From positions 1-64,000 of the forward strand of contig NZ_QGGQ01000015.1 in assembly GCF_003148665.1 (NCBI RefSeq): 64,000 nucleotides of DNA, given 5' to 3'. The stretch's first letter is position 1; each line of letters starts with the position of its first letter. The notes beneath the pieces are model-generated. The model was not told the DNA's origin. It did no database searches and saw only the letters and a list, made by a program, of their open reading frames with translations. This stretch comes from Maribacter polysiphoniae. Its GTDB lineage: Bacteria > Bacteroidota > Bacteroidia > Flavobacteriales > Flavobacteriaceae. Both the position numbers and the translations under genes were made by a program. Positions 1 to 64,000 of this stretch are shown one piece after another.

Positions 1-923
1 CCATCCGTGGTCTGGGCCTCAACATTGTCAGGGATGCCGTCATTATCCGAATCGATGTCCAAATGGTTCGGATATCCATCACCATCACTGTCCAGTGGAT
101 CGGTCAAAGGATCGTTGTCACCATCAAGGTTGGGGTCTTCCACACTGTCCAAAATACCATCGTTGTCATCATCAAGGTCCGTCATATCAGGTACCCCGTC
201 ACCATCGGTGTCGGTACACATGTAGGGTGTTATATACAAAGCAATCAAACTAGAATAAGCTGAAGTCGTATAAAATTCAATATCCGTAACCGGGGATTGA
301 GATTCCCAATCAACACTTATACTAGGATGATTACTTGTAGAAGTTGTATTCTTTACATAATAATTATTCTCTTCTACAGCTGGTATTAAGCCTGAACTTA
401 AAGACCCTATAAATTGATATTCAACGTTGTCCAATGCTACAATGCCATCTTGAGCATCCACAGCTATTCCTGAAGAATGATGGGCCTTTACGATTACAGG
501 TACCGTTCCTTTAATTTTGAAATTAATTGGAAAATCAACTATTGTTCTAAAAAATCCACTTGCATCTGTACTCGCTCCTTCTACACTAACTATAACACTA
601 CCTATTGGGAGTCCCCATTTGCTACTTAAATCTATATCAGTGGCCGACAGGCTACCATCATTAACATTATTCTGAAAACCAAAATCACTGGCCGTGATTA
701 TTTTTGAAGTCATGGGGGTACAACATGCAGTAACCTCGACATCCCCATCTGTACCTATTTCGGTCGCAACCAATCCCTTAATACCGGAATCAATTATGTT
801 CTTTCCTGAACTAGAAGCAATATTGTTAAAGGAAGTTATCCAAAAACACAGGAAAAGTATTAAAACAAGGTTAATACCTCTCAAGACCTTTCCTTTCAAG
901 TGTACAAAAGTAAAATTTTCCAT
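1..923 (-). CDS. Secreted protein with thrombospondin type 3 repeats (partial, C-terminus beyond left edge)
   Basis: An open frame reads from ATG at 923 to the window edge with no stop, about 307 codons visible. Residues about 17-32 ([14 protein letters not shown] core) form a signal-peptide-like hydrophobic segment. About 200 residues follow in which I recognise no domain. From residue about 234 the protein becomes Asp-rich, with repeated DxDxDG units ([34 protein letters not shown]) typical of calcium-binding thrombospondin type 3 repeats. In Flavobacteriia such repeats often stiffen large secreted or cell-surface proteins, and a C-terminal sorting domain may lie outside the window. A stop codon lies five codons upstream of the ATG. 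A TTG at 899 would give a more typical signal peptide ([11 protein letters not shown]), so the start is uncertain. Function unknown. Confidence 0.85.
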
Positions 924-1328
924 AAGTGTCAGTAATTATTTACTAATCACCATGGCTATAAGCAGTAATAAATATAAGAAGTGGGGCTTCTATATTTTAA
1001 CGCAAGATATATTTAAATTTTAGATGGACAAATAGAAAGGAAAACATTAATTTTAAATTTCTTTTAACAACGAAAATTATCGACCAAGTGCAAACCCAAG
1101 GGAAATGGACTACCTGTTTATCGATGATTACCAACATTTTATAATTTAATTGGTTTTAGACGCAAAAGTACCTTTTTGAATAAGAATCCCTGTAAAAACC
1201 ATTTAATCCCACTCTATTATCACCCAATAAAATTGACATGGAAACCGTCACTCCTTTTTGAAATGGAAAATTAAATTGTAAAGGAGCATAATCCTATATT
1301 TTACTTTATTTTTGCCGAAAATAATAGT
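924..1328. other. Intergenic region between divergent genes
   Basis: About 400 bases separate the minus-strand secreted protein from plus-strand prfC. I see no convincing gene, RNA or repeat. Two -7-like elements of the Bacteroidota type (TAnnTTTG) are present: TACTTTTG on the minus strand at 1163-1170, facing the secreted protein, and TATTTTTG on the plus strand at 1307-1314, facing prfC. Neither has a TTG at the expected 19-20 base spacing, so both are weak calls. Confidence 0.5.
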
Positions 1329-2918
1329 ATGGGCTTTAAGAGTGAGATAGCGCGGAGACGTACCTTCGGAATTATATCGCATCCGGATGCAGGGAAAACC
1401 ACCCTGACGGAGAAATTGTTGCTTTTCGGAGGAGCCATACAAGAGGCAGGTGCCGTAAAAAACAACAAAATAAAAAAAACGGCCACTAGTGACTTCATGG
1501 AGATTGAACGGCAAAGGGGTATATCGGTAGCCACGTCTGTTTTAGCCTTTTTATACAAGGATAAGAAAATAAACATACTCGATACCCCTGGACACAAGGA
1601 TTTCGCTGAAGATACTTTTAGGACATTAACCGCGGTGGACAGTGTCATCGTGGTTGTTGATGTTGCAAAAGGTGTTGAGGAACAGACCATAAAACTCGTG
1701 GAGGTATGTAGAATGCGGAATATCCCCATGATTGTATTTATCAACAAGTTGGACCGGGAAGGTAAGGATGCTTTTGACCTACTGGATGATTTGGAACAAA
1801 AATTAGGGCTTTCGGTCACCCCTTTGAGTTTCCCTATTGGCATGGGCTATGACTTTAAGGGCATTTATAATATTTATGAGAAGAACATCAATCTTTTCAG
1901 TGGTGACAGCAAAAAGAACATTGAGGATACTATTGCCTTCGATAATATTGACAATCCGGAATTGGAAACCATTATCGGTGAAAAAGCCGCCCAGGACTTA
2001 AGGGACAATCTTGAATTGGTCCATGGCGTGTATGCCCCGTTTAATGTAGACAGTTATTTAAGCGGTAAACAACAACCTGTATTTTTTGGTTCTGCCTTAA
2101 ACAATTTTGGTGTTCGTGAACTGCTTGACTGCTTTATAGAGATAGCACCGGCACCCCGTCCAAAAATGGCTGAGGAAAGATTGGTTAACCCCGATGAAAA
2201 AGAACTTACTGGCTTTGTTTTTAAGATTCATGCCAATATGGACCCCAAGCATCGAGACCGTTTAGCCTTTATAAAAGTCGTTTCGGGAACTTTCGAAAGA
2301 AACAAACCCTATTTACATGTGAGACAAGGCAAGAATCTCAAGTTCTCAAGTCCTAACGCCTTCTTTGCTGAAAAAAAGGAAATCGTCGACACATCCTACC
2401 CTGGGGATATTGTAGGGTTGCATGATACCGGTAATTTTAAGATCGGTGACACCCTAACTGAAGGGGAATCACTCCATTACAAGGGAATCCCAAGCTTTTC
2501 CCCTGAACATTTTCGCTACATCAACAATGCCGACCCCATGAAATCGAAGCAATTGGGCAAAGGTATTGACCAACTTATGGACGAAGGTGTTGCCCAATTG
2601 TTTACTTTGGAATTGAACGGACGAAAAGTCATTGGTACCGTCGGGGCCCTTCAATTCGAGGTGATCCAATATCGCCTCGAGCATGAGTATGGTGCCAAAT
2701 GCAGTTATGAAAACTTCCCGGTATACAAGGCGTGTTGGGTAGACCCACAAGATGGGAAAAACGATGAATTCAAGGAATTTAAAAGGGTGAAACAAAAATT
2801 TTTGGCGAAAGATAAGCAAGGTCAAATGGTCTTCTTGGCCGATTCCCAATTTTCCTTACAAATGACCCAACAAAAATATCCTTCGGTGAAGTTGCATTTC
2901 ACTTCCGAGTTCAAATAA
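1329..2918 (+). CDS. prfC: Peptide chain release factor 3 (RF3)
   Basis: GTPase that removes RF1/RF2 from the ribosome after termination. The 529-residue length is normal for RF3. The GTPase motifs are intact: P-loop HPDAGKTTLTE at residues 18-28, the switch region around IERQRGISV, G3 DTPGHKDF and G4 NKLDREG. The first motif reads HPDAGKTT, characteristic of RF3, rather than the HVDHGKTT of EF-Tu and EF-G. The gene stands alone on the plus strand, convergent with the DUF3467-rpoC block, and ends at a strong hairpin terminator. The ATG lies 15 bases after a possible -7 element at 1307-1314, so the 5' leader would be very short. Confidence 0.97.
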   Translation: MGFKSEIARRRTFGIISHPDAGKTTLTEKLLLFGGAIQEAGAVKNNKIKKTATSDFMEIERQRGISVATSVLAFLYKDKKINILDTPGHKDFAEDTFRTLTAVDSVIVVVDVAKGVEEQTIKLVEVCRMRNIPMIVFINKLDREGKDAFDLLDDLEQKLGLSVTPLSFPIGMGYDFKGIYNIYEKNINLFSGDSKKNIEDTIAFDNIDNPELETIIGEKAAQDLRDNLELVHGVYAPFNVDSYLSGKQQPVFFGSALNNFGVRELLDCFIEIAPAPRPKMAEERLVNPDEKELTGFVFKIHANMDPKHRDRLAFIKVVSGTFERNKPYLHVRQGKNLKFSSPNAFFAEKKEIVDTSYPGDIVGLHDTGNFKIGDTLTEGESLHYKGIPSFSPEHFRYINNADPMKSKQLGKGIDQLMDEGVAQLFTLELNGRKVIGTVGALQFEVIQYRLEHEYGAKCSYENFPVYKACWVDPQDGKNDEFKEFKRVKQKFLAKDKQGQMVFLADSQFSLQMTQQKYPSVKLHFTSEFK

Positions 2919-2940
2919 GAAAACAAAATCCACAAAATAA

Positions 2941-2971
2941 AAAAACCCATGATTTTATCATGGGTTTTTTT
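2941..2971. terminator. Bidirectional intrinsic terminator between prfC and the DUF3467 gene
   Basis: A 9-bp perfect stem (ACCCATGAT / ATCATGGGT) with a TTT loop is flanked by an A-run on the left and a T-run on the right. It can therefore end transcription of prfC on the plus strand and of the rpoBC transcript on the minus strand. It lies exactly between the two convergent stop codons. Confidence 0.9.
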
Positions 2972-2975
2972 GTTA

Positions 2976-3287
2976 TTAAGCTTCTCCCGAAGGCCCAAAA
3001 TTAATGGGAATGGGAGGTTGTTCATAATCCTTTATGGTACCATGGGCCTTTTCGAAACGATTAACATTTTCACTCAATGCCTTTAAAAATTTCTTGGCAT
3101 GCTGTGGTGTTAAAACAATCCTACTTTTTACTTTCGCCTTTGGGGCCCCTGGCATCAAACTGATAAAATCTACTACAAATTCAGAAACCGAATGATTAAT
3201 GATGGCTAAATTCGAATATATTCCTTCAGCCGTTTTTTCATCGAGTTCGATGTTTATCTGTTTTTGTTTAGGGTCATTACCACTCAT
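2976..3287 (-). CDS. DUF3467 family protein
   Basis: Small soluble protein of 103 residues resembling the DUF3467 family: a short beta-rich domain (INIELDEKTAEGIYSNL, VVDFISLMPG, SRIVLTPQHAKKFL) with no known biochemical function. It starts 9 bases after the rpoC stop and lies ahead of the bidirectional terminator, so it is the last gene of the rpoBC transcript. Linkage to rpoC is common in Flavobacteriia and suggests co-expression with RNA polymerase, but I cannot infer a direct role. No signal peptide or membrane segment. Confidence 0.88.
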   Translation of the reverse strand: MSGNDPKQKQINIELDEKTAEGIYSNLAIINHSVSEFVVDFISLMPGAPKAKVKSRIVLTPQHAKKFLKALSENVNRFEKAHGTIKDYEQPPIPINFGPSGEA

Positions 3288-3296
3288 AGGTATCGA

Positions 3297-6200
3297 TTAA
3301 AATTTCAATGCTTCCTTACGGGCCATAATCTCATCATATTCCTCCTTGGAACCAACAATGATGTTCTCATAATCACGCATTCCAGTACCTGCAGGTATTT
3401 TATGACCTACAATTACATTCTCTTTCAATCCTTCAAGGGTATCGACCTTACCACTAACAGCGGCTTCGTTCAATACTTTTGTTGTCTCTTGGAATGAAGC
3501 TGCGGAGATAAACGATTTTGTCTGCAATGAAGCCCTAGTGATTCCCTGTAAGATTGGTGTTGCAGTGGCTGCTACAGCATCCCTAGCTTCAACCAAACTC
3601 TTATCAGCTCTTTTTAGTACTGAATTTTCATCCCTTAGCTCACGTGCCGAAATAATTTGACCCGCCCTAAGATTTTCCGATTCACCAGCTTCAACCACAA
3701 CTTTCTTACCGAATATCTCATCGTTTTCTGTAATAAAGTCTGACTTATGTACCAATTGATTTTCCAAGAAAATGGTATCCCCTGGATCTTGGATACGTAC
3801 TTTTCGCATCATCTGACGTACAACAACCTCAAAGTGCTTATCGTTGATTTTCACACCCTGTAATCGATATACTTCCTGAACTTCATTAACCAAATATTGT
3901 TGAACGGCTGAAGGACCTTTTATCGCTAAAATATCCTCTGGGGTAATAGACCCATCGGAAAGCGGCATACCAGCACGTACATAATCATTTTCCTGAACCA
4001 ATATTTGATTGGACAATTTGACCAAGTATTTCTTGACCTCACCCAATTTGGATTCAATGATGATCTCCCTGTTACCTCGTTTGATCTTACCAAAGGAAAC
4101 TACACCATCTATCTCGGAAACTACCGCAGGATTTGATGGGTTACGTGCTTCGAACAATTCTGTTACCCTTGGAAGACCACCTGTAATATCCCCTGCTTTT
4201 GCAGATTTACGTGGAATTTTCACCAAAATCTTACCTTCCTTGATCTTATCGCCATCATCAACCATTATGTGAGATCCAACAGGCAAGTTATATGAACGTA
4301 AAACTTCATTCTTACTGTTCATGATCAACAAGGTAGGAATAAGTTTCTTGTTCCTAGATTCAGAAATAACTTTCTCTTGGAAACCAGTCTGTTCATCAAT
4401 CTCTACCTGATAGGTAACACCTTGCTCAATATTTTCATAGGCAATTTTACCTGGGAATTCAGATACGATAACACCATTATAGGGATCCCACTGACAAACA
4501 ACATCACCGCTCTTGATTTTAGCACCGTTCTTTAAGAACAACTGCGAACCATAAGGAATATTATTCGTACTCAATGTAATACCTGTTTTGGCATCAACAA
4601 TCTTAATTTCCGAAGTTCTAGATATTACAATATCCGAATCATTACCTTCTGAATCTTCACCTTTTACGGTTCTTAAATCCTCAATTTCGGCAATACCATC
4701 GAATTTGGCTGTCAATTTATTATCCTCGGAGATGTTACCCGCAATACCCCCAACGTGGAAGGTTCGAAGGGTCAACTGTGTACCTGGTTCACCGATAGAT
4801 TGTGCGGCAACCACACCAACAGCCTCTCCTCTTTGAACCATTTTGTTGGTAGATAGGTTTCTACCATAACATTTGGCACAAATACCTTTCTCAGCTTCAC
4901 AGGTTAAGGCAGAACGCACCTCAATCTTTTCAATTGGGGATGCTTCGACTTTCTTAACATCCTCTTCCATGATTTGCTGACCTGCTTTTAAAACAATCTC
5001 ATCAGTCAATGGATTACGGACATCGTGAAGGGAAACCCTACCGAGTATCCTTTCTCCCAAGGTCTCTACAATCTCCTCATTTTTCTTCAATGGCTCAACG
5101 GTAATACCTCTCAATGTTCCACAATCTTCCGTGTTAATGATAACATCCTGGGAAACATCAACCAAACGACGTGTTAGGTAACCTGCATCTGCCGTTTTCA
5201 AAGCGGTATCCGCAAGTCCCTTACGGGCACCGTGGGTAGAGATAAAGTATTCCAAAATCGATAACCCTTCCTTAAAGTTGGAAAGAATCGGGTTTTCAAT
5301 AATCTCACCACCACCTGCTGTGGACTTTTTAGGTTTGGCCATCAAACCACGCATACCTGTCAACTGGCGAATTTGTTCTTTAGAACCCCTTGCACCTGAA
5401 TCAAGCATCATATACACAGAGTTAAACCCTTGTTGGTCTTCACGAATACGTTTCATGGCCAACTCGGTCAACATTGCATTGGTAGATGTCCAAACATCAA
5501 TAACTTGGTTATAACGTTCGTTATTTGTGATAAGTCCCATGTTATAGTTGGCCATAATGCCATCTACCTGTACGTTGGCCTCACCGATCATCGTATGTTT
5601 TTCAGGTGGGATGATAATATCACCCAAACTGAAGGATAGTCCACCTTTAAAGGCAAACTCGTATCCCATTGTCTTGATCTTATCCAAGAAATCTGCCGTT
5701 GTAGGAACATCGGTTACGGCAAGAATACCACCGATAATGTCTCGCAACGATTTTTTATTCAATACTTCATTGATATAACCAGCTTGCTCAGGAACCTCCA
5801 TATTGAACAATACCCTACCAACGGTTGTCGGTATGATCTGATATACCAGTTCACCTTCTTCATTAAAATCCTTAGCCCTTACCTTAATTCCAGCATTAAG
5901 ATTCACCATTCCTTCATTGAAGGCGATTTCAACCTCTTCTGCAGAATAGAAAGTCAACCCTTCACCTTTAATAGGTACTTCTGGTGTGGACTTCCTTTCT
6001 TTGGTCATATAATAAAGACCCAAGACCATATCCTGTGAAGGTACCGTAATAGGTGATCCGTTTGCTGGGTTCAAGATGTTATGGGAAGCCAACATCAACA
6101 ATTGGCATTCCAGAATTGCTTCTGGGCCCAATGGTAAATGGACTGCCATTTGATCCCCATCAAAATCCGCATTAAACGCCGTACATACCAGTGGATGCAA

Positions 6201-7595
6201 ACGTATGGCCTTACCTTCTATAAGTTTTGGCTGGAACGCTTGTATACCCAATCTGTGCAATGTAGGGGCCCTGTTCAACATAACAGGGTGTCCTTTCAAT
6301 ACGTTTTCAAGAATATCCCAAACAACGGGTTCTTTTTTATCTATTATTTTTTTAGCTGATTTAACGGTTTTTACTATACCCCTTTCAATCAACTTTCGAA
6401 TTACGAATGGTTTGTACAGTTCGGCAGCCATATCTTTTGGAAGACCGCATTCGAACAATCGCATTTCAGGACCTACAACGATAACAGAACGTGCCGAATA
6501 ATCAACACGCTTACCTAGTAAGTTCTGACGAAAACGACCTTGCTTTCCTTTCAATGAATCGGAAAGGGATTTCAAAGGTCTATTCGATTCCGTTTTAACT
6601 GCAGATGCTTTTCTGGTATTATCAAAAAGTGAATCAACAGCTTCTTGAAGCATACGTTTCTCATTTCTAAGAATCACTTCCGGTGCTTTGATCTCGACCA
6701 ATCGCTTCAATCGATTGTTTCTTATGATTACCCTTCTATATAGATCATTCAAATCGGAAGTCGCAAAACGACCACCATCCAAAGGTACCAAAGGACGTAA
6801 TTCCGGTGGAATAACCGGAATAACCTTCATGATCATCCATTCAGGTCTATTTTCCCTATTCTCTTGGGATTCCCTTAAGGCCTCAACCACTTGAAGTCGT
6901 TTTAGGGCTTCGGTCTTACGTTGTTTGGAAGTCTCTGTATTGGCTTTATGTCTTAATTCATATGACAATTCCTTAAGATCGATACGTGCCAATAGATCAA
7001 TAAGGCATTCTGCACCCATCTTAGCTATGAACTTGTTGGGGTCGCTATCTTCCAAGTATTGGTTTTCCTGTGGGATAGTCTCAAGAATATTCAAATATTC
7101 CTCTTCCGTAAGGAAATCCATCTTATTGACCTCCTCACCCTCAGGGCCTTTTGCAATACCGGGCTGTATTACTACATAACGTTCGTAGTAAATGATCATA
7201 TCCAATTTCTTGGAAGGTAACCCTAAAAGGTAACCGATTTTATTCGGTAACGAACGGAAGTACCAAATATGGGCAACAGGTACAACTAAATTGATATGTC
7301 CTACCCTATCCCTTCGAACCTTCTTCTCGGTAACCTCTACACCACAGCGATCACAAACGATACCACGGTAACGAATCCTCTTGTATTTACCACAAGCACA
7401 TTCATAATCCTTCACAGGGCCGAAAATACGCTCACAGAAAAGACCGTCACGCTCTGGTTTGTGCGTTCTGTAGTTTATGGTTTCAGGCTTTAAAACTTCA
7501 CCCCTTGACTCTGCCAAAATAGCTTCTGGAGATGCCAAACCGATTGAAATCTTATTAAACCTTTTAATTGGGTTATTATCTTTTATTCTAGCCAT
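3297..7595 (-). CDS. rpoC: DNA-directed RNA polymerase subunit beta'
   Basis: Catalytic beta' subunit of RNA polymerase, 1432 residues, full length. The N-terminal zinc ribbon is present with C66, C68, C81 and C84 (CACGK...CDRCG). The magnesium-binding active-site loop NADFDGDQ lies at residues 475-482, with D477, D479 and D481 as metal ligands. The second zinc site is visible as [13 protein letters not shown] in the C-terminal third. The bridge-helix/trigger-loop region ([17 protein letters not shown]) is intact. It lies 56 bases downstream of rpoB with no terminator between, so it is co-transcribed. The start is ATG. Confidence 0.99.
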
Positions 7596-7651
7596 AATAA
7601 ATGGTGATACTAATTAAATGTGTTCTAAAATCCTTTATAACATAGATTTAT

Positions 7652-10600
7652 CTATTCCTCCAATCTAATGTCCAAACCTAATCCCTTAAGTTCGTGCATT
7701 AACACGTTGAAAGATTCTGGTAAACCAGGTTCTGGCATAGTCTCTCCCTTAACGATAGACTCGTAGGTTTTGGCCCTACCAATGACATCATCGGACTTCA
7801 CTGTGAGTATTTCACGTAGTGTAGCTGATGCACCGTATGCTTCCAATGCCCAAACTTCCATCTCTCCAAATCGCTGACCACCAAATTGTGCTTTACCACC
7901 TAATGGTTGCTGGGTAATCAAGGAGTATGGTCCTATGGAACGTGCGTGCATCTTATCATCTACCATGTGACCCAATTTCAACATGTAGATTACCCCAACC
8001 GTAGCGGGCTGATCAAAACGTTGTCCTGTACCACCATCATATAAATACGTATGGCCAAATCTTGGTATTCCAGCCTCATCAGTATACGCATTGATCTCAT
8101 CCAAAGTTGCTCCATCAAAAATCGGTGTTGCATACTTTTTGCCTAATTTAAGTCCAGCCCAACCAAGAACCGTTTCATAAATCTGACCAATGTTCATACG
8201 GGAAGGTACCCCTAATGGATTCAATACGATATCAACTGGAGTACCATCTTCCAAGAAAGGCATGTCCTCGTGACGTACAATTCTTGAAACGATACCTTTG
8301 TTACCATGTCGACCGGCCATTTTATCACCTACTTTAAGCTTACGCTTTTTGGCGATATATACTTTGGCCAGTTTCATGATTCCGGCTGGTAGTTCATCAC
8401 CAACGGAAATCGTGAATTTATCCCTTCTCAGATTCCCTTGAAGGTCATTAAGTTTGATTTTATAGTTATGCAATAGATCGGCGACCAATTCATTGGTATC
8501 CTTATCCGTAGTCCAAGTCCCTGCTACCAAATGCGCAAAATCATCAACGGAGTTCAACATCTTCATGGTATATTTCTTGCCTTTTGGAAGAACTTCCTCT
8601 CCCAAATCGTTCAATACACCTTGTGATGTCTTACCATTGATCAATGTGAACAATTTCTCAACCAAAACATCCTTAAGCTGTTGGAATTTCACTTCGTATT
8701 CCAGTTCCAAGTTTGAAATCGCTTCCTTATCCTCAGAACGCTTACGCTTATCCTTAATAGATCTTGAGAACAATTTTTTATCGATAACAACACCTCGTAA
8801 TGAAGGGGAGGCTTTTAAGGAAGCATCCTTTACATCACCTGCCTTATCACCAAATATAGCGCGAAGTAATTTTTCTTCCGGAGTTGGATCGGACTCACCT
8901 TTTGGGGTAATCTTACCAATAAGGATATCTCCAGGCTTTACTTCAGCCCCAATACGGATCATACCGTTTTCATCAAGGTCTTTTGTGGCCTCTTCAGAAA
9001 CATTGGGAATATCATGTGTTAATTCTTCCGCTCCCAATTTGGTGTCACGGACTTCCAATGAATATTCATCAACATGGATGGATGTAAAAATATCCTCACG
9101 AACAACTTTTTCGGAAATCACGATCGCATCCTCAAAGTTATATCCTTTCCAAGGCATAAAGGCAACAGTAAGGTTTCTACCCAATGCCAATTCACCTTTT
9201 TCAGTAGCATAACCTTCACAAAGTACTTGTCCTTTTTTGACCCTATCCCCCCTTTTGACGATAGGTTTAAGGTTGATACTCGTACCTTGGTTGGTTTTTC
9301 TAAACTTAACCAAGTTGTACGTTTTATCATCATCATCAAAACTGATCAACCTTTCACTTTCGGTTCTATCATATTTGATCGTTATTTTTTGGGCGTCGAC
9401 ATACTCAATAACACCATCACCTTCGGCATTGATCAATACCCTTGAATCGGAAGCCACCTGTCTTTCAAGACCGGTACCTACAATCGGGGATTGAGGTTTC
9501 AATAACGGTACAGCCTGACGCATCATGTTTGATCCCATCAATGCCCTGTTCGCATCATCATGTTCCAAGAAAGGAATCAAGGAAGCTGAAATAGAGGCTA
9601 TTTGATTAGGGGCAACATCGGTGTAGTTGATCTCTTTTGGATCAACTACTGGGAAATCACCTTCTTCCCTTGCAATTACCTTATCGGTATCAATCTGACC
9701 ATCTTCTTTCAAAGGAATGTTCGCCTGGGCAATTTTCATTCCTTCTTCCTCCTCAGCACTTAAATATAAGTATTCATTGGTATTGACCTTGGCATCATTT
9801 ACTTTACGGTAAGGTGTCTCCAAGAATCCCATAGGATTCACTTTGGCAAAAACCGCAAGTGAAGATATCAAACCAATATTCGGACCTTCAGGGGTTTCAA
9901 TAGGACATAACCTACCATAGTGTGTATAATGGACATCACGTACCTCAAAACCAGCACGCTCCCTAGAAAGACCACCTGGCCCTAGGGCCGACAATCTACG
10001 TTTGTGCGTAATCTCTGCCAACGGATTCGTTTGATCCATAAACTGGGACAACTGGTTCGTACCAAAGAAGGAATTAATCACAGAAGACAACGTCTTTGCA
10101 TTAATCAAATCTATTGGGGTAAACACCTCGTTATCACGAACGTTCATACGTTCACGAATAGTTCTGGCCATACGGGCAAGACCTACACCAAATTGCGAAG
10201 ACAATTGTTCACCCACAGTACGTACACGACGGTTGGAAAGGTGATCAATATCATCGATCTCTGCTTTAGAGTTGATCAACTCGATCAAATACTTGATAAT
10301 TGTAATGATATCTTCCTTGGTCAAGACCTGCTTGTCCATTCCAATATCCAATTGTAATTTTTTGTTCATTCGGTAACGACCAACCTCTCCTAGGTTGTAC
10401 CGTTGATCTGAGAAGAACAGTTTGTCAATGATACCACGAGCTGTTTCCTCATCGGGCGGTTCAGCATTACGTAATTGACGGTATATATGTTCTACAGCCT
10501 CTTTTTCAGAGTTTGTAGGATCTTTTTGTAATGTATTATGGATTATGGCATAATCGGACTGTGCATTATTCTCTTTATGCAAAAGAATGGTCTTCACATC

Positions 10601-11461
10601 CGCTTCCAAAATTTCTTCGATATGGTCTTTTTCCAAGACGGTATCACGATCTAGTATGATTTCGTTTCTTTCGATAGATACCACTTCACCAGTATCCTCG
10701 TCTACGAAATCCTCATGCCATGTGTTCAAAACCCTTGCAGCCAATTTACGCCCCAAGACCTTTTTCAATCCTGCCTTTGAAACTTTCACCTCTTCCGAAA
10801 GGTCGAATATCTCAAGAATATCCTTATCACTTTCGAACCCTATGGCTCTGAACAAAGTAGTTACAGGTAATTTTTTCTTTCTATCGATATAGGCGTACAT
10901 AACACCATTGATATCGGTAGCAAATTCTATCCAGGACCCTTTAAATGGAATAACCCTTGCCGAGTACAATTTAGTACCATTGGCATGGAATGATTGTCCA
11001 AAGAATACACCTGGCGAACGGTGTAATTGCGATACAACAACACGTTCTGCCCCGTTGATAACAAAAGTACCACTTGGCGTCATATAAGGAATCGTACCCA
11101 AGTACACATCCTGTACGATGGTCTCAAAATCCTCATGTTCGGGATCAGTACAATATAATTTCAATCTAGCTTTTAAAGGCACACTATGGGTAAGACCACG
11201 CTCGATACATTCTTGGATGGAATATCGCGGTGGATCTATGAAATAATCAAGAAATTCCAACACAAACTGGTTACGTGTGTCTGTTATTGGAAAGTTTTCC
11301 ATGAAGGTATTATACAATCCTTCATTGCCCCTTTCGTCAGATTTTGTTTCAAGTTGAAAGAAATCTTGAAATGATTTAATCTGAATGTCCAAGAAATCCG
11401 GATATGCCGGCGTGTTCTTAGCGGATGCAAAATTTATTCTCTCAGTCTGATTTGTGAACAT
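7652..11461 (-). CDS. rpoB: DNA-directed RNA polymerase subunit beta
   Basis: Beta subunit of RNA polymerase, 1269 residues. The rifampicin-binding region reads [16 protein letters not shown] then [14 protein letters not shown]. The residues equivalent to E. coli D516, H526 and S531 are unchanged, so no resistance substitution is visible there. The C-terminal segment [12 protein letters not shown] and the end [15 protein letters not shown] are typical. The gene is separated from rplL by a 130-base spacer holding a strong terminator hairpin and a second palindrome, so its expression probably depends on read-through from the ribosomal-protein genes or on a promoter in that spacer. Confidence 0.99.
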
Positions 11462-11498
11462 CTATGGACAAAATTTTGATCATGAATACTAATGGGTC

Positions 11499-11516
11499 GT
11501 ATATGACTTCATATAC
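11499..11516. repeat. Perfect palindrome in the rplL-rpoB spacer
   Basis: GTATATGA-CT-TCATATAC is an 18-base perfect inverted repeat lying between the rplL terminator and the rpoB start. In the minus-strand transcript it would form a short AU-rich hairpin about 40 bases ahead of rpoB. It could be an RNA processing site or a protein-binding operator; nothing in the sequence decides between these. Confidence 0.6.
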
Positions 11517-11525
11517 TTAATGCAT

Positions 11526-11569
11526 AAAAAGGCTTAGGTCTGACCACAAACTGTGGTAAGACCTAAACC
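11526..11569 (-). terminator. Intrinsic terminator or attenuator between rplL and rpoB
   Basis: Read on the minus strand, GGTTTAGGTCT pairs with AGACCTAAGCC (one G-T pair). After one mismatch, an inner ACCACA/TGTGGT stem closes a 3-base loop, and TTTTT follows at once. This is a strong intrinsic terminator placed inside the rplKAJL-rpoBC unit, 22 bases after the rplL stop. E. coli has a partial terminator at the same place that lowers rpoBC expression relative to ribosomal proteins; the same role is inferred here. Confidence 0.85.
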
Positions 11570-11591
11570 CAAACTGTTATGGTAGTAGCGA

Positions 11592-11972
11592 CTATTTAAG
11601 CTCAACTTCTGCTCCTGCTTCTTCCAATGATTTTTTAATACCTTCAGCTTCGTCTTTAGATACACCTTCTTTAACTGCTTTTGGTGCGCTATCAACAATA
11701 TCCTTAGCATCTTTCAATCCTAAACCGGTCAATTCCTTAACCAATTTTACAACTGCCAATTTAGAGGCACCGGCTGCTTTCAAAATTACATCGAATTCTG
11801 TTTTTTCCTCAACAGCTTCACCACCTTCAGCAGCTCCACCACCTGCGGCAACAGCTACAGCAGCAGCTGCTGGCTCGATACCGTATTCTTCTTTTAATAT
11901 ATCAGCCAACTCATTAACCTCTTTTACGGTCAAGTTAACCAATTGTTCTGCGAAATCTTTCAAATCTGCCAT
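11592..11972 (-). CDS. rplL: 50S ribosomal protein L7/L12
   Basis: Stalk protein of the large subunit that recruits translation GTPases. At 126 residues it has the normal layout: an N-terminal dimerisation/L10-binding helix pair (residues 1-34), an Ala/Gly-rich flexible hinge ([17 protein letters not shown], about 35-52) and a C-terminal globular domain beginning [13 protein letters not shown] and containing the conserved [14 protein letters not shown] segment. It is the last ribosomal gene before the terminator at 11526-11569 and follows rplJ by 48 bases. Confidence 0.98.
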
Positions 11973-12020
11973 TTTTCTATCGTTTAATAAAATTTTAAAA
12001 TATAATTGTTTAAGTGCGTA

Positions 12021-12539
12021 CTATTCCCTTTCTGATAATGTCTTTAGGATACCAGCAAGTTTTCCACCACCGGATTTAAGACCAGAAATAACATTCTTGG
12101 CTGGCGATTGCAACAAGCCAATAATTTCCCCGATCATCTCTTCCCTTGATTTTATACTTACCAAAGCATCCAATTTGTCATCACCAACAAATATGGCTTC
12201 CTCTACGAAAGCTCCTTTCAACAAAGGCTTATCAGACTTTTTTCTAAAGGTCTTAATAAGTTTTGCCGGTCCATTTCCTGCCTCGGAGAACATCAATGAA
12301 GTGTTTCCCTTTAAAACCTCAGGAAGTTCACCGAAATCTTTATCGGAAGCTTCCATTGCCTTGGCAAGAAGTGTGTTTTTAACTACTGCAAGTTTAATAT
12401 TGGCCTTAAAACACGCTCTTCTTAAATTTGAAGTTGTGGTCGCATCCAATCCCGAAATATCAGCTAAATAAATAGTTGAATTTTCAGCTAACTGGGCAGT
12501 TAAATCTTCTATAACGTTTAATTTCTCTTCTCTTGTCAT
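12021..12539 (-). CDS. rplJ: 50S ribosomal protein L10
   Basis: Base of the L7/L12 stalk, 172 residues. The N-terminal rRNA-binding domain carries the usual YLADISGLDA and KVVKNTLLAKA-like segments (here LAVVKNTLLAKAME). The C-terminal helix that binds L7/L12 dimers ends in GGGKLAGILKTLSERE. In many bacteria an L10-L12 complex represses this transcript by binding the rplJ leader. The 26-base rplA-rplJ gap is too short for such a leader here, so any control would have to act from further upstream. It sits between rplA and rplL in the standard order. Confidence 0.98.
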   Translation of the reverse strand: MTREEKLNVIEDLTAQLAENSTIYLADISGLDATTTSNLRRACFKANIKLAVVKNTLLAKAMEASDKDFGELPEVLKGNTSLMFSEAGNGPAKLIKTFRKKSDKPLLKGAFVEEAIFVGDDKLDALVSIKSREEMIGEIIGLLQSPAKNVISGLKSGGGKLAGILKTLSERE

Positions 12540-12565
12540 AATTAAAATTTTAGACTACCAGTTAC

Positions 12566-13255
12566 TTAAACCGTTTTTGGATCCAATTGAACACTTGGGC
12601 TCATGGTGCTTGACATGAAAATACTTTTCATATAAACCCCTTTGGATGCTGAAGGCTTCAATTTATTCAAGGTATCCAATAACTCTTGGGCGTTTTCCGC
12701 GATTTTATCTACTGAGAAGGAAGCCTTTCCAATAGCAGCATGTACAATACCCGTCTTATCAACCTTGAAATCAATCTTACCGGCCTTCACCTCTGTTACC
12801 GCCTTGGCAACATCCATAGTAACCGTACCTGTCTTTGGGTTAGGCATTAATCCCCTTGGTCCTAAAACACGTCCTAAAGGTCCTAATTTACCCATTACGC
12901 TTGGCATGGTGATGATAACATCAACATCGGTCCAACCGCTTTTTATTTTTTCCAAATATTCATCCAACCCAACGTAATCAGCTCCGGCTTCTTTAGCCTC
13001 TGCTTCCTTATCAGGTGTAACCAAAGCCAAAACCTTGACATCTTTTCCTGTACCATGTGGTAGGGTAACCACCCCACGAACCATCTGATTTGCCTTTCTA
13101 GGATCTACCCCTAAACGAACTGCAAGATCAATGGATGCATCGAACTTAGTATTGGTAATTTCTTTTATTAAAGCCGAACCCTCTTCAACTGAGTATAATC
13201 TATCTTTCTCAATTTTAGCGTGGGCTTCTTTTTGCTTCTTTGTTAACTTTGCCAT
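12566..13255 (-). CDS. rplA: 50S ribosomal protein L1
   Basis: Binds 23S rRNA at the L1 stalk and, in many bacteria, represses its own operon mRNA. At 229 residues it is full length. The family signature region [20 protein letters not shown] is present and followed by PKTGTV. It lies 18 bases after rplK, so the pair is co-transcribed. The C-terminus ([11 protein letters not shown]) is typical of the family. No oddities. Confidence 0.98.
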
Positions 13256-13273
13256 TTAATTGCTTTTAAGAAT

Positions 13274-13711
13274 TTAAAAAGGTCTTGTACCTGATACCTT
13301 TAGACCCATAGACCTAGCTGTTCCTGCAATCATGCTCATCGCCGATTCTACAGTAAACGCATTTAGATCCACCATTTTGTCCTCTGCTATCACCTTGACT
13401 TGATCCCAGGAAACACTTCCTGATTTGACTCTGTTAGGTTCGCCAGATCCTTTCTTAATCTTAGCCGCTTCCAAAAGTTGAACTGCCGCTGGCGGTGTTT
13501 TAACGATAAAGTCAAATGACTTATCTTTATATACCGTGATAACAACTGGTAATACTTTACCTGGTTTATCCTGTGTACGCGCGTTGAACTGCTTACAGAA
13601 TTCCATGATGTTAACACCGGCAGCACCTAAGGCGGGTCCAACCGGTGGCGACGGATTCGCTGCACCTCCCCTAACTTGTAGTTTAACTACTTTACCTACT
13701 TCTTTTGCCAT
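13274..13711 (-). CDS. rplK: 50S ribosomal protein L11
   Basis: Binds the GTPase-associated region of 23S rRNA and supports elongation-factor and RelA function. The 145-residue length is standard. The N-terminal proline-rich hinge [20 protein letters not shown] and the C-terminal RNA-binding end ([12 protein letters not shown]) are intact. It lies 68 bases downstream of nusG. I found no clear promoter in that gap, so read-through from secE-nusG is likely. Confidence 0.98.
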
Positions 13712-13779
13712 TGTTTAAAATTAAATTGAAAGTGTGTCTTTAGGAAGCAACACAACTTTTAAATATGTAACAAAAATTT

Positions 13780-14331
13780 TTAAATCTTCTCTACTTGCAT
13801 ATAGCTTAATTCCAATGGTGTTTTTCTTCCGAAAATTTTAACCATTACCTCAAGCTTACGTTTTTCTTCATTGATTTTCTCAACAGTACCGTTGAACCCA
13901 TTAAAAGGCCCATCAATAACCTTGACCGTTTCCCCGTGGATGAATGGTATGGCAACACTATCTGTATTAACCGCCAATTCATCTACTTTTCCTAGCATTC
14001 GGTTGACCTCCGTTTTCCTCAAAGGAACCGGATCACCACCTTTCGTTTCACCCAAAAAACCAATTACATTGGTAATCGAACGTATAATATGGATCATTTC
14101 ACCTCCTAAATTGGCTTTGACCATAATATAACCCGGAAAATAAACCCTTTCTTTGTTTATCTTCTTACCATTTCTTATCTGTACTACCTTTTCCGTAGGT
14201 ACCAAAACCTCTTCCAAGTAATCAGAAAAACCAAGTCTGGCAACCTCACTTTCAATGTAGCCTTTGATTTTATTCTCCTGACCACTGACCGCCCTTACCA
14301 CATACCATTTCTTTTCCAATACTTCTGACAT
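13780..14331 (-). CDS. nusG: Transcription termination/antitermination protein NusG
   Basis: Binds the beta' clamp of RNA polymerase, reduces pausing and couples transcription to translation or Rho. At 183 residues the N-terminal NGN domain begins KKWYVVRAVSGQENKIK. The C-terminal KOW domain is visible as GETVKVIDGPFNGFNGTVEK. There is no large insertion of the type seen in the NusG paralogue family (UpxY/LoaP), so this is the housekeeping copy. It follows secE by 10 bases. Confidence 0.98.
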   Translation of the reverse strand: MSEVLEKKWYVVRAVSGQENKIKGYIESEVARLGFSDYLEEVLVPTEKVVQIRNGKKINKERVYFPGYIMVKANLGGEMIHIIRSITNVIGFLGETKGGDPVPLRKTEVNRMLGKVDELAVNTDSVAIPFIHGETVKVIDGPFNGFNGTVEKINEEKRKLEVMVKIFGRKTPLELSYMQVEKI

Positions 14332-14341
14332 AAGGCTAGAC

Positions 14342-14530
14342 TTAATTTAAAACGTTCGTAAAATAAAGCTTGATCAATTTACTGAAGACAGAATCCACTC
14401 CCCATGTAGCCAAAGCGAACAGCACAGAAAAAACTGCCACCACTACCATAAGATTAGATGATTCCGCTTTTGAAGGCAAGGTAACATTGTGCCTTAATTC
14501 TTCAATTGATTCCTTTATATACGTCAACAT
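14342..14530 (-). CDS. secE: Protein translocase subunit SecE
   Basis: Essential small subunit of the SecYEG channel. It has 62 residues, the short single-span form usual outside the enterobacteria: an amphipathic N-terminal helix (YIKESIEELRHNVTLPSKAE) and one transmembrane helix at about residues 28-50 (VVVAVFSVLFALATWGVDSV). The tRNA-Trp gene just upstream and nusG just downstream give the classical trnW-secE-nusG order. Confidence 0.96.
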   Translation of the reverse strand: MLTYIKESIEELRHNVTLPSKAESSNLMVVVAVFSVLFALATWGVDSVFSKLIKLYFTNVLN

Positions 14531-14602
14531 TTGATATATTCTTTAAATTAAACAGAAAGAAACCCTTAACGCAATTGCCATCAGATTTCTATCTAATTCC
14601 TG

Positions 14603-14675
14603 CACGGGAGGAGAGACTCGAACTCCCGACACCTGGTTTTGGAGACCAGTGCTCTACCAACTGAGCTACACCCGT
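14603..14675 (-). tRNA. tRNA-Trp (CCA anticodon)
   Basis: The minus strand folds into a cloverleaf of 73 bases: D-stem GCTC/GAGC, anticodon stem CTGGT/ACCAG with loop CTCCAAA (anticodon CCA), T-stem GGGAG/CTCTC with loop TTCGAGT. The acceptor stem ACGGGTG/CTCCCGT has six pairs and one U-U mismatch at 6-67. The discriminator base is G, correct for Trp. The 3' CCA is not encoded. It lies between tuf and secE. Confidence 0.95.
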
Positions 14676-14690
14676 TTATATTTACATTGA

Positions 14691-14718
14691 AAGGTATCCC
14701 GCTAGAGCGGGACACCTT
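14691..14718 (-). other. Strong hairpin between tuf and tRNA-Trp
   Basis: On the minus strand AAGGTGTCCCGC pairs over 12 positions (one G-T) with GCGGGATACCTT around a TCTA loop. It follows the tuf stop by 24 bases. There is no T-run after it, so it is a poor terminator. It more likely marks or protects the processed 3' end of tuf mRNA before the downstream tRNA is cut out. Confidence 0.65.
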
Positions 14719-14742
14719 ATATGTAAACTAGTATTCTAAGAT

Positions 14743-15930
14743 TTAATCTATAATCTTGGTTACCTGACCGGCACCAACTGTTCTACCACCTTCACGGATA
14801 GCGAAACGTAATCCTTCACTTAAAGCGATAGGCTGAATCAAATCAACAGTTATCGTTAAGTTATCACCAGGCATAACCATTTCAACACCACTAGGAAGAC
14901 TAATGTTACCAGTAACATCGGTAGTTCTTACGTAGAATTGTGGACGATAGTTATTATGGAATGGTGTGTGACGACCACCTTCTTCTTTTTTAAGGATATA
15001 AACCTCTGCTTCAAATTTAGCATGTGGCTTAACAGAACCTGGCTTACAAATTACCATACCTCTGCTTATCTGTGCTTTTTCAATACCTCTTAACAAGATA
15101 CCTACGTTATCACCAGCTTCACCTCTATCCAATATCTTACGGAACATTTCAACACCAGTAATGGTAGAAGACAATTTCTCTGCACCCATACCAATGATAT
15201 CAACTGCATCACCAGTATTGGCAACACCAGTTTCGATACGACCTGTAGCAACAGTTCCACGACCAGTAATAGTGAATACATCCTCAACAGGCATTAAGAA
15301 ATCCTTCTCAACATCCCTTTTTGGCAACTCGATCCATGAATCAACAGCATCCATCAATTCCATAACGGTATCAACCCATTTTTGCTCACCGTTAAGTGCA
15401 CCAAGGGCAGATCCTGAAATAACAGGTCCATTATCACCATCATACTCATAGAAAGAAAGCAATTCCCTTACTTCCATCTCAACAAGCTCTAAAAGCTCCT
15501 CATCATCAACCATGTCAACTTTATTCAAGAAAACAACGATTCTAGGAATACCTACCTGACGACCTAATAGGATGTGCTCACGAGTTTGTGGCATTGGACC
15601 ATCTGTTGCAGCAACAACCAAGATAGCACCATCCATTTGGGCAGCACCAGTTACCATGTTCTTTACGTAATCCGCGTGACCAGGACAGTCAACGTGTGCG
15701 TAGTGACGGTTTGCTGTTTGGTACTCAACGTGAGAAGTATTAATGGTTATACCCCTTTCTTTTTCTTCAGGAGCGTTATCGATAGAATCGAAACTTCTCA
15801 ATTCAGAAAGTCCTGCATTTGCCAATACCGTAGTAATAGCAGCAGTTAATGTAGTTTTACCGTGATCCACGTGTCCAATAGTGCCTATATTTAAGTGCGG
15901 TTTGGAACGATCGAAAGTTTCCTTTGCCAT
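14743..15930 (-). CDS. tuf: Elongation factor Tu
   Basis: GTPase that delivers aminoacyl-tRNA to the ribosome; 395 residues. GTP-binding motifs are [12 protein letters not shown] (residues 19-30), DCPGHADY and NKVDM. Domains 2 and 3 are complete, with the aminoacyl-tRNA-binding segments [12 protein letters not shown] and [17 protein letters not shown]. The gene is directly downstream of four tRNA genes and upstream of tRNA-Trp, secE and nusG, so it is probably co-transcribed with the tRNAs from the promoter at 16789-16818. It is the only tuf copy in the window. Confidence 0.99.
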
Positions 15931-15987
15931 TTTAAATGAATTTTAATCTTAGTTTATATATTAGTGTACAATTATATGCCTTAATTG

Positions 15988-16059
15988 AGCCAACGACGAG
16001 ATTTGAACTCGTGACCTCTTCCTTACCAAGGAAACGCTCTACCCCTGAGCTACGTCGGC
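15988..16059 (-). tRNA. tRNA-Thr (GGT anticodon)
   Basis: Cloverleaf on the minus strand: acceptor GCCGACG/CGTTGGC, D-stem GCTC/GAGC, anticodon stem TTTCC/GGAAG with loop TTGGTAA (anticodon GGT), T-stem ACGAG/CTCGT with loop TTCAAAT. Discriminator T; CCA not encoded. It lies 57 bases ahead of tuf. Confidence 0.96.
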
Positions 16060-16354
16060 TTGTTGGGTTCTCTTGGTTGATGCTAAACGTTTACTGATAA
16101 ACAACATCGAAATTACAACAAACGCCAACCCAAGGTTTTCGAGTCCTAGACCAAAACTTAACCGACCTGCACCAGAATCAATCAAAAATTGACCCCGTCC
16201 TTTCTTCACTACCCAAAGAACATATCAAAGAAAATAGCTTCATTTGACATTCAGGCGGAAGAACGGGCTACCTTCGACTACGCTCAGGACTGACTTCTCA
16301 CCCCATATTCCACAATCGAAATGAACACACATTCATTATCCTGTGAAATATTAG
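16060..16354. other. Long spacer inside the tRNA cluster
   Basis: Nearly 300 bases separate tRNA-Thr(GGT) from tRNA-Gly, far more than the other gaps in the array (about 25-130 bases). I find no ORF, tRNA or promoter pair in it. At about 16274-16293 it contains CCTTCGACTACGCTCAGGA, which resembles a short dispersed intergenic repeat core common in flavobacterial genomes. The rest looks unstructured. Confidence 0.5.
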
Positions 16355-16427
16355 AGCGGGAGACCGGGTTCGAACCGGCGACATTCAGCTTGGAAGGCTG
16401 ACGCTCTACCAACTGAGCTACTCCCGC
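16355..16427 (-). tRNA. tRNA-Gly (TCC anticodon)
   Basis: Cloverleaf on the minus strand: acceptor GCGGGAG/CTCCCGC, D-stem GCTC/GAGC, anticodon stem TCAGC/GCTGA with loop CTTCCAA (anticodon TCC), T-stem GCCGG/CCGGT with loop TTCGAAC. Discriminator T; CCA not encoded. Confidence 0.96.
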
Positions 16428-16558
16428 ATTTTATATTTCAAAATTTCAATTTCAAGACCCTTTTACCGATCTTACCCAAAGTCCGGACTTCCCGAACCCG
16501 TTATTCAATACAACCCAGAAATCAACACTTCCAGATTAACTTTTTTTTTAAAATATAG

Positions 16559-16640
<82 letters not shown>

Positions 16641-16664
16641 AATCCATATTTTAAAGAACTTTTG

Positions 16665-16738
16665 AGCCGATAGAGGGACTCGAACCCACGACCTGCTGAT
16701 TACAAATCAGCTGCTCTAGCCAGCTGAGCTACATCGGC
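16665..16738 (-). tRNA. tRNA-Thr (TGT anticodon)
   Basis: Cloverleaf on the minus strand: acceptor GCCGATG/TATCGGC, D-stem GCTC/GAGC, anticodon stem GCTGA/TCAGC with loop TTTGTAA (anticodon TGT), T-stem GTGGG/CCCTC-type with loop TTCGAGT. First gene of the tRNA-tuf transcript, 22 bases after the T-run of the hairpin at 16761-16787. Confidence 0.95.
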
Positions 16739-16760
16739 CTTTCAACCCTTTTTTTAGCAT

Positions 16761-16787
16761 AAAAAAGTCCGCTATTTCTAACGGACT
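16761..16787 (-). terminator. Intrinsic terminator after hpf, at the start of the tRNA transcript
   Basis: On the minus strand AGTCCGTTA pairs with TAGCGGACT (one G-T pair) around a GAAA tetraloop, followed directly by six T. It is well placed to end the hpf transcript 50 bases after its stop codon. It also lies immediately downstream of the promoter at 16789-16818, so it would fall within the first 30 bases of any RNA started there. Confidence 0.85.
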
Positions 16788-16788
16788 G

Positions 16789-16818
16789 CAAATGTATATA
16801 TTTATTTGTTTAATCAAA
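16789..16818 (-). promoter_or_regulatory. Promoter for the tRNA-tuf transcript
   Basis: On the minus strand a TTTG -33 element (16815-16818) is followed after 18 bases by TACATTTG (16789-16796), matching the Bacteroidota -7 consensus TAnnTTTG. It lies between the hpf stop and the tRNA cluster and is the only good promoter match ahead of the tRNAs. The inferred start is near 16783-16785. Confidence 0.65.
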
Positions 16819-16839
16819 ATAAAATTCGAAAAAAATTCA

Positions 16840-17142
16840 TCATACTTTTTCACGTTGCATTTCTTTCATTTTTTTCACTTTCCTTTCCAAGGAGCTACAT
16901 GCCGAATCTACAGCCTCTTCGAATGACTTGCACTGCTTTTTGACAATAAACCTATCCTTGGGTACATTTAGTCTAATTTCCACAATCTTATTTTCCTTTG
17001 AACTCGTATTCTCTACTTTCAAATAAACATCCGCACTTATTACCTTATCGTAGAAAGTCTCTATTTTATCCAATCTACTTTGGACAAAATCCAACAATTT
17101 TACATCGGCATTGAAGTTAACTGATTGCGCATTTACTTTCAT
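16840..17142 (-). CDS. hpf: Ribosome hibernation-promoting factor (HPF/RaiA family)
   Basis: Small protein of 100 residues with the beta-alpha-beta-beta-beta-alpha fold of the HPF/YfiA family. Visible segments are VNFNADVKLLDFVQSRLDKI, VEIRLNVPKDRF and a basic C-terminal helix (SLERKVKKMKEMQREKV). It binds the decoding centre of idle 70S ribosomes in stationary phase. It is the short form, without the C-terminal dimerisation domain of long HPF. It lies 28 bases after xerC and is followed by its own terminator. Confidence 0.93.
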   Translation of the reverse strand: MKVNAQSVNFNADVKLLDFVQSRLDKIETFYDKVISADVYLKVENTSSKENKIVEIRLNVPKDRFIVKKQCKSFEEAVDSACSSLERKVKKMKEMQREKV

Positions 17143-17170
17143 AGGCTAAAATTTAATATGTTAAACAATT

Positions 17171-18073
17171 TTATCGCCCTTGCGATTTTTTACCCCTTGG
17201 GTGGGCTGATGCGTGAATTTTTTTGAGTTCAGCTATACTATTATGTGTGTATACTTGTGTTGAAGCCAAACTTGAATGGCCTAGCAACTCTTTCACCGAA
17301 TTTAAATCCGCCCCTTTATTGAGTAAATGAGTCGCAAAGGTATGTCTCAAAATATGTGGACTCCTTTTTACCTTGGAGGACACCTCTCTAAAATACTTAT
17401 TTATAATTCTATAAACAAGGGTTTCATATATTTTATTGCCCGTATTGGTAAGAAAAAGAAACTGCCCATCCCCAATAGTTCGCAAGCCGTCCCTGAGCGG
17501 CATATAAGAGCGGAACAATTCTACAGTCGGCAACAACAAAGGCACGATACGCTCCTTATTGCGTTTCCCTAGTACTTTGAGCGATCGCCCACCAAGATCA
17601 ACATCATTGATTTTAATATTGACAAGCTCTGCCCTTCGTATTCCGGTCGTATACAACAACTCAATGACCAACTTATCCCTCCTACCCTCAAAATCATCCG
17701 CAAAGGGCAATTGCGACAAAACAGCCTGCATTTCTTCCTCCGAAAAAGGGACTTCGATTTTCTTCGCCGTTTTAAGGGCTTTGTGTTTGGCCAAGGGATT
17801 CACCGCCACGACACCTATCTGCTGTAAAAATTTATAGTACGCCTTTAGAGAGGCCACCTTTCTATTCACAGACCTATTGGATATTCCCGAATTGACCAAG
17901 CTGACGATCCAACTTCTTACAACGGGATATTCCGCATTATCAACATCCAAAAGACCATGCTCATCGGCACAAAAAGCGACAAAAGACAAAATATCCTTTT
18001 CATACGCATTTACGGTATGCGCCGAATAATTCTTTTCCAAACGCAAATAAGAAACAAACTTGGATATCGACAT
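17171..18073 (-). CDS. xerC: Tyrosine recombinase XerC/XerD-type
   Basis: Site-specific recombinase of 300 residues, expected to resolve chromosome dimers at dif. The N-terminal SAM-like core-binding domain covers residues about 1-85. The catalytic domain keeps all six residues: R146 (GIRRAEL), K170 (LGKRNK), H240 and R243 (HILRHTFATHLL), H266 (LLGHSS) and the nucleophile Y275 (TQVYTH). Its place between rpsU and hpf is a stable housekeeping context in Flavobacteriia. No att site, excisionase or cargo lies nearby, so it is not read as a mobile-element integrase. Confidence 0.93.
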   Translation of the reverse strand: MSISKFVSYLRLEKNYSAHTVNAYEKDILSFVAFCADEHGLLDVDNAEYPVVRSWIVSLVNSGISNRSVNRKVASLKAYYKFLQQIGVVAVNPLAKHKALKTAKKIEVPFSEEEMQAVLSQLPFADDFEGRRDKLVIELLYTTGIRRAELVNIKINDVDLGGRSLKVLGKRNKERIVPLLLPTVELFRSYMPLRDGLRTIGDGQFLFLTNTGNKIYETLVYRIINKYFREVSSKVKRSPHILRHTFATHLLNKGADLNSVKELLGHSSLASTQVYTHNSIAELKKIHASAHPRGKKSQGR

Positions 18074-18114
18074 ACCACAAAGTTAGCAAAGTTGCCGTTG
18101 CAATTTCCTTAAAT

Positions 18115-18145
18115 AAAAAAATCCCATCAAATGATGGGATTTTTT
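18115..18145. terminator. Intrinsic terminator between rpsU and xerC
   Basis: ATCCCATC and GATGGGAT form an 8-bp stem around AAAT, flanked by A-runs and T-runs on both sides. On the minus strand it follows the rpsU stop by 30 bases and should end that short transcript, leaving xerC-hpf to its own promoter. Confidence 0.88.
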
Positions 18146-18175
18146 ATCAATAATTGTACACTACCAAATAAGATT

Positions 18176-18370
18176 CTAGATTTCTTCTTGATCTCTTAAA
18201 CCTTGAATGTATTGTGCTTTTTGTATTTGTGCTCTTCTTTGAACTGAAGGCTTAGTAAATTGCTGACGTTTACGCAATTGACGCATGGTACCAGTCTTAT
18301 CGAACTTTCGCTTGAAGCGCTTTAAAGCTCTGTCTATGTTCTCTCCTTCTTTTATTGGTATAATTAACAT
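18176..18370 (-). CDS. rpsU: 30S ribosomal protein bS21
   Basis: Small basic protein of 64 residues (LIIPIKEGENIDRALKRF, then RRAQIQKAQYI) that sits beside the 3' end of 16S rRNA. In Bacteroidota ribosomes, bS21 with bS18 and bS6 forms a pocket that holds the anti-Shine-Dalgarno sequence and keeps it from pairing with mRNA. It is a single-gene transcript with its own promoter (18406-18413) and terminator (18115-18145). Unlike its neighbours it has a near-perfect Shine-Dalgarno sequence, which suggests autoregulation. Confidence 0.97.
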   Translation of the reverse strand: MLIIPIKEGENIDRALKRFKRKFDKTGTMRQLRKRQQFTKPSVQRRAQIQKAQYIQGLRDQEEI

Positions 18371-18377
18371 GGGCTAC

Positions 18378-18387
18378 AACCTCCTCT
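18378..18387 (-). promoter_or_regulatory. Strong Shine-Dalgarno sequence of rpsU
   Basis: The minus strand reads AGAGGAGGTT, with core AGGAGG ending 9 bases before the ATG. Purine-rich sequences this close to the consensus were not noticed ahead of the neighbouring genes. Work on Flavobacterium johnsoniae supports a model in which ribosomes lacking bS21 have a free anti-Shine-Dalgarno and preferentially translate such mRNAs, making this a sensor of bS21 supply. Confidence 0.85.
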
Positions 18388-18405
18388 CTTTTGTGATTAA
18401 GGGTG

Positions 18406-18413
18406 CAAATATA
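18406..18413 (-). promoter_or_regulatory. -7 promoter element of rpsU
   Basis: TATATTTG on the minus strand matches TAnnTTTG exactly, 35 bases before the ATG. I see no TTG at the usual upstream spacing. The predicted leader of about 30 bases consists mostly of the Shine-Dalgarno region. Confidence 0.55.
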
Positions 18414-18505
18414 GAAACTTATTTAGAATTGAGCACTACTTATTTGCGAATTATACGTCAATTTTTATCCGTATCGATCGGCATACCTTAATCTACAGGC
18501 TATTA

Positions 18506-19681
18506 TCAAGCCTTAGGGGCACGATATTCTTTCTTATCGATGATGATTTTGGCTATAATCTCCTTTAGTATCTCTGATGTACCCCCACCAATAGGCCCCA
18601 ATCGACTATCCCTGAACATACGTGCCATGGGATACTCCTCCATATAGCCATACCCCCCTAGGAACTGCAAACAATCGTAAGCCACCTTATCTGCCATTTC
18701 GGTAGATTTCAATTTTGAAATTGTGGCTTCCTTTACAACATATTCACCTCTATCCATCTTATACGCCACACCATAATTATACTGCTTACACAGTTCCATA
18801 CTAGCATGGCCATCAACCAACTTATGCCTTAAGACCTGATATTGATTGATCGGTTTTCCAAAAGTTTCCCTTTCCGACATATACTGCATGGCATAATCAA
18901 GGGCATATTCTGCCCTGGCATGGGCATTGATCCCCATAACCAGTCGTTCAAGGGCAAATGCCTGCATTATCAATCCAAATCCGTTACCCTCACCCCCCAT
19001 TAGATTGGAAGCGGGAACTTTTACATCATCAAAAGCAAGTTCCGCCGTATCCGAGGCACGCCACCCCAATTTATCCAATTTATTGGCGGAAATACCTTTA
19101 CTGTTCAAGTCGACAATAAATAAGCTTATCCCCTTGTTCCCCGCGTCCGGATCGGTTTTTGCCGCAAGAATGCAATAATCACCATGCACCCCGTTCGTAA
19201 TAAACGTCTTTGACCCATTGATGATATAAGTATCCCCATTTTTAACGGCGGTCGTTCTCATACCAGCCACATCACTACCTCCAAAAGGTTCGGTCACCCC
19301 TAAACAGCCAACCTTCTCCCCATGGACACTAGGGGTCAAATAAGCCTCCTTTTGCCCATGACTGGCATTTTTATTCAAGTGCACCATGGCCAGGTAAGCA
19401 TGTGCCCACATGGCAGCAGCGAAACCGCCAGAATTCACTTTCTGAAGTTCTTCTAAAAAGATTACGGTATAGAAGATATCAAGTCCCAACCCCCCATAGG
19501 ATTCATCGATGGCAAGACCAAAATAACCCATTTCACCAAACTTTTTCCAGATGAAACGCTCTATGCTACCTTCGGACTCCCATTTATTGATATGGGGAAT
19601 CACTTCTTTCGACAAAAAATCCCTGAGACTCTCTCTAAATAACTGATGTTCTTCAGTAAAGTACATGCTCTGCATAGCCAT
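18506..19681 (-). CDS. Acyl-CoA dehydrogenase
   Basis: FAD flavoprotein of 391 residues that introduces the alpha-beta double bond into acyl-CoA and passes electrons to ETF. Family signatures are present: GVTEPFGGSD (residues 128-137), the WRASDTAELAFDDV segment and the C-terminal GPIGGGTSEILKEI. The C-terminal catalytic position that is Glu in short- and medium-chain enzymes (EGT) is Gly here (GGT). The likely base is instead E245 in FALERLV, the position used by long-chain and isovaleryl-CoA enzymes. The substrate is therefore probably long-chain or branched. It starts 5 bases after the HhH protein gene, so the two are co-transcribed. Confidence 0.95.
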   Translation of the reverse strand: MAMQSMYFTEEHQLFRESLRDFLSKEVIPHINKWESEGSIERFIWKKFGEMGYFGLAIDESYGGLGLDIFYTVIFLEELQKVNSGGFAAAMWAHAYLAMVHLNKNASHGQKEAYLTPSVHGEKVGCLGVTEPFGGSDVAGMRTTAVKNGDTYIINGSKTFITNGVHGDYCILAAKTDPDAGNKGISLFIVDLNSKGISANKLDKLGWRASDTAELAFDDVKVPASNLMGGEGNGFGLIMQAFALERLVMGINAHARAEYALDYAMQYMSERETFGKPINQYQVLRHKLVDGHASMELCKQYNYGVAYKMDRGEYVVKEATISKLKSTEMADKVAYDCLQFLGGYGYMEEYPMARMFRDSRLGPIGGGTSEILKEIIAKIIIDKKEYRAPKA

Positions 19682-19686
19682 TAAAT

Positions 19687-20583
19687 TTATAACGCCAAAT
19701 ATAACTTAATTCTATCAATCTTCTCAATTGGAAAATTCTCAATATTTAACAATTCATCAAAGGAATCTATACTTCCTTTAGCATTTCTGTAATCAATTAT
19801 GCTATTTGCTACATTATTTTGAATATATACTAATTTTGATAGTTTTTTAGCCGATGCCGTATTAATGTTTATTTTTTCAATATCAGGCTTTTTCAGCACC
19901 TGAAATCGCACCAAAGTCCGCTCAACGACCTCCGGTTCCAGTCCGTATACATCATACAATTGTTCATTTACCAGAAAGCCACCCAACCGATTCCTGAATT
20001 TGATTATTCTTTCGGATAATTTATCCCCAATTCCATAAATCGATTTTAATTCACTGGCGGTGACCGAATTAAGATCCTTGACCCCAATCTCCCCAACAAT
20101 CCGATGTTGATTATTTTTATTGTCCACAATATCAGCTGTCCGGGATACTGTTTTTCGTGTGGTATTTCTATTGACCCATTCCGGAAACTTAAAATACGGT
20201 GCCATACGTTTCAGCAAAGAATCCGGAACTCCTGTGACCTTTTGAAATTCCTCAACGCTATTTACGTATGAATTCTTTTTCCGGTAGGCATGCAGCCGAT
20301 CGATCTCCTCTGGGGTCATCCCCAAAGTATATCCTTTATGATCTGAAATATAATTGGGATTGAAGGGAAACAATCGGGTCGAATCTTTTTGAAGCGTCAC
20401 TAGTTTTAGCGAATCCAACTTTTCTTGGGTTTCCCTATCAATGGTCAGACTGGGTTCCAAAGTGTGGGAAGCATTTTTTACCAAGTAGAAAACCACTTGC
20501 AAGACAACAATGATCAAGAGCAAAAAGAAAATCCCACTTTTCTCTTGTTTACTAAAAGAAAAATGGGACTTCATATTCTTCAA
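19687..20583 (-). CDS. Membrane-anchored helix-hairpin-helix (ComEA-like) protein
   Basis: A protein of 298 residues with one transmembrane segment at about residues 17-36 (GIFFLLLIIVVLQVVFYLV) and an exported C-terminal part made of three helix-hairpin-helix modules. These lie around MTPEEIDRLHAYRKKN, TASELKSIYGIGDKLSERI and NINTASAKKLSKLVYIQ. The architecture resembles ComEA, the envelope DNA receptor of natural transformation, but with three HhH repeats instead of one pair. DNA binding outside the membrane is inferred; no other competence gene is in the window. It lies between the AGCS symporter and the acyl-CoA dehydrogenase with short gaps. Confidence 0.85.
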   Translation of the reverse strand: MKNMKSHFSFSKQEKSGIFFLLLIIVVLQVVFYLVKNASHTLEPSLTIDRETQEKLDSLKLVTLQKDSTRLFPFNPNYISDHKGYTLGMTPEEIDRLHAYRKKNSYVNSVEEFQKVTGVPDSLLKRMAPYFKFPEWVNRNTTRKTVSRTADIVDNKNNQHRIVGEIGVKDLNSVTASELKSIYGIGDKLSERIIKFRNRLGGFLVNEQLYDVYGLEPEVVERTLVRFQVLKKPDIEKININTASAKKLSKLVYIQNNVANSIIDYRNAKGSIDSFDELLNIENFPIEKIDRIKLYLAL

Positions 20584-20593
20584 ACCGCACTAC

Positions 20594-22207
20594 TTATTTC
20601 CTAACTGTCTTTATAGCACTCATATACTTGTTCATTTCCTCTTTCACTCTTGGAAACAACAATAGAAGACCTATCATATTCGGAAATACCAATGCCAAAA
20701 TCATTGCATCCGAAAAAGCAAATACAGCGCCCATAGAGGCTGAAGCCCCAATTACGATAAAAGCGATGAACAAAATTTTGTAAACCAAATCAGCAATTTT
20801 CCCCCTACCGAACAAAAATTTCCAGGATTGAAGTCCATAATAAGACCATGATATCATCGTTGAAACCGCAAAAAGCACCACTGCCAAGGTCAATACGTAC
20901 GGGAACCAAGGAATGACGGATTCAAAGGCCATTGATGTTAAATTAACACCACCCAAAGACACTCCGTTGACAATAACATTTCCGGCACCATCACCACCAT
21001 ATTCAAAAACGCCTCCGCTGTTGTAAAATATAATCACCAAAGCCGTCATGGTACAAATCACCACCGTATCGATAAACGGCTCTAAAAGGGCCACAATACC
21101 TTCACTGGCCGGGTATTTGGTTTTTACGGCAGAATGCGCAATAGCCGCTGAACCGGCTCCGGCCTCATTGGAGAAAACGGCTCTTCTAAAGCCTACGATC
21201 AACACCCCGAACAATCCTCCTAGTCCGGCTTCGGGTGTAAACGCCCCTTTAAAAATAAGCACGAATGCATCGTCGATATATGAAAAGTTCGCGAAAATCA
21301 CAATAAGACAGGCAATGGCATATATAATTGCCATGAACGGCACTATTTTTTCTGTTACGGAAGCAATTCTTTTGATTCCCCCGATAATAACGATACCGAC
21401 AACAATGGCCAAAAGCACTCCAATGATAAATCCTGTTGATCCACCTTGTAATCCCATCATTGCCGCCAATTGTTCCGCTGCCTGATTTGACTGTACAGCG
21501 TTGCCACCACCAAAGGAGGCCCCAACACAAAGTATAGCGAAAACAACGGCCAATGCCTTACCAAGACCTGTATAACCCCTTTCCTTCAAACCTCTGGAAA
21601 GATAATACATCGGCCCCCCATGAACGGTACCATCCGCATCAAAATCACGGTACTTAACCCCCAAGGTACATTCGACGAATTTGGTAGACATACTCAATAA
21701 GCCACATAAAATCATCCAGAATGTAGCTCCAGGACCACCAATGGCAATTGCCAAGGCGACACCAGCAATATTCCCTAAGCCTACAGTACCTGAAACAGCT
21801 GTTGCCAGGGCTTGAAAGTGGCTTACCTCCCCATGCTTGCTCTCATCACGAATGGTATCAGGCAAATCTCCATCAACAATATTAACCTCTGCCTTTTCCA
21901 CACCATGACCTTCAGGTGCCTCCAGTTCGTCATACTTACCCCTAACCACATTAATGGCCAATGGGAACTTGGTGATATTGACAAAACCAAAATACAAAGT
22001 AAAAAAAGTAGCCCCTAGTACCAATACAATCACAACAAGGGGTATACCGGTTCCGGGAACCTGCCAAAATACTATTCCTTCCCAAACTGCAGTAATAGGC
22101 TCAAACCAAGCATTTATTCGCTCGTCGATTCCCATTTCTGATGTTTCTTGGGAAAAAGTTACAAAAGGCAACAAAAAGAAAAGAAAAGAAAGCATTTTAT
22201 ACTTCAT
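20594..22207 (-). CDS. Sodium:alanine/glycine symporter (AGCS family)
   Basis: Inner-membrane amino acid carrier of 537 residues, with an N-terminal hydrophobic segment and about ten further spans. Family signatures are GNIAGVALAIAIGGPGATFW and GFRRAVFSNEAGAGSAAIAH. An N-terminal extension with a signal-like start (LSFLFFLLPFVTFSQ) precedes the first family helix. The family imports alanine or glycine with Na+; the precise substrate cannot be read from sequence. The stop is 10 bases from the HhH gene, suggesting an operon. A 90-base gap separates it from the upstream K+ channel gene. Confidence 0.93.
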   Translation of the reverse strand: MKYKMLSFLFFLLPFVTFSQETSEMGIDERINAWFEPITAVWEGIVFWQVPGTGIPLVVIVLVLGATFFTLYFGFVNITKFPLAINVVRGKYDELEAPEGHGVEKAEVNIVDGDLPDTIRDESKHGEVSHFQALATAVSGTVGLGNIAGVALAIAIGGPGATFWMILCGLLSMSTKFVECTLGVKYRDFDADGTVHGGPMYYLSRGLKERGYTGLGKALAVVFAILCVGASFGGGNAVQSNQAAEQLAAMMGLQGGSTGFIIGVLLAIVVGIVIIGGIKRIASVTEKIVPFMAIIYAIACLIVIFANFSYIDDAFVLIFKGAFTPEAGLGGLFGVLIVGFRRAVFSNEAGAGSAAIAHSAVKTKYPASEGIVALLEPFIDTVVICTMTALVIIFYNSGGVFEYGGDGAGNVIVNGVSLGGVNLTSMAFESVIPWFPYVLTLAVVLFAVSTMISWSYYGLQSWKFLFGRGKIADLVYKILFIAFIVIGASASMGAVFAFSDAMILALVFPNMIGLLLLFPRVKEEMNKYMSAIKTVRK

Positions 22208-22297
22208 AAGGTCTAATTAGGTTGGTTAAAAAAACGAATTAAGCAATATCTAAAAAAAAACTGTTCAATCAAAGAGTAATAGACAAAAAGAAACTTG

Positions 22298-23302
22298 TTA
22301 TAGATTAAACATTTCGTTTAATCTTCGAATCTGTTCAGGCCTTCCCAAAACAATAATCTTACTTTTGGGCTGCAGTTGCATATCGGCCTCCGGGTTAATG
22401 GTGTATTTGCCATCCGGTGCGATATAACCTATTATGGTACACCCCGTCTTACGCCTTAAATCAAGATCTCGAAGGGACTTGTGATCTCCCTGTTCTGCAA
22501 AATCCTCAATAGCGACTTCCTCTAGGTTTGTGGTATGTTCGCCTTCCAACGACAACTCGTCCATAAACGAAATCAAATCGGGCATTACCACTAACGAGGC
22601 CATATGGTCACCACCGATTTTATCGGGCATGATCACTTGGTTGGCACCGGCCAGTATCAATTTTTTCTGTGATGTGACCAGCGATGCCCTACTTATGATA
22701 TTCAATTTTTTGTTCAATTGTCTAGCGGATAAAACCACAAACAGGTTTGCTGCATCTTCGGGCAATGTGGTAATAATATTATCGGCCCGTTCTATTCCGG
22801 CTTCCATCAACACCTCATCATCATTGGCATCCCCTTCGACAAATAAGATACTATCCTCAAATTTATCAATGACCTCCCGATCCTTTTCGACAACGACAAA
22901 AGGCCTATTAAAGGCTTTCAGTCTAATGGCCGCTTGATTTCCATTTCGACCAAAACCACAGATAATCACATGGTTGGATAGTGCATTGATCATGTTCTTC
23001 ACTTTTTTCTTTTTTAAAATATCCATGGTATTCCTACTTAAAATATACTCCGTTATCACTGAAATGGAAAATGCAAATATGAATACACTTGAGATTATTA
23101 AAAATACCGTAAAAACCTTTGCTTCCCCGCTTAATGGGCCTACTTCGGAAAAACCGACCGTAGTTACCGTTATAACGGTCATGTAAAAGGCATCCAACCA
23201 AGATAGATTGGACAATATCCTATAACCTATGATCCCAGTCGCCAGAACAAACCCAATCAAAGCGATGGCCAAATAGATTTTAGAACGAAAAAGTCGAATC
23301 AT
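22298..23302 (-). CDS. Potassium channel with RCK (TrkA-N/TrkA-C) domains
   Basis: Two-span channel of 334 residues: TM1 about 8-27, pore helix and filter about 40-56, TM2 about 63-85. An RCK/TrkA-N Rossmann domain follows (HVIICGFGRNGNQ), then a TrkA-C domain (about 250-334). The layout matches MthK-type channels gated by an intracellular ring. The selectivity filter reads TVGFSEV (from residue 48) where TVGYGD is canonical, so the second filter Gly is Ser. An ATG at 23302, one base after the PspC stop, is the likely start; a TTG four codons earlier would overlap PspC. Likely role: K+ flux with nucleotide or ion sensing. Confidence 0.9.
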   Translation of the reverse strand: MIRLFRSKIYLAIALIGFVLATGIIGYRILSNLSWLDAFYMTVITVTTVGFSEVGPLSGEAKVFTVFLIISSVFIFAFSISVITEYILSRNTMDILKKKKVKNMINALSNHVIICGFGRNGNQAAIRLKAFNRPFVVVEKDREVIDKFEDSILFVEGDANDDEVLMEAGIERADNIITTLPEDAANLFVVLSARQLNKKLNIISRASLVTSQKKLILAGANQVIMPDKIGGDHMASLVVMPDLISFMDELSLEGEHTTNLEEVAIEDFAEQGDHKSLRDLDLRRKTGCTIIGYIAPDGKYTINPEADMQLQPKSKIIVLGRPEQIRRLNEMFNL

Positions 23303-23303
23303 A

Positions 23304-23531
23304 TTAAAGATCAAAAACTGAGGTTCTTTTGGTATATACCAAATCTTTGATCTTTAACCAAAAAGCCAAAAAAAGATAGAGTGCAAACCCAAACCCCAAA
23401 GTTACGAATGTAAGGTAAATGAACGACGTTCTAACCACTCTGGCACGAATCCCCATGCGTTCTGCAATTCGCCTACATACCTCGAATCCCCTTTTTTGAA
23501 AATAATATAAAAGTTGATAGAAAACATTCAT
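23304..23531 (-). CDS. PspC-domain protein
   Basis: Short membrane protein of 75 residues with the PspC pattern: a basic N-terminal helix (FEVCRRIAERMGIRARVVR) followed by a hydrophobic segment at about residues 36-60 (SFIYLTFVTLGFGFALYLFLAFWL). PspC domains occur in envelope-stress systems. This is a stand-alone minimal version with no PspA or PspB in the window. The gene lies between DUF2851 (9-base gap) and the K+ channel, whose ATG follows its stop by one base. That tight coupling suggests co-translation. Confidence 0.88.
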   Translation of the reverse strand: MNVFYQLLYYFQKRGFEVCRRIAERMGIRARVVRTSFIYLTFVTLGFGFALYLFLAFWLKIKDLVYTKRTSVFDL

Positions 23532-23540
23532 AATTTAAAA

Positions 23541-24824
23541 TTAAATATTTCCGTGCAATAAACTACTACCTATTACACATTGAAGACATTTATTTTTTGT
23601 ACAATAAGCCTTGTAGAGTTGTAATACCGCTTGACTATCGAAAGCCGTTTTCATTTCCAATCCAAGTACATTGAATTTTTTCAACACCGCGTTATCCTCT
23701 TTCTTTATCTGCGCTATTATTTTAAAAATAGCGGTAATGACATCTTTACCCCTATGGCGCCCATAACAAAATTTCAATGGGAGGACCGTATTCATAATCA
23801 AAAGGTCGATAAATGGCCTTGTCAACTTCTTCGTACTCTTTTTTGATACTTTCCCAAAAGTAAAATGATCATCCCAATACCGGCTCGCCGAAACCTCAAA
23901 AATAGTGTACAGTTCCTCCAGGTCATTGGCAGTCATCAGCTTTTGAAAAAGATTCTCGTGCCTTTCATACAAATTAGCGATTTGTGAAAGCCTAAGGGTA
24001 GGGAAATTGGACGGACGAAGTTTAAAGTATTCCGGACTCTGGACGCTTTCTTGGACAAGGCCGAACTTTGTTCTTAAATAGGTATACTCTTCCCGTAAAG
24101 CAATCAAATAGCCATCCATTGAATCTTGATGATCCAACAATCCCCCCAAACCGAAAAGAACACTCTCTAATTGATGTGTATTACCCCGTAGCTTTCTAAC
24201 AATTGAAAAATCCAAAGCTTGGGCAATGCTCAAGAATGATTGTCCGTTTATATTCAATCCGAAATTCTTGAGTAGTAAATTGAATGTCACTTTTTCCCAG
24301 TCATTTTTAGAATCTTCCAAAAGGGACTGAACCAAAGTGGACTTCTGTTCCAAACGCTCAATATAGAGTCGCTCGAGCCAATTACCCAATGTAAATCCAT
24401 CGATGTTGGAAATGTCATTTTCGCAGTTGATGAATTTTGTCGAACGTTTATCGAACAAGCGCCGGTAGTTGACCAAAAGATCTTCGGACACGTACTTCCT
24501 CAACTCCAGGGTAGGGATTATGGTACGATCCTTTCTGTATATTTCCATATCATCATACCAAACAACATGCAAAATGATATTGTCATAATTGGTATCCTCT
24601 TCATGGTGGTGTGCATACCAGTCCGATGCGTTGATATGCACTTCCACATTGCCTGCCCAAAGTTGTCCGCCGATACGTATTTTGGCATTAAAGAAATCGG
24701 GACCTGAAAGATGGTTATGCAACCCCGTGTCCACAATGACCAGAGATTCCTTTTGGTTCGTAACCAACTCTTGCAATGGCAGCTTTTTGTATTTCCAGAC
24801 AAAATGAAGTAAATCCTCCCGCAT
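23541..24824 (-). CDS. DUF2851 family protein
   Basis: Soluble protein of 427 residues matching the DUF2851 family of Bacteroidota, function unknown. Conserved segments are the N-terminal DTGLHNHLSGPDFFNAKIRI and WAGNVEVHINASDWYAHHH, then YDNIILHVVW. The Asp/Glu/His-rich N-terminal block could bind metal or resemble a nuclease fold, but I cannot demonstrate this. Near the C-terminus lies CTKNKCLQC, a Cys-rich motif that could bind zinc. It is first of the minus-strand group DUF2851-PspC-K+ channel. Confidence 0.85.
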   Translation of the reverse strand: MREDLLHFVWKYKKLPLQELVTNQKESLVIVDTGLHNHLSGPDFFNAKIRIGGQLWAGNVEVHINASDWYAHHHEEDTNYDNIILHVVWYDDMEIYRKDRTIIPTLELRKYVSEDLLVNYRRLFDKRSTKFINCENDISNIDGFTLGNWLERLYIERLEQKSTLVQSLLEDSKNDWEKVTFNLLLKNFGLNINGQSFLSIAQALDFSIVRKLRGNTHQLESVLFGLGGLLDHQDSMDGYLIALREEYTYLRTKFGLVQESVQSPEYFKLRPSNFPTLRLSQIANLYERHENLFQKLMTANDLEELYTIFEVSASRYWDDHFTFGKVSKKSTKKLTRPFIDLLIMNTVLPLKFCYGRHRGKDVITAIFKIIAQIKKEDNAVLKKFNVLGLEMKTAFDSQAVLQLYKAYCTKNKCLQCVIGSSLLHGNI

Positions 24825-24835
24825 AGCCCTAAAAT

Positions 24836-24866
24836 AAAAAATCCCGCAAAAATGCGGGACTTTTTT
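24836..24866. terminator. Intrinsic terminator between rhodanese and DUF2851 genes
   Basis: TCCCGCA and TGCGGGA form a 7-bp GC-rich stem with an AAAA loop. T-runs follow on both strands, closest on the minus strand. It ends the single-gene rhodanese transcript 20 bases after its stop codon. Confidence 0.9.
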
Positions 24867-24885
24867 ATAGAATTATTTAGGTCTT

Positions 24886-25197
24886 TTAGCGAACAACCTC
24901 CCCTTCCCAGGCCATAATTCCGCCCTGAAGGTTAAATGCTTTCTTAAATCCCATACCCTTCATTATGTTGCATGCTTGTCCGCTCCTAGCACCTGATCTG
25001 CAATAGACATAATAACTTTTGGACTTATCCAATTTTTCCAGTTCCGAAACAAATTGTTGTCCTAAATAGATATCAATATTACTGGCATCCGGAATAAAGC
25101 CTTGTTGAAATTCAGCCGGTGTCCGAACATCCAATACAAATGCATTATCATCAGCTTTCAGCTGCTCTACCCATTCTTTCTGCGATAAATCTGCCAT
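24886..25197 (-). CDS. Rhodanese-like domain protein
   Basis: Single rhodanese domain of 103 residues with the active-site loop CRSGARS (catalytic C66) and the typical N-terminal segment VLDVRTPAEFQQGFIPDASN. Such proteins carry persulfide sulfur for sulfur transfer or cyanide detoxification. There is no signal peptide, so it is cytoplasmic. A -7-like TATTTTTG lies on the minus strand at 25217-25224. The gene is divergent from the MarR gene and forms its own transcript. Confidence 0.93.
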   Translation of the reverse strand: MADLSQKEWVEQLKADDNAFVLDVRTPAEFQQGFIPDASNIDIYLGQQFVSELEKLDKSKSYYVYCRSGARSGQACNIMKGMGFKKAFNLQGGIMAWEGEVVR

Positions 25198-25341
25198 TTT
25201 CTTAAATTTTAGGATGCAAAAATAATGTATTTAAACAAAATAGAAATAGAAATACGCCGAATACATTGGCCTTACGGATTCATTTCTTCTTTTTAACAGA
25301 AATTTATACCATAGACGCTATTCCAAATCAAACAAATCAAT

Positions 25342-25360
25342 TACATTTGTATATACAAAT
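25342..25360 (+). promoter_or_regulatory. Promoter -7 element overlapping a perfect 16-bp palindrome (putative MarR operator)
   Basis: TACATTTG (25342-25349) matches the -7 consensus TAnnTTTG. It overlaps ATTTGTATATACAAAT (25345-25360), a perfect 16-base palindrome ending 11 bases before the marR ATG. MarR-family dimers bind AT-rich palindromes of this size, and autorepression by covering the promoter is their usual mode. That the product binds here is inference. Confidence 0.65.
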
Positions 25361-25371
25361 ATTGTAAGTAC

Positions 25372-25824
25372 ATGAATGTAGAGGAGCGTATTAAAACATC
25401 GGAGGAAATTCCATTGGAACGAAGGACGATCATTCATATTATGTTGGTCGCAAACGGCATAAACGAAAAATTGGCCATTGCCCTTAAACCCTTTGACATT
25501 TCTATCCAACAATTCAATGTCTTAAGGATTTTAAGGGGGCAAAATGGCAAACCCGCCAATCTTAGCACCTTGAACAAAAGAATGGTCTCAAAAATGAGCA
25601 ATACCACCCGTTTGGTCGATAAACTTATTTTGAAAGGATATGTTGAAAGGCACACCTGTCCTTCAAATCGAAGGAAGGTGGAAATAAATATCACATCAAA
25701 AGGCTTGGATCGACTTTTAAAGATGGATGATGTCGTTTCGAAGACAGAAACCGAAATGTTGGATCAATTTTCAGAGCATGAACTGAAACAATTGAACCTT
25801 TTATTAAATCAATTTAAATCATAA
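25372..25824 (+). CDS. MarR-family transcriptional regulator
   Basis: Winged-helix regulator of 150 residues. The DNA-binding domain spans about 45-110: ISIQQFNVLRILRGQNG, recognition helix around LNKRMVSKMSNTTRLVDKL, and wing with CPSNRRKVEINITSKG. N- and C-terminal helices form the dimer interface. A single Cys lies in the wing and there is no N-terminal redox Cys, so an OhrR-type peroxide sensor is unlikely. It lies 26 bases upstream of the YceI gene in the same direction. Autoregulation through the overlapping palindrome is likely, making YceI a probable target. Confidence 0.93.
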   Translation: MNVEERIKTSEEIPLERRTIIHIMLVANGINEKLAIALKPFDISIQQFNVLRILRGQNGKPANLSTLNKRMVSKMSNTTRLVDKLILKGYVERHTCPSNRRKVEINITSKGLDRLLKMDDVVSKTETEMLDQFSEHELKQLNLLLNQFKS

Positions 25825-25850
25825 TTATTAACAATTCAAAGCAACAACAA

Positions 25851-26429
25851 ATGAAAAAGAATGTATTAGCATTGACCTTAGCCGTAGTATTTGGCTTTAC
25901 AGCATCAGCAACCGAACCCAAAAACGAGGAAAAGAAAGAGGTGAAAACCGATGAAAGCTCAGTCGCTTGGAAAGCCTACAAAGTAACCGGGTCACATAAC
26001 GGAACGGTTGATTTAAAAAGTGGCGCATTAGTATTCGACGAAGGCAAACTCATTGGAGGGGAATTCACCGTTGATATGACTTCCTTGGTCAGTACCGATT
26101 TAGAGGGGGAATATAAAGGTAAATTGGAAGGCCATTTGAAATCGGACGATTTCTTTGGTGTCGAAAAACACCCCACATCAACATTGGTATTCACGAAAGT
26201 AGTGCCAAATGGTAAAAATTCCTATGAAGTAACCGGGGACCTAACCATAAAAGGGTTTACCAAACCAGTGACCTTTGACGTATCCATATATGGTAGCAAA
26301 GCCACTGCCACCATGAAAATCGATAGGGCCGAATACGATGTGCGTTACGGTTCAGGCAGCTTTTTCGATAATTTAGGGGATAAAACAATTTACGATGAAT
26401 TTGATCTTGTTGTAGATTTGGTATTTTAA
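25851..26429 (+). CDS. YceI-family secreted lipid-binding protein
   Basis: A protein of 192 residues with a signal peptide (MKKNVLALTLAVVFGFTASA, cleavage near residue 20) and one YceI domain, a lipocalin-like beta barrel that binds isoprenoid lipids. Conserved parts are GGEFTVDMTSL, HLKSDDFFGVEKHPTS and the end YDEFDLVVDLVF. The mature protein starts with a charged KNEEKKEVKTDE linker. Exact ligand unknown. It is the second and last gene of the marR transcript, closed by the terminator at 26451-26488. Confidence 0.93.
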   Translation: MKKNVLALTLAVVFGFTASATEPKNEEKKEVKTDESSVAWKAYKVTGSHNGTVDLKSGALVFDEGKLIGGEFTVDMTSLVSTDLEGEYKGKLEGHLKSDDFFGVEKHPTSTLVFTKVVPNGKNSYEVTGDLTIKGFTKPVTFDVSIYGSKATATMKIDRAEYDVRYGSGSFFDNLGDKTIYDEFDLVVDLVF

Positions 26430-26450
26430 TAAACTTGACCTCACAAGTGA

Positions 26451-26488
26451 AACTCCGGCTGTTTTTATAACATCCGGAGTTTTTTTTA
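26451..26488 (+). terminator. Intrinsic terminator after the YceI gene
   Basis: AACTCCGG pairs with CCGGAGTT across a 15-base loop, followed by a run of eight T. It isolates the marR-yceI transcript from the trp promoter, which begins 12 bases later. Confidence 0.88.
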
Positions 26489-26499
26489 CAAAAAACGTA

Positions 26500-26530
26500 T
26501 TTGATGTTTAAAAAATCATTTCTATATTTG
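26500..26530 (+). promoter_or_regulatory. trp operon promoter
   Basis: TTTG (26500-26503), a 19-base spacer, then TATATTTG (26523-26530) match the Bacteroidota housekeeping promoter (TTG-N19-TAnnTTTG) at every specified base. This is the best promoter in the window. The predicted start, 4-7 bases after the -7 element, falls almost on the leader-peptide ATG at 26536, so the leader mRNA should have almost no 5' untranslated region. Confidence 0.85.
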
Positions 26531-26535
26531 ATGCA

Positions 26536-26592
26536 ATGAAAAATAACATAACAAATACTTGGTGGTGGAGTAACTTACGGAAAACGTCGTGA
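26536..26592 (+). CDS. trpL: trp operon leader peptide (18 aa, three tandem Trp)
   Basis: A short ORF reads MKNNITNTWWWSNLRKTS and stops at TGA 26590. Codons 9-11 are three consecutive TGG. Three Trp in a row in an 18-residue peptide directly between the trp promoter and a terminator is the hallmark of ribosome-mediated attenuation. The peptide should have no function after translation: the position of the ribosome on it sets the downstream RNA fold. The ATG sits at or near the predicted transcription start, so it may be read as a leaderless message. An ATG at 26531 opens only a two-codon ORF. Confidence 0.9.
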   Translation: MKNNITNTWWWSNLRKTS

Positions 26593-26641
26593 GCGAAGCA
26601 TCATTGTAGTAAAACTATATATAAGGCTTGTCTATCACGAC
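26586..26641 (+). promoter_or_regulatory. trp antiterminator fold
   Basis: Three nested pairings form a structure exclusive with the terminator: GTCGTGA (26586-26592, overlapping the leader stop codon) with TCACGAC (26635-26641); AAGC (26596-26599) with GCTT (26626-26629); and TAGT (26607-26610) with ACTA (26614-26617). The first two capture part of the 3' arm and part of the 5' arm of the terminator. A ribosome stalled on the Trp codons leaves these bases free; one that reaches the stop codon covers them. Confidence 0.7.
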
Positions 26642-26652
26642 AAGCCTTTTTT
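26623..26652 (+). terminator. trp attenuator terminator
   Basis: AAGGCTTGTC (26623-26632) pairs perfectly with GACAAGCCTT (26639-26648) around a TATCAC loop, with six T at 26647-26652. It lies 17 bases ahead of trpE and must be bypassed for operon expression. Confidence 0.92.
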
Positions 26653-26669
26653 AATTCTATAAACTGATC

Positions 26670-28067
26670 ATGGACTACCAATTTAAATCACATCATAAAA
26701 AAATCCTAGCAGATACCATTACCCCTGTCAGTGTTTATTTAAAGATACGGGACCGATTTCCGAACAGTATTCTTTTGGAAAGTAGTGACTATCATGCCAA
26801 CCACAACAGTTTTTCCTATATCTGTTGCAACCCCATTGCATCGATCAAGATTGAGAATGAAACCATTGTGGAGCAATTTCCCGACGGCAAAATCACGACG
26901 AAGCATATCGACCCTGAAACCGATGTGGCACAGACCATACATGATTTCAGTCTAAAATTCCAAGCCGATGAAAATTCGTTCAAGTTCATAAACAATGGTT
27001 TGTTTGGCTATATGGCCTATGATGCGATACGGTATTTTGAGGACATCAACATCAGCAAAAAAGAAGATGCACTGAATATCCCTGACATATATTATGCTGT
27101 TTACCAAAACATCATCGCAATCAACCATTTTAAGAATGAGGCGTACATCTTTGCCCATTGTTATGAAAAGGAAAGTAATATTGCGGAAATTGAACAAATC
27201 CTAAATGTCAAGAACTTTGCGTCCTATAACTTCAACAAAGAAGGGGAACCTACTTCAAACCTTAAGGATGAAGAATATAAAGCGCATGTTGACTTGGCTA
27301 AAAAACATTGCCAAAGGGGTGATGTTTTCCAACTGGTGCTGTCCAGAAGATTTTCACAAGGATTCAAAGGCGATGAATTCAATGTCTATAGGGCCCTTCG
27401 CTCTATAAACCCTTCCCCCTATCTGTTCTATTTTGATTATGGTGATTTCAAGATATTCGGAAGTTCCCCAGAGGCCCAATTGATCGTAAATGAAGGCAAG
27501 GCCGAAATACATCCCATAGCCGGCACCTTCAAAAGAACCGGTAATGATGAAAAAGATGCAGCATTGGCCAAAGAGTTGACCACTGATGACAAGGAAAACA
27601 GCGAGCATGTGATGTTGGTCGATTTGGCCAGAAACGATTTAAGTCGACACGGGAATATGGTACGTGTTGACAATTATAGGGAAGTACAGTTCTTTTCCCA
27701 TGTAATCCATTTGGTATCCAAAGTAACCGGACAAAAGAAAAAGGATATCACCACCATGAAAGTCGTGGCCGACACCTTTCCGGCAGGGACATTAAGTGGC
27801 GCCCCAAAACATATGGCCATGCAACTCATAGAAAAATATGAAAGAACGAACAGGTCATACTATGGCGGTGCCATCGGTTTTATGGATTTCAAGGGAAACT
27901 TCAACCACGCCATAATGATCCGTACTTTCTTAAGTAAAAACCACCAGTTACATTACCAGGCGGGTGCAGGATTGGTAGCCGCCTCGAATCCCGAAAATGA
28001 ATTACAGGAAACATATAACAAACTAGGAGCATTGACCAAGGCCTTGGAAATTGCGGAAACCATCTAA
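26670..28067 (+). CDS. trpE: Anthranilate synthase component I
   Basis: Converts chorismate and ammonia to anthranilate, the first committed step of Trp synthesis; 465 residues. The Trp feedback-binding signature LLES-X10-S is intact (residues 35-38 and S49), so allosteric inhibition by Trp is expected. The catalytic chorismate-binding domain contains LVDLARNDLSRHG and PAGTLSGAPK. It is the first structural gene of trpEGDCFBA, 17 bases after the attenuator. trpG follows as a separate gene 22 bases after its stop, so the two subunits are not fused. Confidence 0.98.
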   Translation: MDYQFKSHHKKILADTITPVSVYLKIRDRFPNSILLESSDYHANHNSFSYICCNPIASIKIENETIVEQFPDGKITTKHIDPETDVAQTIHDFSLKFQADENSFKFINNGLFGYMAYDAIRYFEDINISKKEDALNIPDIYYAVYQNIIAINHFKNEAYIFAHCYEKESNIAEIEQILNVKNFASYNFNKEGEPTSNLKDEEYKAHVDLAKKHCQRGDVFQLVLSRRFSQGFKGDEFNVYRALRSINPSPYLFYFDYGDFKIFGSSPEAQLIVNEGKAEIHPIAGTFKRTGNDEKDAALAKELTTDDKENSEHVMLVDLARNDLSRHGNMVRVDNYREVQFFSHVIHLVSKVTGQKKKDITTMKVVADTFPAGTLSGAPKHMAMQLIEKYERTNRSYYGGAIGFMDFKGNFNHAIMIRTFLSKNHQLHYQAGAGLVAASNPENELQETYNKLGALTKALEIAETI

Positions 28068-28089
28068 AATTTCCAAAATCAAGATGATT

Positions 28090-28659
28090 ATGAAAAAAAT
28101 ATTGGTAATTGACAACTATGACAGCTTCACCTATAATCTAGTCCATTATCTAGAGGACCTGGATTGTGAAGTCATTGTAAAAAGAAACGACCAACTCACT
28201 TTGGAGGAGGTTGATGCCTACGATAAAATCGTTTTATCCCCAGGCCCGGGCATCCCGGATGAAGCAGGTTTACTTAAAGCGATTATCGCTAAATACGCCC
28301 CGACCAAGAGTATCTTTGGTGTTTGCCTTGGCCAACAGGCCATAGCCGAAGTATTCGGTGGCTCCTTGATAAACCTCGACGAGGTATACCACGGTATCGC
28401 CACAAATATAAAGGTGGTAAAGGATGATCTTTTGTTTAAGGGACTACCGAGGGAAATTGAAGTAGGCCGCTATCATTCCTGGGTGGTATCCCCGGATATC
28501 CCTGAGGTTTTGGAAGTAACCTCTATTGATGAAAACGGACAAATAATGTCAATACGACATAGGCATTTCGACGTATCCGCCGTACAATTCCACCCAGAAT
28601 CCGTATTGACACCAAAAGGAAAAACCATTTTACAAAACTGGTTAACAGAAAAAGCATAA
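28090..28659 (+). CDS. trpG: Anthranilate synthase component II (glutamine amidotransferase)
   Basis: Class I glutamine amidotransferase of 189 residues supplying ammonia to TrpE. The catalytic triad is visible: C79 in GVCLGQQAIAE, and His and Glu in VQFHPESVLTPKG. The start is set at the ATG giving MKKILVIDNYDSFTYN, the usual N-terminus; the frame is open further upstream from a TTG at 28051 and an ATG at 28084, but those add residues not seen in the family. The protein could also serve aminodeoxychorismate synthase, as TrpG/PabA proteins often do. Confidence 0.96.
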   Translation: MKKILVIDNYDSFTYNLVHYLEDLDCEVIVKRNDQLTLEEVDAYDKIVLSPGPGIPDEAGLLKAIIAKYAPTKSIFGVCLGQQAIAEVFGGSLINLDEVYHGIATNIKVVKDDLLFKGLPREIEVGRYHSWVVSPDIPEVLEVTSIDENGQIMSIRHRHFDVSAVQFHPESVLTPKGKTILQNWLTEKA

Positions 28660-28687
28660 AATAGCTACTGGAACAAATTCAGCGTAT

Positions 28688-29680
28688 ATGAAAGATATTT
28701 TAAACAGACTGATCAATCACGACATCCTCGCCAAGGAGGATGCCAAAACAGTTTTGGTCAATATTGCCAAAGGAGAATATAATACAAGTCAGATCGCCGC
28801 TTTTTTAACGGTGTATATGATGCGAAGTATAACCATCGAGGAACTGGAAGGTTTTCGAAATGCACTTTTAGATTTATGCTTGGCCATTGACCTGTCCGAA
28901 TACAACCCAATTGATTTATGTGGTACGGGTGGGGACGGCAAGGACACCTTCAACATCTCAACATTGGCTTCCTTCGTTACCGCTGGAGCCGGTGTACACG
29001 TTACCAAACATGGTAATTATGGGGTCTCTTCAAAATGTGGCAGTAGTAATGTCATGGAATTCCTCGGTATAAAATTCAGTAATGATGCCGATTTTCTAAA
29101 AAAATCCATCGATGAGGCAGGAATCTGTGTATTGCATGCCCCATTGTTTCACCCTGCCATGAAAAACGTGGCCCCAATCCGTAGGGAATTGGCTGTGAAA
29201 ACCTTTTTCAATATGCTAGGGCCCATGGTCAACCCCGCTTTCCCCAAAAACCAGATGGTCGGGGTCTTTAATTTGGAGTTGGCCCGTATGTATGGTTACC
29301 TATACCAGAATACCGATAAAAACTTTACCGTATTGCATGCTTTGGATGGTTATGATGAAATTTCGTTGACCGGAGCCACAAAGACTATTTCCAACAATTC
29401 AGAAGGCATGTTACAACCCTCTGATTTTGGGGTCAAAGCCGTAAAACAAGAACAGATTGTAGGAGGGGAAACCATTGAACAATCGGCAAAAATATTTATC
29501 GACATCCTGGAAGGAAAAGGAACGGTAGCCCAGAACAATGTTGTCTGTGCAAATGCCGGAATCGCCATTGCCACAGTGAATGGCATTAGTCCAAAGGAAG
29601 GTTTTGGGAAGGCAATGGAATCATTATTGTCGGGCAAAGGATTGAAAGCCTTGAAAAAACTGCAAGCCTTAAGCGTTTAA
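28688..29680 (+). CDS. trpD: Anthranilate phosphoribosyltransferase
   Basis: Transfers phosphoribose from PRPP to anthranilate; 330 residues, normal length. The PRPP-binding glycine-rich motif CGTGGDGKDTFNIST is intact, as are HGNYGVSSKCGSSNVME and the AGICVLHAPLFHPAMKNV segment that helps bind anthranilate. Third structural gene of the operon, 28 bases after trpG and 11 before trpC. Confidence 0.98.
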   Translation: MKDILNRLINHDILAKEDAKTVLVNIAKGEYNTSQIAAFLTVYMMRSITIEELEGFRNALLDLCLAIDLSEYNPIDLCGTGGDGKDTFNISTLASFVTAGAGVHVTKHGNYGVSSKCGSSNVMEFLGIKFSNDADFLKKSIDEAGICVLHAPLFHPAMKNVAPIRRELAVKTFFNMLGPMVNPAFPKNQMVGVFNLELARMYGYLYQNTDKNFTVLHALDGYDEISLTGATKTISNNSEGMLQPSDFGVKAVKQEQIVGGETIEQSAKIFIDILEGKGTVAQNNVVCANAGIAIATVNGISPKEGFGKAMESLLSGKGLKALKKLQALSV

Positions 29681-29691
29681 TAGATACGAAA

Positions 29692-30474
29692 ATGAATATT
29701 CTCGATAAAATAGTTAAAGACAAACGGATTGAGGTAAATCTGCGAAAAGGGTTGATTCCCTTATCCCAACTGGAGGCCTCTGTCCTTTTTGATCGCGATT
29801 CCGTTTCTTTGGCCCATGCGCTACGGAATAGTAGAACAGGGATAATTGCGGAACACAAGCGGCGTTCTCCTTCCAAATCGGTCATAAATCAGGATTTGAA
29901 TGTCCAGGATGTTGCAAAAGGCTATGAACAAGCAGGTGTTTGCGGCATGTCCGTGTTGACAGACGGCAAATATTTCGGAGGTTCCTTGGATGATTTGCTG
30001 CTGGCCCGGGCAGCTGTAAAAATGCCGTTGTTACGGAAAGAATTCATTATTGACACCTATCAAATAATCGAAGCAAAGGCCTATGGTGCCGATGTCATAT
30101 TATTGATTGCGGCCATATTATCCAAAGCCGAAATAAAAAGGTTTTCCGAATTGGCCAAAAGTTTGGGCTTGGATGTCTTGTTGGAAGTACACAATGAGGA
30201 GGAACTACACAAATCCATCATGCCCAGTTTGGACATGTTGGGAGTAAACAATCGCAACCTAAAAACGTTCGAGGTCAGTTTGGAAACCAGTAAGGAATTA
30301 TCTGAAATCATCCCTGATGATTTTGTAAAAGTATCGGAAAGTGGCATTAGCAGTATTGAAGCCATCAAGGAACTAAGACCCTATGGGTATCAAGGTTTCC
30401 TCATTGGTGAGAATTTTATGAAAACCGGGAATCCCGGCACAGGTGCAACTGAATTCATCAATGCCCTTAATTAA
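29692..30474 (+). CDS. trpC: Indole-3-glycerol phosphate synthase
   Basis: TIM-barrel enzyme of 260 residues that closes the indole ring of CdRP. Catalytic segments are visible: IIAEHKRRSPSKS near residue 51 (essential Glu and Lys), LRKEFIID, VLLEVHNEEEL, GVNNRNLKTF and VSESGI. TrpF is a separate gene here, unlike the fused TrpCF of enterobacteria. It starts 11 bases after trpD and ends 9 bases before trpF. Confidence 0.98.
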   Translation: MNILDKIVKDKRIEVNLRKGLIPLSQLEASVLFDRDSVSLAHALRNSRTGIIAEHKRRSPSKSVINQDLNVQDVAKGYEQAGVCGMSVLTDGKYFGGSLDDLLLARAAVKMPLLRKEFIIDTYQIIEAKAYGADVILLIAAILSKAEIKRFSELAKSLGLDVLLEVHNEEELHKSIMPSLDMLGVNNRNLKTFEVSLETSKELSEIIPDDFVKVSESGISSIEAIKELRPYGYQGFLIGENFMKTGNPGTGATEFINALN

Positions 30475-30483
30475 TTACAAACA

Positions 30484-31146
30484 ATGAGCCAATACCACAA
30501 AAACACAGACACTTCCAAAAGGGAACCCCTTAGGATAAAAGTCTGTGGTATGAATCTTAACACTGCTGAAGTTGGGGCTTTACAACCAGATTATTTGGGC
30601 TTTATTTTCTGGGAACCCTCAAAAAGGAATTTCACTGGCAAACCAGCGGTACTTCCCCATAGTATTAAAAAGGTCGGTGTTTTTGTCGATGCCTATATCG
30701 AAGAGATCATCGAAATGGTCAATACCCATCAACTTTTGGCAGTTCAATTACATGGTAAGGAGACCCCCGAATTCTGTCGTATGCTAAAAAGTGAATTGAA
30801 AGGGATCGATATCATCAAAGTGTTTTCTGTTAAAGAAACATTTGATTTTAAAGCACTTGAGCCTTTCGAATCGGTATGTGATTACTTCCTTTTCGACACT
30901 AAAGGTAAATTACCCGGTGGGAACGGCTATAAGTTCAATTGGCGTATTTTAAGGAATTACCCATCTAAAAAACCATATTTCCTAAGTGGCGGGATTGGTT
31001 TGGGGGATTTGGAATCGATCAAGGAATTTATAAAGCAACCCGAATCAAACCTTTGCCACGCCATTGATGTGAACAGCAAATTTGAAATTAAACCGGGCCT
31101 TAAGGACATCGGTACATTAAAAGAATTTATAAAGAAATTAAAATGA
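30484..31146 (+). CDS. trpF: Phosphoribosylanthranilate isomerase
   Basis: Converts phosphoribosyl-anthranilate to CdRP; TIM barrel of 220 residues. The catalytic Cys lies in KVCGMN (near residue 22) and the catalytic Asp near [16 protein letters not shown] and AIDVNSKFE form the phosphate-binding end. It has an N-terminal extension of about 17 residues ([16 protein letters not shown]) before the usual start, so a later start cannot be excluded. Its stop overlaps the trpB start by 4 bases (ATGA), indicating translational coupling. Confidence 0.96.
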
Positions 31147-32324
31147 ATTATAACGCAGACGAAAAAGGCTACTATGGCGAGTTTGGAGGGGCTTTTATAC
31201 CCGAAATGCTATATCCCAATACTGAGGAATTACGCCAGAATTACATCCAGATCATGGAAGAACCTTCGTTCAAAAAGGAATTCGACCAGTTATTAAAGGA
31301 TTATGTTGGGCGACCTACCCCATTATATCACGCAAAAAGACTTTCTGAAAAATACAACACAAAAATATATCTTAAAAGGGAAGATCTGTGCCATACAGGC
31401 GCCCATAAGGTAAACAATACCATTGGGCAGATACTCATGGCCAAAAAGTTGGGCAAAACCAGGATCATCGCCGAAACTGGTGCCGGCCAACATGGTGTTG
31501 CCACTGCCACGGTTTGTGCTTTAATGGGAATACAATGTGTAGTGTATATGGGTGAGATCGATATTGCACGACAAGCGCCGAATGTCGCCCGAATGAAAAT
31601 GTTAGGTGCCGAAGTGCGCCCAGCATTATCAGGAAGTAGAACATTAAAGGATGCTACCAATGAGGCTATCCGCGATTGGATCAATAATCCGGTAGATACG
31701 CATTACATCATTGGCTCTGTGGTTGGACCACACCCCTACCCTGATATGGTGGCCCGATTTCAATCCGTGATTTCCAAAGAGATAAAATCACAGTTAAAAG
31801 AAAAAGAAGGGACTGAAAACCCCGATTATGTAGTGGCTTGCGTTGGTGGTGGCAGTAATGCCGCTGGTGCCTTTTATCATTATTTGGATAATCCCAATGT
31901 TGGAATCATAGCGGTAGAAGCCGCAGGTAAAGGCATCGACTCCGGCGAAAGTGCCGCTACTTCGGTCTTAGGGAAGGTCGGTATCATTCATGGTAGTAAA
32001 ACCTTATTGATGCAAACCCCAGACGGACAAATAACAGAACCCTATTCCATATCAGCCGGACTCGATTACCCCGGTGTAGGTCCCATGCATGCCCATTTAT
32101 ACCGGTCTGGCCGCGGTGAGTTTGTTTCAATTACCGATGACGATGCCATGAAGGCTGGATTATTGTTATCGAAGTTGGAAGGTATTATCCCAGCCATCGA
32201 AAGCTCACATGCCCTGGCCCTATTAGAACATAAAACATTTAAACCGGACGATATCGTGGTTATAAACCTATCAGGTCGTGGAGATAAGGACCTCGATACG
32301 TATATCAACTACTTTAAGCTTTAG
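31143..32324 (+). CDS. trpB: Tryptophan synthase beta subunit
   Basis: PLP enzyme of 393 residues that condenses indole with serine. The PLP-binding lysine is K89 in [13 protein letters not shown]. The phosphate-binding GGGSNAAG loop and the GAGQHGVA segment are intact. The N-terminus [14 protein letters not shown] is the standard TrpB1 type that works with an alpha subunit. Start overlaps trpF by 4 bases. A 50-base gap with a hairpin separates it from trpA, the only sizeable gap from trpC onward. Confidence 0.98.
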
Positions 32325-32339
32325 TCCTTTTTTTTGACG

Positions 32340-32357
32340 TTCCCACCCAAGTGGGAA
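32340..32357 (+). repeat. Short palindromic element between trpB and trpA
   Basis: TTCCCAC and GTGGGAA form a 7-bp perfect stem with a CCAA loop, preceded by a T-rich stretch. It has no T-run after it, so it is not a terminator. It resembles the small dispersed intergenic hairpins found in many bacterial genomes. It could protect the upstream mRNA from 3' decay or tune trpA expression. Confidence 0.6.
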
Positions 32358-32374
32358 TGAAAAACTTACACAAG

Positions 32375-33136
32375 ATGAACAGAATAAACCAAAAACTCGA
32401 AGAGGACAAAAAAATCCTTTCCATTTATTTTACCGCTGGATATCCAAAACTGAACGACACGGTGAAAATCATTCAAGATCTGGAAAAAAATGGTGTTGAC
32501 CTGATCGAAATCGGATTGCCTTTTTCAGACCCACTGGCAGACGGACCTACCATTCAAAAAAGTTCAACGGCGGCTTTAAAAAACGGGATGCATACCGAAT
32601 TACTTTTTGAACAGTTAAAGGATATTCGTAAAACGGTATCCATACCCTTGATCATTATGGGCTATTTTAATCCCATATTCCAGTATGGGGTCGAAGCCTT
32701 TTGTAAACGTTGTCAGGAAATTGGGATAGACGGACTCATTCTCCCCGATTTACCCCTAGATGTATACCTAAAGGATTATGAAGCCATTTTTGTAAAATAC
32801 GGACTGGTCAATGTATTTCTTATAACGCCCCAAACCAGTGACAAACGCATTAAGCAGATTGATAATGCTTCCAACGGATTCATCTATATGGTAAGCTCGG
32901 CGAGCACAACAGGAGCCACAACCGGTTTTGGGGAAGAACAAAAAACCTATTTTGGGCGTATTGCGGCACTAAACCTCAACACCCCCCAAATTGTCGGGTT
33001 TGGAATCAATAATGCCGAAACATTTGACCAAGCGACCCAAACCACCGCAGGGGCCATTATCGGCTCAGCCTTTATCAAACATATAACCCAATTTGGGATT
33101 GACACAATCTCCGATTTTATTAAAACCATTCGCTAA
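32375..33136 (+). CDS. trpA: Tryptophan synthase alpha subunit
   Basis: TIM-barrel enzyme of 253 residues that cleaves indole-3-glycerol phosphate and channels indole to TrpB. The catalytic Glu lies in LIEIGLPFSDPLADG and the catalytic Asp in GLILPDLPLD; the phosphate loop is VSSASTTGA. The ATG at 32375 (MNRINQKLEEDKK) is chosen; a GTG at 32351 would begin inside the palindrome and add 8 unusual residues. Last gene of the trp pathway, 3 bases before a small membrane-protein gene that is probably in the same transcript. Confidence 0.97.
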   Translation: MNRINQKLEEDKKILSIYFTAGYPKLNDTVKIIQDLEKNGVDLIEIGLPFSDPLADGPTIQKSSTAALKNGMHTELLFEQLKDIRKTVSIPLIIMGYFNPIFQYGVEAFCKRCQEIGIDGLILPDLPLDVYLKDYEAIFVKYGLVNVFLITPQTSDKRIKQIDNASNGFIYMVSSASTTGATTGFGEEQKTYFGRIAALNLNTPQIVGFGINNAETFDQATQTTAGAIIGSAFIKHITQFGIDTISDFIKTIR

Positions 33137-33139
33137 ACT

Positions 33140-33364
33140 ATGGAATTCATCAACAATTGGAAACTTGTCATTTTGCTTTGCCTAACCTTAGGCTTGGCCC
33201 CTTTTTTTCCCGAACCCCATATTTGGGGTAAAATCCGTTGGATTACGGGTGGCGCAAACGGTATGGCCTTTATGGACTGGTTTGATGTGCTTTTGCATGG
33301 TTTTCCATTTATCCTTTTGATCCGACTGATTATTTTAAAGGTAATCGGCTTGTTGAAAAACTAG
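33140..33364 (+). CDS. Small two-span membrane protein
   Basis: A protein of 74 residues with two hydrophobic segments (about 8-24, LVILLCLTLGLAPFF, and about 50-71, VLLHGFPFILLIRLIILKVIGL) joined by a short loop holding PEPHIWGKIRWITGGANGM. Similar small proteins are common in Bacteroidota and have no known function. The PEPHIW motif after the first helix is distinctive. It starts 3 bases after trpA, so it probably shares the trp transcript, but nothing links it to tryptophan. Confidence 0.75.
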   Translation: MEFINNWKLVILLCLTLGLAPFFPEPHIWGKIRWITGGANGMAFMDWFDVLLHGFPFILLIRLIILKVIGLLKN

Positions 33365-33379
33365 AAATGCCTACTTTTA
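33350..33379 (+). promoter_or_regulatory. Possible promoter of the M20 peptidase gene
   Basis: TTG (33350-33352), a 19-base spacer and TACTTTTA (33372-33379) match the Bacteroidota consensus with one mismatch in the -7 element. It overlaps the end of the small membrane-protein gene and would start transcription about 20 bases before the peptidase ATG. Confidence 0.4.
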
Positions 33380-33401
33380 AATTCTTATCCCAATAAAGAA
33401 A

Positions 33402-34898
33402 ATGAAGAAAATTGTCGCCTTATTTCTAGTTTTGACCTCAGGGTATGCTATCGCCCAAAATGATGATGATTTAAAAACATATATCAGCCATACTATCAAT
33501 GAATTACAGGAATTCGTAGCCATACCCAATGATGCTTTGGATCATGCGGATATCAACAGAAACCTGACCTGGCTGACCAAGAAGTTCAATGAAAGGGGAT
33601 TTAACTCGAGTATTTTACCCACTACCGGGGAATCATTGTTCTTTGCGGCCTTACCCATGGAAGACAATAAACCCACCATTCTTTTTTATATGCATCTTGA
33701 TGGGCAATCGGTTGACCCTGCCAAATGGGACCAACCCAACCCATATCACGTCGTGTTGAAATCAAAAGATGGTGATCAATGGAAGACACAACCTTTTGAC
33801 AGCCTAACGAACAACCTTAATTATGACTGGCGGCTTTTTGGTCGTTCAACGTCGGATGACAAAGGTCCTATTGTTATGTTGTTGAACACCATTGATCTTT
33901 TGAAAAAAAATAATGTTTCCCTGCCTTTCAATGTCAAGGTGATCTTGGATAGTGAGGAGGAAAAAAGCAGTAAACCACTTCCCGAAGCGGTAAAGGAATA
34001 CCGCGATTTGTTTAAAGCTGATTTCCTGGTCATTAATGATGGACCAGTACATGTATCCGGAAAACCTACCATTGTATACGGTTGTAGAGGCATCACCACA
34101 CTTTCTTTGACCACCTATGGTCCCTTAAAACCACAACATAGTGGGCATTATGGCAATTACGCCCCCAATCCTGGTTTTCAATTGGCACAACTGTTGGCCA
34201 GTATGAAGGATGCAAATGGAAAAGTATTGATCAACGGCTATTATGACGGTATTACGTTGGATCCAACAACCATGGAAATTCTAAAAAATGTCCCCGATGA
34301 TGCCACGACCATCAATAATAACCTATCGATAAAAACACCGGAACAAGTAGGTAGTTTTTATCAGGAGTCATTGCAGTACCCTTCTTTGAATATTCGTGGA
34401 TTAAGTTCTGGATGGGTAGGTGAAAAAGCACGGACCATCATTCCAGAAAGTGCCACAGCCGAAATTGATATGCGCTTGGTACCTGAAACCGATGGAACGA
34501 AATTGAAGGGCCTTGTCAAGAAACATATCGAAAACCAAGGATTTTACATCATGGATAAGCTTCCCACCAAGGAGGATCGTATGGCACATGACAAAATCAT
34601 CACTATCACTGAGGGCTCTGTAACCAATGCCTTCAGAACCGACCTGAATAATGCCTATGGGAATTTCTTGGTCGATGTTCTCAAAGAATCCTTTGGGGAG
34701 GATGTGGTTCAGATTCGGATTATGGGAGGAACGGTCCCCATTGGACCTTTTATCAATGAATTGAAGATTCCAGCTTTTATTGTCCCCATGGTAAACGCCG
34801 ACAACAATCAGCACAGTCCCAATGAAAATCTAAAAATCGGTCAAATTGCCTATGGCATCAAAGCCTTTTATGGGATTTTAAGTACGGGAATGAATTGA
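33402..34898 (+). CDS. Exported M20-family metallopeptidase
   Basis: Zinc peptidase of 498 residues with a signal peptide (MKKIVALFLVLTSGYAIAQ, cleavage near 19). Metal-binding motifs of the M20 family are visible: H98 and D100 (FYMHLDGQ), D152/D153 (SDDKG), the E185-E187 cluster (LDSEEEKSS) and a late His in QHSPNENLKIG. The bacterial-exopeptidase-type dimerisation domain lies between about 230 and 370. Members include carboxypeptidases and dipeptidases, so the substrate is unknown but is probably a peptide in the periplasm. The gene converges on the TPR gene. Confidence 0.92.
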   Translation: MKKIVALFLVLTSGYAIAQNDDDLKTYISHTINELQEFVAIPNDALDHADINRNLTWLTKKFNERGFNSSILPTTGESLFFAALPMEDNKPTILFYMHLDGQSVDPAKWDQPNPYHVVLKSKDGDQWKTQPFDSLTNNLNYDWRLFGRSTSDDKGPIVMLLNTIDLLKKNNVSLPFNVKVILDSEEEKSSKPLPEAVKEYRDLFKADFLVINDGPVHVSGKPTIVYGCRGITTLSLTTYGPLKPQHSGHYGNYAPNPGFQLAQLLASMKDANGKVLINGYYDGITLDPTTMEILKNVPDDATTINNNLSIKTPEQVGSFYQESLQYPSLNIRGLSSGWVGEKARTIIPESATAEIDMRLVPETDGTKLKGLVKKHIENQGFYIMDKLPTKEDRMAHDKIITITEGSVTNAFRTDLNNAYGNFLVDVLKESFGEDVVQIRIMGGTVPIGPFINELKIPAFIVPMVNADNNQHSPNENLKIGQIAYGIKAFYGILSTGMN

Positions 34899-34908
34899 TT
34901 CATACAAT

Positions 34909-34955
34909 CACAACAGTTGTGAAGGTTATGTTGTAACCAAGGAAACCTTACCATT
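34909..34955. other. Two small hairpins between convergent genes
   Basis: TCACAAC-A-GTTGTGA is directly followed by GGTTA-tgttg-TAACC between the M20 peptidase and the TPR gene. Neither has a T-run, so they are weak terminators at best. No better terminator is visible in this 82-base convergent gap. Confidence 0.4.
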
Positions 34956-34980
34956 TTGGGAAACAGCCATTTTATAGGGG

Positions 34981-35706
34981 CTATAATCCCGTAGCCAACA
35001 TCTCCTTGGCCTTTTTTATATACTCTTGATGCAACTTATAGCTTGGTTTTGACATACCCACTGATTCGGTGGAAATGTCATTTAGGATGGTTCTTGCCTT
35101 TTCAGTTTGTCCGTTTCGGATATAAAATTTAGCCAGTCCCAAACGTTCTTGATACCTACTATAGGGAGCATTGAATTGCTCAAGGAGTGTTTCCGCCTTG
35201 GCGATGTCCCCCGTTTTTTCCAAAGCCAACCCATATAAGAACATGGCCTTTGACTTCTTAAATCTGGGAGAATCCTCAATGACCTTGATTTTTGCAATTA
35301 CCTCTGCATATTGTTCGGAGTAATAAAGGGCCTCAATAAGATTCGAGATGGCATAATAATCCTTTTTAAAAGTTCCCTTTAGGGAAGACTTATAAAGTTC
35401 AATGGCCTTTTCATACTGTTCGGACCCAAGATAGGCATCCGCCAAAGCGACCCTATTCTCGAAGGTATCGGAAAAATCGAGCTTTTTCTCCAAATCCGCG
35501 ATTTTCTTCGTTGGATTGATCACTGCGGTTAAGCCTTCTTGAACCTTCCCGATATCCTGCTTCTGAAAAACATACAAAAACAGATACAACAACGAACCCA
35601 AAAGGGGCAAAAACAAGATTACGAAATACCAATAAAACTGATTCTTATTCACAAAACAATGATAAAGACAATACCCTTGTAATGCGATAATGAAATAATA
35701 ATACAT
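34981..35706 (-). CDS. Membrane-anchored tetratricopeptide repeat protein
   Basis: A protein of 241 residues. The first 55 hold two hydrophobic segments (about 3-15 and 26-47), a layout like the phospholipase D/CLS N-terminal membrane domain. The rest is a set of TPR-like helical repeats, for example VALADAYLGSEQYEKAIELY (residues 86-105), then further repeats to about 215. TPRs bind partner proteins, so this is probably an assembly or scaffold protein facing the cytoplasm. It starts 68 bases downstream of ppc in the same direction. Confidence 0.82.
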   Translation of the reverse strand: MYYYFIIALQGYCLYHCFVNKNQFYWYFVILFLPLLGSLLYLFLYVFQKQDIGKVQEGLTAVINPTKKIADLEKKLDFSDTFENRVALADAYLGSEQYEKAIELYKSSLKGTFKKDYYAISNLIEALYYSEQYAEVIAKIKVIEDSPRFKKSKAMFLYGLALEKTGDIAKAETLLEQFNAPYSRYQERLGLAKFYIRNGQTEKARTILNDISTESVGMSKPSYKLHQEYIKKAKEMLATGL

Positions 35707-35774
35707 AGTGTTATACCTTATATCCTGATTTTAGGCCTAAATTCCTTCCCTCTATTTCAATCCGGGTATTGGTC

Positions 35775-38318
35775 TTAAGCCGAATTTCTACTAGCATTAA
35801 TATTCCCGTAAAGAGATCTTGTAACAATTTTCTCATACAACTCCTTATAGGTCGTGTTTTGACCTATTCTCTGTAATGCATATTGTTGGATCACCAATAG
35901 CGGAAGAACGATGTTCTCCCTAATTTGGATAGACTCCCTAGAAATAGCTTCATTTTCCATTAAAACATCGTAACCGGAAATCAGCAACAACATCTCTTTG
36001 GACAGTTCATACTCCTTATGCAGGATATTCCAAAATTCACCATATTTTTCATCCTCTTTCATATAACTGGTGAGTTCAAAATAACATTTGGTAAGCGACA
36101 TCATACTATTATGCATCAATGCCTTGAAAAAAGGAACCTCTTTGTACATTTTCTTCAATTCCCTAAGTCTACCCGTTTCCCGGATTGTCTTAATCGCGGT
36201 GCCTATTCCAAAATACCCTGGGACATTCTGTTTTAATTGGCTCCAAGACCCCACGAAGGAGATGGCCCTAAGGTCACTCAAGGTCAATTTTGCCTTATTA
36301 CCCCGTTTTCCGGGTCTACTACCAATATTGGCTTTTTGGTAATACTTAAGGGTACTTCTATTTTCCAGATACGAAATGAACATTTCGTGCTGCTTCAATG
36401 CATCGTATTTGGCAAAACTCAATTCGGACAATTCCTCAAGGAGTTTACGGTGTTCCTTGGAAATCACGTTTTCCTTACCAAATAGATTATTCGACAATCC
36501 TGCGGTCAACAATTGCTCACTATTGTGCTTAAACTGTTCCTTGGTACCATACGTACTCGTTATGGTCTGCCCTTGTATGGTAAGTTGTATTTCATGGTTG
36601 GCGATATCCTTGGTCTGTGAGGCATAAAAACGATGTGTTTTACCACCACCACGGGCTGGTGGCCCTCCACGTCCGTCAAAAAACAAGGCTTTGACATGGT
36701 TCTTTTTACAAACCTTGGAAAGCTGTTCTTTGGTTTTTAGAATGGACCAGTTGGCCTTTACATAACCTCCATCCTTTGTACCATCGGAAAAACCGAGCAT
36801 CATGGTCTGACTGTCATTTCTTTGATTCAAGTGACTGCGATATTCGGGCAGATCAAATAAATATTGCATGACACCCTCGGCTTCCGACATGCCCTTCATG
36901 GTTTCGAATAGTGGGATTATATCAAAGGTGATACTATCATCTTGCCATCCACTCCATCTAAACAAGCCATAAACAAACAATACAGAGAAAATATCCTCTG
37001 AATTACTGATGATATATCGATTACAGCCATCCTCCCCATTTTTGGCTTGTATTTCTTTTAGTTGTTGTATGTTCAATAAAGTATCACGCACTATGTCCTC
37101 GTACGTATCCGGATCGGCCTTGATGTTTTCCTTTACCAACAAATTCACCAATTCCGACTCTGAGAGTTCATCCAAACTTTCCTTGATATACCCGGTATTC
37201 TTTAAAATAGTTTCAACGACCAAAATATGTTTGCTATGGTCCTGACGGATATCCAAAGTGGCAAAATGTGTCTTAAAGATCTTTACCTTATCTATAAAAT
37301 GATCGAGCATTCCCAAATAGAGTCCGTGGTAATCGTTGCGTAATAGCTCCCGCATGGTCATTAGGGGATCTACGATCTCCTGAAAGGAAATACTCTTTGC
37401 AGGATTGAACATTGCGGAGTACAATTTATTGCGCAATTCCTTTAAGGGACCTTGTACCTTTTTAAAGGTTAATTTTTTCTGTAGGGACTTCAGGTCATTA
37501 TAATAACATTTCATAAGATTCAACCGAAGATCATCGGCTACGTTCTTGGTAATTTCCGCGGTCACAAAAGGATTACCATCCCTATCGCCCCCTGGCCAGA
37601 ACCCAAGCTTCATGATATTATGATTCTCAAAATCATCATTATCGATATTCTCTTTTATATAGGCATACAAATCGCCCATGGCGTCATAATACACATTCCT
37701 TAGGATGTAAATGATATTCTTAGCCTCGTCGAAAGGGGTGGGTTTTTGGCTGTTGATCAATGAAGTAAGCCCCAATTGCTGTAAGGTCACATCAATATCG
37801 TCTATTTTATTATCCACTATGAGGGATCGAAGATCATTCATGATATCAAGAACGGCCGGCGTATAGAATTGGGTTGGGTGCGCCGTCAAAACGATCCGCG
37901 CACTAAACGTTGATAATTTTTCGGCAACCTTGTCCCAGCTTTTGGTTCTATTGACCAGTTGGAAGTAATCCTTGATCGAAAGTGAATCGCTATGCTCCTG
38001 AAGCTTCGGAAAGGCAGCATCCTCAACACTATCGTATAATACAACCTGTCTTTCCACATATTGAATGATTCGGAACATAAAATCTATCTGGTCCTTTTCT
38101 TCCTTGATATCCACATAATTCTTGAAGAATGATTCAAGAATATCCTGGGGATTAAGTCCTTCTTTAAGCCCTTGTTTGGATTGATGGTGTAAAAGTGGCA
38201 CGACCATACCCACATTCTCAATATTCCTATACGGAAGATTCAGAAACAGACTGTTGTAGACATTGAACTTATTCTGTACCGATTTTTTAAACTCCTCTAA
38301 TCTTTCTGTTTGATGCAT
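35775..38318 (-). CDS. ppc: Phosphoenolpyruvate carboxylase
   Basis: Carboxylates PEP to oxaloacetate to refill the TCA cycle; 847 residues. Active-site segments are present: LTAHPTQF (catalytic His, residue about 147), LGFWPGGDRDGNPFVT, GFSDGTKDGGYVKANW, the loop FFDGRGGPPARGGGK and GSRPGKRG. The HPTQ and GSRPGKR forms differ from E. coli (HPTE, GSRPAKR) and are consistent with the divergent PEPC group of Bacteroidota. The C-terminus does not show the canonical QNTG end; it ends GNINASRNSA after IGQNTT further inside. Own transcript, probably with the TPR gene behind it. Confidence 0.95.
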   Translation of the reverse strand: MHQTERLEEFKKSVQNKFNVYNSLFLNLPYRNIENVGMVVPLLHHQSKQGLKEGLNPQDILESFFKNYVDIKEEKDQIDFMFRIIQYVERQVVLYDSVEDAAFPKLQEHSDSLSIKDYFQLVNRTKSWDKVAEKLSTFSARIVLTAHPTQFYTPAVLDIMNDLRSLIVDNKIDDIDVTLQQLGLTSLINSQKPTPFDEAKNIIYILRNVYYDAMGDLYAYIKENIDNDDFENHNIMKLGFWPGGDRDGNPFVTAEITKNVADDLRLNLMKCYYNDLKSLQKKLTFKKVQGPLKELRNKLYSAMFNPAKSISFQEIVDPLMTMRELLRNDYHGLYLGMLDHFIDKVKIFKTHFATLDIRQDHSKHILVVETILKNTGYIKESLDELSESELVNLLVKENIKADPDTYEDIVRDTLLNIQQLKEIQAKNGEDGCNRYIISNSEDIFSVLFVYGLFRWSGWQDDSITFDIIPLFETMKGMSEAEGVMQYLFDLPEYRSHLNQRNDSQTMMLGFSDGTKDGGYVKANWSILKTKEQLSKVCKKNHVKALFFDGRGGPPARGGGKTHRFYASQTKDIANHEIQLTIQGQTITSTYGTKEQFKHNSEQLLTAGLSNNLFGKENVISKEHRKLLEELSELSFAKYDALKQHEMFISYLENRSTLKYYQKANIGSRPGKRGNKAKLTLSDLRAISFVGSWSQLKQNVPGYFGIGTAIKTIRETGRLRELKKMYKEVPFFKALMHNSMMSLTKCYFELTSYMKEDEKYGEFWNILHKEYELSKEMLLLISGYDVLMENEAISRESIQIRENIVLPLLVIQQYALQRIGQNTTYKELYEKIVTRSLYGNINASRNSA

Positions 38319-38473
38319 AGACTTTAATAAATGTACCCTTATTTCACACGGATACGGATTTACTTACCTCGTTTGACTTGACAAATATCGGCATATTACG
38401 CATAACATTATTTGCTTATTTTATCAAATAACAAAATAAGGTTCTGTTACCATAAAACCAACACTAAACGCAA

Positions 38474-39172
38474 TTAAATATCTGATGGTTTCCCTTTAAT
38501 CCCTTTAAAAAAGGGCCTGTATTGCAACTCCCTATAATCCAAGGTGTTGAACTTCGGGTTTTCCGCCTTTAACATCTTATAGTGCAACAGGCTCCCGACT
38601 GCCCTATTGGCAGCCCCAGAAGGTGCTGTCAAGGAAACGGTTTGTATCACTCTTCGCCCCCCTTCTTTCGGGGACAGGCAAAACCGGTGTATTCTTGGCA
38701 CTTGGGAATCTACCAGTTCCAAATTAATTTGATGCTCTTTCAAATGCCGTCGAAAAAAATATTCCGGGCCGTTTTTACTGTTTCCACCAGTGAAAAGCAG
38801 GGTATCGACCTTATCGTACTTTTTAAGATACCCAATAAGGTTTCTAAGTTGTATATTCTGCATTCCCAGATCCGACGCATCTATTTTGGCACGTTCAGCA
38901 CTTTGAACGATATCACATATTCCGATTTTGTGTTGTACCAAAAACCTTTTTCGTTGTGCAATGGCCTCCTCACTTGTTTCAAATTTCAAATCCAATTGAA
39001 AAATCCTATCAAGGATGGTCCACAATTGTCCATCCCTACTGCCATAGCAGAAATCGACATCGCCCTCCTTCAACAGCCCCGTTGTAAATCTCGGAGGCGG
39101 CAAGGTACCGACAATCAATTTCGTTGCTTCCTTAAACAGAAAGGGTTCATAAGGATGGGAATGAAGAAACAT
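38474..39172 (-). CDS. Uracil-DNA-glycosylase-superfamily protein
   Basis: A protein of 232 residues with an N-terminal half resembling the UDG fold: LIVGTLPPPRF (motif 1), then DVDFCYGSRDGQLWTILDRI in place of the usual phosphate-sugar-binding FWxIL motif, and later LLFTGGNSKNG and SLTAPSGAANRA. The catalytic Asp or Asn of classical UDGs cannot be assigned with confidence, so it may be an atypical glycosylase acting on other damaged bases, or an inactive relative. It is divergent from THX and precedes ppc by 155 bases. Confidence 0.7.
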   Translation of the reverse strand: MFLHSHPYEPFLFKEATKLIVGTLPPPRFTTGLLKEGDVDFCYGSRDGQLWTILDRIFQLDLKFETSEEAIAQRKRFLVQHKIGICDIVQSAERAKIDASDLGMQNIQLRNLIGYLKKYDKVDTLLFTGGNSKNGPEYFFRRHLKEHQINLELVDSQVPRIHRFCLSPKEGGRRVIQTVSLTAPSGAANRAVGSLLHYKMLKAENPKFNTLDYRELQYRPFFKGIKGKPSDI

Positions 39173-39250
39173 ATCGTTTATCTAGGTCTTAGCGGAAAAA
39201 AGTTTGATTTCGCCAATCAGCCATACCGTTTTTAATGATTGTAAACTTTA

Positions 39251-39281
39251 TTGACAATCTCTTATAAAATCAGTACTTTTA
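39251..39281 (+). promoter_or_regulatory. Promoter of the THX gene
   Basis: TTG (39251-39253), a 20-base spacer and TACTTTTA (39274-39281) match the Bacteroidota promoter with one mismatch in the -7 element. The start would be about 15-18 bases before the THX ATG. Confidence 0.5.
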
Positions 39282-39303
39282 AAGGTAACAAAAAATCATA
39301 ACT

Positions 39304-39432
39304 ATGGGAAGAGGGGACAAAAAGACGAGAAAAGGAAAAATCGCCAACAATTCATATGGCGCAAGAAGACCTAGAAAAATAAAGAAAAGACCTACCGTGG
39401 AAGAAAAAATAGATATCAAAAAAAAGAAATAA
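39304..39432 (+). CDS. 30S ribosomal protein THX
   Basis: Very short, highly basic protein of 42 residues beginning MGRGDKKTRKGKIANNSYG and continuing ARRPRKIKKRP. The pattern GRGDKKTxxGKI-x-x-SYGxxRP is that of the bacterial THX family, a small peptide that fills a cavity in the head of the 30S subunit. It is easily missed because of its length. It has its own promoter, is divergent from the UDG-like gene, and ends 3 bases before the stop codon of a convergent lipoprotein gene. The lysine-rich tail (EEKIDIKKKK) is longer than in some homologues. Confidence 0.9.
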   Translation: MGRGDKKTRKGKIANNSYGARRPRKIKKRPTVEEKIDIKKKK

Positions 39433-39435
39433 ACC

Positions 39436-39801
39436 CTAATCCACCACAAAATCCAAGGTGACATTCCCTTCTGCGTCCAATCCTATTTCATAGGTATAAT
39501 ACCCGAAAGGCAATGGGGTCTCACCAACAAAGTCGATAGGTTGTAACACATAAGTTCCCCCTTCGGCGGAAATACTGATATAATCATACGTGTAGGCTGT
39601 TTCATATTCCAGATAATCGCTATAGGAATCCGGGCCTACATTGGTATGTACCATTTCCACCCCACCAACTTGTATGGAATCGTATTGTAAGGCACTTACG
39701 TTTTTTACACGTATCTGCACACCGTTCAATTCATCATCACGATCCGTACAACCGACAACGAATACAAACACACTAAAAGTTAAAATAAGGAACCGTTTCA
39801 T
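39436..39801 (-). CDS. Predicted lipoprotein of unknown function
   Basis: A protein of 121 residues with a lipoprotein signal peptide (LILTFSVFVFVVGC, lipobox Cys at residue 18). The mature part has no domain I recognise; it looks all-beta (GVQIRVKNVSALQYDSIQV, TYDYISISAEGG, YTYEIGLDAEGNVTLDFVV). An Asp-rich stretch (CTDRDDEL) after the Cys may influence surface export in Bacteroidota. It follows yaaA by 54 bases in the same direction and converges on THX with a 3-base gap. Confidence 0.8.
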   Translation of the reverse strand: MKRFLILTFSVFVFVVGCTDRDDELNGVQIRVKNVSALQYDSIQVGGVEMVHTNVGPDSYSDYLEYETAYTYDYISISAEGGTYVLQPIDFVGETPLPFGYYTYEIGLDAEGNVTLDFVVD

Positions 39802-39855
39802 ACTACGCTTTGAATTGTTTCTGTATGAGTAAAACGGCGTAAGTGCAAAAATATT

Positions 39856-40617
39856 CTATCGAACAAAAACTGGTTCGTACTCTTTTAAGGTGTGTTCCTT
39901 ACTGAACATGTAATCATCACCATTGAAAGCGCGAAGTTCGTCCAAGGTTTTTACATCCTTATCCAAAATATAACGCACCATAGAACCCCTTGCTTTTTTT
40001 GCAAAGAAACTTATGATCTTAAGTTTATCGTTCTTCCAATCCTTAAAAATGGGGGTTATTACAGGTACTTTAAGTTTTTTGGTATCCAGTGCGCTAAAAT
40101 ATTCCTTGCTGGCCAAATTTATGAACAACCCATCGTCATCCAATTCACTATTCAAATGGTCGGTCAATTCCTTTTTCCAAAATTCGTAAAGGTTTTTTTT
40201 ACGACCGACCTTTAATGATGTACCCATTTCAAGACGATAGGGTTGAATCAAATCGAACGGTTTTAAAATGCCATACAAACCGGATAATATACGTAGCGTA
40301 TCCTGAAGTTTATCAAATCGCTCCACCCCAATCGAATAGGCATCGATCCCCTGGTAAACATCCCCATTAAAAGCATAGATGGCAGGTCTTGCGTTCGATG
40401 GATCAAACGGTACGGAAAAATTCTGGTTACGCTCCCAGTTAAGTTCCGCAAGGTTATTCGAAATACCCATTAATTCTGCCAATGCACTGGGTTTCTTCTT
40501 CGCAAGCACCTTGTTCAACTTTTCTGCCTGCCCTAAAAAACGAGGCTGCGAAAACCTTTCAGTGGGTAATTCGCGTTCAAAATCCAGTGATTTTGCCGGA
40601 GAAACAACAATTTTCAT
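39856..40617 (-). CDS. yaaA: Peroxide stress protein YaaA
   Basis: Member of the YaaA/DUF328 (UPF0246) family, 253 residues. Conserved parts are the N-terminus [50 protein letters not shown] and [14 protein letters not shown]. In E. coli YaaA is induced by OxyR and limits intracellular free iron during peroxide stress; the fold contains a DNA-binding helix-hairpin-helix. Neighbours here do not point to oxidative stress, so that role is by family only. Confidence 0.95.
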
Positions 40618-40714
40618 ATAAATCTGTTTTACAGGTAAAAATATAAAGGATTTGGGCAGAAAACCACCTTAACCCAAAAGTAGTTATCAATACCGATATA
40701 AATGGAATTTATAC

Positions 40715-41737
40715 TTACTTGCTATGCTTGGCGTAATCTTGCCATTTGGCAATACAATTCGCCATGTCCTCTGGAAGTTCGGAATTAAAACGCATGAACT
40801 CACCCGTTACAGGATGTACAAAACCCAGGGTCTTGGCATGCAAGGCCTGTCGTGGCAGGATCTTAAATGCATTTTCGACAAACTGTTTGTATTTTGTGAA
40901 TGTGGTGCCTTTCAATATCCTGTCCCCTCCATAGCGTTCATCGTTAAAAAGGGTGTGCCCTATATATTTCATATGCACACGTATTTGGTGCGTACGGCCT
41001 GTTTCCAATTTACAGGACAACAGGGTAACATACCCCAAGCGCTCCAACACCTTATAATGCGTAACAGCCTCCTTACCTTCATCGCCCATAGGAAAAACAT
41101 GCATCTGCAACCGATTTTTAGGATTTCTGGCAATATGGCCCTCAACGGTACCATGGTCATCTTCAACATTGCCCCAAACCAATGCAATATACTCCCGTTC
41201 AGATGTTTTGTCGAAAAATTGTTTGGACAGATGCGTCATTGCCGCCTCGGTCTTGGCCACCACCAAAAGTCCTGAGGTATCCTTATCAATACGGTGTACC
41301 AATCCGGGACGTTCGTTTTCGTTCGTTGGCAAATCCTTTGTATGGAACAATAAGGCATTGATCAAAGTACCTGAGTAATTACCATGCCCGGGATGCACGA
41401 CCATGCCAGCCGGTTTATTGACCACCAACAGGGCATCGTCCTCATAGACTATATCCAAAGGAATATCTTCCGGTATCAACAATAACTCGTGCGGAGGGTG
41501 TTCAAACAGAACCCTTACCTCATCCCCTGCCTTAACCTTGTAATTCTGCTTTACGATCTTTTCATTGACCCAGATATGACCGTCCTTTGCAGCTTGTTGA
41601 ATTTTATTACGGGTAGCATTTTCGATGAAATTCATCAAAAATTTATCCACACGAAGCGGATCCTGCCCTTTTGAAGCGACAAACTTATGGTGTTCATATA
41701 GTTCTTCCTCGCTGGGTTCTTGAATATGTGGTCCCAT
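40715..41737 (-). CDS. rluD: 23S rRNA pseudouridine synthase, RluA/RluD family
   Basis: A protein of 340 residues with an N-terminal S4 RNA-binding domain (about residues 27-85, PLRVDKFLMNFIENATRNKI) and a pseudouridine synthase domain. The catalytic Asp is D151 in HRIDKDTSGLLVV. The domain order and length fit RluD, which modifies helix 69 of 23S rRNA; RluA or RluC specificity is possible. It starts 3 bases after the PASTA gene, so both are translated from one mRNA. Confidence 0.92.
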   Translation of the reverse strand: MGPHIQEPSEEELYEHHKFVASKGQDPLRVDKFLMNFIENATRNKIQQAAKDGHIWVNEKIVKQNYKVKAGDEVRVLFEHPPHELLLIPEDIPLDIVYEDDALLVVNKPAGMVVHPGHGNYSGTLINALLFHTKDLPTNENERPGLVHRIDKDTSGLLVVAKTEAAMTHLSKQFFDKTSEREYIALVWGNVEDDHGTVEGHIARNPKNRLQMHVFPMGDEGKEAVTHYKVLERLGYVTLLSCKLETGRTHQIRVHMKYIGHTLFNDERYGGDRILKGTTFTKYKQFVENAFKILPRQALHAKTLGFVHPVTGEFMRFNSELPEDMANCIAKWQDYAKHSK

Positions 41738-41740
41738 ATA

Positions 41741-42331
41741 TTATTCTGAATCTGCCTTTATTTGTGCACGCTCAGTAATACTTCCGTTACCGCATACCAA
41801 TTCTATTTTTGAAGTCTTGGGAAGTTTATCCCCTGGTTTAATATATTTACCCTTGTACTTGATCTGATAAACCATGTCCTTTCCAAGTTCATCAATATAA
41901 CTTACCCGCTGCACATCAAGACCTACAGCCTTTAGCATTGACGAGGCATTGCGCTGGGTAACCTGGATGATATTGGGCACGGTTACTTTTTTATACCCTG
42001 ATGGATTTACCGTAAAATAGATTTTACGGTCTTCCTTAACCTTGGTCCCTGCCTTTGGATCTTGTTCTATAATCGAAAACCTCGGATAATTGGGGTTGTA
42101 ATTGGCTGAATCCAAAACCTCATAACGCAAACCGACCTTTTCTACGGTCGAACGCATATCCATCACCGACATTTTTGAAAAATCGGGTACCTCTACAAAT
42201 TCACCATGATGGGTGGTGCTGTTCAACCAGCGTAAAGTTACAATGACCAATACGACCGAAACCACTACGGCCAAAACCAATTGTACTAGAAATGTACGAC
42301 TCCGTAAAAAATTTAAAAATTGTCTCATCAT
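41741..42331 (-). CDS. PASTA-domain membrane protein
   Basis: A protein of 196 residues: short cytoplasmic N-terminus, one transmembrane helix (about 14-33, FLVQLVLAVVVSVVLVIVTL) and PASTA repeats outside the membrane (about 45-112, 115-185), with typical VPDFSKMSVMDMRSTVEKVG and VPNIIQVTQRNASSMLKAVG starts. PASTA domains bind uncrosslinked peptidoglycan or muropeptides. There is no kinase or transpeptidase domain, so it is a stand-alone sensor or adaptor. It is divergent from ddl, an enzyme of peptidoglycan precursor synthesis, which supports a cell-wall role. Confidence 0.92.
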   Translation of the reverse strand: MMRQFLNFLRSRTFLVQLVLAVVVSVVLVIVTLRWLNSTTHHGEFVEVPDFSKMSVMDMRSTVEKVGLRYEVLDSANYNPNYPRFSIIEQDPKAGTKVKEDRKIYFTVNPSGYKKVTVPNIIQVTQRNASSMLKAVGLDVQRVSYIDELGKDMVYQIKYKGKYIKPGDKLPKTSKIELVCGNGSITERAQIKADSE

Positions 42332-42346
42332 GTGATATTAATCGCA

Positions 42347-42354
42347 CAAATATA
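42347..42354 (-). promoter_or_regulatory. -7 element of the PASTA-rluD transcript
   Basis: TATATTTG on the minus strand matches TAnnTTTG exactly and lies 15 bases before the ATG. No clean TTG is found at 19-20 bases upstream. Confidence 0.5.
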
Positions 42355-42533
42355 GGAAATGAGGTATAACTTTGAACGACCACCTTCCCAAATATTGGTT
42401 AAAGCACTGGGCAATTTCGAAAACTTTGATCAAACTCCAAAAAAAAACCACTAGGTTCAAAAGAAACCCATGGCTTTTTCTTTACTTTGATTCCTGAAAG
42501 TTGCTTTACACTTAAATGCAAAAAAAGTAGGCC

Positions 42534-43517
42534 ATGAAGAAAAAAGTCGCCATTATCATGGGTGGTTATTCCAGTGAATATAAAATTTCACTCAAGAGCG
42601 GTAATGTCGTACATTCTTATCTTGACAAATCCCAATTTGATAGTTACCGTATCCATATTTTTAAGGATAAATGGGTTTATGTTGACGAGGATGAAACGGA
42701 ATTTGAAGTGAACAAACACGATTTCTCCATTTCCCCTAAAGGACAGAAAATCACCTTTGACTGTGTTTTCAACGCCATTCATGGCACCCCCGGGGAAGAT
42801 GGTTTGCTGCAAGCCTATTTTGAATTGCTTAAAATTCCGCAAACGTCGTGCAACTATTATCAAGCTGCCTTGACGTTTAGCAAACGGGACCTCTTGAGTG
42901 TCTTAAAACCCTACGGAATAAAATCCGCCCCATCTTATTATTTGAATATGGGTGATGAAATCGACGTCAATGCCATAGTTGCCAAAGTAGGGTTACCCTG
43001 TTTTGTAAAGGCCAACAAGGCCGGCAGCAGTTTTGGCATCTCCAAGGTTTATGAAAAAGAGGCCTTGCAAACTGCCATAGACCTGGCATACCAAGAGGAC
43101 AACGAAATAATCATCGAAGCTTTCCTGGAAGGCACTGAAGTTTCTGTAGGCGTAATCAAATACAAGGGGGAAACCAAGGTTTTACCCATTACCGAGATAG
43201 TCACTGATAATGATTTTTTTGATTACGAAGCCAAATACGAAGGAAAGTCCCAAGAAATTACTCCGGCCCGAATCAGTTCGGAACAGGCGAAAAAAGTCAG
43301 TGAAATTGCAAAACATGCCTATGAGGTTCTTAAAATGAATGGGTTTTCGAGAAGCGAGTTCATTTTTGTCAATGATGAACCCTATATGTTGGAAATGAAC
43401 ACTACCCCCGGTCTGACCACGGAGAGCATATTACCACAACAGGCCAAAATAGCAGGAATATCACTTACCGAGTTGTTTGGTAATGCCATTATGGAAGTAT
43501 TACCCAAAAACCCCTAA
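42534..43517 (+). CDS. ddl: D-alanine--D-alanine ligase
   Basis: ATP-grasp ligase of 327 residues making the D-Ala-D-Ala dipeptide for peptidoglycan. Visible motifs: N-terminal IIMGGYSSEYKISLKSG, FNAIHGTPGEDG, the ATP-binding CFVKANKAGSSFGISKV, EAFLEGTEVSVGV and the metal-binding MLEMNTTPGLT. The ligand-specificity loop near FDYEAKYEGKSQEI has the Tyr typical of D-Ala-D-Ala rather than D-lactate ligases. coaD follows 9 bases later, so the two are an operon. Confidence 0.97.
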   Translation: MKKKVAIIMGGYSSEYKISLKSGNVVHSYLDKSQFDSYRIHIFKDKWVYVDEDETEFEVNKHDFSISPKGQKITFDCVFNAIHGTPGEDGLLQAYFELLKIPQTSCNYYQAALTFSKRDLLSVLKPYGIKSAPSYYLNMGDEIDVNAIVAKVGLPCFVKANKAGSSFGISKVYEKEALQTAIDLAYQEDNEIIIEAFLEGTEVSVGVIKYKGETKVLPITEIVTDNDFFDYEAKYEGKSQEITPARISSEQAKKVSEIAKHAYEVLKMNGFSRSEFIFVNDEPYMLEMNTTPGLTTESILPQQAKIAGISLTELFGNAIMEVLPKNP

Positions 43518-43526
43518 CTTTAACCT

Positions 43527-43982
43527 ATGAGACGCGCTATTTTTCCAGGTTCCTTTGATCCTTTGACATTGGGACACCACGATATTATAATGAGGGGCAT
43601 TACGCTTTTTGATGAACTTATCATCGCTGTAGGGGTCAATGCCGACAAAAAATATATGTTCACCCTTGAGCAAAGGCTCGAATTCATTACCCAGGAATTT
43701 AAAAATGAACCCAAAATAAAAGTACTCACCTATGAAGGCCTTACCGTGGATTTTTGCGAAAAGGTAAATGCGGGTTTTATTTTGCGTGGCCTAAGAAACC
43801 CCGCTGACTTCGAGTTTGAAAAGGCCATTGCCCACACAAACCGTAAGCTTTCCGATATAGAGACTGTTTTCTTACTGACTTCCTCGGGCAAATCGTTCAT
43901 CAGCTCCTCAATTGTAAGGGATGTTATTCGAAATGGAGGTAATTATTCGATATTGGTCCCAGATACAGTAAGGTTCCAATAA
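43527..43982 (+). CDS. coaD: Pantetheine-phosphate adenylyltransferase
   Basis: Fourth step of coenzyme A synthesis, 151 residues. The nucleotidyltransferase signature GSFDPLTLGH is at residues 8-17 and the ISSSIVRD motif near residue 128. GLRNPADFEFE and the early basic residues that bind phosphopantetheine are present. It is co-transcribed with ddl; pairing with ddl is common in Flavobacteriia and has no obvious metabolic logic. Confidence 0.97.
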   Translation: MRRAIFPGSFDPLTLGHHDIIMRGITLFDELIIAVGVNADKKYMFTLEQRLEFITQEFKNEPKIKVLTYEGLTVDFCEKVNAGFILRGLRNPADFEFEKAIAHTNRKLSDIETVFLLTSSGKSFISSSIVRDVIRNGGNYSILVPDTVRFQ

Positions 43983-44188
43983 TTCGATTTTCACCTTCAA
44001 TATTCGCCATAATCGAAATCCCTAAGCGCTGAACTATTGTAAAAACAGACAGTTTCAATATGTTCAGACATACATTTAATTGACTTTATATCGTTTAAAT
44101 CGTGTATTACAACGAGTATTGCCTTATTCACAACAAAGCTTAAGCAATTTGGAATAATACACCTACTTTCGTAAGAAATTACAACAAT

Positions 44189-47179
44189 ATGGTCAAGGAA
44201 ACACAGACTTACATCAATAATTATTTAATAAAACAGCTGCCCACGGCAACCGTTTTCTTGAATAACAACCTAGAGGTCACACATGTTTCTGATAAATTCG
44301 TAGATGATTTCGGATTGATAAACGATACGATTATCGGTAAACGGATTGATGTGTTATTAAATACCATGAATGAAGATTGCCTTAAGGACTTTAAGGCCAA
44401 TCTTATGGGTAATAAAAGCCATACACGTTGTGCACATTTTATCACCAAGGACAATCAGGAGAAAAGATTTGAATGGACCAATGTACCTTGGTATGACGAA
44501 AATGAAAATATTATAGGGGTCATTGCCCAAACCGAGGATGTTACAAAAAAGGTTCTGAACGAATTGAAACTAGAGAAATTGGAATCGCTCTTAACAGGTA
44601 AATCGGAAATAGCAAAAATAGGCACCTGGGAATATGATGTAGAAAAAAACAGTCTACACTGGTGCGATATCACCAGAAAGATTCATGAAGTTCCCGATGA
44701 TTTTGTCCCAAATGTTGACACTGGCATTGATTTTTACAAAAATGGTTTTAGTCGGAACACTATTTCCATGGCACTGAACAATGCTTTGAAAAACAAAACC
44801 CCATGGAATGAAAAACTTCAAATAATCACCGCCACTGGAAAGGAAAAATGGGTAATCGCATCAGGAAAACCGATTTTCAACAACGACAAGTTGATTGGCC
44901 TCCTGGGGACCTTACAAGATATTAATGACAGTGTATTATCACAGATAAAAATAAAGGAAAGCGAACATTTATTAAAAACGTTGATCGACAACCTTCCGAT
45001 GAGTGTTTATATCAAGGACATCGAATCACGTAAAGTTTTGGTAAACAAAGCTGAATGTGATTTTGCCGGGGTAGATGATCCCAAAAAACTTTTAGGAAAG
45101 AACGATTTCCAGATTTATGATAAAAAAACCGCCCAAGGTTTTAGGGATGAAGATTTAGAGGTCATACAAACCTTAACCCCTATTCTAAGCAAAGAGACAA
45201 CGTGCAAGGCCAAAGATGGGTCAATGGCGACGATTTTAATCTATAAATTACCCCTACTGAATGCCAAGAATGAAATTGAAGGTATTGTAGGCATGTCTTT
45301 GGACATAACCGAAACACGTAAAACACAAAGGGAACTTAAAGAAAAAGAACGGAATTTCAAAAGTATATTCAATTCATCGTACCAAACGGCAGCTATACTT
45401 GATGTTGATGGCACACTTATGGAAATCAATGATAGTGCCCTTGATATTATAAAAAGTACCGCTGACAAGGTTATCGGAAAAAAATTCTGGGAAACCCCAT
45501 GGTGGCCAAATGAGGACAATGTTAAAAAGGGCCTGAAAAAAGACCTTAAAATTGCTTTGAAAGGCACTACAATCAGAAAAGAAGTTACCGTACTAAACCA
45601 ATTACAAAATAGAATACCAATAGATTTTTCCATAAAACCTATTTATAACGACAACAACCAAGTGGTTTCCTTACTGGCTGAAGGCCGGATAATCACTGAT
45701 ATGGTCATTGCAAGGGATAAAATCAAAGAAAGCGAGTTGAAATTCAGGACACTTTACGAACTCTCTCCTGTCAGTTTTATCCTGTTTGATTTTGAAACTG
45801 GGGAAATACTTGATATAAACCCCTCCTTCAAAAATACTTTTGGATACAAACAACGGGATATTGAAAAACTTGATTTTTGGAAATTCCTTAATTTAGAGCA
45901 TAAAGACGAAGTACAGGATAAGCTATTGTCCAAAGGAACTTTTGGTCCGTTTGGCAAAAATTTAATTACGAAAGATGGCCAGGAGCTCTCCGTAATCGTA
46001 AACAAATCACTCATTGTCAACAAAAAAGGCGAAAAACTTGTTTGGACAATCATACAGGATGTGTCCGAAACCGAGAAAAAGGAACGACAAATCAGGGAAG
46101 AACGTAGATTACTTAAAACGGTAATCGACAACCTTCCTTTGAATGTGTACATTAAAGATGGGCAATCAAGAAAGATCTTGGTCAACAAGGCCGAATGTGA
46201 TTATCTAAATGTCAAAAGTGCTACCGAACTATTAGGGAAAAGTGACTTTGACCTGTACGATAAAAAGGTTGCCCAAGTATCCCGTGATGAGGACTTGAAC
46301 GTAATGAATTCATTAAAACCGATCCTAGGGGTAGAGACAACAAGCAAATTAAAAAATGGGAAGGTCACCACATTCCTAACCTCTAAGATCCCTTTAAAAG
46401 GGGAAGACGGCAACGCCTATGGTCTCGTGGGGATAAGTCTGGATATTTCTGAATTGAAGCAAAAAGAGGAAGAACTTAGAAACCTTATCAACATAACTTC
46501 CCTACAAAATAAAAAGTTACTTAACTTTGCCCATATCGTTTCCCATAACCTCAGGAGCCATTCTGCCAATTTCTCGATGCTTTTGGAATTTTTGGTCAAT
46601 GAAAAAAATGAAACCGAAAAGCTAAAATTGACCAATATGCTGGTTGGTGCTTCAGATAATATGCTTGAGACCCTGGAGAATCTAAATGAAGTTTTGGCCA
46701 TAGGGGCGAATCCCAATACCTCTAAAGAACCGATTAACCTCAATAGGAATATCACCAAGATCCAACAGAATCTTTCTGTTACCCTAAAGAACAATAATGT
46801 CGAGATCATCAATACCATACCAGACGATGTCTTCGTCAAAGCCGTACCGGCTTATGCAGAAAGTATCCTAATGAATTTTATCACCAATGCGGTAAAATAC
46901 AAGTCTCCTGAACGAGACCCTAAAATAGTACTGAGTACTGCGAAGAAAGGAAAATATACCGTTTTGAGTATCACGGATAACGGGTTGGGTATTGATTTGA
47001 AAAAATACGGGGACAAACTATTCGGACTATACAAAACCTTCCACGATCATCCTGATGCAAAAGGATTTGGATTGTATATGTCAAAAAACCAGATTGAAGC
47101 CATGAATGGGAAGATTACCGTTTCCAGCAAGGTTGGGGTCGGAACAACTTTTAATCTCTATTTTAATGAAAATAATTAA
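44189..47179 (+). CDS. Multi-PAS sensor histidine kinase
   Basis: Soluble kinase of 996 residues with no membrane span. Six PAS/PAC modules follow in series (approximately 10-125, 139-255, 262-380, 388-505, 512-635 and 642-765). A histidine-containing helix with VSHNLRSH (His near 785) and an ATPase domain (NFITNAVKYKS N-box, DNGLGIDLKKYG G1 box, GFGLYM G2 box) complete it. PAS 3 and PAS 6 are close copies of each other (both with NLP-x-x-VYIKD, SRK, LVNKAECD and RDEDL). The gene overlaps the response regulator behind it by 14 bases. The signal is unknown; heme, flavin and redox ligands are all possible for PAS domains. Confidence 0.93.
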   Translation: MVKETQTYINNYLIKQLPTATVFLNNNLEVTHVSDKFVDDFGLINDTIIGKRIDVLLNTMNEDCLKDFKANLMGNKSHTRCAHFITKDNQEKRFEWTNVPWYDENENIIGVIAQTEDVTKKVLNELKLEKLESLLTGKSEIAKIGTWEYDVEKNSLHWCDITRKIHEVPDDFVPNVDTGIDFYKNGFSRNTISMALNNALKNKTPWNEKLQIITATGKEKWVIASGKPIFNNDKLIGLLGTLQDINDSVLSQIKIKESEHLLKTLIDNLPMSVYIKDIESRKVLVNKAECDFAGVDDPKKLLGKNDFQIYDKKTAQGFRDEDLEVIQTLTPILSKETTCKAKDGSMATILIYKLPLLNAKNEIEGIVGMSLDITETRKTQRELKEKERNFKSIFNSSYQTAAILDVDGTLMEINDSALDIIKSTADKVIGKKFWETPWWPNEDNVKKGLKKDLKIALKGTTIRKEVTVLNQLQNRIPIDFSIKPIYNDNNQVVSLLAEGRIITDMVIARDKIKESELKFRTLYELSPVSFILFDFETGEILDINPSFKNTFGYKQRDIEKLDFWKFLNLEHKDEVQDKLLSKGTFGPFGKNLITKDGQELSVIVNKSLIVNKKGEKLVWTIIQDVSETEKKERQIREERRLLKTVIDNLPLNVYIKDGQSRKILVNKAECDYLNVKSATELLGKSDFDLYDKKVAQVSRDEDLNVMNSLKPILGVETTSKLKNGKVTTFLTSKIPLKGEDGNAYGLVGISLDISELKQKEEELRNLINITSLQNKKLLNFAHIVSHNLRSHSANFSMLLEFLVNEKNETEKLKLTNMLVGASDNMLETLENLNEVLAIGANPNTSKEPINLNRNITKIQQNLSVTLKNNNVEIINTIPDDVFVKAVPAYAESILMNFITNAVKYKSPERDPKIVLSTAKKGKYTVLSITDNGLGIDLKKYGDKLFGLYKTFHDHPDAKGFGLYMSKNQIEAMNGKITVSSKVGVGTTFNLYFNENN

Positions 47180-47573
47180 TTCGATCTTTATCGTGGACGA
47201 TGATCCGATTACCGTTTTCGGTATTCGGAAAATGCTGGATTCCGCTGTAAAGTACAATACATTAAGCACCCATGTCAATGGCAAATTGGCCATCGATGAC
47301 ATAAAAATAAAACTGAACAAGGGGCAACCTGTTCCTGAAGTTATTTTTTTGGATATCAACATGCCCATTATGGACGGATGGCAGTTTTTAGAGGATTTTA
47401 CCGACCTTCCCATTAAAGAGAAGATCATCATAAATATTGTGACCTCTTCAATCGACCCTATTGATTATGAAAACTGTGAAAAATACAAGAATAAAAGCCA
47501 TCACGTGATCCGATTCAACAACAAACCCATAACAAGGGCGAAAATAATCGAGATCACACAACCTATTGGATAA
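47166..47573 (+). CDS. Single-domain response regulator
   Basis: Receiver domain only, 135 residues. The acidic pocket is DDD at 11-13, the phosphorylated Asp is D63 in FLDINMPIMDGW and the conserved Lys lies in FNNKPIT. There is no DNA-binding or effector domain, so it acts by protein interaction or as a phosphate shuttle. The ATG at 47166 is chosen because the residues after it match the family; an earlier in-frame start would lie deep within the kinase gene. The 14-base overlap with the kinase makes it the cognate partner. Confidence 0.92.
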   Translation: MKIINSIFIVDDDPITVFGIRKMLDSAVKYNTLSTHVNGKLAIDDIKIKLNKGQPVPEVIFLDINMPIMDGWQFLEDFTDLPIKEKIIINIVTSSIDPIDYENCEKYKNKSHHVIRFNNKPITRAKIIEITQPIG

Positions 47574-47597
47574 ACCACCTATACGGTTTCCTTTCCC

Positions 47598-48185
47598 CTA
47601 CTCCCCAAACAATGACCTGATATTGATATACGAATTGGTCAGTGCTTTTTTGATCTTCTTAGGACCCTTCCATTTTACCTTTACGATTCCTTCATTCTCT
47701 TGGCCGGTCAATTCACCCTCATAGGAGGTTTTCATGGCGAACCAATGCACTTCCTTTAGTTTGTATTTACCATTGCGTTTAAAGATATGATAGGTCGTTT
47801 TAAGGAAGTTTTCGATTTTTAGCTTCTTTACACCCGTTTCTTCCATGACCTCCCTAATGGCGCATTCCTCAATGGTCTCCCCCTTGTCCAATTTACCTTT
47901 GGGCAAATCCCACTTATCATCCCTATAAATGAACAGCACTTTTCCCTTCTCATTGGTAACTACCCCTCCTGCTGCCACTACCTTGGGAATGGTCTTGCAG
48001 AATTTTTTAAGTAATTCCTCATGATTCGGGTGATAAATGTAAGCTTGGGTCAACTTTCCCTTTGCCAAGGCATTTATCGCTTCGTGCACAGCTTCGCTAT
48101 TCAACAAGAAATATTTGCTATTTGCGATATCCGATAATTCATTTGTTAAAATCAGAGGTAATTCTTTAACAAAAACTTTATACAT
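47598..48185 (-). CDS. NUDIX hydrolase
   Basis: A protein of 195 residues. The first 60 have no clear family; a NUDIX domain follows with the full Nudix box GKLDKGETIEECAIREVMEE followed by TG. NUDIX enzymes cleave nucleoside diphosphates linked to another group; the substrate cannot be inferred. ATG at 48185 (MYKVFVKELPL) is preferred over one at 48212, which would lie inside pyrE. It converges on the response regulator and diverges from pyrE, whose ATG is 7 bases away. Confidence 0.9.
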   Translation of the reverse strand: MYKVFVKELPLILTNELSDIANSKYFLLNSEAVHEAINALAKGKLTQAYIYHPNHEELLKKFCKTIPKVVAAGGVVTNEKGKVLFIYRDDKWDLPKGKLDKGETIEECAIREVMEETGVKKLKIENFLKTTYHIFKRNGKYKLKEVHWFAMKTSYEGELTGQENEGIVKVKWKGPKKIKKALTNSYINIRSLFGE

Positions 48186-48188
48186 TTG
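48181..48188 (+). promoter_or_regulatory. -7 element of pyrE
   Basis: TACATTTG matches TAnnTTTG and ends 4 bases before the pyrE ATG at 48193, while overlapping the start codon of the divergent NUDIX gene. If used, pyrE mRNA would start on or beside its ATG. No TTG occurs at the usual upstream distance. Confidence 0.5.
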
Positions 48189-48192
48189 CGAA

Positions 48193-48834
48193 ATGGTTTT
48201 AGATAAAAACACGGCAAAAAAGACTGCAGAGCTTCTACTGCAAATTAATGCAATAAAGTTGAAACCCGAAAATCCTTTTACATGGGCTTCTGGTTGGAAA
48301 TCTCCAATTTATTGTGATAACAGGATAATACTGTCTTATCCGACCATTAGAAATTTTGTTCGGGAGGAAATGGCAAAACAGGTTGAAGCCCTCTATGGAA
48401 GGCCGGATGTGATCGCAGGAGTGGCCACAGGGGCTATTGGCCTTGGAGCCTTGGTAGCTGATTATTTGGGACTACCCTTCATTTATGTGCGTCCTGAACC
48501 TAAATCACATGGTCGCAAAAATCAAATTGAAGGTTATATCGAACACGGTCAAAGTGTTGTGGTCATCGAAGATTTGATCAGCACGGGAAAAAGTAGCCTT
48601 AATGCTGTTGATGCCCTCCTAACCGCAGGTGCGAACATCAAAGGAATGCTGGCCATATTCACCTATGGCTTTGATGTGGCCTCCACGAATTTCAAAAATA
48701 AGGAAATTGAACTTTATACCTTATCGGATTATGCCCACCTGATTGAACAAGCATCGGATACGGGATACATCAAGGAAGAACAACTAAACACTTTATTGGA
48801 ATGGCGTATGAACCCTTCCCAATGGAAACAATAA
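48193..48834 (+). CDS. pyrE: Orotate phosphoribosyltransferase
   Basis: Makes OMP from orotate and PRPP in pyrimidine synthesis; 213 residues. Family motifs: FTWASGWKSPIYCDNR, VATGAIGLGALVADYL, YVRPEPKSHGRKNQIEG and the PRPP loop VVVIEDLISTGKSS. The ATG giving MVLDKNTAKKTAELL is chosen; the frame is open upstream but those residues overlap the NUDIX gene and look non-native. An SRPBCC gene follows 9 bases later. Confidence 0.96.
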   Translation: MVLDKNTAKKTAELLLQINAIKLKPENPFTWASGWKSPIYCDNRIILSYPTIRNFVREEMAKQVEALYGRPDVIAGVATGAIGLGALVADYLGLPFIYVRPEPKSHGRKNQIEGYIEHGQSVVVIEDLISTGKSSLNAVDALLTAGANIKGMLAIFTYGFDVASTNFKNKEIELYTLSDYAHLIEQASDTGYIKEEQLNTLLEWRMNPSQWKQ

Positions 48835-48843
48835 TGACCCGCA

Positions 48844-49236
48844 ATGCATATAGAAACCCCTAAAAACAAAATCAACAAAAGTGCAAAGGAAGTTTTTGAA
48901 TTTCTTATCGATCTTCAGAATTTCGAAAAACTAATGCCTGAAAACATTGATAAATTCGAAGTCATCAATGAAGATAGGTTTCTTTTTGCCTTAAAAGGAA
49001 TGCCGCAAATCGTATTGCAGCGTCAGGAACAAACCCCGAACGATAAAATCGTATTAGGGGCAGCCAGTGACAAACTCCCTTTTACTTTAACGGCGGACAT
49101 AGAAGCCCTCGATGATGACTCTTGTGAAGTAGTGCTGAATTTCAATGGCGAATTCAACGCTATGATGGCCATGATGATCAAATCACCCATAACAAATTTT
49201 ATGGGCACCCTTTCCAAAAACCTGGGTAACCTTTAG
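48844..49236 (+). CDS. SRPBCC (START/Bet v1-like) domain protein
   Basis: A protein of 130 residues resembling the SRPBCC helix-grip fold: INKSAKEVFEFLIDLQNFEKLMP-like N-terminus, central beta strands, and the long C-terminal helix ITNFMGTLSKNLGNL. These domains bind hydrophobic ligands. No active site is visible. It is co-transcribed with pyrE and ends 5 bases before the birA stop. Function unknown. Confidence 0.8.
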   Translation: MHIETPKNKINKSAKEVFEFLIDLQNFEKLMPENIDKFEVINEDRFLFALKGMPQIVLQRQEQTPNDKIVLGAASDKLPFTLTADIEALDDDSCEVVLNFNGEFNAMMAMMIKSPITNFMGTLSKNLGNL

Positions 49237-49241
49237 GCTTT

Positions 49242-49973
49242 TCAATAAAGCAGGCTTATTTCCTTCATATTGAATTCCTTTTGGATATCGTCCTCAAGGG
49301 TAACCATCAGTTTGCCTTGATCCGAAACCCCTCGAATGAAGCCCATGAACAGGTTACCATCGGTTCCTTTGAAGGTTGAAGGCTTATCTTTTCTAAACAA
49401 GACACTTTCATAGGTATCCTTCATATATCCCGCCCCCTTATTTTCAATTTCCAAAAAAGACTTCTTCAGTTCCCCATAAAATAAAAAGAGTAACATTTCC
49501 AAGTCAAATGTCTTCCCCATTATTAATTTTAAGGACGAAACATTTGGCAACCCTATGAACTTTTCCTGGTTCACATTCAACCCAATTCCTATTACCGAAG
49601 AAATCATTCGGCTACCCGATAAAATATTTTCAATTAATATTCCGCATATTTTCGAGTGTCCTGACAGAATGTCGTTAGGCCATTTGACTTTTAAATTGGG
49701 TATACCCAATGTATGTAACGCATTATAAACCGCCAAGGATATACAGATATTCAGTAGAAAAGGATTATTGAACTGCTCCGATTCTATTTTCTTCAAAACG
49801 CTGAATGTTAGATTCTTACCGTGTTCCGATTCCCAAACCGTACCCATTTGCCCCCTTCCAAGGGTCTGGGTATCGGCGACCACAAACGTAAAATCCTCCA
49901 ACGAACTTTCATTCATTAAATCCTTTAAGTACAAATTTGTAGAGTCCGTGGCATTAAGTTTGATTATCCTCAT
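49242..49973 (-). CDS. birA: Biotin--[acetyl-CoA-carboxylase] ligase
   Basis: Attaches biotin to acyl-CoA carboxylase carrier proteins; 243 residues. The catalytic motif GRGQMGTVWESE (39-50) and KWPNDILSGHSKICGILIE are intact. There is no N-terminal helix-turn-helix, so this is the monofunctional class I ligase and not a biotin repressor. It is divergent from rsfS with a 95-base gap. Confidence 0.95.
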   Translation of the reverse strand: MRIIKLNATDSTNLYLKDLMNESSLEDFTFVVADTQTLGRGQMGTVWESEHGKNLTFSVLKKIESEQFNNPFLLNICISLAVYNALHTLGIPNLKVKWPNDILSGHSKICGILIENILSGSRMISSVIGIGLNVNQEKFIGLPNVSSLKLIMGKTFDLEMLLFLFYGELKKSFLEIENKGAGYMKDTYESVLFRKDKPSTFKGTDGNLFMGFIRGVSDQGKLMVTLEDDIQKEFNMKEISLLY

Positions 49974-50041
49974 CTATCATCCAATAAAAGAAAGTAACAG
50001 CTATTGTTAAAATTTTTAAGGATAAAAGAACAAAAAAATAA

Positions 50042-50049
50042 TAACTTTG
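50042..50049 (+). promoter_or_regulatory. -7 element of the rsfS-ftsH operon
   Basis: TAACTTTG matches TAnnTTTG exactly and lies 19 bases before the rsfS ATG in the birA-rsfS divergent gap. No properly spaced TTG is seen. Confidence 0.5.
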
Positions 50050-50068
50050 TAAAAATTAAAATTTTTGA

Positions 50069-50446
50069 ATGCAGAAAAGGAAAGCCAGTACAGATGAGTT
50101 AATTGCATTAATTTTACAGGGAATAGAAGAAGTAAAAGGGCAAAACATAAATTTACTCGACCTAAGGGAAATTGAAAACACCGTATGCGACTACTTTATT
50201 ATATGTAATGGTACTTCCAACACACATGTGAATGCCATAGTAGGATCAATCCAAAAAACAGTAAGCAAGGCTATAAAAGACAAACCTTGGCACGTTGAAG
50301 GCGAAGACAATGCCGAATGGGTTTTAATGGATTATGTCAACGTTGTGGTACACGTCTTCCAAAAACAAATTAGAGAATACTACGATATAGAAGGACTTTG
50401 GGGTGACGCCAAGTTCACGACCATCGAAAGTAGTATAAATCAGTAA
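50069..50446 (+). CDS. rsfS: Ribosomal silencing factor RsfS
   Basis: Binds L14 and blocks subunit joining during starvation; 125 residues. Conserved segments: CDYFIICNGTSNTHVNAI, KPWHVEGEDNAEWVLMDY and VVHVFQKQIREYYDIEGLWGDA. First gene of a long plus-strand operon, 9 bases ahead of ftsH; the rsfS-ftsH link is common in Bacteroidota. Confidence 0.97.
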   Translation: MQKRKASTDELIALILQGIEEVKGQNINLLDLREIENTVCDYFIICNGTSNTHVNAIVGSIQKTVSKAIKDKPWHVEGEDNAEWVLMDYVNVVVHVFQKQIREYYDIEGLWGDAKFTTIESSINQ

Positions 50447-50455
50447 AAAAAAAGA

Positions 50456-52516
50456 ATGGCTAAAGATAACAATACAACTCCCAAAAAACCGAAATTCAGT
50501 TCATGGTGGATCTATGGACTCATTGCAGTATTTCTTATTGGGTTTCAGTTTATAGGTGGGGGGAACCTCAACAATACCAAAAAAACAACAACTTCAGAAC
50601 TACAGGAGTACCTTAGAAATGGGGACATCAGTAAGATTCTGATCATCACGAATACGAATCAGGCCAAAGTTTTCCTGACCGACGAAGCCTTGCAGAAAGA
50701 AGTGCACAAAGACGTCTCAGAGAAACCCTTGTTGCCTACAACAGGCGCTATTCCCCAATATATATTGGATTATGGCGATCTCCAGATTTTCCAAAATGAA
50801 ATCACAGAGATCAAAAAGGAAGAAAACCTCGATACCATTGTGGAATTCGATAAGGAATCGAACTACCTCGGTGATTTATTGTTGGGAATCCTCCCTTTTG
50901 TATTGATCATAGGTATCTGGATCTATCTCATGCGACGTATGTCGGGTGGCGGTGGCGGTGGCGCCGGCGGACAGATATTCAATATCGGTAAGTCAAAAGC
51001 CAAATTGTTCGACGAAAAAACAGACACCCGTACCTCTTTCAAGGACGTTGCCGGTTTGGAAGGCGCCAAAGAGGAAGTTGAGGAAATCGTTGAATTTTTA
51101 AGGAATCCGGATAAATACACCTCTTTAGGGGGTAAGATTCCAAAAGGTGCCCTTTTGGTGGGCCCTCCAGGTACCGGTAAGACATTATTGGCGAAAGCCG
51201 TTGCCGGTGAGGCCAAGGTTCCCTTTTTCTCACTCTCAGGCTCAGATTTTGTCGAGATGTTCGTAGGGGTAGGTGCCTCCAGGGTACGTGACCTATTTAA
51301 ACAGGCGAAAGATAAATCACCCGCAATTATTTTCATAGATGAAATTGATGCCATTGGTAGGGCCAGGGGTAAAAACAATTTCACGGGATCTAACGATGAG
51401 CGTGAAAATACATTGAACCAGTTATTGACCGAAATGGATGGTTTTGGGACCAACACCAATGTTATCGTTCTTGCCGCCACAAACCGTGCCGACGTACTCG
51501 ACAAGGCTTTAATGCGTGCTGGTCGTTTTGACAGACAGATCTATGTGGATTTACCGGACATACGTGAGCGTAAGGAAATTTTCGAAGTACACCTTAGACC
51601 GATTAAAACCGCCGAAACCCTTGATTTGGATTTCTTGGCCCGACAAACACCCGGTTTCTCGGGAGCGGACATTGCCAATGTGTGTAATGAGGCAGCCTTG
51701 ATTGCTGCACGTAAAGAGAAAAAGGCAGTTGGCAAACAGGATTTTCTTGATGCCGTAGATCGTATTATCGGTGGCCTAGAGAAAAAGAATAAAATCATCA
51801 CAGTTGGTGAGAAAAAGACCATTGCATACCACGAAGCCGGTCATGCCACCGTTAGTTGGATGTTGGAACATGCGGCCCCGTTGGTCAAGGTAACCATCGT
51901 ACCTAGAGGACAATCCTTGGGTGCAGCTTGGTACTTGCCTGAAGAAAGGTTGATTGTGCGACCTGAACAAATGAATGATGAAATGTGTGCCACCCTAGGG
52001 GGTAGGGCTGCCGAGAAGGTTATATTCAACCAGATCTCGACAGGAGCCTTGAGCGATTTGGAAAAAGTAACCAAACAAGCACGCGCCATGGTTACCGTAT
52101 ATGGCCTTAATGATAAAATAGGTAATCTTACCTATTATGATTCCTCAGGACAGAATGAATACGGCTTTACCAAACCCTATAGTGAGGAAACCGCCCAGAA
52201 AATCGATACTGAAATCTCAGCGATTATCGAAGAGCAGTACAAAAGGGCAATCGATGTTTTGGAAGAGAACAAAGATAAACTCATAGCCTTGGCTGAACGC
52301 CTTTTGGAAAAGGAAGTAATCTTTAAGGAGGATTTGGAAAAGATTTTTGGAAAAAGACCTTTCGACAAACATTTTGACGGCAAGGGCCAGGAAGTGACCA
52401 GAGAGGAAGCCGAAGCGGAAGCAAAAGAAATAATTGAAGAAGCGGCAGCAAAGAAAGAAGCAGCAAAAAAAGCGGAAGTAAAAGATACTGAAGACGACAA
52501 CAAGGAAAATAAATAA
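50456..52516 (+). CDS. ftsH: ATP-dependent zinc metalloprotease FtsH
   Basis: Membrane-bound AAA+ protease of 686 residues that degrades misassembled membrane proteins and short-lived regulators. TM1 lies at about 17-36, the extracytoplasmic domain at 37-138, and TM2 at about 140-159, followed by a glycine-rich linker (SGGGGGGAGG). Walker A GPPGTGKT is at 236-243, Walker B IIFIDEID near 291-298, and the zinc site HEAGH at 459-463. The C-terminal 45 residues are an Ala/Glu/Lys-rich low-complexity tail, longer than in E. coli. Downstream genes for phospholipid synthesis share the strand. Confidence 0.98.
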   Translation: MAKDNNTTPKKPKFSSWWIYGLIAVFLIGFQFIGGGNLNNTKKTTTSELQEYLRNGDISKILIITNTNQAKVFLTDEALQKEVHKDVSEKPLLPTTGAIPQYILDYGDLQIFQNEITEIKKEENLDTIVEFDKESNYLGDLLLGILPFVLIIGIWIYLMRRMSGGGGGGAGGQIFNIGKSKAKLFDEKTDTRTSFKDVAGLEGAKEEVEEIVEFLRNPDKYTSLGGKIPKGALLVGPPGTGKTLLAKAVAGEAKVPFFSLSGSDFVEMFVGVGASRVRDLFKQAKDKSPAIIFIDEIDAIGRARGKNNFTGSNDERENTLNQLLTEMDGFGTNTNVIVLAATNRADVLDKALMRAGRFDRQIYVDLPDIRERKEIFEVHLRPIKTAETLDLDFLARQTPGFSGADIANVCNEAALIAARKEKKAVGKQDFLDAVDRIIGGLEKKNKIITVGEKKTIAYHEAGHATVSWMLEHAAPLVKVTIVPRGQSLGAAWYLPEERLIVRPEQMNDEMCATLGGRAAEKVIFNQISTGALSDLEKVTKQARAMVTVYGLNDKIGNLTYYDSSGQNEYGFTKPYSEETAQKIDTEISAIIEEQYKRAIDVLEENKDKLIALAERLLEKEVIFKEDLEKIFGKRPFDKHFDGKGQEVTREEAEAEAKEIIEEAAAKKEAAKKAEVKDTEDDNKENK

Positions 52517-52576
52517 ACAAGATTTACGTTGTTCTTACTAATAATGAGGACATAGTAACGCGCTTTAATAAAATTA

Positions 52577-53188
52577 ATGGGGCTATTTGACAAATTATTC
52601 GGCGGTGGCAAAAAAAAGGTACCCAAAGAAACTGCGGAAACCCGTGGGGTGCATATGCCTGATTTGAATATTCCTGTTGATGAAAAGTTCACCATTCATT
52701 TTAAAACGAATGGAGGCAAATTCATCTATTGTGATTCTTTTCAAGAAATCTCAGAAGCGCTTCAGAATATCGTTAAGGAAAATGATTGGAAAAACCATCC
52801 TTTCTTTGTGTTGAACCCCATGTTGGAAGAAAGGTTTTCCAAAGAAAAAGTAACTTTCACCAATAAGGCCAAGGAAAGCGAAGTGTTTTTTACAACCTGC
52901 GAACATCTTATTGCCCAAAATGGGTCGATACTTGTCTGCTCCAATCAATTAATGGAGAAAAAGCTCAATGAACTTCCAGATAATATCATTGTCTTTGCCA
53001 CCACAAGTCAATTAGTCGAGTCTATTGGGGAGGGTTTAAAAAAAATCAAGAAAAAATATGGCCATAGTATACCGGCCAATATCACTACCCTCAAACACTT
53101 TCGGGCCACCAATGAAAATTCAAATGACTTTTTAACATACGGTAGTAGTTCCAAAAATCTGTATCTTTTACTTTTGGAAGATCTATAG
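52577..53188 (+). CDS. LUD-domain protein
   Basis: Soluble protein of 203 residues with the LutC-like LUD fold: FFTTCEHLIAQNGSILVCS, then LPDNIIVFATTSQLV near the end of the domain, and a C-terminal NLYLLLLEDL. The N-terminus (MGLFDKLFGGGKKKVPKE) is a basic, glycine-rich tail that might contact the membrane. LutC proteins take part in lactate oxidation, but LutA and LutB are absent here and the gene lies between ftsH and cdsA, so its role is open. Confidence 0.82.
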   Translation: MGLFDKLFGGGKKKVPKETAETRGVHMPDLNIPVDEKFTIHFKTNGGKFIYCDSFQEISEALQNIVKENDWKNHPFFVLNPMLEERFSKEKVTFTNKAKESEVFFTTCEHLIAQNGSILVCSNQLMEKKLNELPDNIIVFATTSQLVESIGEGLKKIKKKYGHSIPANITTLKHFRATNENSNDFLTYGSSSKNLYLLLLEDL

Positions 53189-53189
53189 T

Positions 53190-53993
53190 ATGAAAGAAGT
53201 TTTAAGAAGGGCACTTTCCGGGGCAGTTTATATAATTCTATTATTATCGGCCGTATTCCTGAGTTCGGATGCCTTCGATTTTTTGTTTATGACCTTTGGC
53301 CTGGCCTGTTTATACGAATATAAAAGGCTGGTACATCTTAAGGGATACCACATCTTTATTGCGTATTTGGCTTTATGGTGGACCTTCATCTATTTGGTAC
53401 ATGATAGATGGTTGATCTACATTCTAATGTTCCTGACCATATCGACGAATATTGTCCTGCTCTTTTTTCTTTTCTCGAAAAAAGACCGACTTTTCCAATT
53501 TCATCATAAATTCCTTATCGGTTTACTATATATCGGTGGTGGTTGCATTTTCCTGACCATGATTCCGTACAAAGACAATGATTTTGCCAAATTGCTCATA
53601 ATGGGGATCTTTATTCTCATCTGGGTAAATGATTCTTTCGCATATCTTGTGGGAAGCACTTTGGGGCGAACGAAATTGTTCCCTGCGGTTTCCCCAAAAA
53701 AAACCATAGAGGGCACTTTGGGCGGCTTGGTATTTACCTTGATCGCCGCCTACCTACTTGGTAGGTATGAAACTATGATAAATCCGATACAATGGTTAAT
53801 TTTGGCATCTGTAATTGTATTATTTGGGACTTTGGGTGATTTGATAGAATCAAAATTCAAAAGAATTGCAGGAGTCAAGGACAGTGGGGCCATTATACCG
53901 GGTCATGGGGGGATGCTAGACCGTTTGGACAGTATGGTATTCGCGGCACCTTTTGCCTATTTAACATTAAAAATATTTACCTATGTTTCATAA
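53190..53993 (+). CDS. cdsA: Phosphatidate cytidylyltransferase
   Basis: Makes CDP-diacylglycerol, the precursor of all membrane phospholipids; 267 residues and about eight membrane spans. The family signature is present: GDLIESKFKRIAGVKDSG followed by PGHGGMLDRLDS. It begins 1 base after the LUD stop and its end overlaps psd by 11 bases, so the three are translationally coupled. Confidence 0.97.
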   Translation: MKEVLRRALSGAVYIILLLSAVFLSSDAFDFLFMTFGLACLYEYKRLVHLKGYHIFIAYLALWWTFIYLVHDRWLIYILMFLTISTNIVLLFFLFSKKDRLFQFHHKFLIGLLYIGGGCIFLTMIPYKDNDFAKLLIMGIFILIWVNDSFAYLVGSTLGRTKLFPAVSPKKTIEGTLGGLVFTLIAAYLLGRYETMINPIQWLILASVIVLFGTLGDLIESKFKRIAGVKDSGAIIPGHGGMLDRLDSMVFAAPFAYLTLKIFTYVS

Positions 53994-54663
53994 AGAGGGT
54001 CAAACCATTATACTAACAACCTTTTTTATCGTGGTAGCCGTTGTCTTACTTTCCGGATTCTACGTTACGAATGAATGGTTACGATGGGGGTTACAGATTG
54101 TGGCAGTTGCCATATTGATTTTGATTCTCCAATTCTTCAGAAACCCTAAAAGAAGCGCCAATAATCTTTTTGATGAAATATTGGCCCCCGTTGATGGTAA
54201 GGTGGTCGTTATCGAGGAAGTCCTTGAAACGGAATACTTTAATGACAAAAGACTTCAGGTATCCATTTTCATGTCCCCATTCAATGTGCATGTCACCCGT
54301 TACCCCATTAGTGGCACCATAAAATATTCAAAATACCATCCCGGGAAATATTTGGTGGCATGGCATCCCAAATCGAGCACGGACAATGAAAGAACCACTG
54401 TGGTCATAAACACCCCTAAGTTCGGTAAAATATTATATCGTCAGATTGCCGGCGCCATGGCCAGGCGTATTGTAAATTATGCCGAGGAGGGTGAAAGTGT
54501 ACATCAGGGCGAAGATTCCGGTTTTATTAAATTTGGTTCTAGGGTAGACTTATTACTACCTTTGGATTGTGGCATAGCCGTAAAATTAAACCAAAAGGTA
54601 ATAGGTGCAAAAACATGTATTGCCACCTATGTAGACAAGCATGAAGAAAGAGACTTTACGTAA
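53983..54663 (+). CDS. psd: Phosphatidylserine decarboxylase proenzyme
   Basis: Produces phosphatidylethanolamine; 226 residues, the short archaeal-type (PSD-A) form. Two hydrophobic segments lie at about 9-26 and 35-52. The self-cleavage site is G185-S186 (FIKFGSRVDLLLP), where the Ser becomes the pyruvoyl cofactor. Early His residues in SPFNVHVTRYP are conserved. It overlaps cdsA by 11 bases and the acyl-CoA-binding protein gene by 23 bases. No pssA gene is in the window. Confidence 0.96.
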   Translation: MFHKEGQTIILTTFFIVVAVVLLSGFYVTNEWLRWGLQIVAVAILILILQFFRNPKRSANNLFDEILAPVDGKVVVIEEVLETEYFNDKRLQVSIFMSPFNVHVTRYPISGTIKYSKYHPGKYLVAWHPKSSTDNERTTVVINTPKFGKILYRQIAGAMARRIVNYAEEGESVHQGEDSGFIKFGSRVDLLLPLDCGIAVKLNQKVIGAKTCIATYVDKHEERDFT

Positions 54664-54901
54664 TAAATTTGAAGACGCTGTGGCCTTTGTAAATTCTTAC
54701 ACAGAGCCTTTACCTGCCGACCTCTTGCTTAAGCTTTACGCTTACTACAAAATAGCCAATAAGAATTATGATAATCCAGGCAGCAAGACACCCCTTATCA
54801 ATGCCTTTAAGGCCAATGCGTTATTCCAGGCGCAGAATATTGGTCGTGAAGATGCAATGAAGGGCTATATTGCCTTGGTGGAAAAAGAAATCAAAAAATG
54901 A
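54641..54901 (+). CDS. Acyl-CoA-binding protein
   Basis: Four-helix protein of 86 residues of the ACBP family: KFEDAVAFVNSYTEPLPADL, LKLYAYYKIANKNYD and GREDAMKGYIALVEKE. ACBPs carry long-chain acyl-CoA esters and are widespread in eukaryotes but patchy in bacteria. Overlap with psd by 23 bases and position at the end of the phospholipid operon suggest that it buffers or delivers acyl chains for lipid synthesis. The usual acyl-CoA-binding Tyr and Lys positions appear to be kept (YYK). Confidence 0.88.
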   Translation: MKKETLRNKFEDAVAFVNSYTEPLPADLLLKLYAYYKIANKNYDNPGSKTPLINAFKANALFQAQNIGREDAMKGYIALVEKEIKK

Positions 54902-54919
54902 TTTTGTACGTGTAAGCTG

Positions 54920-55681
54920 CTATTCATAAAGATCGTTCAAATCGGCCTTACATAGTTCAAAAATAAAGTCCCCCACTTTCTGGGTTACATCCTTAAAAAA
55001 ACGTTCACCCTTTTCCTTGGTCGAGCTCGTGGGATTCCCAACACCGGTATCCTCACTGATTTGAGACCATTTGCGTTCTGCCCAAACCCAACCTTCGGTA
55101 AACGATTTTATTTTATACCCTTTGGACGCCCCTGTACCCCAATGTTCTTTCGGCAGTACCAAATCCGGCTTTAAATAGAGCATCAGACTGGTTTCCATTT
55201 CATCGGCATGATCCCCTTCATGCTCAAAGTATGTGGTCTTATCCAACGATTGGAACCAATTGGCGAAACAAATGAACATATCAGGATATTTCAGGCCCAA
55301 CTCCCTGACCAATGGCTTGAAATTATTGCCCCCATGGCTATTGAAAATGAGTAATTTTTTGACTCCTTGTCTGTTAAGCACTTCGACCACATCACATAAA
55401 ATGGACAATTGCGTACTTGGATTCAGGTTAATATCCAAATAGATATCCGATTGTCCCGTATTAACGCCAAAAGGGATTGATGGCAATACAATCGCCCTAC
55501 CCCCTTTCTCCCAAGCCACCTTTGCCGATCCCGCAGCCAAGAGATCACTCTCATAGACATCCGTTCCATAGGGTAAATGGTAATTATGGGCCTCTGTTGC
55601 GCCCCAAGGCAAAACAGCCACATCAAAACGGTCATCCTTAAGGGCTTTCCAGTTCGTCTCTGCCAAAATGTATGGTCTCAT
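54920..55681 (-). CDS. Creatininase-family amidohydrolase
   Basis: A protein of 253 residues. Metal-ligand motifs are visible: GATEAHNYHLPYGTD (E30, H32, D41), FNSHGGNN (His near 118) and HADEMETSLML (Glu). The family includes creatinine amidohydrolase, mycofactocin-maturation peptidase MftE and the pyrimidine-deaminating enzyme of riboflavin synthesis, so the substrate is open. It begins 12 bases after the sterol desaturase gene, so the two are co-transcribed. Confidence 0.88.
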   Translation of the reverse strand: MRPYILAETNWKALKDDRFDVAVLPWGATEAHNYHLPYGTDVYESDLLAAGSAKVAWEKGGRAIVLPSIPFGVNTGQSDIYLDINLNPSTQLSILCDVVEVLNRQGVKKLLIFNSHGGNNFKPLVRELGLKYPDMFICFANWFQSLDKTTYFEHEGDHADEMETSLMLYLKPDLVLPKEHWGTGASKGYKIKSFTEGWVWAERKWSQISEDTGVGNPTSSTKEKGERFFKDVTQKVGDFIFELCKADLNDLYE

Positions 55682-55693
55682 AGCTTTAAAATA

Positions 55694-56962
55694 TTAAATT
55701 GCAATCTTTGTGTTTGAAGGGTCTTTTTCCAGATATGTAAAATAAATGCCTGCTGTTAGGGTAATCAAAAAATAGAGTGCTACCCATGCGGCACCAAAAT
55801 CGGAATACGTATTTATACCAAACCAATCCCCAGTATACCAAATGACGGCAACACCAGAAAGACCACGGATTACCTCAATCCACACCGCATAACGAACCCT
55901 GTCCATCAGAGCGGTATACCCATAGATACCAATAAAAACAAAGGCCCCGAAAGACAACAATCCATCAAACCCTATGGCTTCATAATTATAGAACATGAAC
56001 AGCATTAAAAAGGTAGTACAAAGAACTTGGAATACAGCGTATCCCTTTAAAGCGGAAGATGCCTGGGTGTCATACTTTTCAAAATGATATACATCCTCAA
56101 TAATCGGGATGGGATATTTTTCCTTAACATCCGCAGGGCGCCAACCTGTAGGCATAAACCATATACGAAGTTTGTCAAAAACATTTCGAGTTCGCCAAGC
56201 GTCTTTCATCAAACGCCATAAATGTTGAAAATTAATGATGATCGGATTCCATGTCGAGGCCGGTTTTAAGACCCCATATTGTGGTGGGACTTCTTCCAAT
56301 TCCTCTTGAAAGGTACCGAACCAGCGATCCCACACGCAGAGGATCTGGCCTAGGTTCTTATCAATATATTCCGGATTGATGGCATGGTGCACCCGATGTT
56401 GGGAGGGTGTTACGATAATGTATTCCAACCATCCCATTTTTCCGATATGCTGTGTGTGGTACCAAAATTGGGCGAACAAGTGAACAGGGGCCAAAATGGC
56501 AATAACGATATTCGGAACGCCCATTATGGCCGCAGGAATCAACAGAAGAGGAAAATACCCCAACAAATTGGAAATGGATTGCCGTAAGGCACAGGCCAAA
56601 TTAAACTCCTCGCTACTATGGTGTATCACATGCTGATTCCAGAAGAAATTGATTTTATGACTCAATCGATGATTCCAATATCCTGCAAAATCCATCGCCA
56701 AAAATGCGACCAACCACACCACCCAAGTTGATTTCAGGGAAAACACAGCCAAATGCTCCAACAAAAAAGGATAGGATACGATGATAATACCGATGCCCAA
56801 AGAATCCTTTATAATATTCGTAAGTCCTGAACTGATACTGGAAACAGAATCGAGTACCTTATGCTTCTGGTCTTTTACCACATAGCCATAGACCATTTCT
56901 ATGGCCAAAAGAACCATAAAAAAAGGAATAGCGTACAAAAGGGCCTTGGCGTAGGTTTCCAT
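55694..56962 (-). CDS. Sterol desaturase / fatty acid hydroxylase superfamily protein
   Basis: Integral membrane di-iron enzyme of 422 residues. The histidine boxes are HRLSHKINFFWNQHVIHHSS (residues about 98-117) and HTQHI and HRVHH further on, as needed for two iron atoms. At least six hydrophobic segments are visible, four before and around the boxes and a C-terminal group after about 310. The extra C-terminal membrane domain makes it longer than simple family members. It may hydroxylate a membrane lipid, for example an ornithine lipid or sphingolipid chain; the substrate is not known. It lies 42 bases downstream of a response regulator. Confidence 0.88.
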   Translation of the reverse strand: METYAKALLYAIPFFMVLLAIEMVYGYVVKDQKHKVLDSVSSISSGLTNIIKDSLGIGIIIVSYPFLLEHLAVFSLKSTWVVWLVAFLAMDFAGYWNHRLSHKINFFWNQHVIHHSSEEFNLACALRQSISNLLGYFPLLLIPAAIMGVPNIVIAILAPVHLFAQFWYHTQHIGKMGWLEYIIVTPSQHRVHHAINPEYIDKNLGQILCVWDRWFGTFQEELEEVPPQYGVLKPASTWNPIIINFQHLWRLMKDAWRTRNVFDKLRIWFMPTGWRPADVKEKYPIPIIEDVYHFEKYDTQASSALKGYAVFQVLCTTFLMLFMFYNYEAIGFDGLLSFGAFVFIGIYGYTALMDRVRYAVWIEVIRGLSGVAVIWYTGDWFGINTYSDFGAAWVALYFLITLTAGIYFTYLEKDPSNTKIAI

Positions 56963-57004
56963 TCTATTGATTTAATCTAAGAAAGATACCAATAAATATG
57001 GAAT

Positions 57005-57715
57005 TCACTTATTTTTAACAACATTGGTCTTTAGTATAAAACCCCGACCATGCACATTTTCAATCCTCAGCGTTGGATCGTGTGCCAAATACTTCCGTAA
57101 ATGGGTAACGAATACATTCAAACTCTTTCTATTGAAATAGTCATTGTTGCCCCAAAGGGTCTCCAGTATCCCTTTATGCCCACAAAGTTCATTCGGATGG
57201 GAGGCCAAATATTTGAGCAGCTCACTTTCACGGGAGGTCAGATGGATAACCTCCGATTCGAAAAACAATTCCTGGGTTGAACTGTTCAACCTATACATTC
57301 CAATATTGAATATTGAATTTTCACCGGCATGGTCCGGTGTTCTTTTCAATCTATCCAAAAGCGCCAAAATACGCACTACCAATTCCTCCTCATCAATGGG
57401 CTTTTTAAGATAGTCCAAGGCTCCGAGTGAAAACCCTTTTAAAACATCGACTTTCAGTGATCTTGCGGTCAGGAAGATAAAGGGAAGGTCAGGAAACCTT
57501 TTTGCTATATCCGCGGCAAGCGTAAAACCATCCATCTGAACCATCATCACATCCAAAATAGCCAAATCGAACCTATTGGATTGAATAATATCCACAACCT
57601 TCGTTGGCTCTTTTTCCCATATAATATCGAAATCCTTCATTCTTAGGTATTCGGTAAGCAAATACCCTAAAGAGGCATCATCCTCAACCAATAAAATACT
57701 ATATTTTTTTCCCAT
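57005..57715 (-). CDS. OmpR-type response regulator
   Basis: A protein of 236 residues with a receiver domain (phospho-Asp D55 in AILDVMM, Lys105 in YLKKPID) and a winged-helix DNA-binding domain (about 135-232, LTSRESELLKYLASHPN to IENVHGRGFIL). It overlaps the upstream kinase gene by 17 bases, so the two form one two-component system. The downstream lipid-enzyme gene is a possible target. Confidence 0.95.
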   Translation of the reverse strand: MGKKYSILLVEDDASLGYLLTEYLRMKDFDIIWEKEPTKVVDIIQSNRFDLAILDVMMVQMDGFTLAADIAKRFPDLPFIFLTARSLKVDVLKGFSLGALDYLKKPIDEEELVVRILALLDRLKRTPDHAGENSIFNIGMYRLNSSTQELFFESEVIHLTSRESELLKYLASHPNELCGHKGILETLWGNNDYFNRKSLNVFVTHLRKYLAHDPTLRIENVHGRGFILKTNVVKNK

Positions 57716-58979
57716 GCTTATACAATGGTATTTTTAGGATTATCGTTGTCCCCTTGTTTATTTCACTATTCAAGTCAATCTTTCCGTTGTGTTTTTCGAT
57801 TACCCTCTTAACATAACTAAGCCCAAGGCCATACCCTTTGACGCCATATTTATTTCCATCGGAAACCCGATAATACTTTTGAAAAACCAACTTTTGATCT
57901 CTTTTACCTATCCCCTTTCCATTGTCTGAAATGCGTATGACCAATTTCCCTTTTTGAACAAGGGACTCCATTTCAATCTTCGGTTCTTCACTATATTTTT
58001 TGGCATTTTCCAAAAGGTTGTTGATTGCGTTCTCCAAATGGGCCACCTCAGCCTTAATCCGATAAGGACCAGCTGCCAAACGATACTCAAAATGAACTTC
58101 CTCAAAGGAGGTAAGCGTCTTGAAATCTTTACAAAGATCCTCTAAAATAGGCTTGAAATCGACAACTTCAAAATTGAATATACTTTGCCTTTCCTCAAAA
58201 CTGGCCAATTCCAACACCTTGTCGATATGATTCTTCAATCGTTCTACCTGCTGCCTAATGATATCCAGTACGGGTGCTTTTTCCTCGGAAATCTCACCCT
58301 CGAGCATCTTGGATGCCAGACCAATCGAAAATACCGGGGTCTTTAGTTCATGCGTTAGGTTGTTTATGAACTCATTGGTTGTGGTTATGACATTCCGTTG
58401 CCAATAATAGGTTCTTAGGATCCATAAAATCGCTACGATGATTCCAAGAATAAACAATAGGCTAGGCACGGTCAACCCGTTGAGTTTGGACAGGTAATAA
58501 CTATCCAAATTCCTAAACTTCAACTCCAGGATCACATCCGTACCCAATAAAGTGGGCAAGTACCCTTTGATCTCAATAGGATAGGTTACCAATTCGGCCG
58601 TGCGCTCATAGACTACGGGCGATTTAATATAATGGGTGGAATCCCTGGTCACCAATCGATAGGTAAAATCGGCATCAATGCCCTTTTCCACTAATTTTTC
58701 CGTTATAAAGTCATTTAAAAAATGGCTCGAGGCATCTCTTAAACTATCGACACTGATATTAAAATACAAACTATCTTCCTCAATGGCGTTAGCCAGCAGA
58801 AAAGTCAATTTATTCTTCGTTTCCAGGGTATTCCTGATATCCTCACTCGCCAAACCGATTTTACTGCTGAATTGTACCTTGGCCAAATTAATACCGATCC
58901 TCAAATATTGATACTGCACAATCGCAAGACCCAAAATGGATACGATGAAAACTATGGTATAAATATTACGTTTCTTCAA
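57699..58979 (-). CDS. Sensor histidine kinase
   Basis: Membrane kinase of 426 residues: TM1 about 5-22, a periplasmic domain about 23-170, TM2 about 171-189, phospho-acceptor H210 in NLTHELKTPVFS, N-box NLLENAKKYSE and G boxes DNGKGIGK and GYGLGLSYV. The start codon is TTG at 58979; an in-frame stop lies 13 codons upstream and no ATG precedes the first helix. The periplasmic domain has no recognised family. Partner of the OmpR-type regulator behind it. Confidence 0.93.
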   Translation of the reverse strand: MKKRNIYTIVFIVSILGLAIVQYQYLRIGINLAKVQFSSKIGLASEDIRNTLETKNKLTFLLANAIEEDSLYFNISVDSLRDASSHFLNDFITEKLVEKGIDADFTYRLVTRDSTHYIKSPVVYERTAELVTYPIEIKGYLPTLLGTDVILELKFRNLDSYYLSKLNGLTVPSLLFILGIIVAILWILRTYYWQRNVITTTNEFINNLTHELKTPVFSIGLASKMLEGEISEEKAPVLDIIRQQVERLKNHIDKVLELASFEERQSIFNFEVVDFKPILEDLCKDFKTLTSFEEVHFEYRLAAGPYRIKAEVAHLENAINNLLENAKKYSEEPKIEMESLVQKGKLVIRISDNGKGIGKRDQKLVFQKYYRVSDGNKYGVKGYGLGLSYVKRVIEKHNGKIDLNSEINKGTTIILKIPLYKHGKKI

Positions 58980-59324
58980 AATTTGCTGAAATAAGTTATA
59001 AAAATAAGTTTCTCATCGCGCATTTTAATTTTTTGTTCATCTAATTAACTTTTCATTAATCCTTATTAATTTTTGCTTAACCCCATACTATTCTTCTTCA
59101 TACTATATTGGTCCTGATTTAAGTTGAGTTAAATCCTAGAATAAAAAGGGCCAGTCATTTTGGTAATATGATAGGCCCTTTTTATTTGAACTGATTCCGC
59201 AACTACTTAAGGGCAATGCCAATTCGGCCTTTTGAAACATTCTCGAAAAGACCATTTGGCAATTAAGGTAGTTTTATCACCACCACTATGCAAACCAGTT
59301 TTAACAACCAAAAAAACCACCAAA
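58980..59324. other. Divergent intergenic region with two hairpins
   Basis: About 345 bases between the minus-strand kinase and the plus-strand DoxX-like gene, with no ORF I can support. It is AT-rich near the kinase start. In the middle are two consecutive hairpins at 59116-59184, listed separately. No exact promoter pair is visible on either strand. Confidence 0.5.
59116..59184. ncRNA. Tandem hairpins with a terminator-like end; possible small RNA
   Basis: First hairpin: GATTTAA (59116-59122), loop GTTGAG, TTAAATC (59129-59135). Second: AAAAAGGGCC (59143-59152) pairs with GGCCCTTTTT (59174-59183) across about 20 bases. Runs of A before and T after the second stem give it terminator form on either strand. 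No coding gene lies between it and the divergent gene starts on either side, so it has nothing obvious to terminate. Confidence 0.4.
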
Positions 59325-59774
59325 ATGAAAGTAACGTACATATTCATCAAAAAAAATATGATGCCTATCGCTATTGGTATTGTTTACCTATGGTTTGGGG
59401 CTTTAAAATTTTTTCCGGATATCAGTCCGGCCGAAGACTTGGCAAAAACCACCATACATGAACTGACTTTCGGACTGATTCCTTCCGATATAACCATCCT
59501 CCTATTGGCTTTTTGGGAGATCACCATTGGTATATTACTTATACTCAACGTCTACAAAAGAATGATTTACTGGGCCGCGATAATCCATATCACCCTAACA
59601 TTCACCCCTTGGCTCTTTTTTCCTTCGGAAGTGTTTCAGAACAACTACTTCCAACTAACGCTCCTTGGACAGTATATCGCTAAAAACATAGTTATTTTGG
59701 CTGCTTTGGCTGTATTGCTCAAAGAGGAAAAAACAAAGGAAGCCAGTGTTATTACCCAAAGGGAAATGATGTGA
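59325..59774 (+). CDS. DoxX-like membrane protein
   Basis: A protein of 149 residues with four hydrophobic segments: about 14-30 (MPIAIGIVYLWFGALKF), 54-72 (DITILLLAFWEITIGILLI), 78-95 and 115-132. The arrangement and the FGALKFFPDISPAE motif after the first helix fit the DoxX/YkgB group of small membrane proteins; function unknown. The ATG at 59325 is preferred over a TTG at 59232, which would add 31 residues without family character. It converges on the first ppk2 gene with a 2-base gap. Confidence 0.82.
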   Translation: MKVTYIFIKKNMMPIAIGIVYLWFGALKFFPDISPAEDLAKTTIHELTFGLIPSDITILLLAFWEITIGILLILNVYKRMIYWAAIIHITLTFTPWLFFPSEVFQNNYFQLTLLGQYIAKNIVILAALAVLLKEEKTKEASVITQREMM

Positions 59775-59776
59775 CA

Positions 59777-60559
59777 TTACTTATAGGGTATGGCCTTTAA
59801 AACATATTCAATGGCCTTTAGCCGTGCCTCTGTTTTTTTATCCGCTTTGATAATTATCCAAGGGGCATGTCCCGTATCCGTGTCCTGAAGCATCACTTGT
59901 TTGTACTTGGTATATTCGTCCCAAAGATCTTGGGCTTTCTCGTCCACTGCCGACAATTTCCAACGTTTCAAATCGCTTTTACGAATGTCCTCAAAACGCT
60001 TTTCCTGTTCTTCCTTGGTGATGGAAAAATAAAATTTGATCAAATAGGTGTCGGATGCAATGATCATTTTTTCAAAATCATTGACTTGGGACATGAACCT
60101 ATCATATTGTTCTTGGTCACAAAAGCCATTAACCGGTTCGAGTACCGCCCTATTGTACCAACTACGGTCAAAAAATACGATCTTACCCGGCTTTGGCAAC
60201 TTATTCACATAGCGTTGAAAATACCACTGTCCTTCCTCGTCCTCCGTGGGCTTGTTTAGCGCTACAATCCTGTAATACCTAGGGTTGATATGGGCTGCCA
60301 TTCTACGTATGGCCCCTCCCTTACCTGCAGCATCCCTTCCTTCAAAGAGGATGACGATTTTTTTTCGGTTTTCTATGGCCCATGCCTGAAGCTTCACCAG
60401 TTCAGCCTGCTGCTCCCGTAATTTAAGTTCATATTTCACTTCGGCCAAGGTTCGCCCCAGATCAATACGCTTATTTCCAAACAAACTTTTTAAGCCTAGT
60501 TTAGAATTGAGTAAATCCAAATCTTCCTTTGAAAGTTCAATGTCTCGTATTTCCTTCAT
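59777..60559 (-). CDS. ppk2: Polyphosphate kinase 2, second copy of a tandem pair
   Basis: One-domain PPK2 of about 260 residues, which uses polyphosphate to phosphorylate nucleotides. Walker A is FEGRDAAGKGGAIRR and the Walker B/lid region is FFDRSWYNRAVLEPVNGF. YFQRYVNKLP and SDLKRWKLSAVDEKAQ also match. ATG at 60559, one base after the stop of the upstream ppk2, is chosen; an ATG at 60583 would overlap that gene by 23 bases. Differences from its neighbour are spread along the whole length, as expected for an old duplication or separate acquisition. Confidence 0.93.
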   Translation of the reverse strand: MKEIRDIELSKEDLDLLNSKLGLKSLFGNKRIDLGRTLAEVKYELKLREQQAELVKLQAWAIENRKKIVILFEGRDAAGKGGAIRRMAAHINPRYYRIVALNKPTEDEEGQWYFQRYVNKLPKPGKIVFFDRSWYNRAVLEPVNGFCDQEQYDRFMSQVNDFEKMIIASDTYLIKFYFSITKEEQEKRFEDIRKSDLKRWKLSAVDEKAQDLWDEYTKYKQVMLQDTDTGHAPWIIIKADKKTEARLKAIEYVLKAIPYK

Positions 60560-60560
60560 A

Positions 60561-61409
60561 CTATATATCGATTTGTTTGGCATTCCTGTAATAGCGAAAA
60601 ATGATGTTCGGATCGGGTTGGATCAAGTCTGGGAGTTGTCTTTTATCCGTATAATCGAACATAGAGAGTAAATAGCGCATACTCTCCAATCGGGCGGTTT
60701 TCTTATCATTGGTTTTCACAATGATCCATGGGCTGAAATCGGTATGTGTCTTGGTGAACATTTGTTCCTTATAAAAGGTATAATCATCCCAGAGTTTTTG
60801 TCCCATCCGATCGACCGGACTGAATTTCCATTGCTTCAAGGGGTTCTTAAGTCGGGCATTGAATCTTTTACTCTGGACCTCTTTGGAGATGGAAAACCAA
60901 AATTTTATGATAATAACACCATCCTCATACAACATATGTTCAAACTCGGGCACTTGCACCATAAATTGGTTGTATTGATCTTTGGAACAAAACCCCATCA
61001 CAGGTTCCACAACCGCCCGGTTGTACCAACTACGGTCAAAAAAGACAATTTCCCCAGGATTGGGCAATTCTTTGATATACCTTCTAAAATACCATTGCCC
61101 CCTTTCGTTATCTGTCGGCTTTGAAAGCGCCACAACTCTTGAGGAACGGGGGTTTAAATGTTCCCTGAACCGCTTGATCGAACCTCCTTTACCGGCGGCA
61201 TCACGACCTTCAAAAAGTACGGCTACCCTTAACTGCTTCTTGGTAATCCATTGTTGCAGGTTCACCAACTCACTTTGAAGCTTGGCCAGTTCTATTTCGT
61301 ATGTGGTATTTCTTACAACATTGTCGATGTCAATCCCTTTTTTTTTGGCAATGGCAATCAAGTCTTTTCTTGTCTTGGCCGATTGTAAGTCTTCTGCGGT
61401 AAATTTCAT
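60561..61409 (-). CDS. ppk2: Polyphosphate kinase 2, first copy of a tandem pair
   Basis: One-domain PPK2 of 282 residues. Walker A FEGRDAAGKGGSIKR starts near residue 67; FFDRSWYNRAVVEPVMGF and NPLKQWKFSPVDRMGQKLW are intact. It starts at ATG 61409 (MKFTAEDLQSAKTRK); an earlier in-frame start would add 13 residues of no family character. Expected reaction: NDP or NMP phosphorylation from polyphosphate. The subclass cannot be settled by eye. Its stop is followed one base later by the second copy. Confidence 0.93.
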   Translation of the reverse strand: MKFTAEDLQSAKTRKDLIAIAKKKGIDIDNVVRNTTYEIELAKLQSELVNLQQWITKKQLRVAVLFEGRDAAGKGGSIKRFREHLNPRSSRVVALSKPTDNERGQWYFRRYIKELPNPGEIVFFDRSWYNRAVVEPVMGFCSKDQYNQFMVQVPEFEHMLYEDGVIIIKFWFSISKEVQSKRFNARLKNPLKQWKFSPVDRMGQKLWDDYTFYKEQMFTKTHTDFSPWIIVKTNDKKTARLESMRYLLSMFDYTDKRQLPDLIQPDPNIIFRYYRNAKQIDI

Positions 61410-61516
61410 GTAAGCTGATCCTAATTTTAAAATACAGATTTGGCCCAATCAATGGATGTCTTAAAGTCGGGTTATAACCAACTGTATTCGGGTTAATGAA
61501 TGAAGTGGAATTCGAA

Positions 61517-62110
61517 TTAATTAAAAGGGCCAATCATAATATGGGCCCTGTGGGTACCTGGATCCATTAACCATGGCATCCCCTTTGCATGTGGTTTTAT
61601 GGGCAAGCCCGTCTCTTCGGGAGTGGCGAACGGCGTATAGATCACATACCGGAATTGGCCATCCTTAAGCAATCCTGTGGTTTTGTCATAGTTTTCATCC
61701 TTTCCAAAATAGATATAGGTCATACTGGGTACCTTAGGCATTGGTATTTTTCCTGAAGCCACCTCCATGCCACGGATCTCCCTTTTTTCCTTGGTGTTCT
61801 TCCCTTCAAGCGTTAGCTCCCTTCCACGCTCCATAAAAGGTTCCAGTTTTTTGGAATAACAGGAAACACTGATTCCTTCTTTATTGGGGTCATCCCCAAT
61901 ACAAACAAGATTATTTGTCCCTTCCCGCAATACGACCATTTCTCCCGAGGCATTGTAACCATATACCATGGCAGCATCCCTATCTTCCTCCGGTGCGGGA
62001 AGTACGGCAGTTTGTATTTGTATTTCAACGGGTAGTATGTCTTTAATTCCTTCTTGGGCAAAAATCCCAACTGAAATCAAGGACAAAAGAAAAGAGACAG
62101 ATTTAATCAT
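61517..62110 (-). CDS. Exported protein of unknown function
   Basis: A protein of 197 residues with a signal peptide (IKSVSFLLSLISVGIFAQ, cleavage after about residue 19). I do not recognise a domain. The mature part has several short conserved-looking segments: VLPAPEEDRDAAMVYGY, VCIGDDPNKEGISVSCYSK (two Cys that may pair) and a C-terminus rich in Pro and Gly with HRAHIMIGPF. The sequence suggests a periplasmic globular protein. It lies between the FAH gene (74 bases) and ppk2 (107 bases). Confidence 0.75.
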   Translation of the reverse strand: MIKSVSFLLSLISVGIFAQEGIKDILPVEIQIQTAVLPAPEEDRDAAMVYGYNASGEMVVLREGTNNLVCIGDDPNKEGISVSCYSKKLEPFMERGRELTLEGKNTKEKREIRGMEVASGKIPMPKVPSMTYIYFGKDENYDKTTGLLKDGQFRYVIYTPFATPEETGLPIKPHAKGMPWLMDPGTHRAHIMIGPFN

Positions 62111-62184
62111 AAGAAAATGTTTTTCTTAAAGATAATAATCTGTCCCTTAATTTGGTAATTAAAGATTTAAAAATCCTTTGTTCT

Positions 62185-62799
62185 TTATTTCACTTTCGTA
62201 GAGAACATTTTTTGGCCTTCCAAATAACCGACCATTTCATCCCCGGAATTCACCTTGCCCGCACCCTTGGAAGGTGTACCTGTCAAAACAATATCACCAG
62301 GATTCAAGGTCATTATACCCGCTACATAGGCAATTAATTTTTCTACACTGGTAATCATTAGGCCACTATTCCCTTTTTGGGTCTCAACACCGTTGACACT
62401 CATTGAAAAATCAATGTTCCTAATATCCGGAAATTGTGCTATGGGCAAAAACTTGGAGATTGGTGTAGCCCCATCAAAACCTTTAGCCAAGGCCCATGGC
62501 CCTTTATTGGGTTCCCGACTTTGCTTTAAGACATCCTTAGCGGTTAGGTCATTGGCGAGTGCAACGGCATCAATATATGACAACGCCTCCCCTTCCGAGA
62601 CATTCTTACAGGTTTTCCCAATTCTAAACGCCAATTCCACCTCATACCAAACATCATTGGAAAAAGCCGGCAGTTCCAAATCCGCATCATTTTCCAAAAG
62701 GGATGAATCCGGTTTGGTAAAAATTAAAGGAACTACCTCCTCTTTGGGCATTTCACTTAGATCATTTACGTAATTTTTCCCTATTGCTATTATTTTCAT
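62185..62799 (-). CDS. Fumarylacetoacetate hydrolase family protein
   Basis: A protein of 204 residues of the FAH fold. The metal-binding acidic residues are E53 and E55 (WYEVELAFRIG) and D84 (ANDLTAKDV); KGFDGATPIS and GDIVLTGTPSKGAG are conserved. Members include acylpyruvases and oxaloacetate decarboxylases, so the substrate is probably a small beta-diketone or oxaloacetate. It follows valS by 17 bases and is co-transcribed with it. Confidence 0.93.
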   Translation of the reverse strand: MKIIAIGKNYVNDLSEMPKEEVVPLIFTKPDSSLLENDADLELPAFSNDVWYEVELAFRIGKTCKNVSEGEALSYIDAVALANDLTAKDVLKQSREPNKGPWALAKGFDGATPISKFLPIAQFPDIRNIDFSMSVNGVETQKGNSGLMITSVEKLIAYVAGIMTLNPGDIVLTGTPSKGAGKVNSGDEMVGYLEGQKMFSTKVK

Positions 62800-62816
62800 G
62801 ATTCTTATATTGTTTA

Positions 62817-64000
62817 CTATTTCAAACTTGCCAAACTTTTTTCCAGGGTCGTTATCTTAGCCTCGGCATCAGCTTGTTTTTTGCGTTCCATGGCGATGAC
62901 CTGTTCTGGGGCATTGTTTACAAAACGCTCATTGGAAAGCTTCTTCTGTACGGACTGTAAAAATCCTTTCGTATACTTTAACTCTTCCTGTATCTTCAAT
63001 TTTTCGGCCTCAATATCAACCGCCCCGCTAATGGGAATAAAATATTCGTTGCTTTTTACCCTGAAGGTCAAAGCCCCTTCCACGGCATTATCAACATAGG
63101 AAATGGCCGAAACATTAGTCAATTTTTTAATTACAGCATCCCAATCGTCCCCATTGTTGCCTGCATTCAAGACCAAAAGTTCCAAACTTTCCTTCATGGG
63201 TATATTCTTATCCTTTCGAATGGTTCGTATACCGGATATGACCTCAGCGGCGAACTCAAACTGCCCTATCAACTTTTCATCCACTTTCTCCACTTTTGGC
63301 CATTGTGAAATCACCAAAGCTTCTTGGGGCGAACGCTCCGCAATGTGCTGCCAAACCTCCTCAGTAAGGAAGGGCATAAATGGATGCAACAATTTCAGGT
63401 TATTTTCAAAAATCCCGATAACCTCGTCAAAGGTTTTCTTGTCGATCGGTTGTTGGTAAGCCGGCTTAATGATCTCGAGCAACCAAGAACTATAGTCATC
63501 CCAGATCAACTTATATGTTGCCATTAAGGCATCGGAAATACGGTATTTACTGAAATGATCCTCGATTTCGGCCAATGTTTGGTTGAATTTGGCCTTATAC
63601 CAAGCTATTCCCAATGAAGATGCTTCCGGTTGTGGTATTTCGGCAACTTCCCATCCTTTAAGCAATCGGAAACCATTCCAAATCTTATTGGCAAAGTTTT
63701 TACCCTGTTGGCAAAGGTCTTCATCGAACAATAGATCGTTCCCGGCCGCAGAACTCAATAACAGCCCTACACGAACCCCATCGGCACCATAATTCTCGAT
63801 CAATTTTAAGGCATCTGGTGAATTACCCAGGGATTTAGACATTTTCCGCCTTTGCTTGTCACGAACAATTCCCGTAAAATAAACATTGTCAAATGGTTTT
63901 TCATCGCGGTATTCATACCCCGCTATGATCATTCTGGCTACCCAAAAGAAAATAATATCGGGACCCGTAACCAAATCATTGGTCGGGTAATAATAATTGA
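62817..64000 (-). CDS. valS: Valine--tRNA ligase (partial, N-terminus beyond right edge)
   Basis: C-terminal 394 codons of a class I aminoacyl-tRNA synthetase. The frame is open to the window edge; it enters as NYYYPTNDLVTGPDIIFFW. The KMSKS catalytic loop is visible (RRKMSKSLGNSPDALKL). The HIGH motif lies outside. The anticodon-binding domain (about 63100-63500) and the C-terminal coiled-coil arm (GAVDIEAEKLKIQEELK, and the end AEAKITTLEKSLASLK) identify ValS. FAH follows 17 bases later. Confidence 0.97.
   Translation of the reverse strand, partial: NYYYPTNDLVTGPDIIFFWVARMIIAGYEYRDEKPFDNVYFTGIVRDKQRRKMSKSLGNSPDALKLIENYGADGVRVGLLLSSAAGNDLLFDEDLCQQGKNFANKIWNGFRLLKGWEVAEIPQPEASSLGIAWYKAKFNQTLAEIEDHFSKYRISDALMATYKLIWDDYSSWLLEIIKPAYQQPIDKKTFDEVIGIFENNLKLLHPFMPFLTEEVWQHIAERSPQEALVISQWPKVEKVDEKLIGQFEFAAEVISGIRTIRKDKNIPMKESLELLVLNAGNNGDDWDAVIKKLTNVSAISYVDNAVEGALTFRVKSNEYFIPISGAVDIEAEKLKIQEELKYTKGFLQSVQKKLSNERFVNNAPEQVIAMERKKQADAEAKITTLEKSLASLK

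Follow-up and report, generated by a model that had tools for sequence, protein, structure and literature searches.

A Bacteroid-trp leader upstream of the trp operon of Maribacter polysiphoniae: comparative evidence for a ribosome-mediated attenuator, with candidate Lys-codon relatives in other genomes

In the window analysed here, a 64,000 nt stretch of the Maribacter polysiphoniae genome (contig NZ_QGGQ01000015.1, positions 1 to 64,000), the trp operon is preceded by a short reading frame with three consecutive Trp codons and by a terminator. This arrangement raises the question of whether a translating ribosome, by sensing the supply of tryptophan, decides if polymerase reads into trpE. 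An earlier note, made from the sequence, had interpreted the region as a ribosome-mediated trp attenuator with a nested antiterminator. The analysis presented below supports this interpretation and shows in addition that the region belongs to an already known RNA family, which the note had not anticipated. The promoter class, the predicted leaderless start and the need for a kinetic switch likewise go beyond the note.

Locus layout, family membership and promoter

Sequence, open reading frames and domain matches gave the order yceI-like gene, hairpin with T-run, promoter, leader ORF, terminator and trpE-G-D-C-F-B-A (Table 1). The hairpin between the yceI-like gene and the promoter was not listed by the terminator scan, which had a loop limit of 8. 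Both the 18-codon leader ORF with its adjacent Trp codons and the perfect terminator stem with T-run followed by trpE were located where the earlier note had described them. The gap between the leader stop and the trpE ATG measures 77 nt and contains the strong terminator. The leader RNA of the window gave a folding z of -4.3, a value that none of 200 shuffles reached.

Table 1. Positions of the trp leader elements and neighbouring genes in the window
Feature	Position	Strand	Basis
yceI-like gene (YceI family), upstream of trp promoter	25851-26429		
Hairpin CTCCGG/CCGGAG with T-run, after the yceI-like gene; separates it from the trp promoter	26453..26487	+	sequence
-33 element TTTG, Bacteroidota promoter	26500..26503	+	sequence; consensus TTTG/TANNTTTG
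Rfam RF01692 Bacteroid-trp match	26516..26632	+	covariance-model search
-7 element TATATTTG, 5 nt upstream of leader ATG	26523..26530	+	sequence
Leader ORF, MKNNITNTWWWSNLRKTS, stop TGA, 18 codons + stop	26536..26592	+	sequence
Three Trp codons (sensor), codons 9-11	26560..26568	+	sequence; WWW in 134/136 leaders
Protector hairpin CUUACGG/UCGUGAG	26574..26593	+	fold; weak comparative support
Antiterminator 5' strand GUCGUGA, overlaps leader stop codon	26586..26592	+	comparison, masked folding
Inner antiterminator helix AAGC with GCUU	26596..26599 with 26626-26629	+	comparison, folding
Innermost 6-bp hairpin UGUAGU/ACUAUA	26605-26610 with 26614-26619	+	stalled fold
Intrinsic terminator, 10-bp stem AAGGCUUGUC/GACAAGCCUU (stem 26623-26648) + T-run	26623..26652	+	terminator scan; covariation
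Antiterminator 3' strand UCACGAC = terminator loop + first three 3'-arm bases	26635..26641	+	comparison, folding
trpE (anthranilate synthase I)	26670..28067	+	PF04715, PF00425
trpG, trpD, trpC, trpF, trpB, trpA	28087..33136	+	ORFs, domain matches

The locus is a member of the described family Bacteroid-trp, as it scored 69.7 bits against Rfam RF01692 (cut-off 49) over the full model length (1-131). The match does not include the 3' antiterminator strand because the model stops at the terminator 5' arm. The Bacteroid-trp RNA motif was listed by Weinberg et al. 2010 (PMC2864571), beyond which a search of the full-text literature for RF01692 by its identifier returned nothing, and the resemblance of the Flavobacterium psychrophilum example, situated before the trp operon, to the trp leader of E. 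coli has already been noted (PMC6414381). Within this catalogued family the window locus itself is unremarkable, and comparison supplies what the catalogue model lacks. Beyond the catalogue, our data suggest an antiterminator, a likely folding order, a promoter class, a predicted leaderless start and, in other genomes, relatives with Lys codons.

RF01692 matches were identified in 208 of 299 family genomes (E <= 1e-3) and in 42 of the 395 genomes of a phylum-wide sample. Comparison was based on a set of 136 leaders, the window included, which were mostly best-scoring matches, so that the set leans to typical members; L140 (loci are given L numbers) was left out as its sequence came from the wrong side of the leader.

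The consensus-like promoter of the earlier note is present, yet its class is that of Bacteroidota (TTTG, 19 nt, TATATTTG) and not sigma-70. A scan for sigma-70 promoters returned 43 sites versus 38.4 expected and is uninformative for Bacteroidota. The Bacteroidota consensus has been given as TTTG/TANNTTTG (PMC6847099, PMC7366714), and the F. johnsoniae -7 element spans -12 to -5, its last G at -5 (PMC6847099). Because the -7 box is 5 nt from the leader ATG, this spacing rule predicts a transcription start at 26535 or 26536, i.e. 0-1 nt ahead of the leader AUG. A TAHHTTTG box was present no more than 70 nt upstream of 130 of the 136 leaders (background 0.03 per 70 nt), with modes of box-to-ATG spacing at 5 nt (21/136 loci, including the window) and at 17-19 nt (54 loci). 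In this phylum few other mRNAs are leaderless, 5.5% in F. psychrophilum (PMC9723704). In the window genome at large, spacing of the leaderless type showed no peak: it was 5 nt in only 2 of 39 sites of the form TATATTTG-N(2-28)-ATGAA, with 11 sites in the reversed control. A tree of TrpE fragments was poorly resolved (121 columns, 9/121 inner branches starred, fewest changes 10), and we therefore propose neither a gain nor a loss of the leaderless state.

Conservation, covariation and folding of the switch

Relatives retained the Trp codons, as the reading in the earlier note requires: the leader carried WWW in 134 of the 136 cases and WW in the other 2, and the first Trp was codon 9 in 125. 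Trp genes lay downstream in all 136, with trpE directly downstream in 127 (tblastn). The remaining nine, assigned by visual comparison with the proteins encoded in the window, had a small gene and then trpE (3), trpB (4) or trpD (2).

Covariation was assessed on 45 leaders of <87% identity, with the odd L128 and L129 kept in and the L054 terminator, missed by the automatic finder, placed by hand. The terminator was paired in 99.8% of cells, and changes on both sides were seen in 8 of its 10 pairs. For the antiterminator core GUCGUGA/UCACGAC, 91.4% of cells were paired against 7.3-57.6% in slid versions. Most of this pairing reflects plain sequence conservation of the two strands, given that shuffles averaged 90.0%. 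Both-sided changes affected 3 of the 7 core pairs (6 cells; shuffled mean 1.4, 1/500 shuffles as high) and the covariation score was 0.137 vs 0.110 (2/500 shuffles), with the caveat that such shuffle statistics are inflated by related sequences. Some changes were uncompensated, the first pair of the helix failing in 17 of 45 rows. Compensation was visible by eye in L124 (GTCGCAA with TTGCGAC) and, outside the alignment, in L156 and L158 (CGTAATC/GATTACG) and L174 (GCGATGA/TCATCGC). In L128 and L129 the antiterminator 5' strand instead pairs with the terminator 5' arm, and L130 has the same sequence there. RNAalifold, run on the 45-row alignment, predicted the terminator alone. Of the nested antiterminator proposed in the earlier note, the core is thus supported, whilst the inner helices hold less well: AAGC/GCUU was paired in 73.6% of cells and the TAGT/ACTA part in 62.2% and 41.5%, the latter being present but only part of the longer 6-bp helix UGUAGU/ACUAUA.

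The positions of these elements relative to the leader codons were also constrained. The antiterminator motif was recognised in 132 of 136 leaders (not in 4), and in 123 of the 132 it begins 18-19 nt past the last Trp codon. In the window it lies on the leader stop codon, as first described, and across the 132 its start relative to the stop has modes of -8, -3 and +6 nt within a range of -8 to +11, near enough for cover by a terminating ribosome.

Folding with a ribosome mask was performed on transcripts ending at the first three terminator 3'-arm bases, the mask running from the leader start to the A-site codon plus 10 nt, and the antiterminator was scored as formed at >=4 expected bp. It formed in 129, 131 and 131 of the 136 leaders with the ribosome at the first, second and third Trp codon, respectively, in 1/136 with the ribosome at the stop codon, and in 42/136 with no ribosome; a control in which the middle region was shuffled gave 140/680. 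The window's own stalled fold was the nested fold of the earlier note, with an inner helix two pairs longer. At full length, terminator probability exceeded 0.5 in 136 leaders with no ribosome, 135 with the ribosome at the first Trp codon, 130 at the third and 136 at the stop (of 136). An equilibrium switch was accordingly rejected, as the full-length terminator is favoured in 130-136/136 in each ribosome state, and the switch would therefore have to be kinetic, the choice of fold presumably being decided by the order in which the RNA emerges. The ribosome logic put forward earlier consequently holds in silico before the terminator closes, but not at full-length equilibrium.

A covariance model of our own (R1), built from 45 leaders, extended the comparison. 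Among the 299 family genomes it matched in 280 when E <= 1e-3 was allowed and in 269 at E <= 1e-6, the latter inspected in part and including Lys versions; the excess of 269 over the 208 of RF01692 arises partly by construction, since R1 was built from leaders in these genomes. Three extra matches in the window genome (L143-L145; E 2.4e-4 to 9e-4) resemble gene-end hairpins without a matching leader and look false, and R1 was therefore counted only at E <= 1e-6. An out-of-sample set was formed by the R1 matches of 30 genomes without an RF01692 match. Leaders with WW or WWW were found in 28 of these, of which 27 were folded (L173 had no terminator call); only 16 of the 27 had WWW. The antiterminator formed in 25/27 when the ribosome was stalled at Trp (none in L154 and L170), in 2/27 at the stop (L165 and L166 keep it) and in 8/27 with no ribosome, and a box-to-ATG spacing of 4-5 nt was seen in 14 of the 27. 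The leaders of the remaining two (L171, L172) contain no Trp codons and are considered in the next section.

The locus carries the elements of a trp attenuator, with conservation, covariation and in silico folding that depends on ribosome state. On this basis we hold it to be very probable that this Bacteroid-trp member attenuates transcription of the trp operon in a ribosome-mediated way, for which we infer the start, stalling, kinetics and read-through as follows. RNA polymerase would start on the leader AUG or one base before it, and a ribosome would load at the 5' end. When charged tRNA-Trp is scarce, the ribosome would stall on UGG UGG UGG, a stall that would break the protector fold and free GUCGUGA...AAGC. 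The antiterminator would then zip from the inside out, UGUAGU/ACUAUA first, then AAGC-GCUU and then GUCGUGA-UCACGAC, and would take part of the terminator 5' arm, the loop and the first 3'-arm bases before the remaining 3' arm emerges; with these pieces held before the 3' arm is complete, polymerase would read into trpE. When Trp is plentiful, a ribosome at the stop codon would cover GUCGUGA...AAGC and leave the terminator free to form. In RNA that carries no ribosome, the protector hairpin would mostly hide the antiterminator strand, and termination would hence be the default.

The role of the stop-codon ribosome is where an alternative has most weight. Under Trp sufficiency, termination could result from the protector fold re-forming, in a structure akin to the Rfam consensus, and not from a ribosome at the stop masking the antiterminator 5' strand, a variant that we regard as possible but less likely. 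The leader RNA of the window does fold, without a ribosome, as protector plus terminator, the antiterminator then forming in 42 of the 136 leaders, and the RF01692 consensus structure is a protector-type fold. Yet the Rfam-like protector fold paired in 69% of cells of the 45-leader alignment, not clearly above slid versions, and in all 132 leaders with a recognised motif the strand to be masked starts between -8 and +11 nt from the stop codon. Re-forming of the protector and a ribosome at the stop codon may also act together.

Two further explanations concern the leader ORF itself. That it acts mainly on translation, through ribosome loading or re-initiation at trpE, and not on termination is very unlikely: leader genes near structural genes have been proposed as translation boosters, their distances in Bacteroidetes peaking at 11-14 bp, but the same source puts the distance that attenuators need at a minimum of ~40 bp (PMC4833913), and here there are 77 nt and a strong terminator. 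The covariation of both terminator and antiterminator likewise argues against an effect on translation only. Least likely of all is that another Trp sensor is at work and the leader Trp codons are incidental; TrpR, TRAP and T-box systems control trp genes elsewhere, but WWW is retained in 134/136 leaders, TrpR and TRAP gave no match at E <= 0.001 in the window genome (positive controls were found), and the 6 Rfam matches that the window gave at gathering scores did not include a T-box. Attenuation by a translating ribosome remains the preferred reading.

Lys-codon relatives upstream of aspartate kinase genes

In the two out-of-sample loci without Trp codons (L171 and L172), the attenuator hardware precedes an aspartate kinase gene, and the leaders end NKKDKKVHLRRTS and KQKDKKIYLRRMS. 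We therefore compiled 110 aspartokinase loci, comprising the best 30 of 106 genomes with the L172 query and 80 from a scan of named genomes with two proteins, the latter being best matches to two attenuator-bearing enzymes and not a random sample. The R1 element was present at E <= 8e-7 in 7 of the 110 (7/100 + 0/10): L176 (= L172), L177 (= L171), L178 and L212-L215, the last four from Flavobacterium sp. HSC-61S13, Paenimyroides ummariense, P. baculatum and Chryseobacterium cucumeris. No locus of the seven matched Rfam at cut-off, L212 coming nearest (46.9 vs 49), and the lysine riboswitch RF00168 gave no match at E <= 0.01 in any of them.

The leaders of these seven loci read K-K-G-K-K, R-K-G-K-K, K-K-D-K-K or K-Q-K-D-K-K, and three start with GTG or TTG. 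With the -7 box at a distance of 17-25 nt upstream, they are not leaderless. In 6 of 7, exactly 18 nt separate the end of the last Lys codon from TCGTGA, whilst in L178 an altered strand, GTGATGA, stands at 17. In masked folding, carried out on the seven loci without a shuffled control, a ribosome stalled at the last Lys codon allowed the antiterminator in 7/7 (>=5.8 bp); stalled at the first, L214 reached only 3.4 bp and L213 4.0 bp. With the ribosome at the stop codon the antiterminator was lost in 6 of the 7, L214 keeping 4.4, and with no ribosome L176 also formed it (6.8). Alignment of the tail hardware of the Lys loci to that of the Trp loci gave scores of 22-43, compared with 2-10 for the best shuffled.

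Of the enzymes encoded downstream, three, that of L212 among them, passed the aspartate kinase model TIGR00657, and the best match of the same three was lysine-sensitive aspartokinase 3, below its cut-off. lysA follows the aspartokinase gene in L212 and L177 (TIGR01048 above cut-off); it was not found in the flank examined of L213, L214, L215 and L178, and the L176 sequence ends too soon. In a quick tree the seven enzymes formed one clade (SH-aLRT 98; one change, 0/500 shuffles as low), within which the long branches of L177 and L178 meet.

Because Lys codons abound wherever a genome is AT-rich, the Lys reading relies on the constancy of the codons, their spacing and the enzyme encoded downstream, and not on composition. 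From these we think it probable that the hardware is a cassette with swappable codons, in which Bacteroid-trp hardware was coupled once, with Lys codons, to aspartokinase in Flavobacteriaceae and Weeksellaceae. The proposed sensor of this cassette is K-K-G/D-K-K, and its last Lys codon, like the last Trp codon, ends 18 nt ahead of the antiterminator strand. The Lys relatives suggest that an attenuator can be retargeted by around five codon changes while the RNA switch is kept, a directly testable statement on how such regulators arise. Other amino acids may be candidates too, as structured 5' elements have been reported ahead of pheA and hisG in F. psychrophilum (PMC9723704). The window genome gave no match to such an aspartokinase at E <= 1e-60, and the Lys version is therefore probably absent there. 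A search of the full-text literature, with most subscription journals outside its scope, did not find a Lys-codon leader together with aspartokinase or Flavobacteri.

Comparison with known systems

In the E. coli trp attenuator, region 2 pairs with region 3. The window locus resembles that system in having a leader peptide with consecutive Trp codons and mutually exclusive terminator and antiterminator structures (PMC7298713). It differs in that its antiterminator 3' strand combines the terminator loop with the first bases of the 3' arm, while a short inner helix engages the 5' arm, and in that the window genome has no TrpR match. A leaderless start has a parallel in trpL/rnTrpL of Sinorhizobium meliloti, where the 5' end of the RNA is the trpL ATG, ahead of trpE(G) (PMC7298713); this is a different phylum, and at the window locus the leaderless state is predicted purely from promoter spacing.

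Bacteroid-trp of F. psychrophilum is a member of the same family, of which the available part of the published account gives no antiterminator, start-site or comparative analysis (PMC6414381). Part of the terminator and all of the antiterminator pairing are missing from the Rfam RF01692 model, whereas the analysis presented here covers both. For the Lys-codon loci, the relevant comparison is Shewanella lysC, a riboswitch gene with RF00168 (PMC2659441). Control of lysC by RF00168 and the control predicted here from sequence are alike in being lysine-responsive control of aspartokinase; unlike the riboswitch genes, the seven loci carry a Lys-codon leader on trp-attenuator hardware. If the Lys reading is true, these genomes would use a Lys-codon attenuator where other bacteria use a lysine riboswitch.

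Probable Lys-codon attenuators upstream of aspartokinase

Seven loci from relatives' genomes carried the terminator and antiterminator hardware of the Bacteroid-trp family (Rfam RF01692) with Lys codons, in each case upstream of an aspartokinase gene: L176 (= L172), L177 (= L171), L178, and L212 to L215 (Flavobacterium sp. HSC-61S13, Paenimyroides ummariense, P. baculatum and Chryseobacterium cucumeris). None of the seven reached the Rfam cut-off. lysA followed aspartokinase in L212 and L177, and was not present behind it in the downstream DNA fetched for L178, L213, L214 and L215. A close TrpE was not found in genomes G022 (assembly 88 % complete) and G041, where the best matches displayed 21 % and 24 % identity, respectively; G022 nevertheless retained the Lys version.

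Sphingobacterium aspartokinase genes were preceded by a strong hairpin with a T-run (ATGCGGCACAAAA...) unlike the Lys-codon attenuator; it may be a separate regulatory element or may mark where the preceding gene ends.

Topology and gene context of trp attenuators

Folding of L128 and L129 placed strand 2, the antiterminator strand near the leader stop codon, on the terminator 5' arm rather than on the loop and 3' arm, indicating that antiterminator topology varies within the family; L130 grouped with them in this pairing by sequence. The gene downstream of the attenuator, judged by eye, was trpB in four loci (L031, L036, L054 and L127) and trpD in L129 and L130, with the order trpD, trpF, trpB following the L129 attenuator (L141). 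In three of the 136 loci (L137, L138 and L139, equivalent to L091, L106 and L112), a gene of approximately 100 aa, which we take to resemble a GIY-YIG nuclease, lay between attenuator and trpE, a position that would bring it under Trp control.

Other features of the window

A perfect E. coli-type promoter match inside trpG differs from the consensus reported for Bacteroidota, and is therefore probably due to chance.

Positions of features in the window and in related loci
Feature	Position	Strand	Loci or source
Lys-codon attenuator	about 30-45 nt upstream of aspartokinase start		L176, L177, L178, L212-L215
Sphingobacterium hairpin with T-run	about 68 nt upstream of aspartokinase start		L216, L217, L220
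TTGACA-17-TATAAT, inside trpG	window 28109-28137	+	
Five tRNA genes	window 14603-16738	-	Rfam scan
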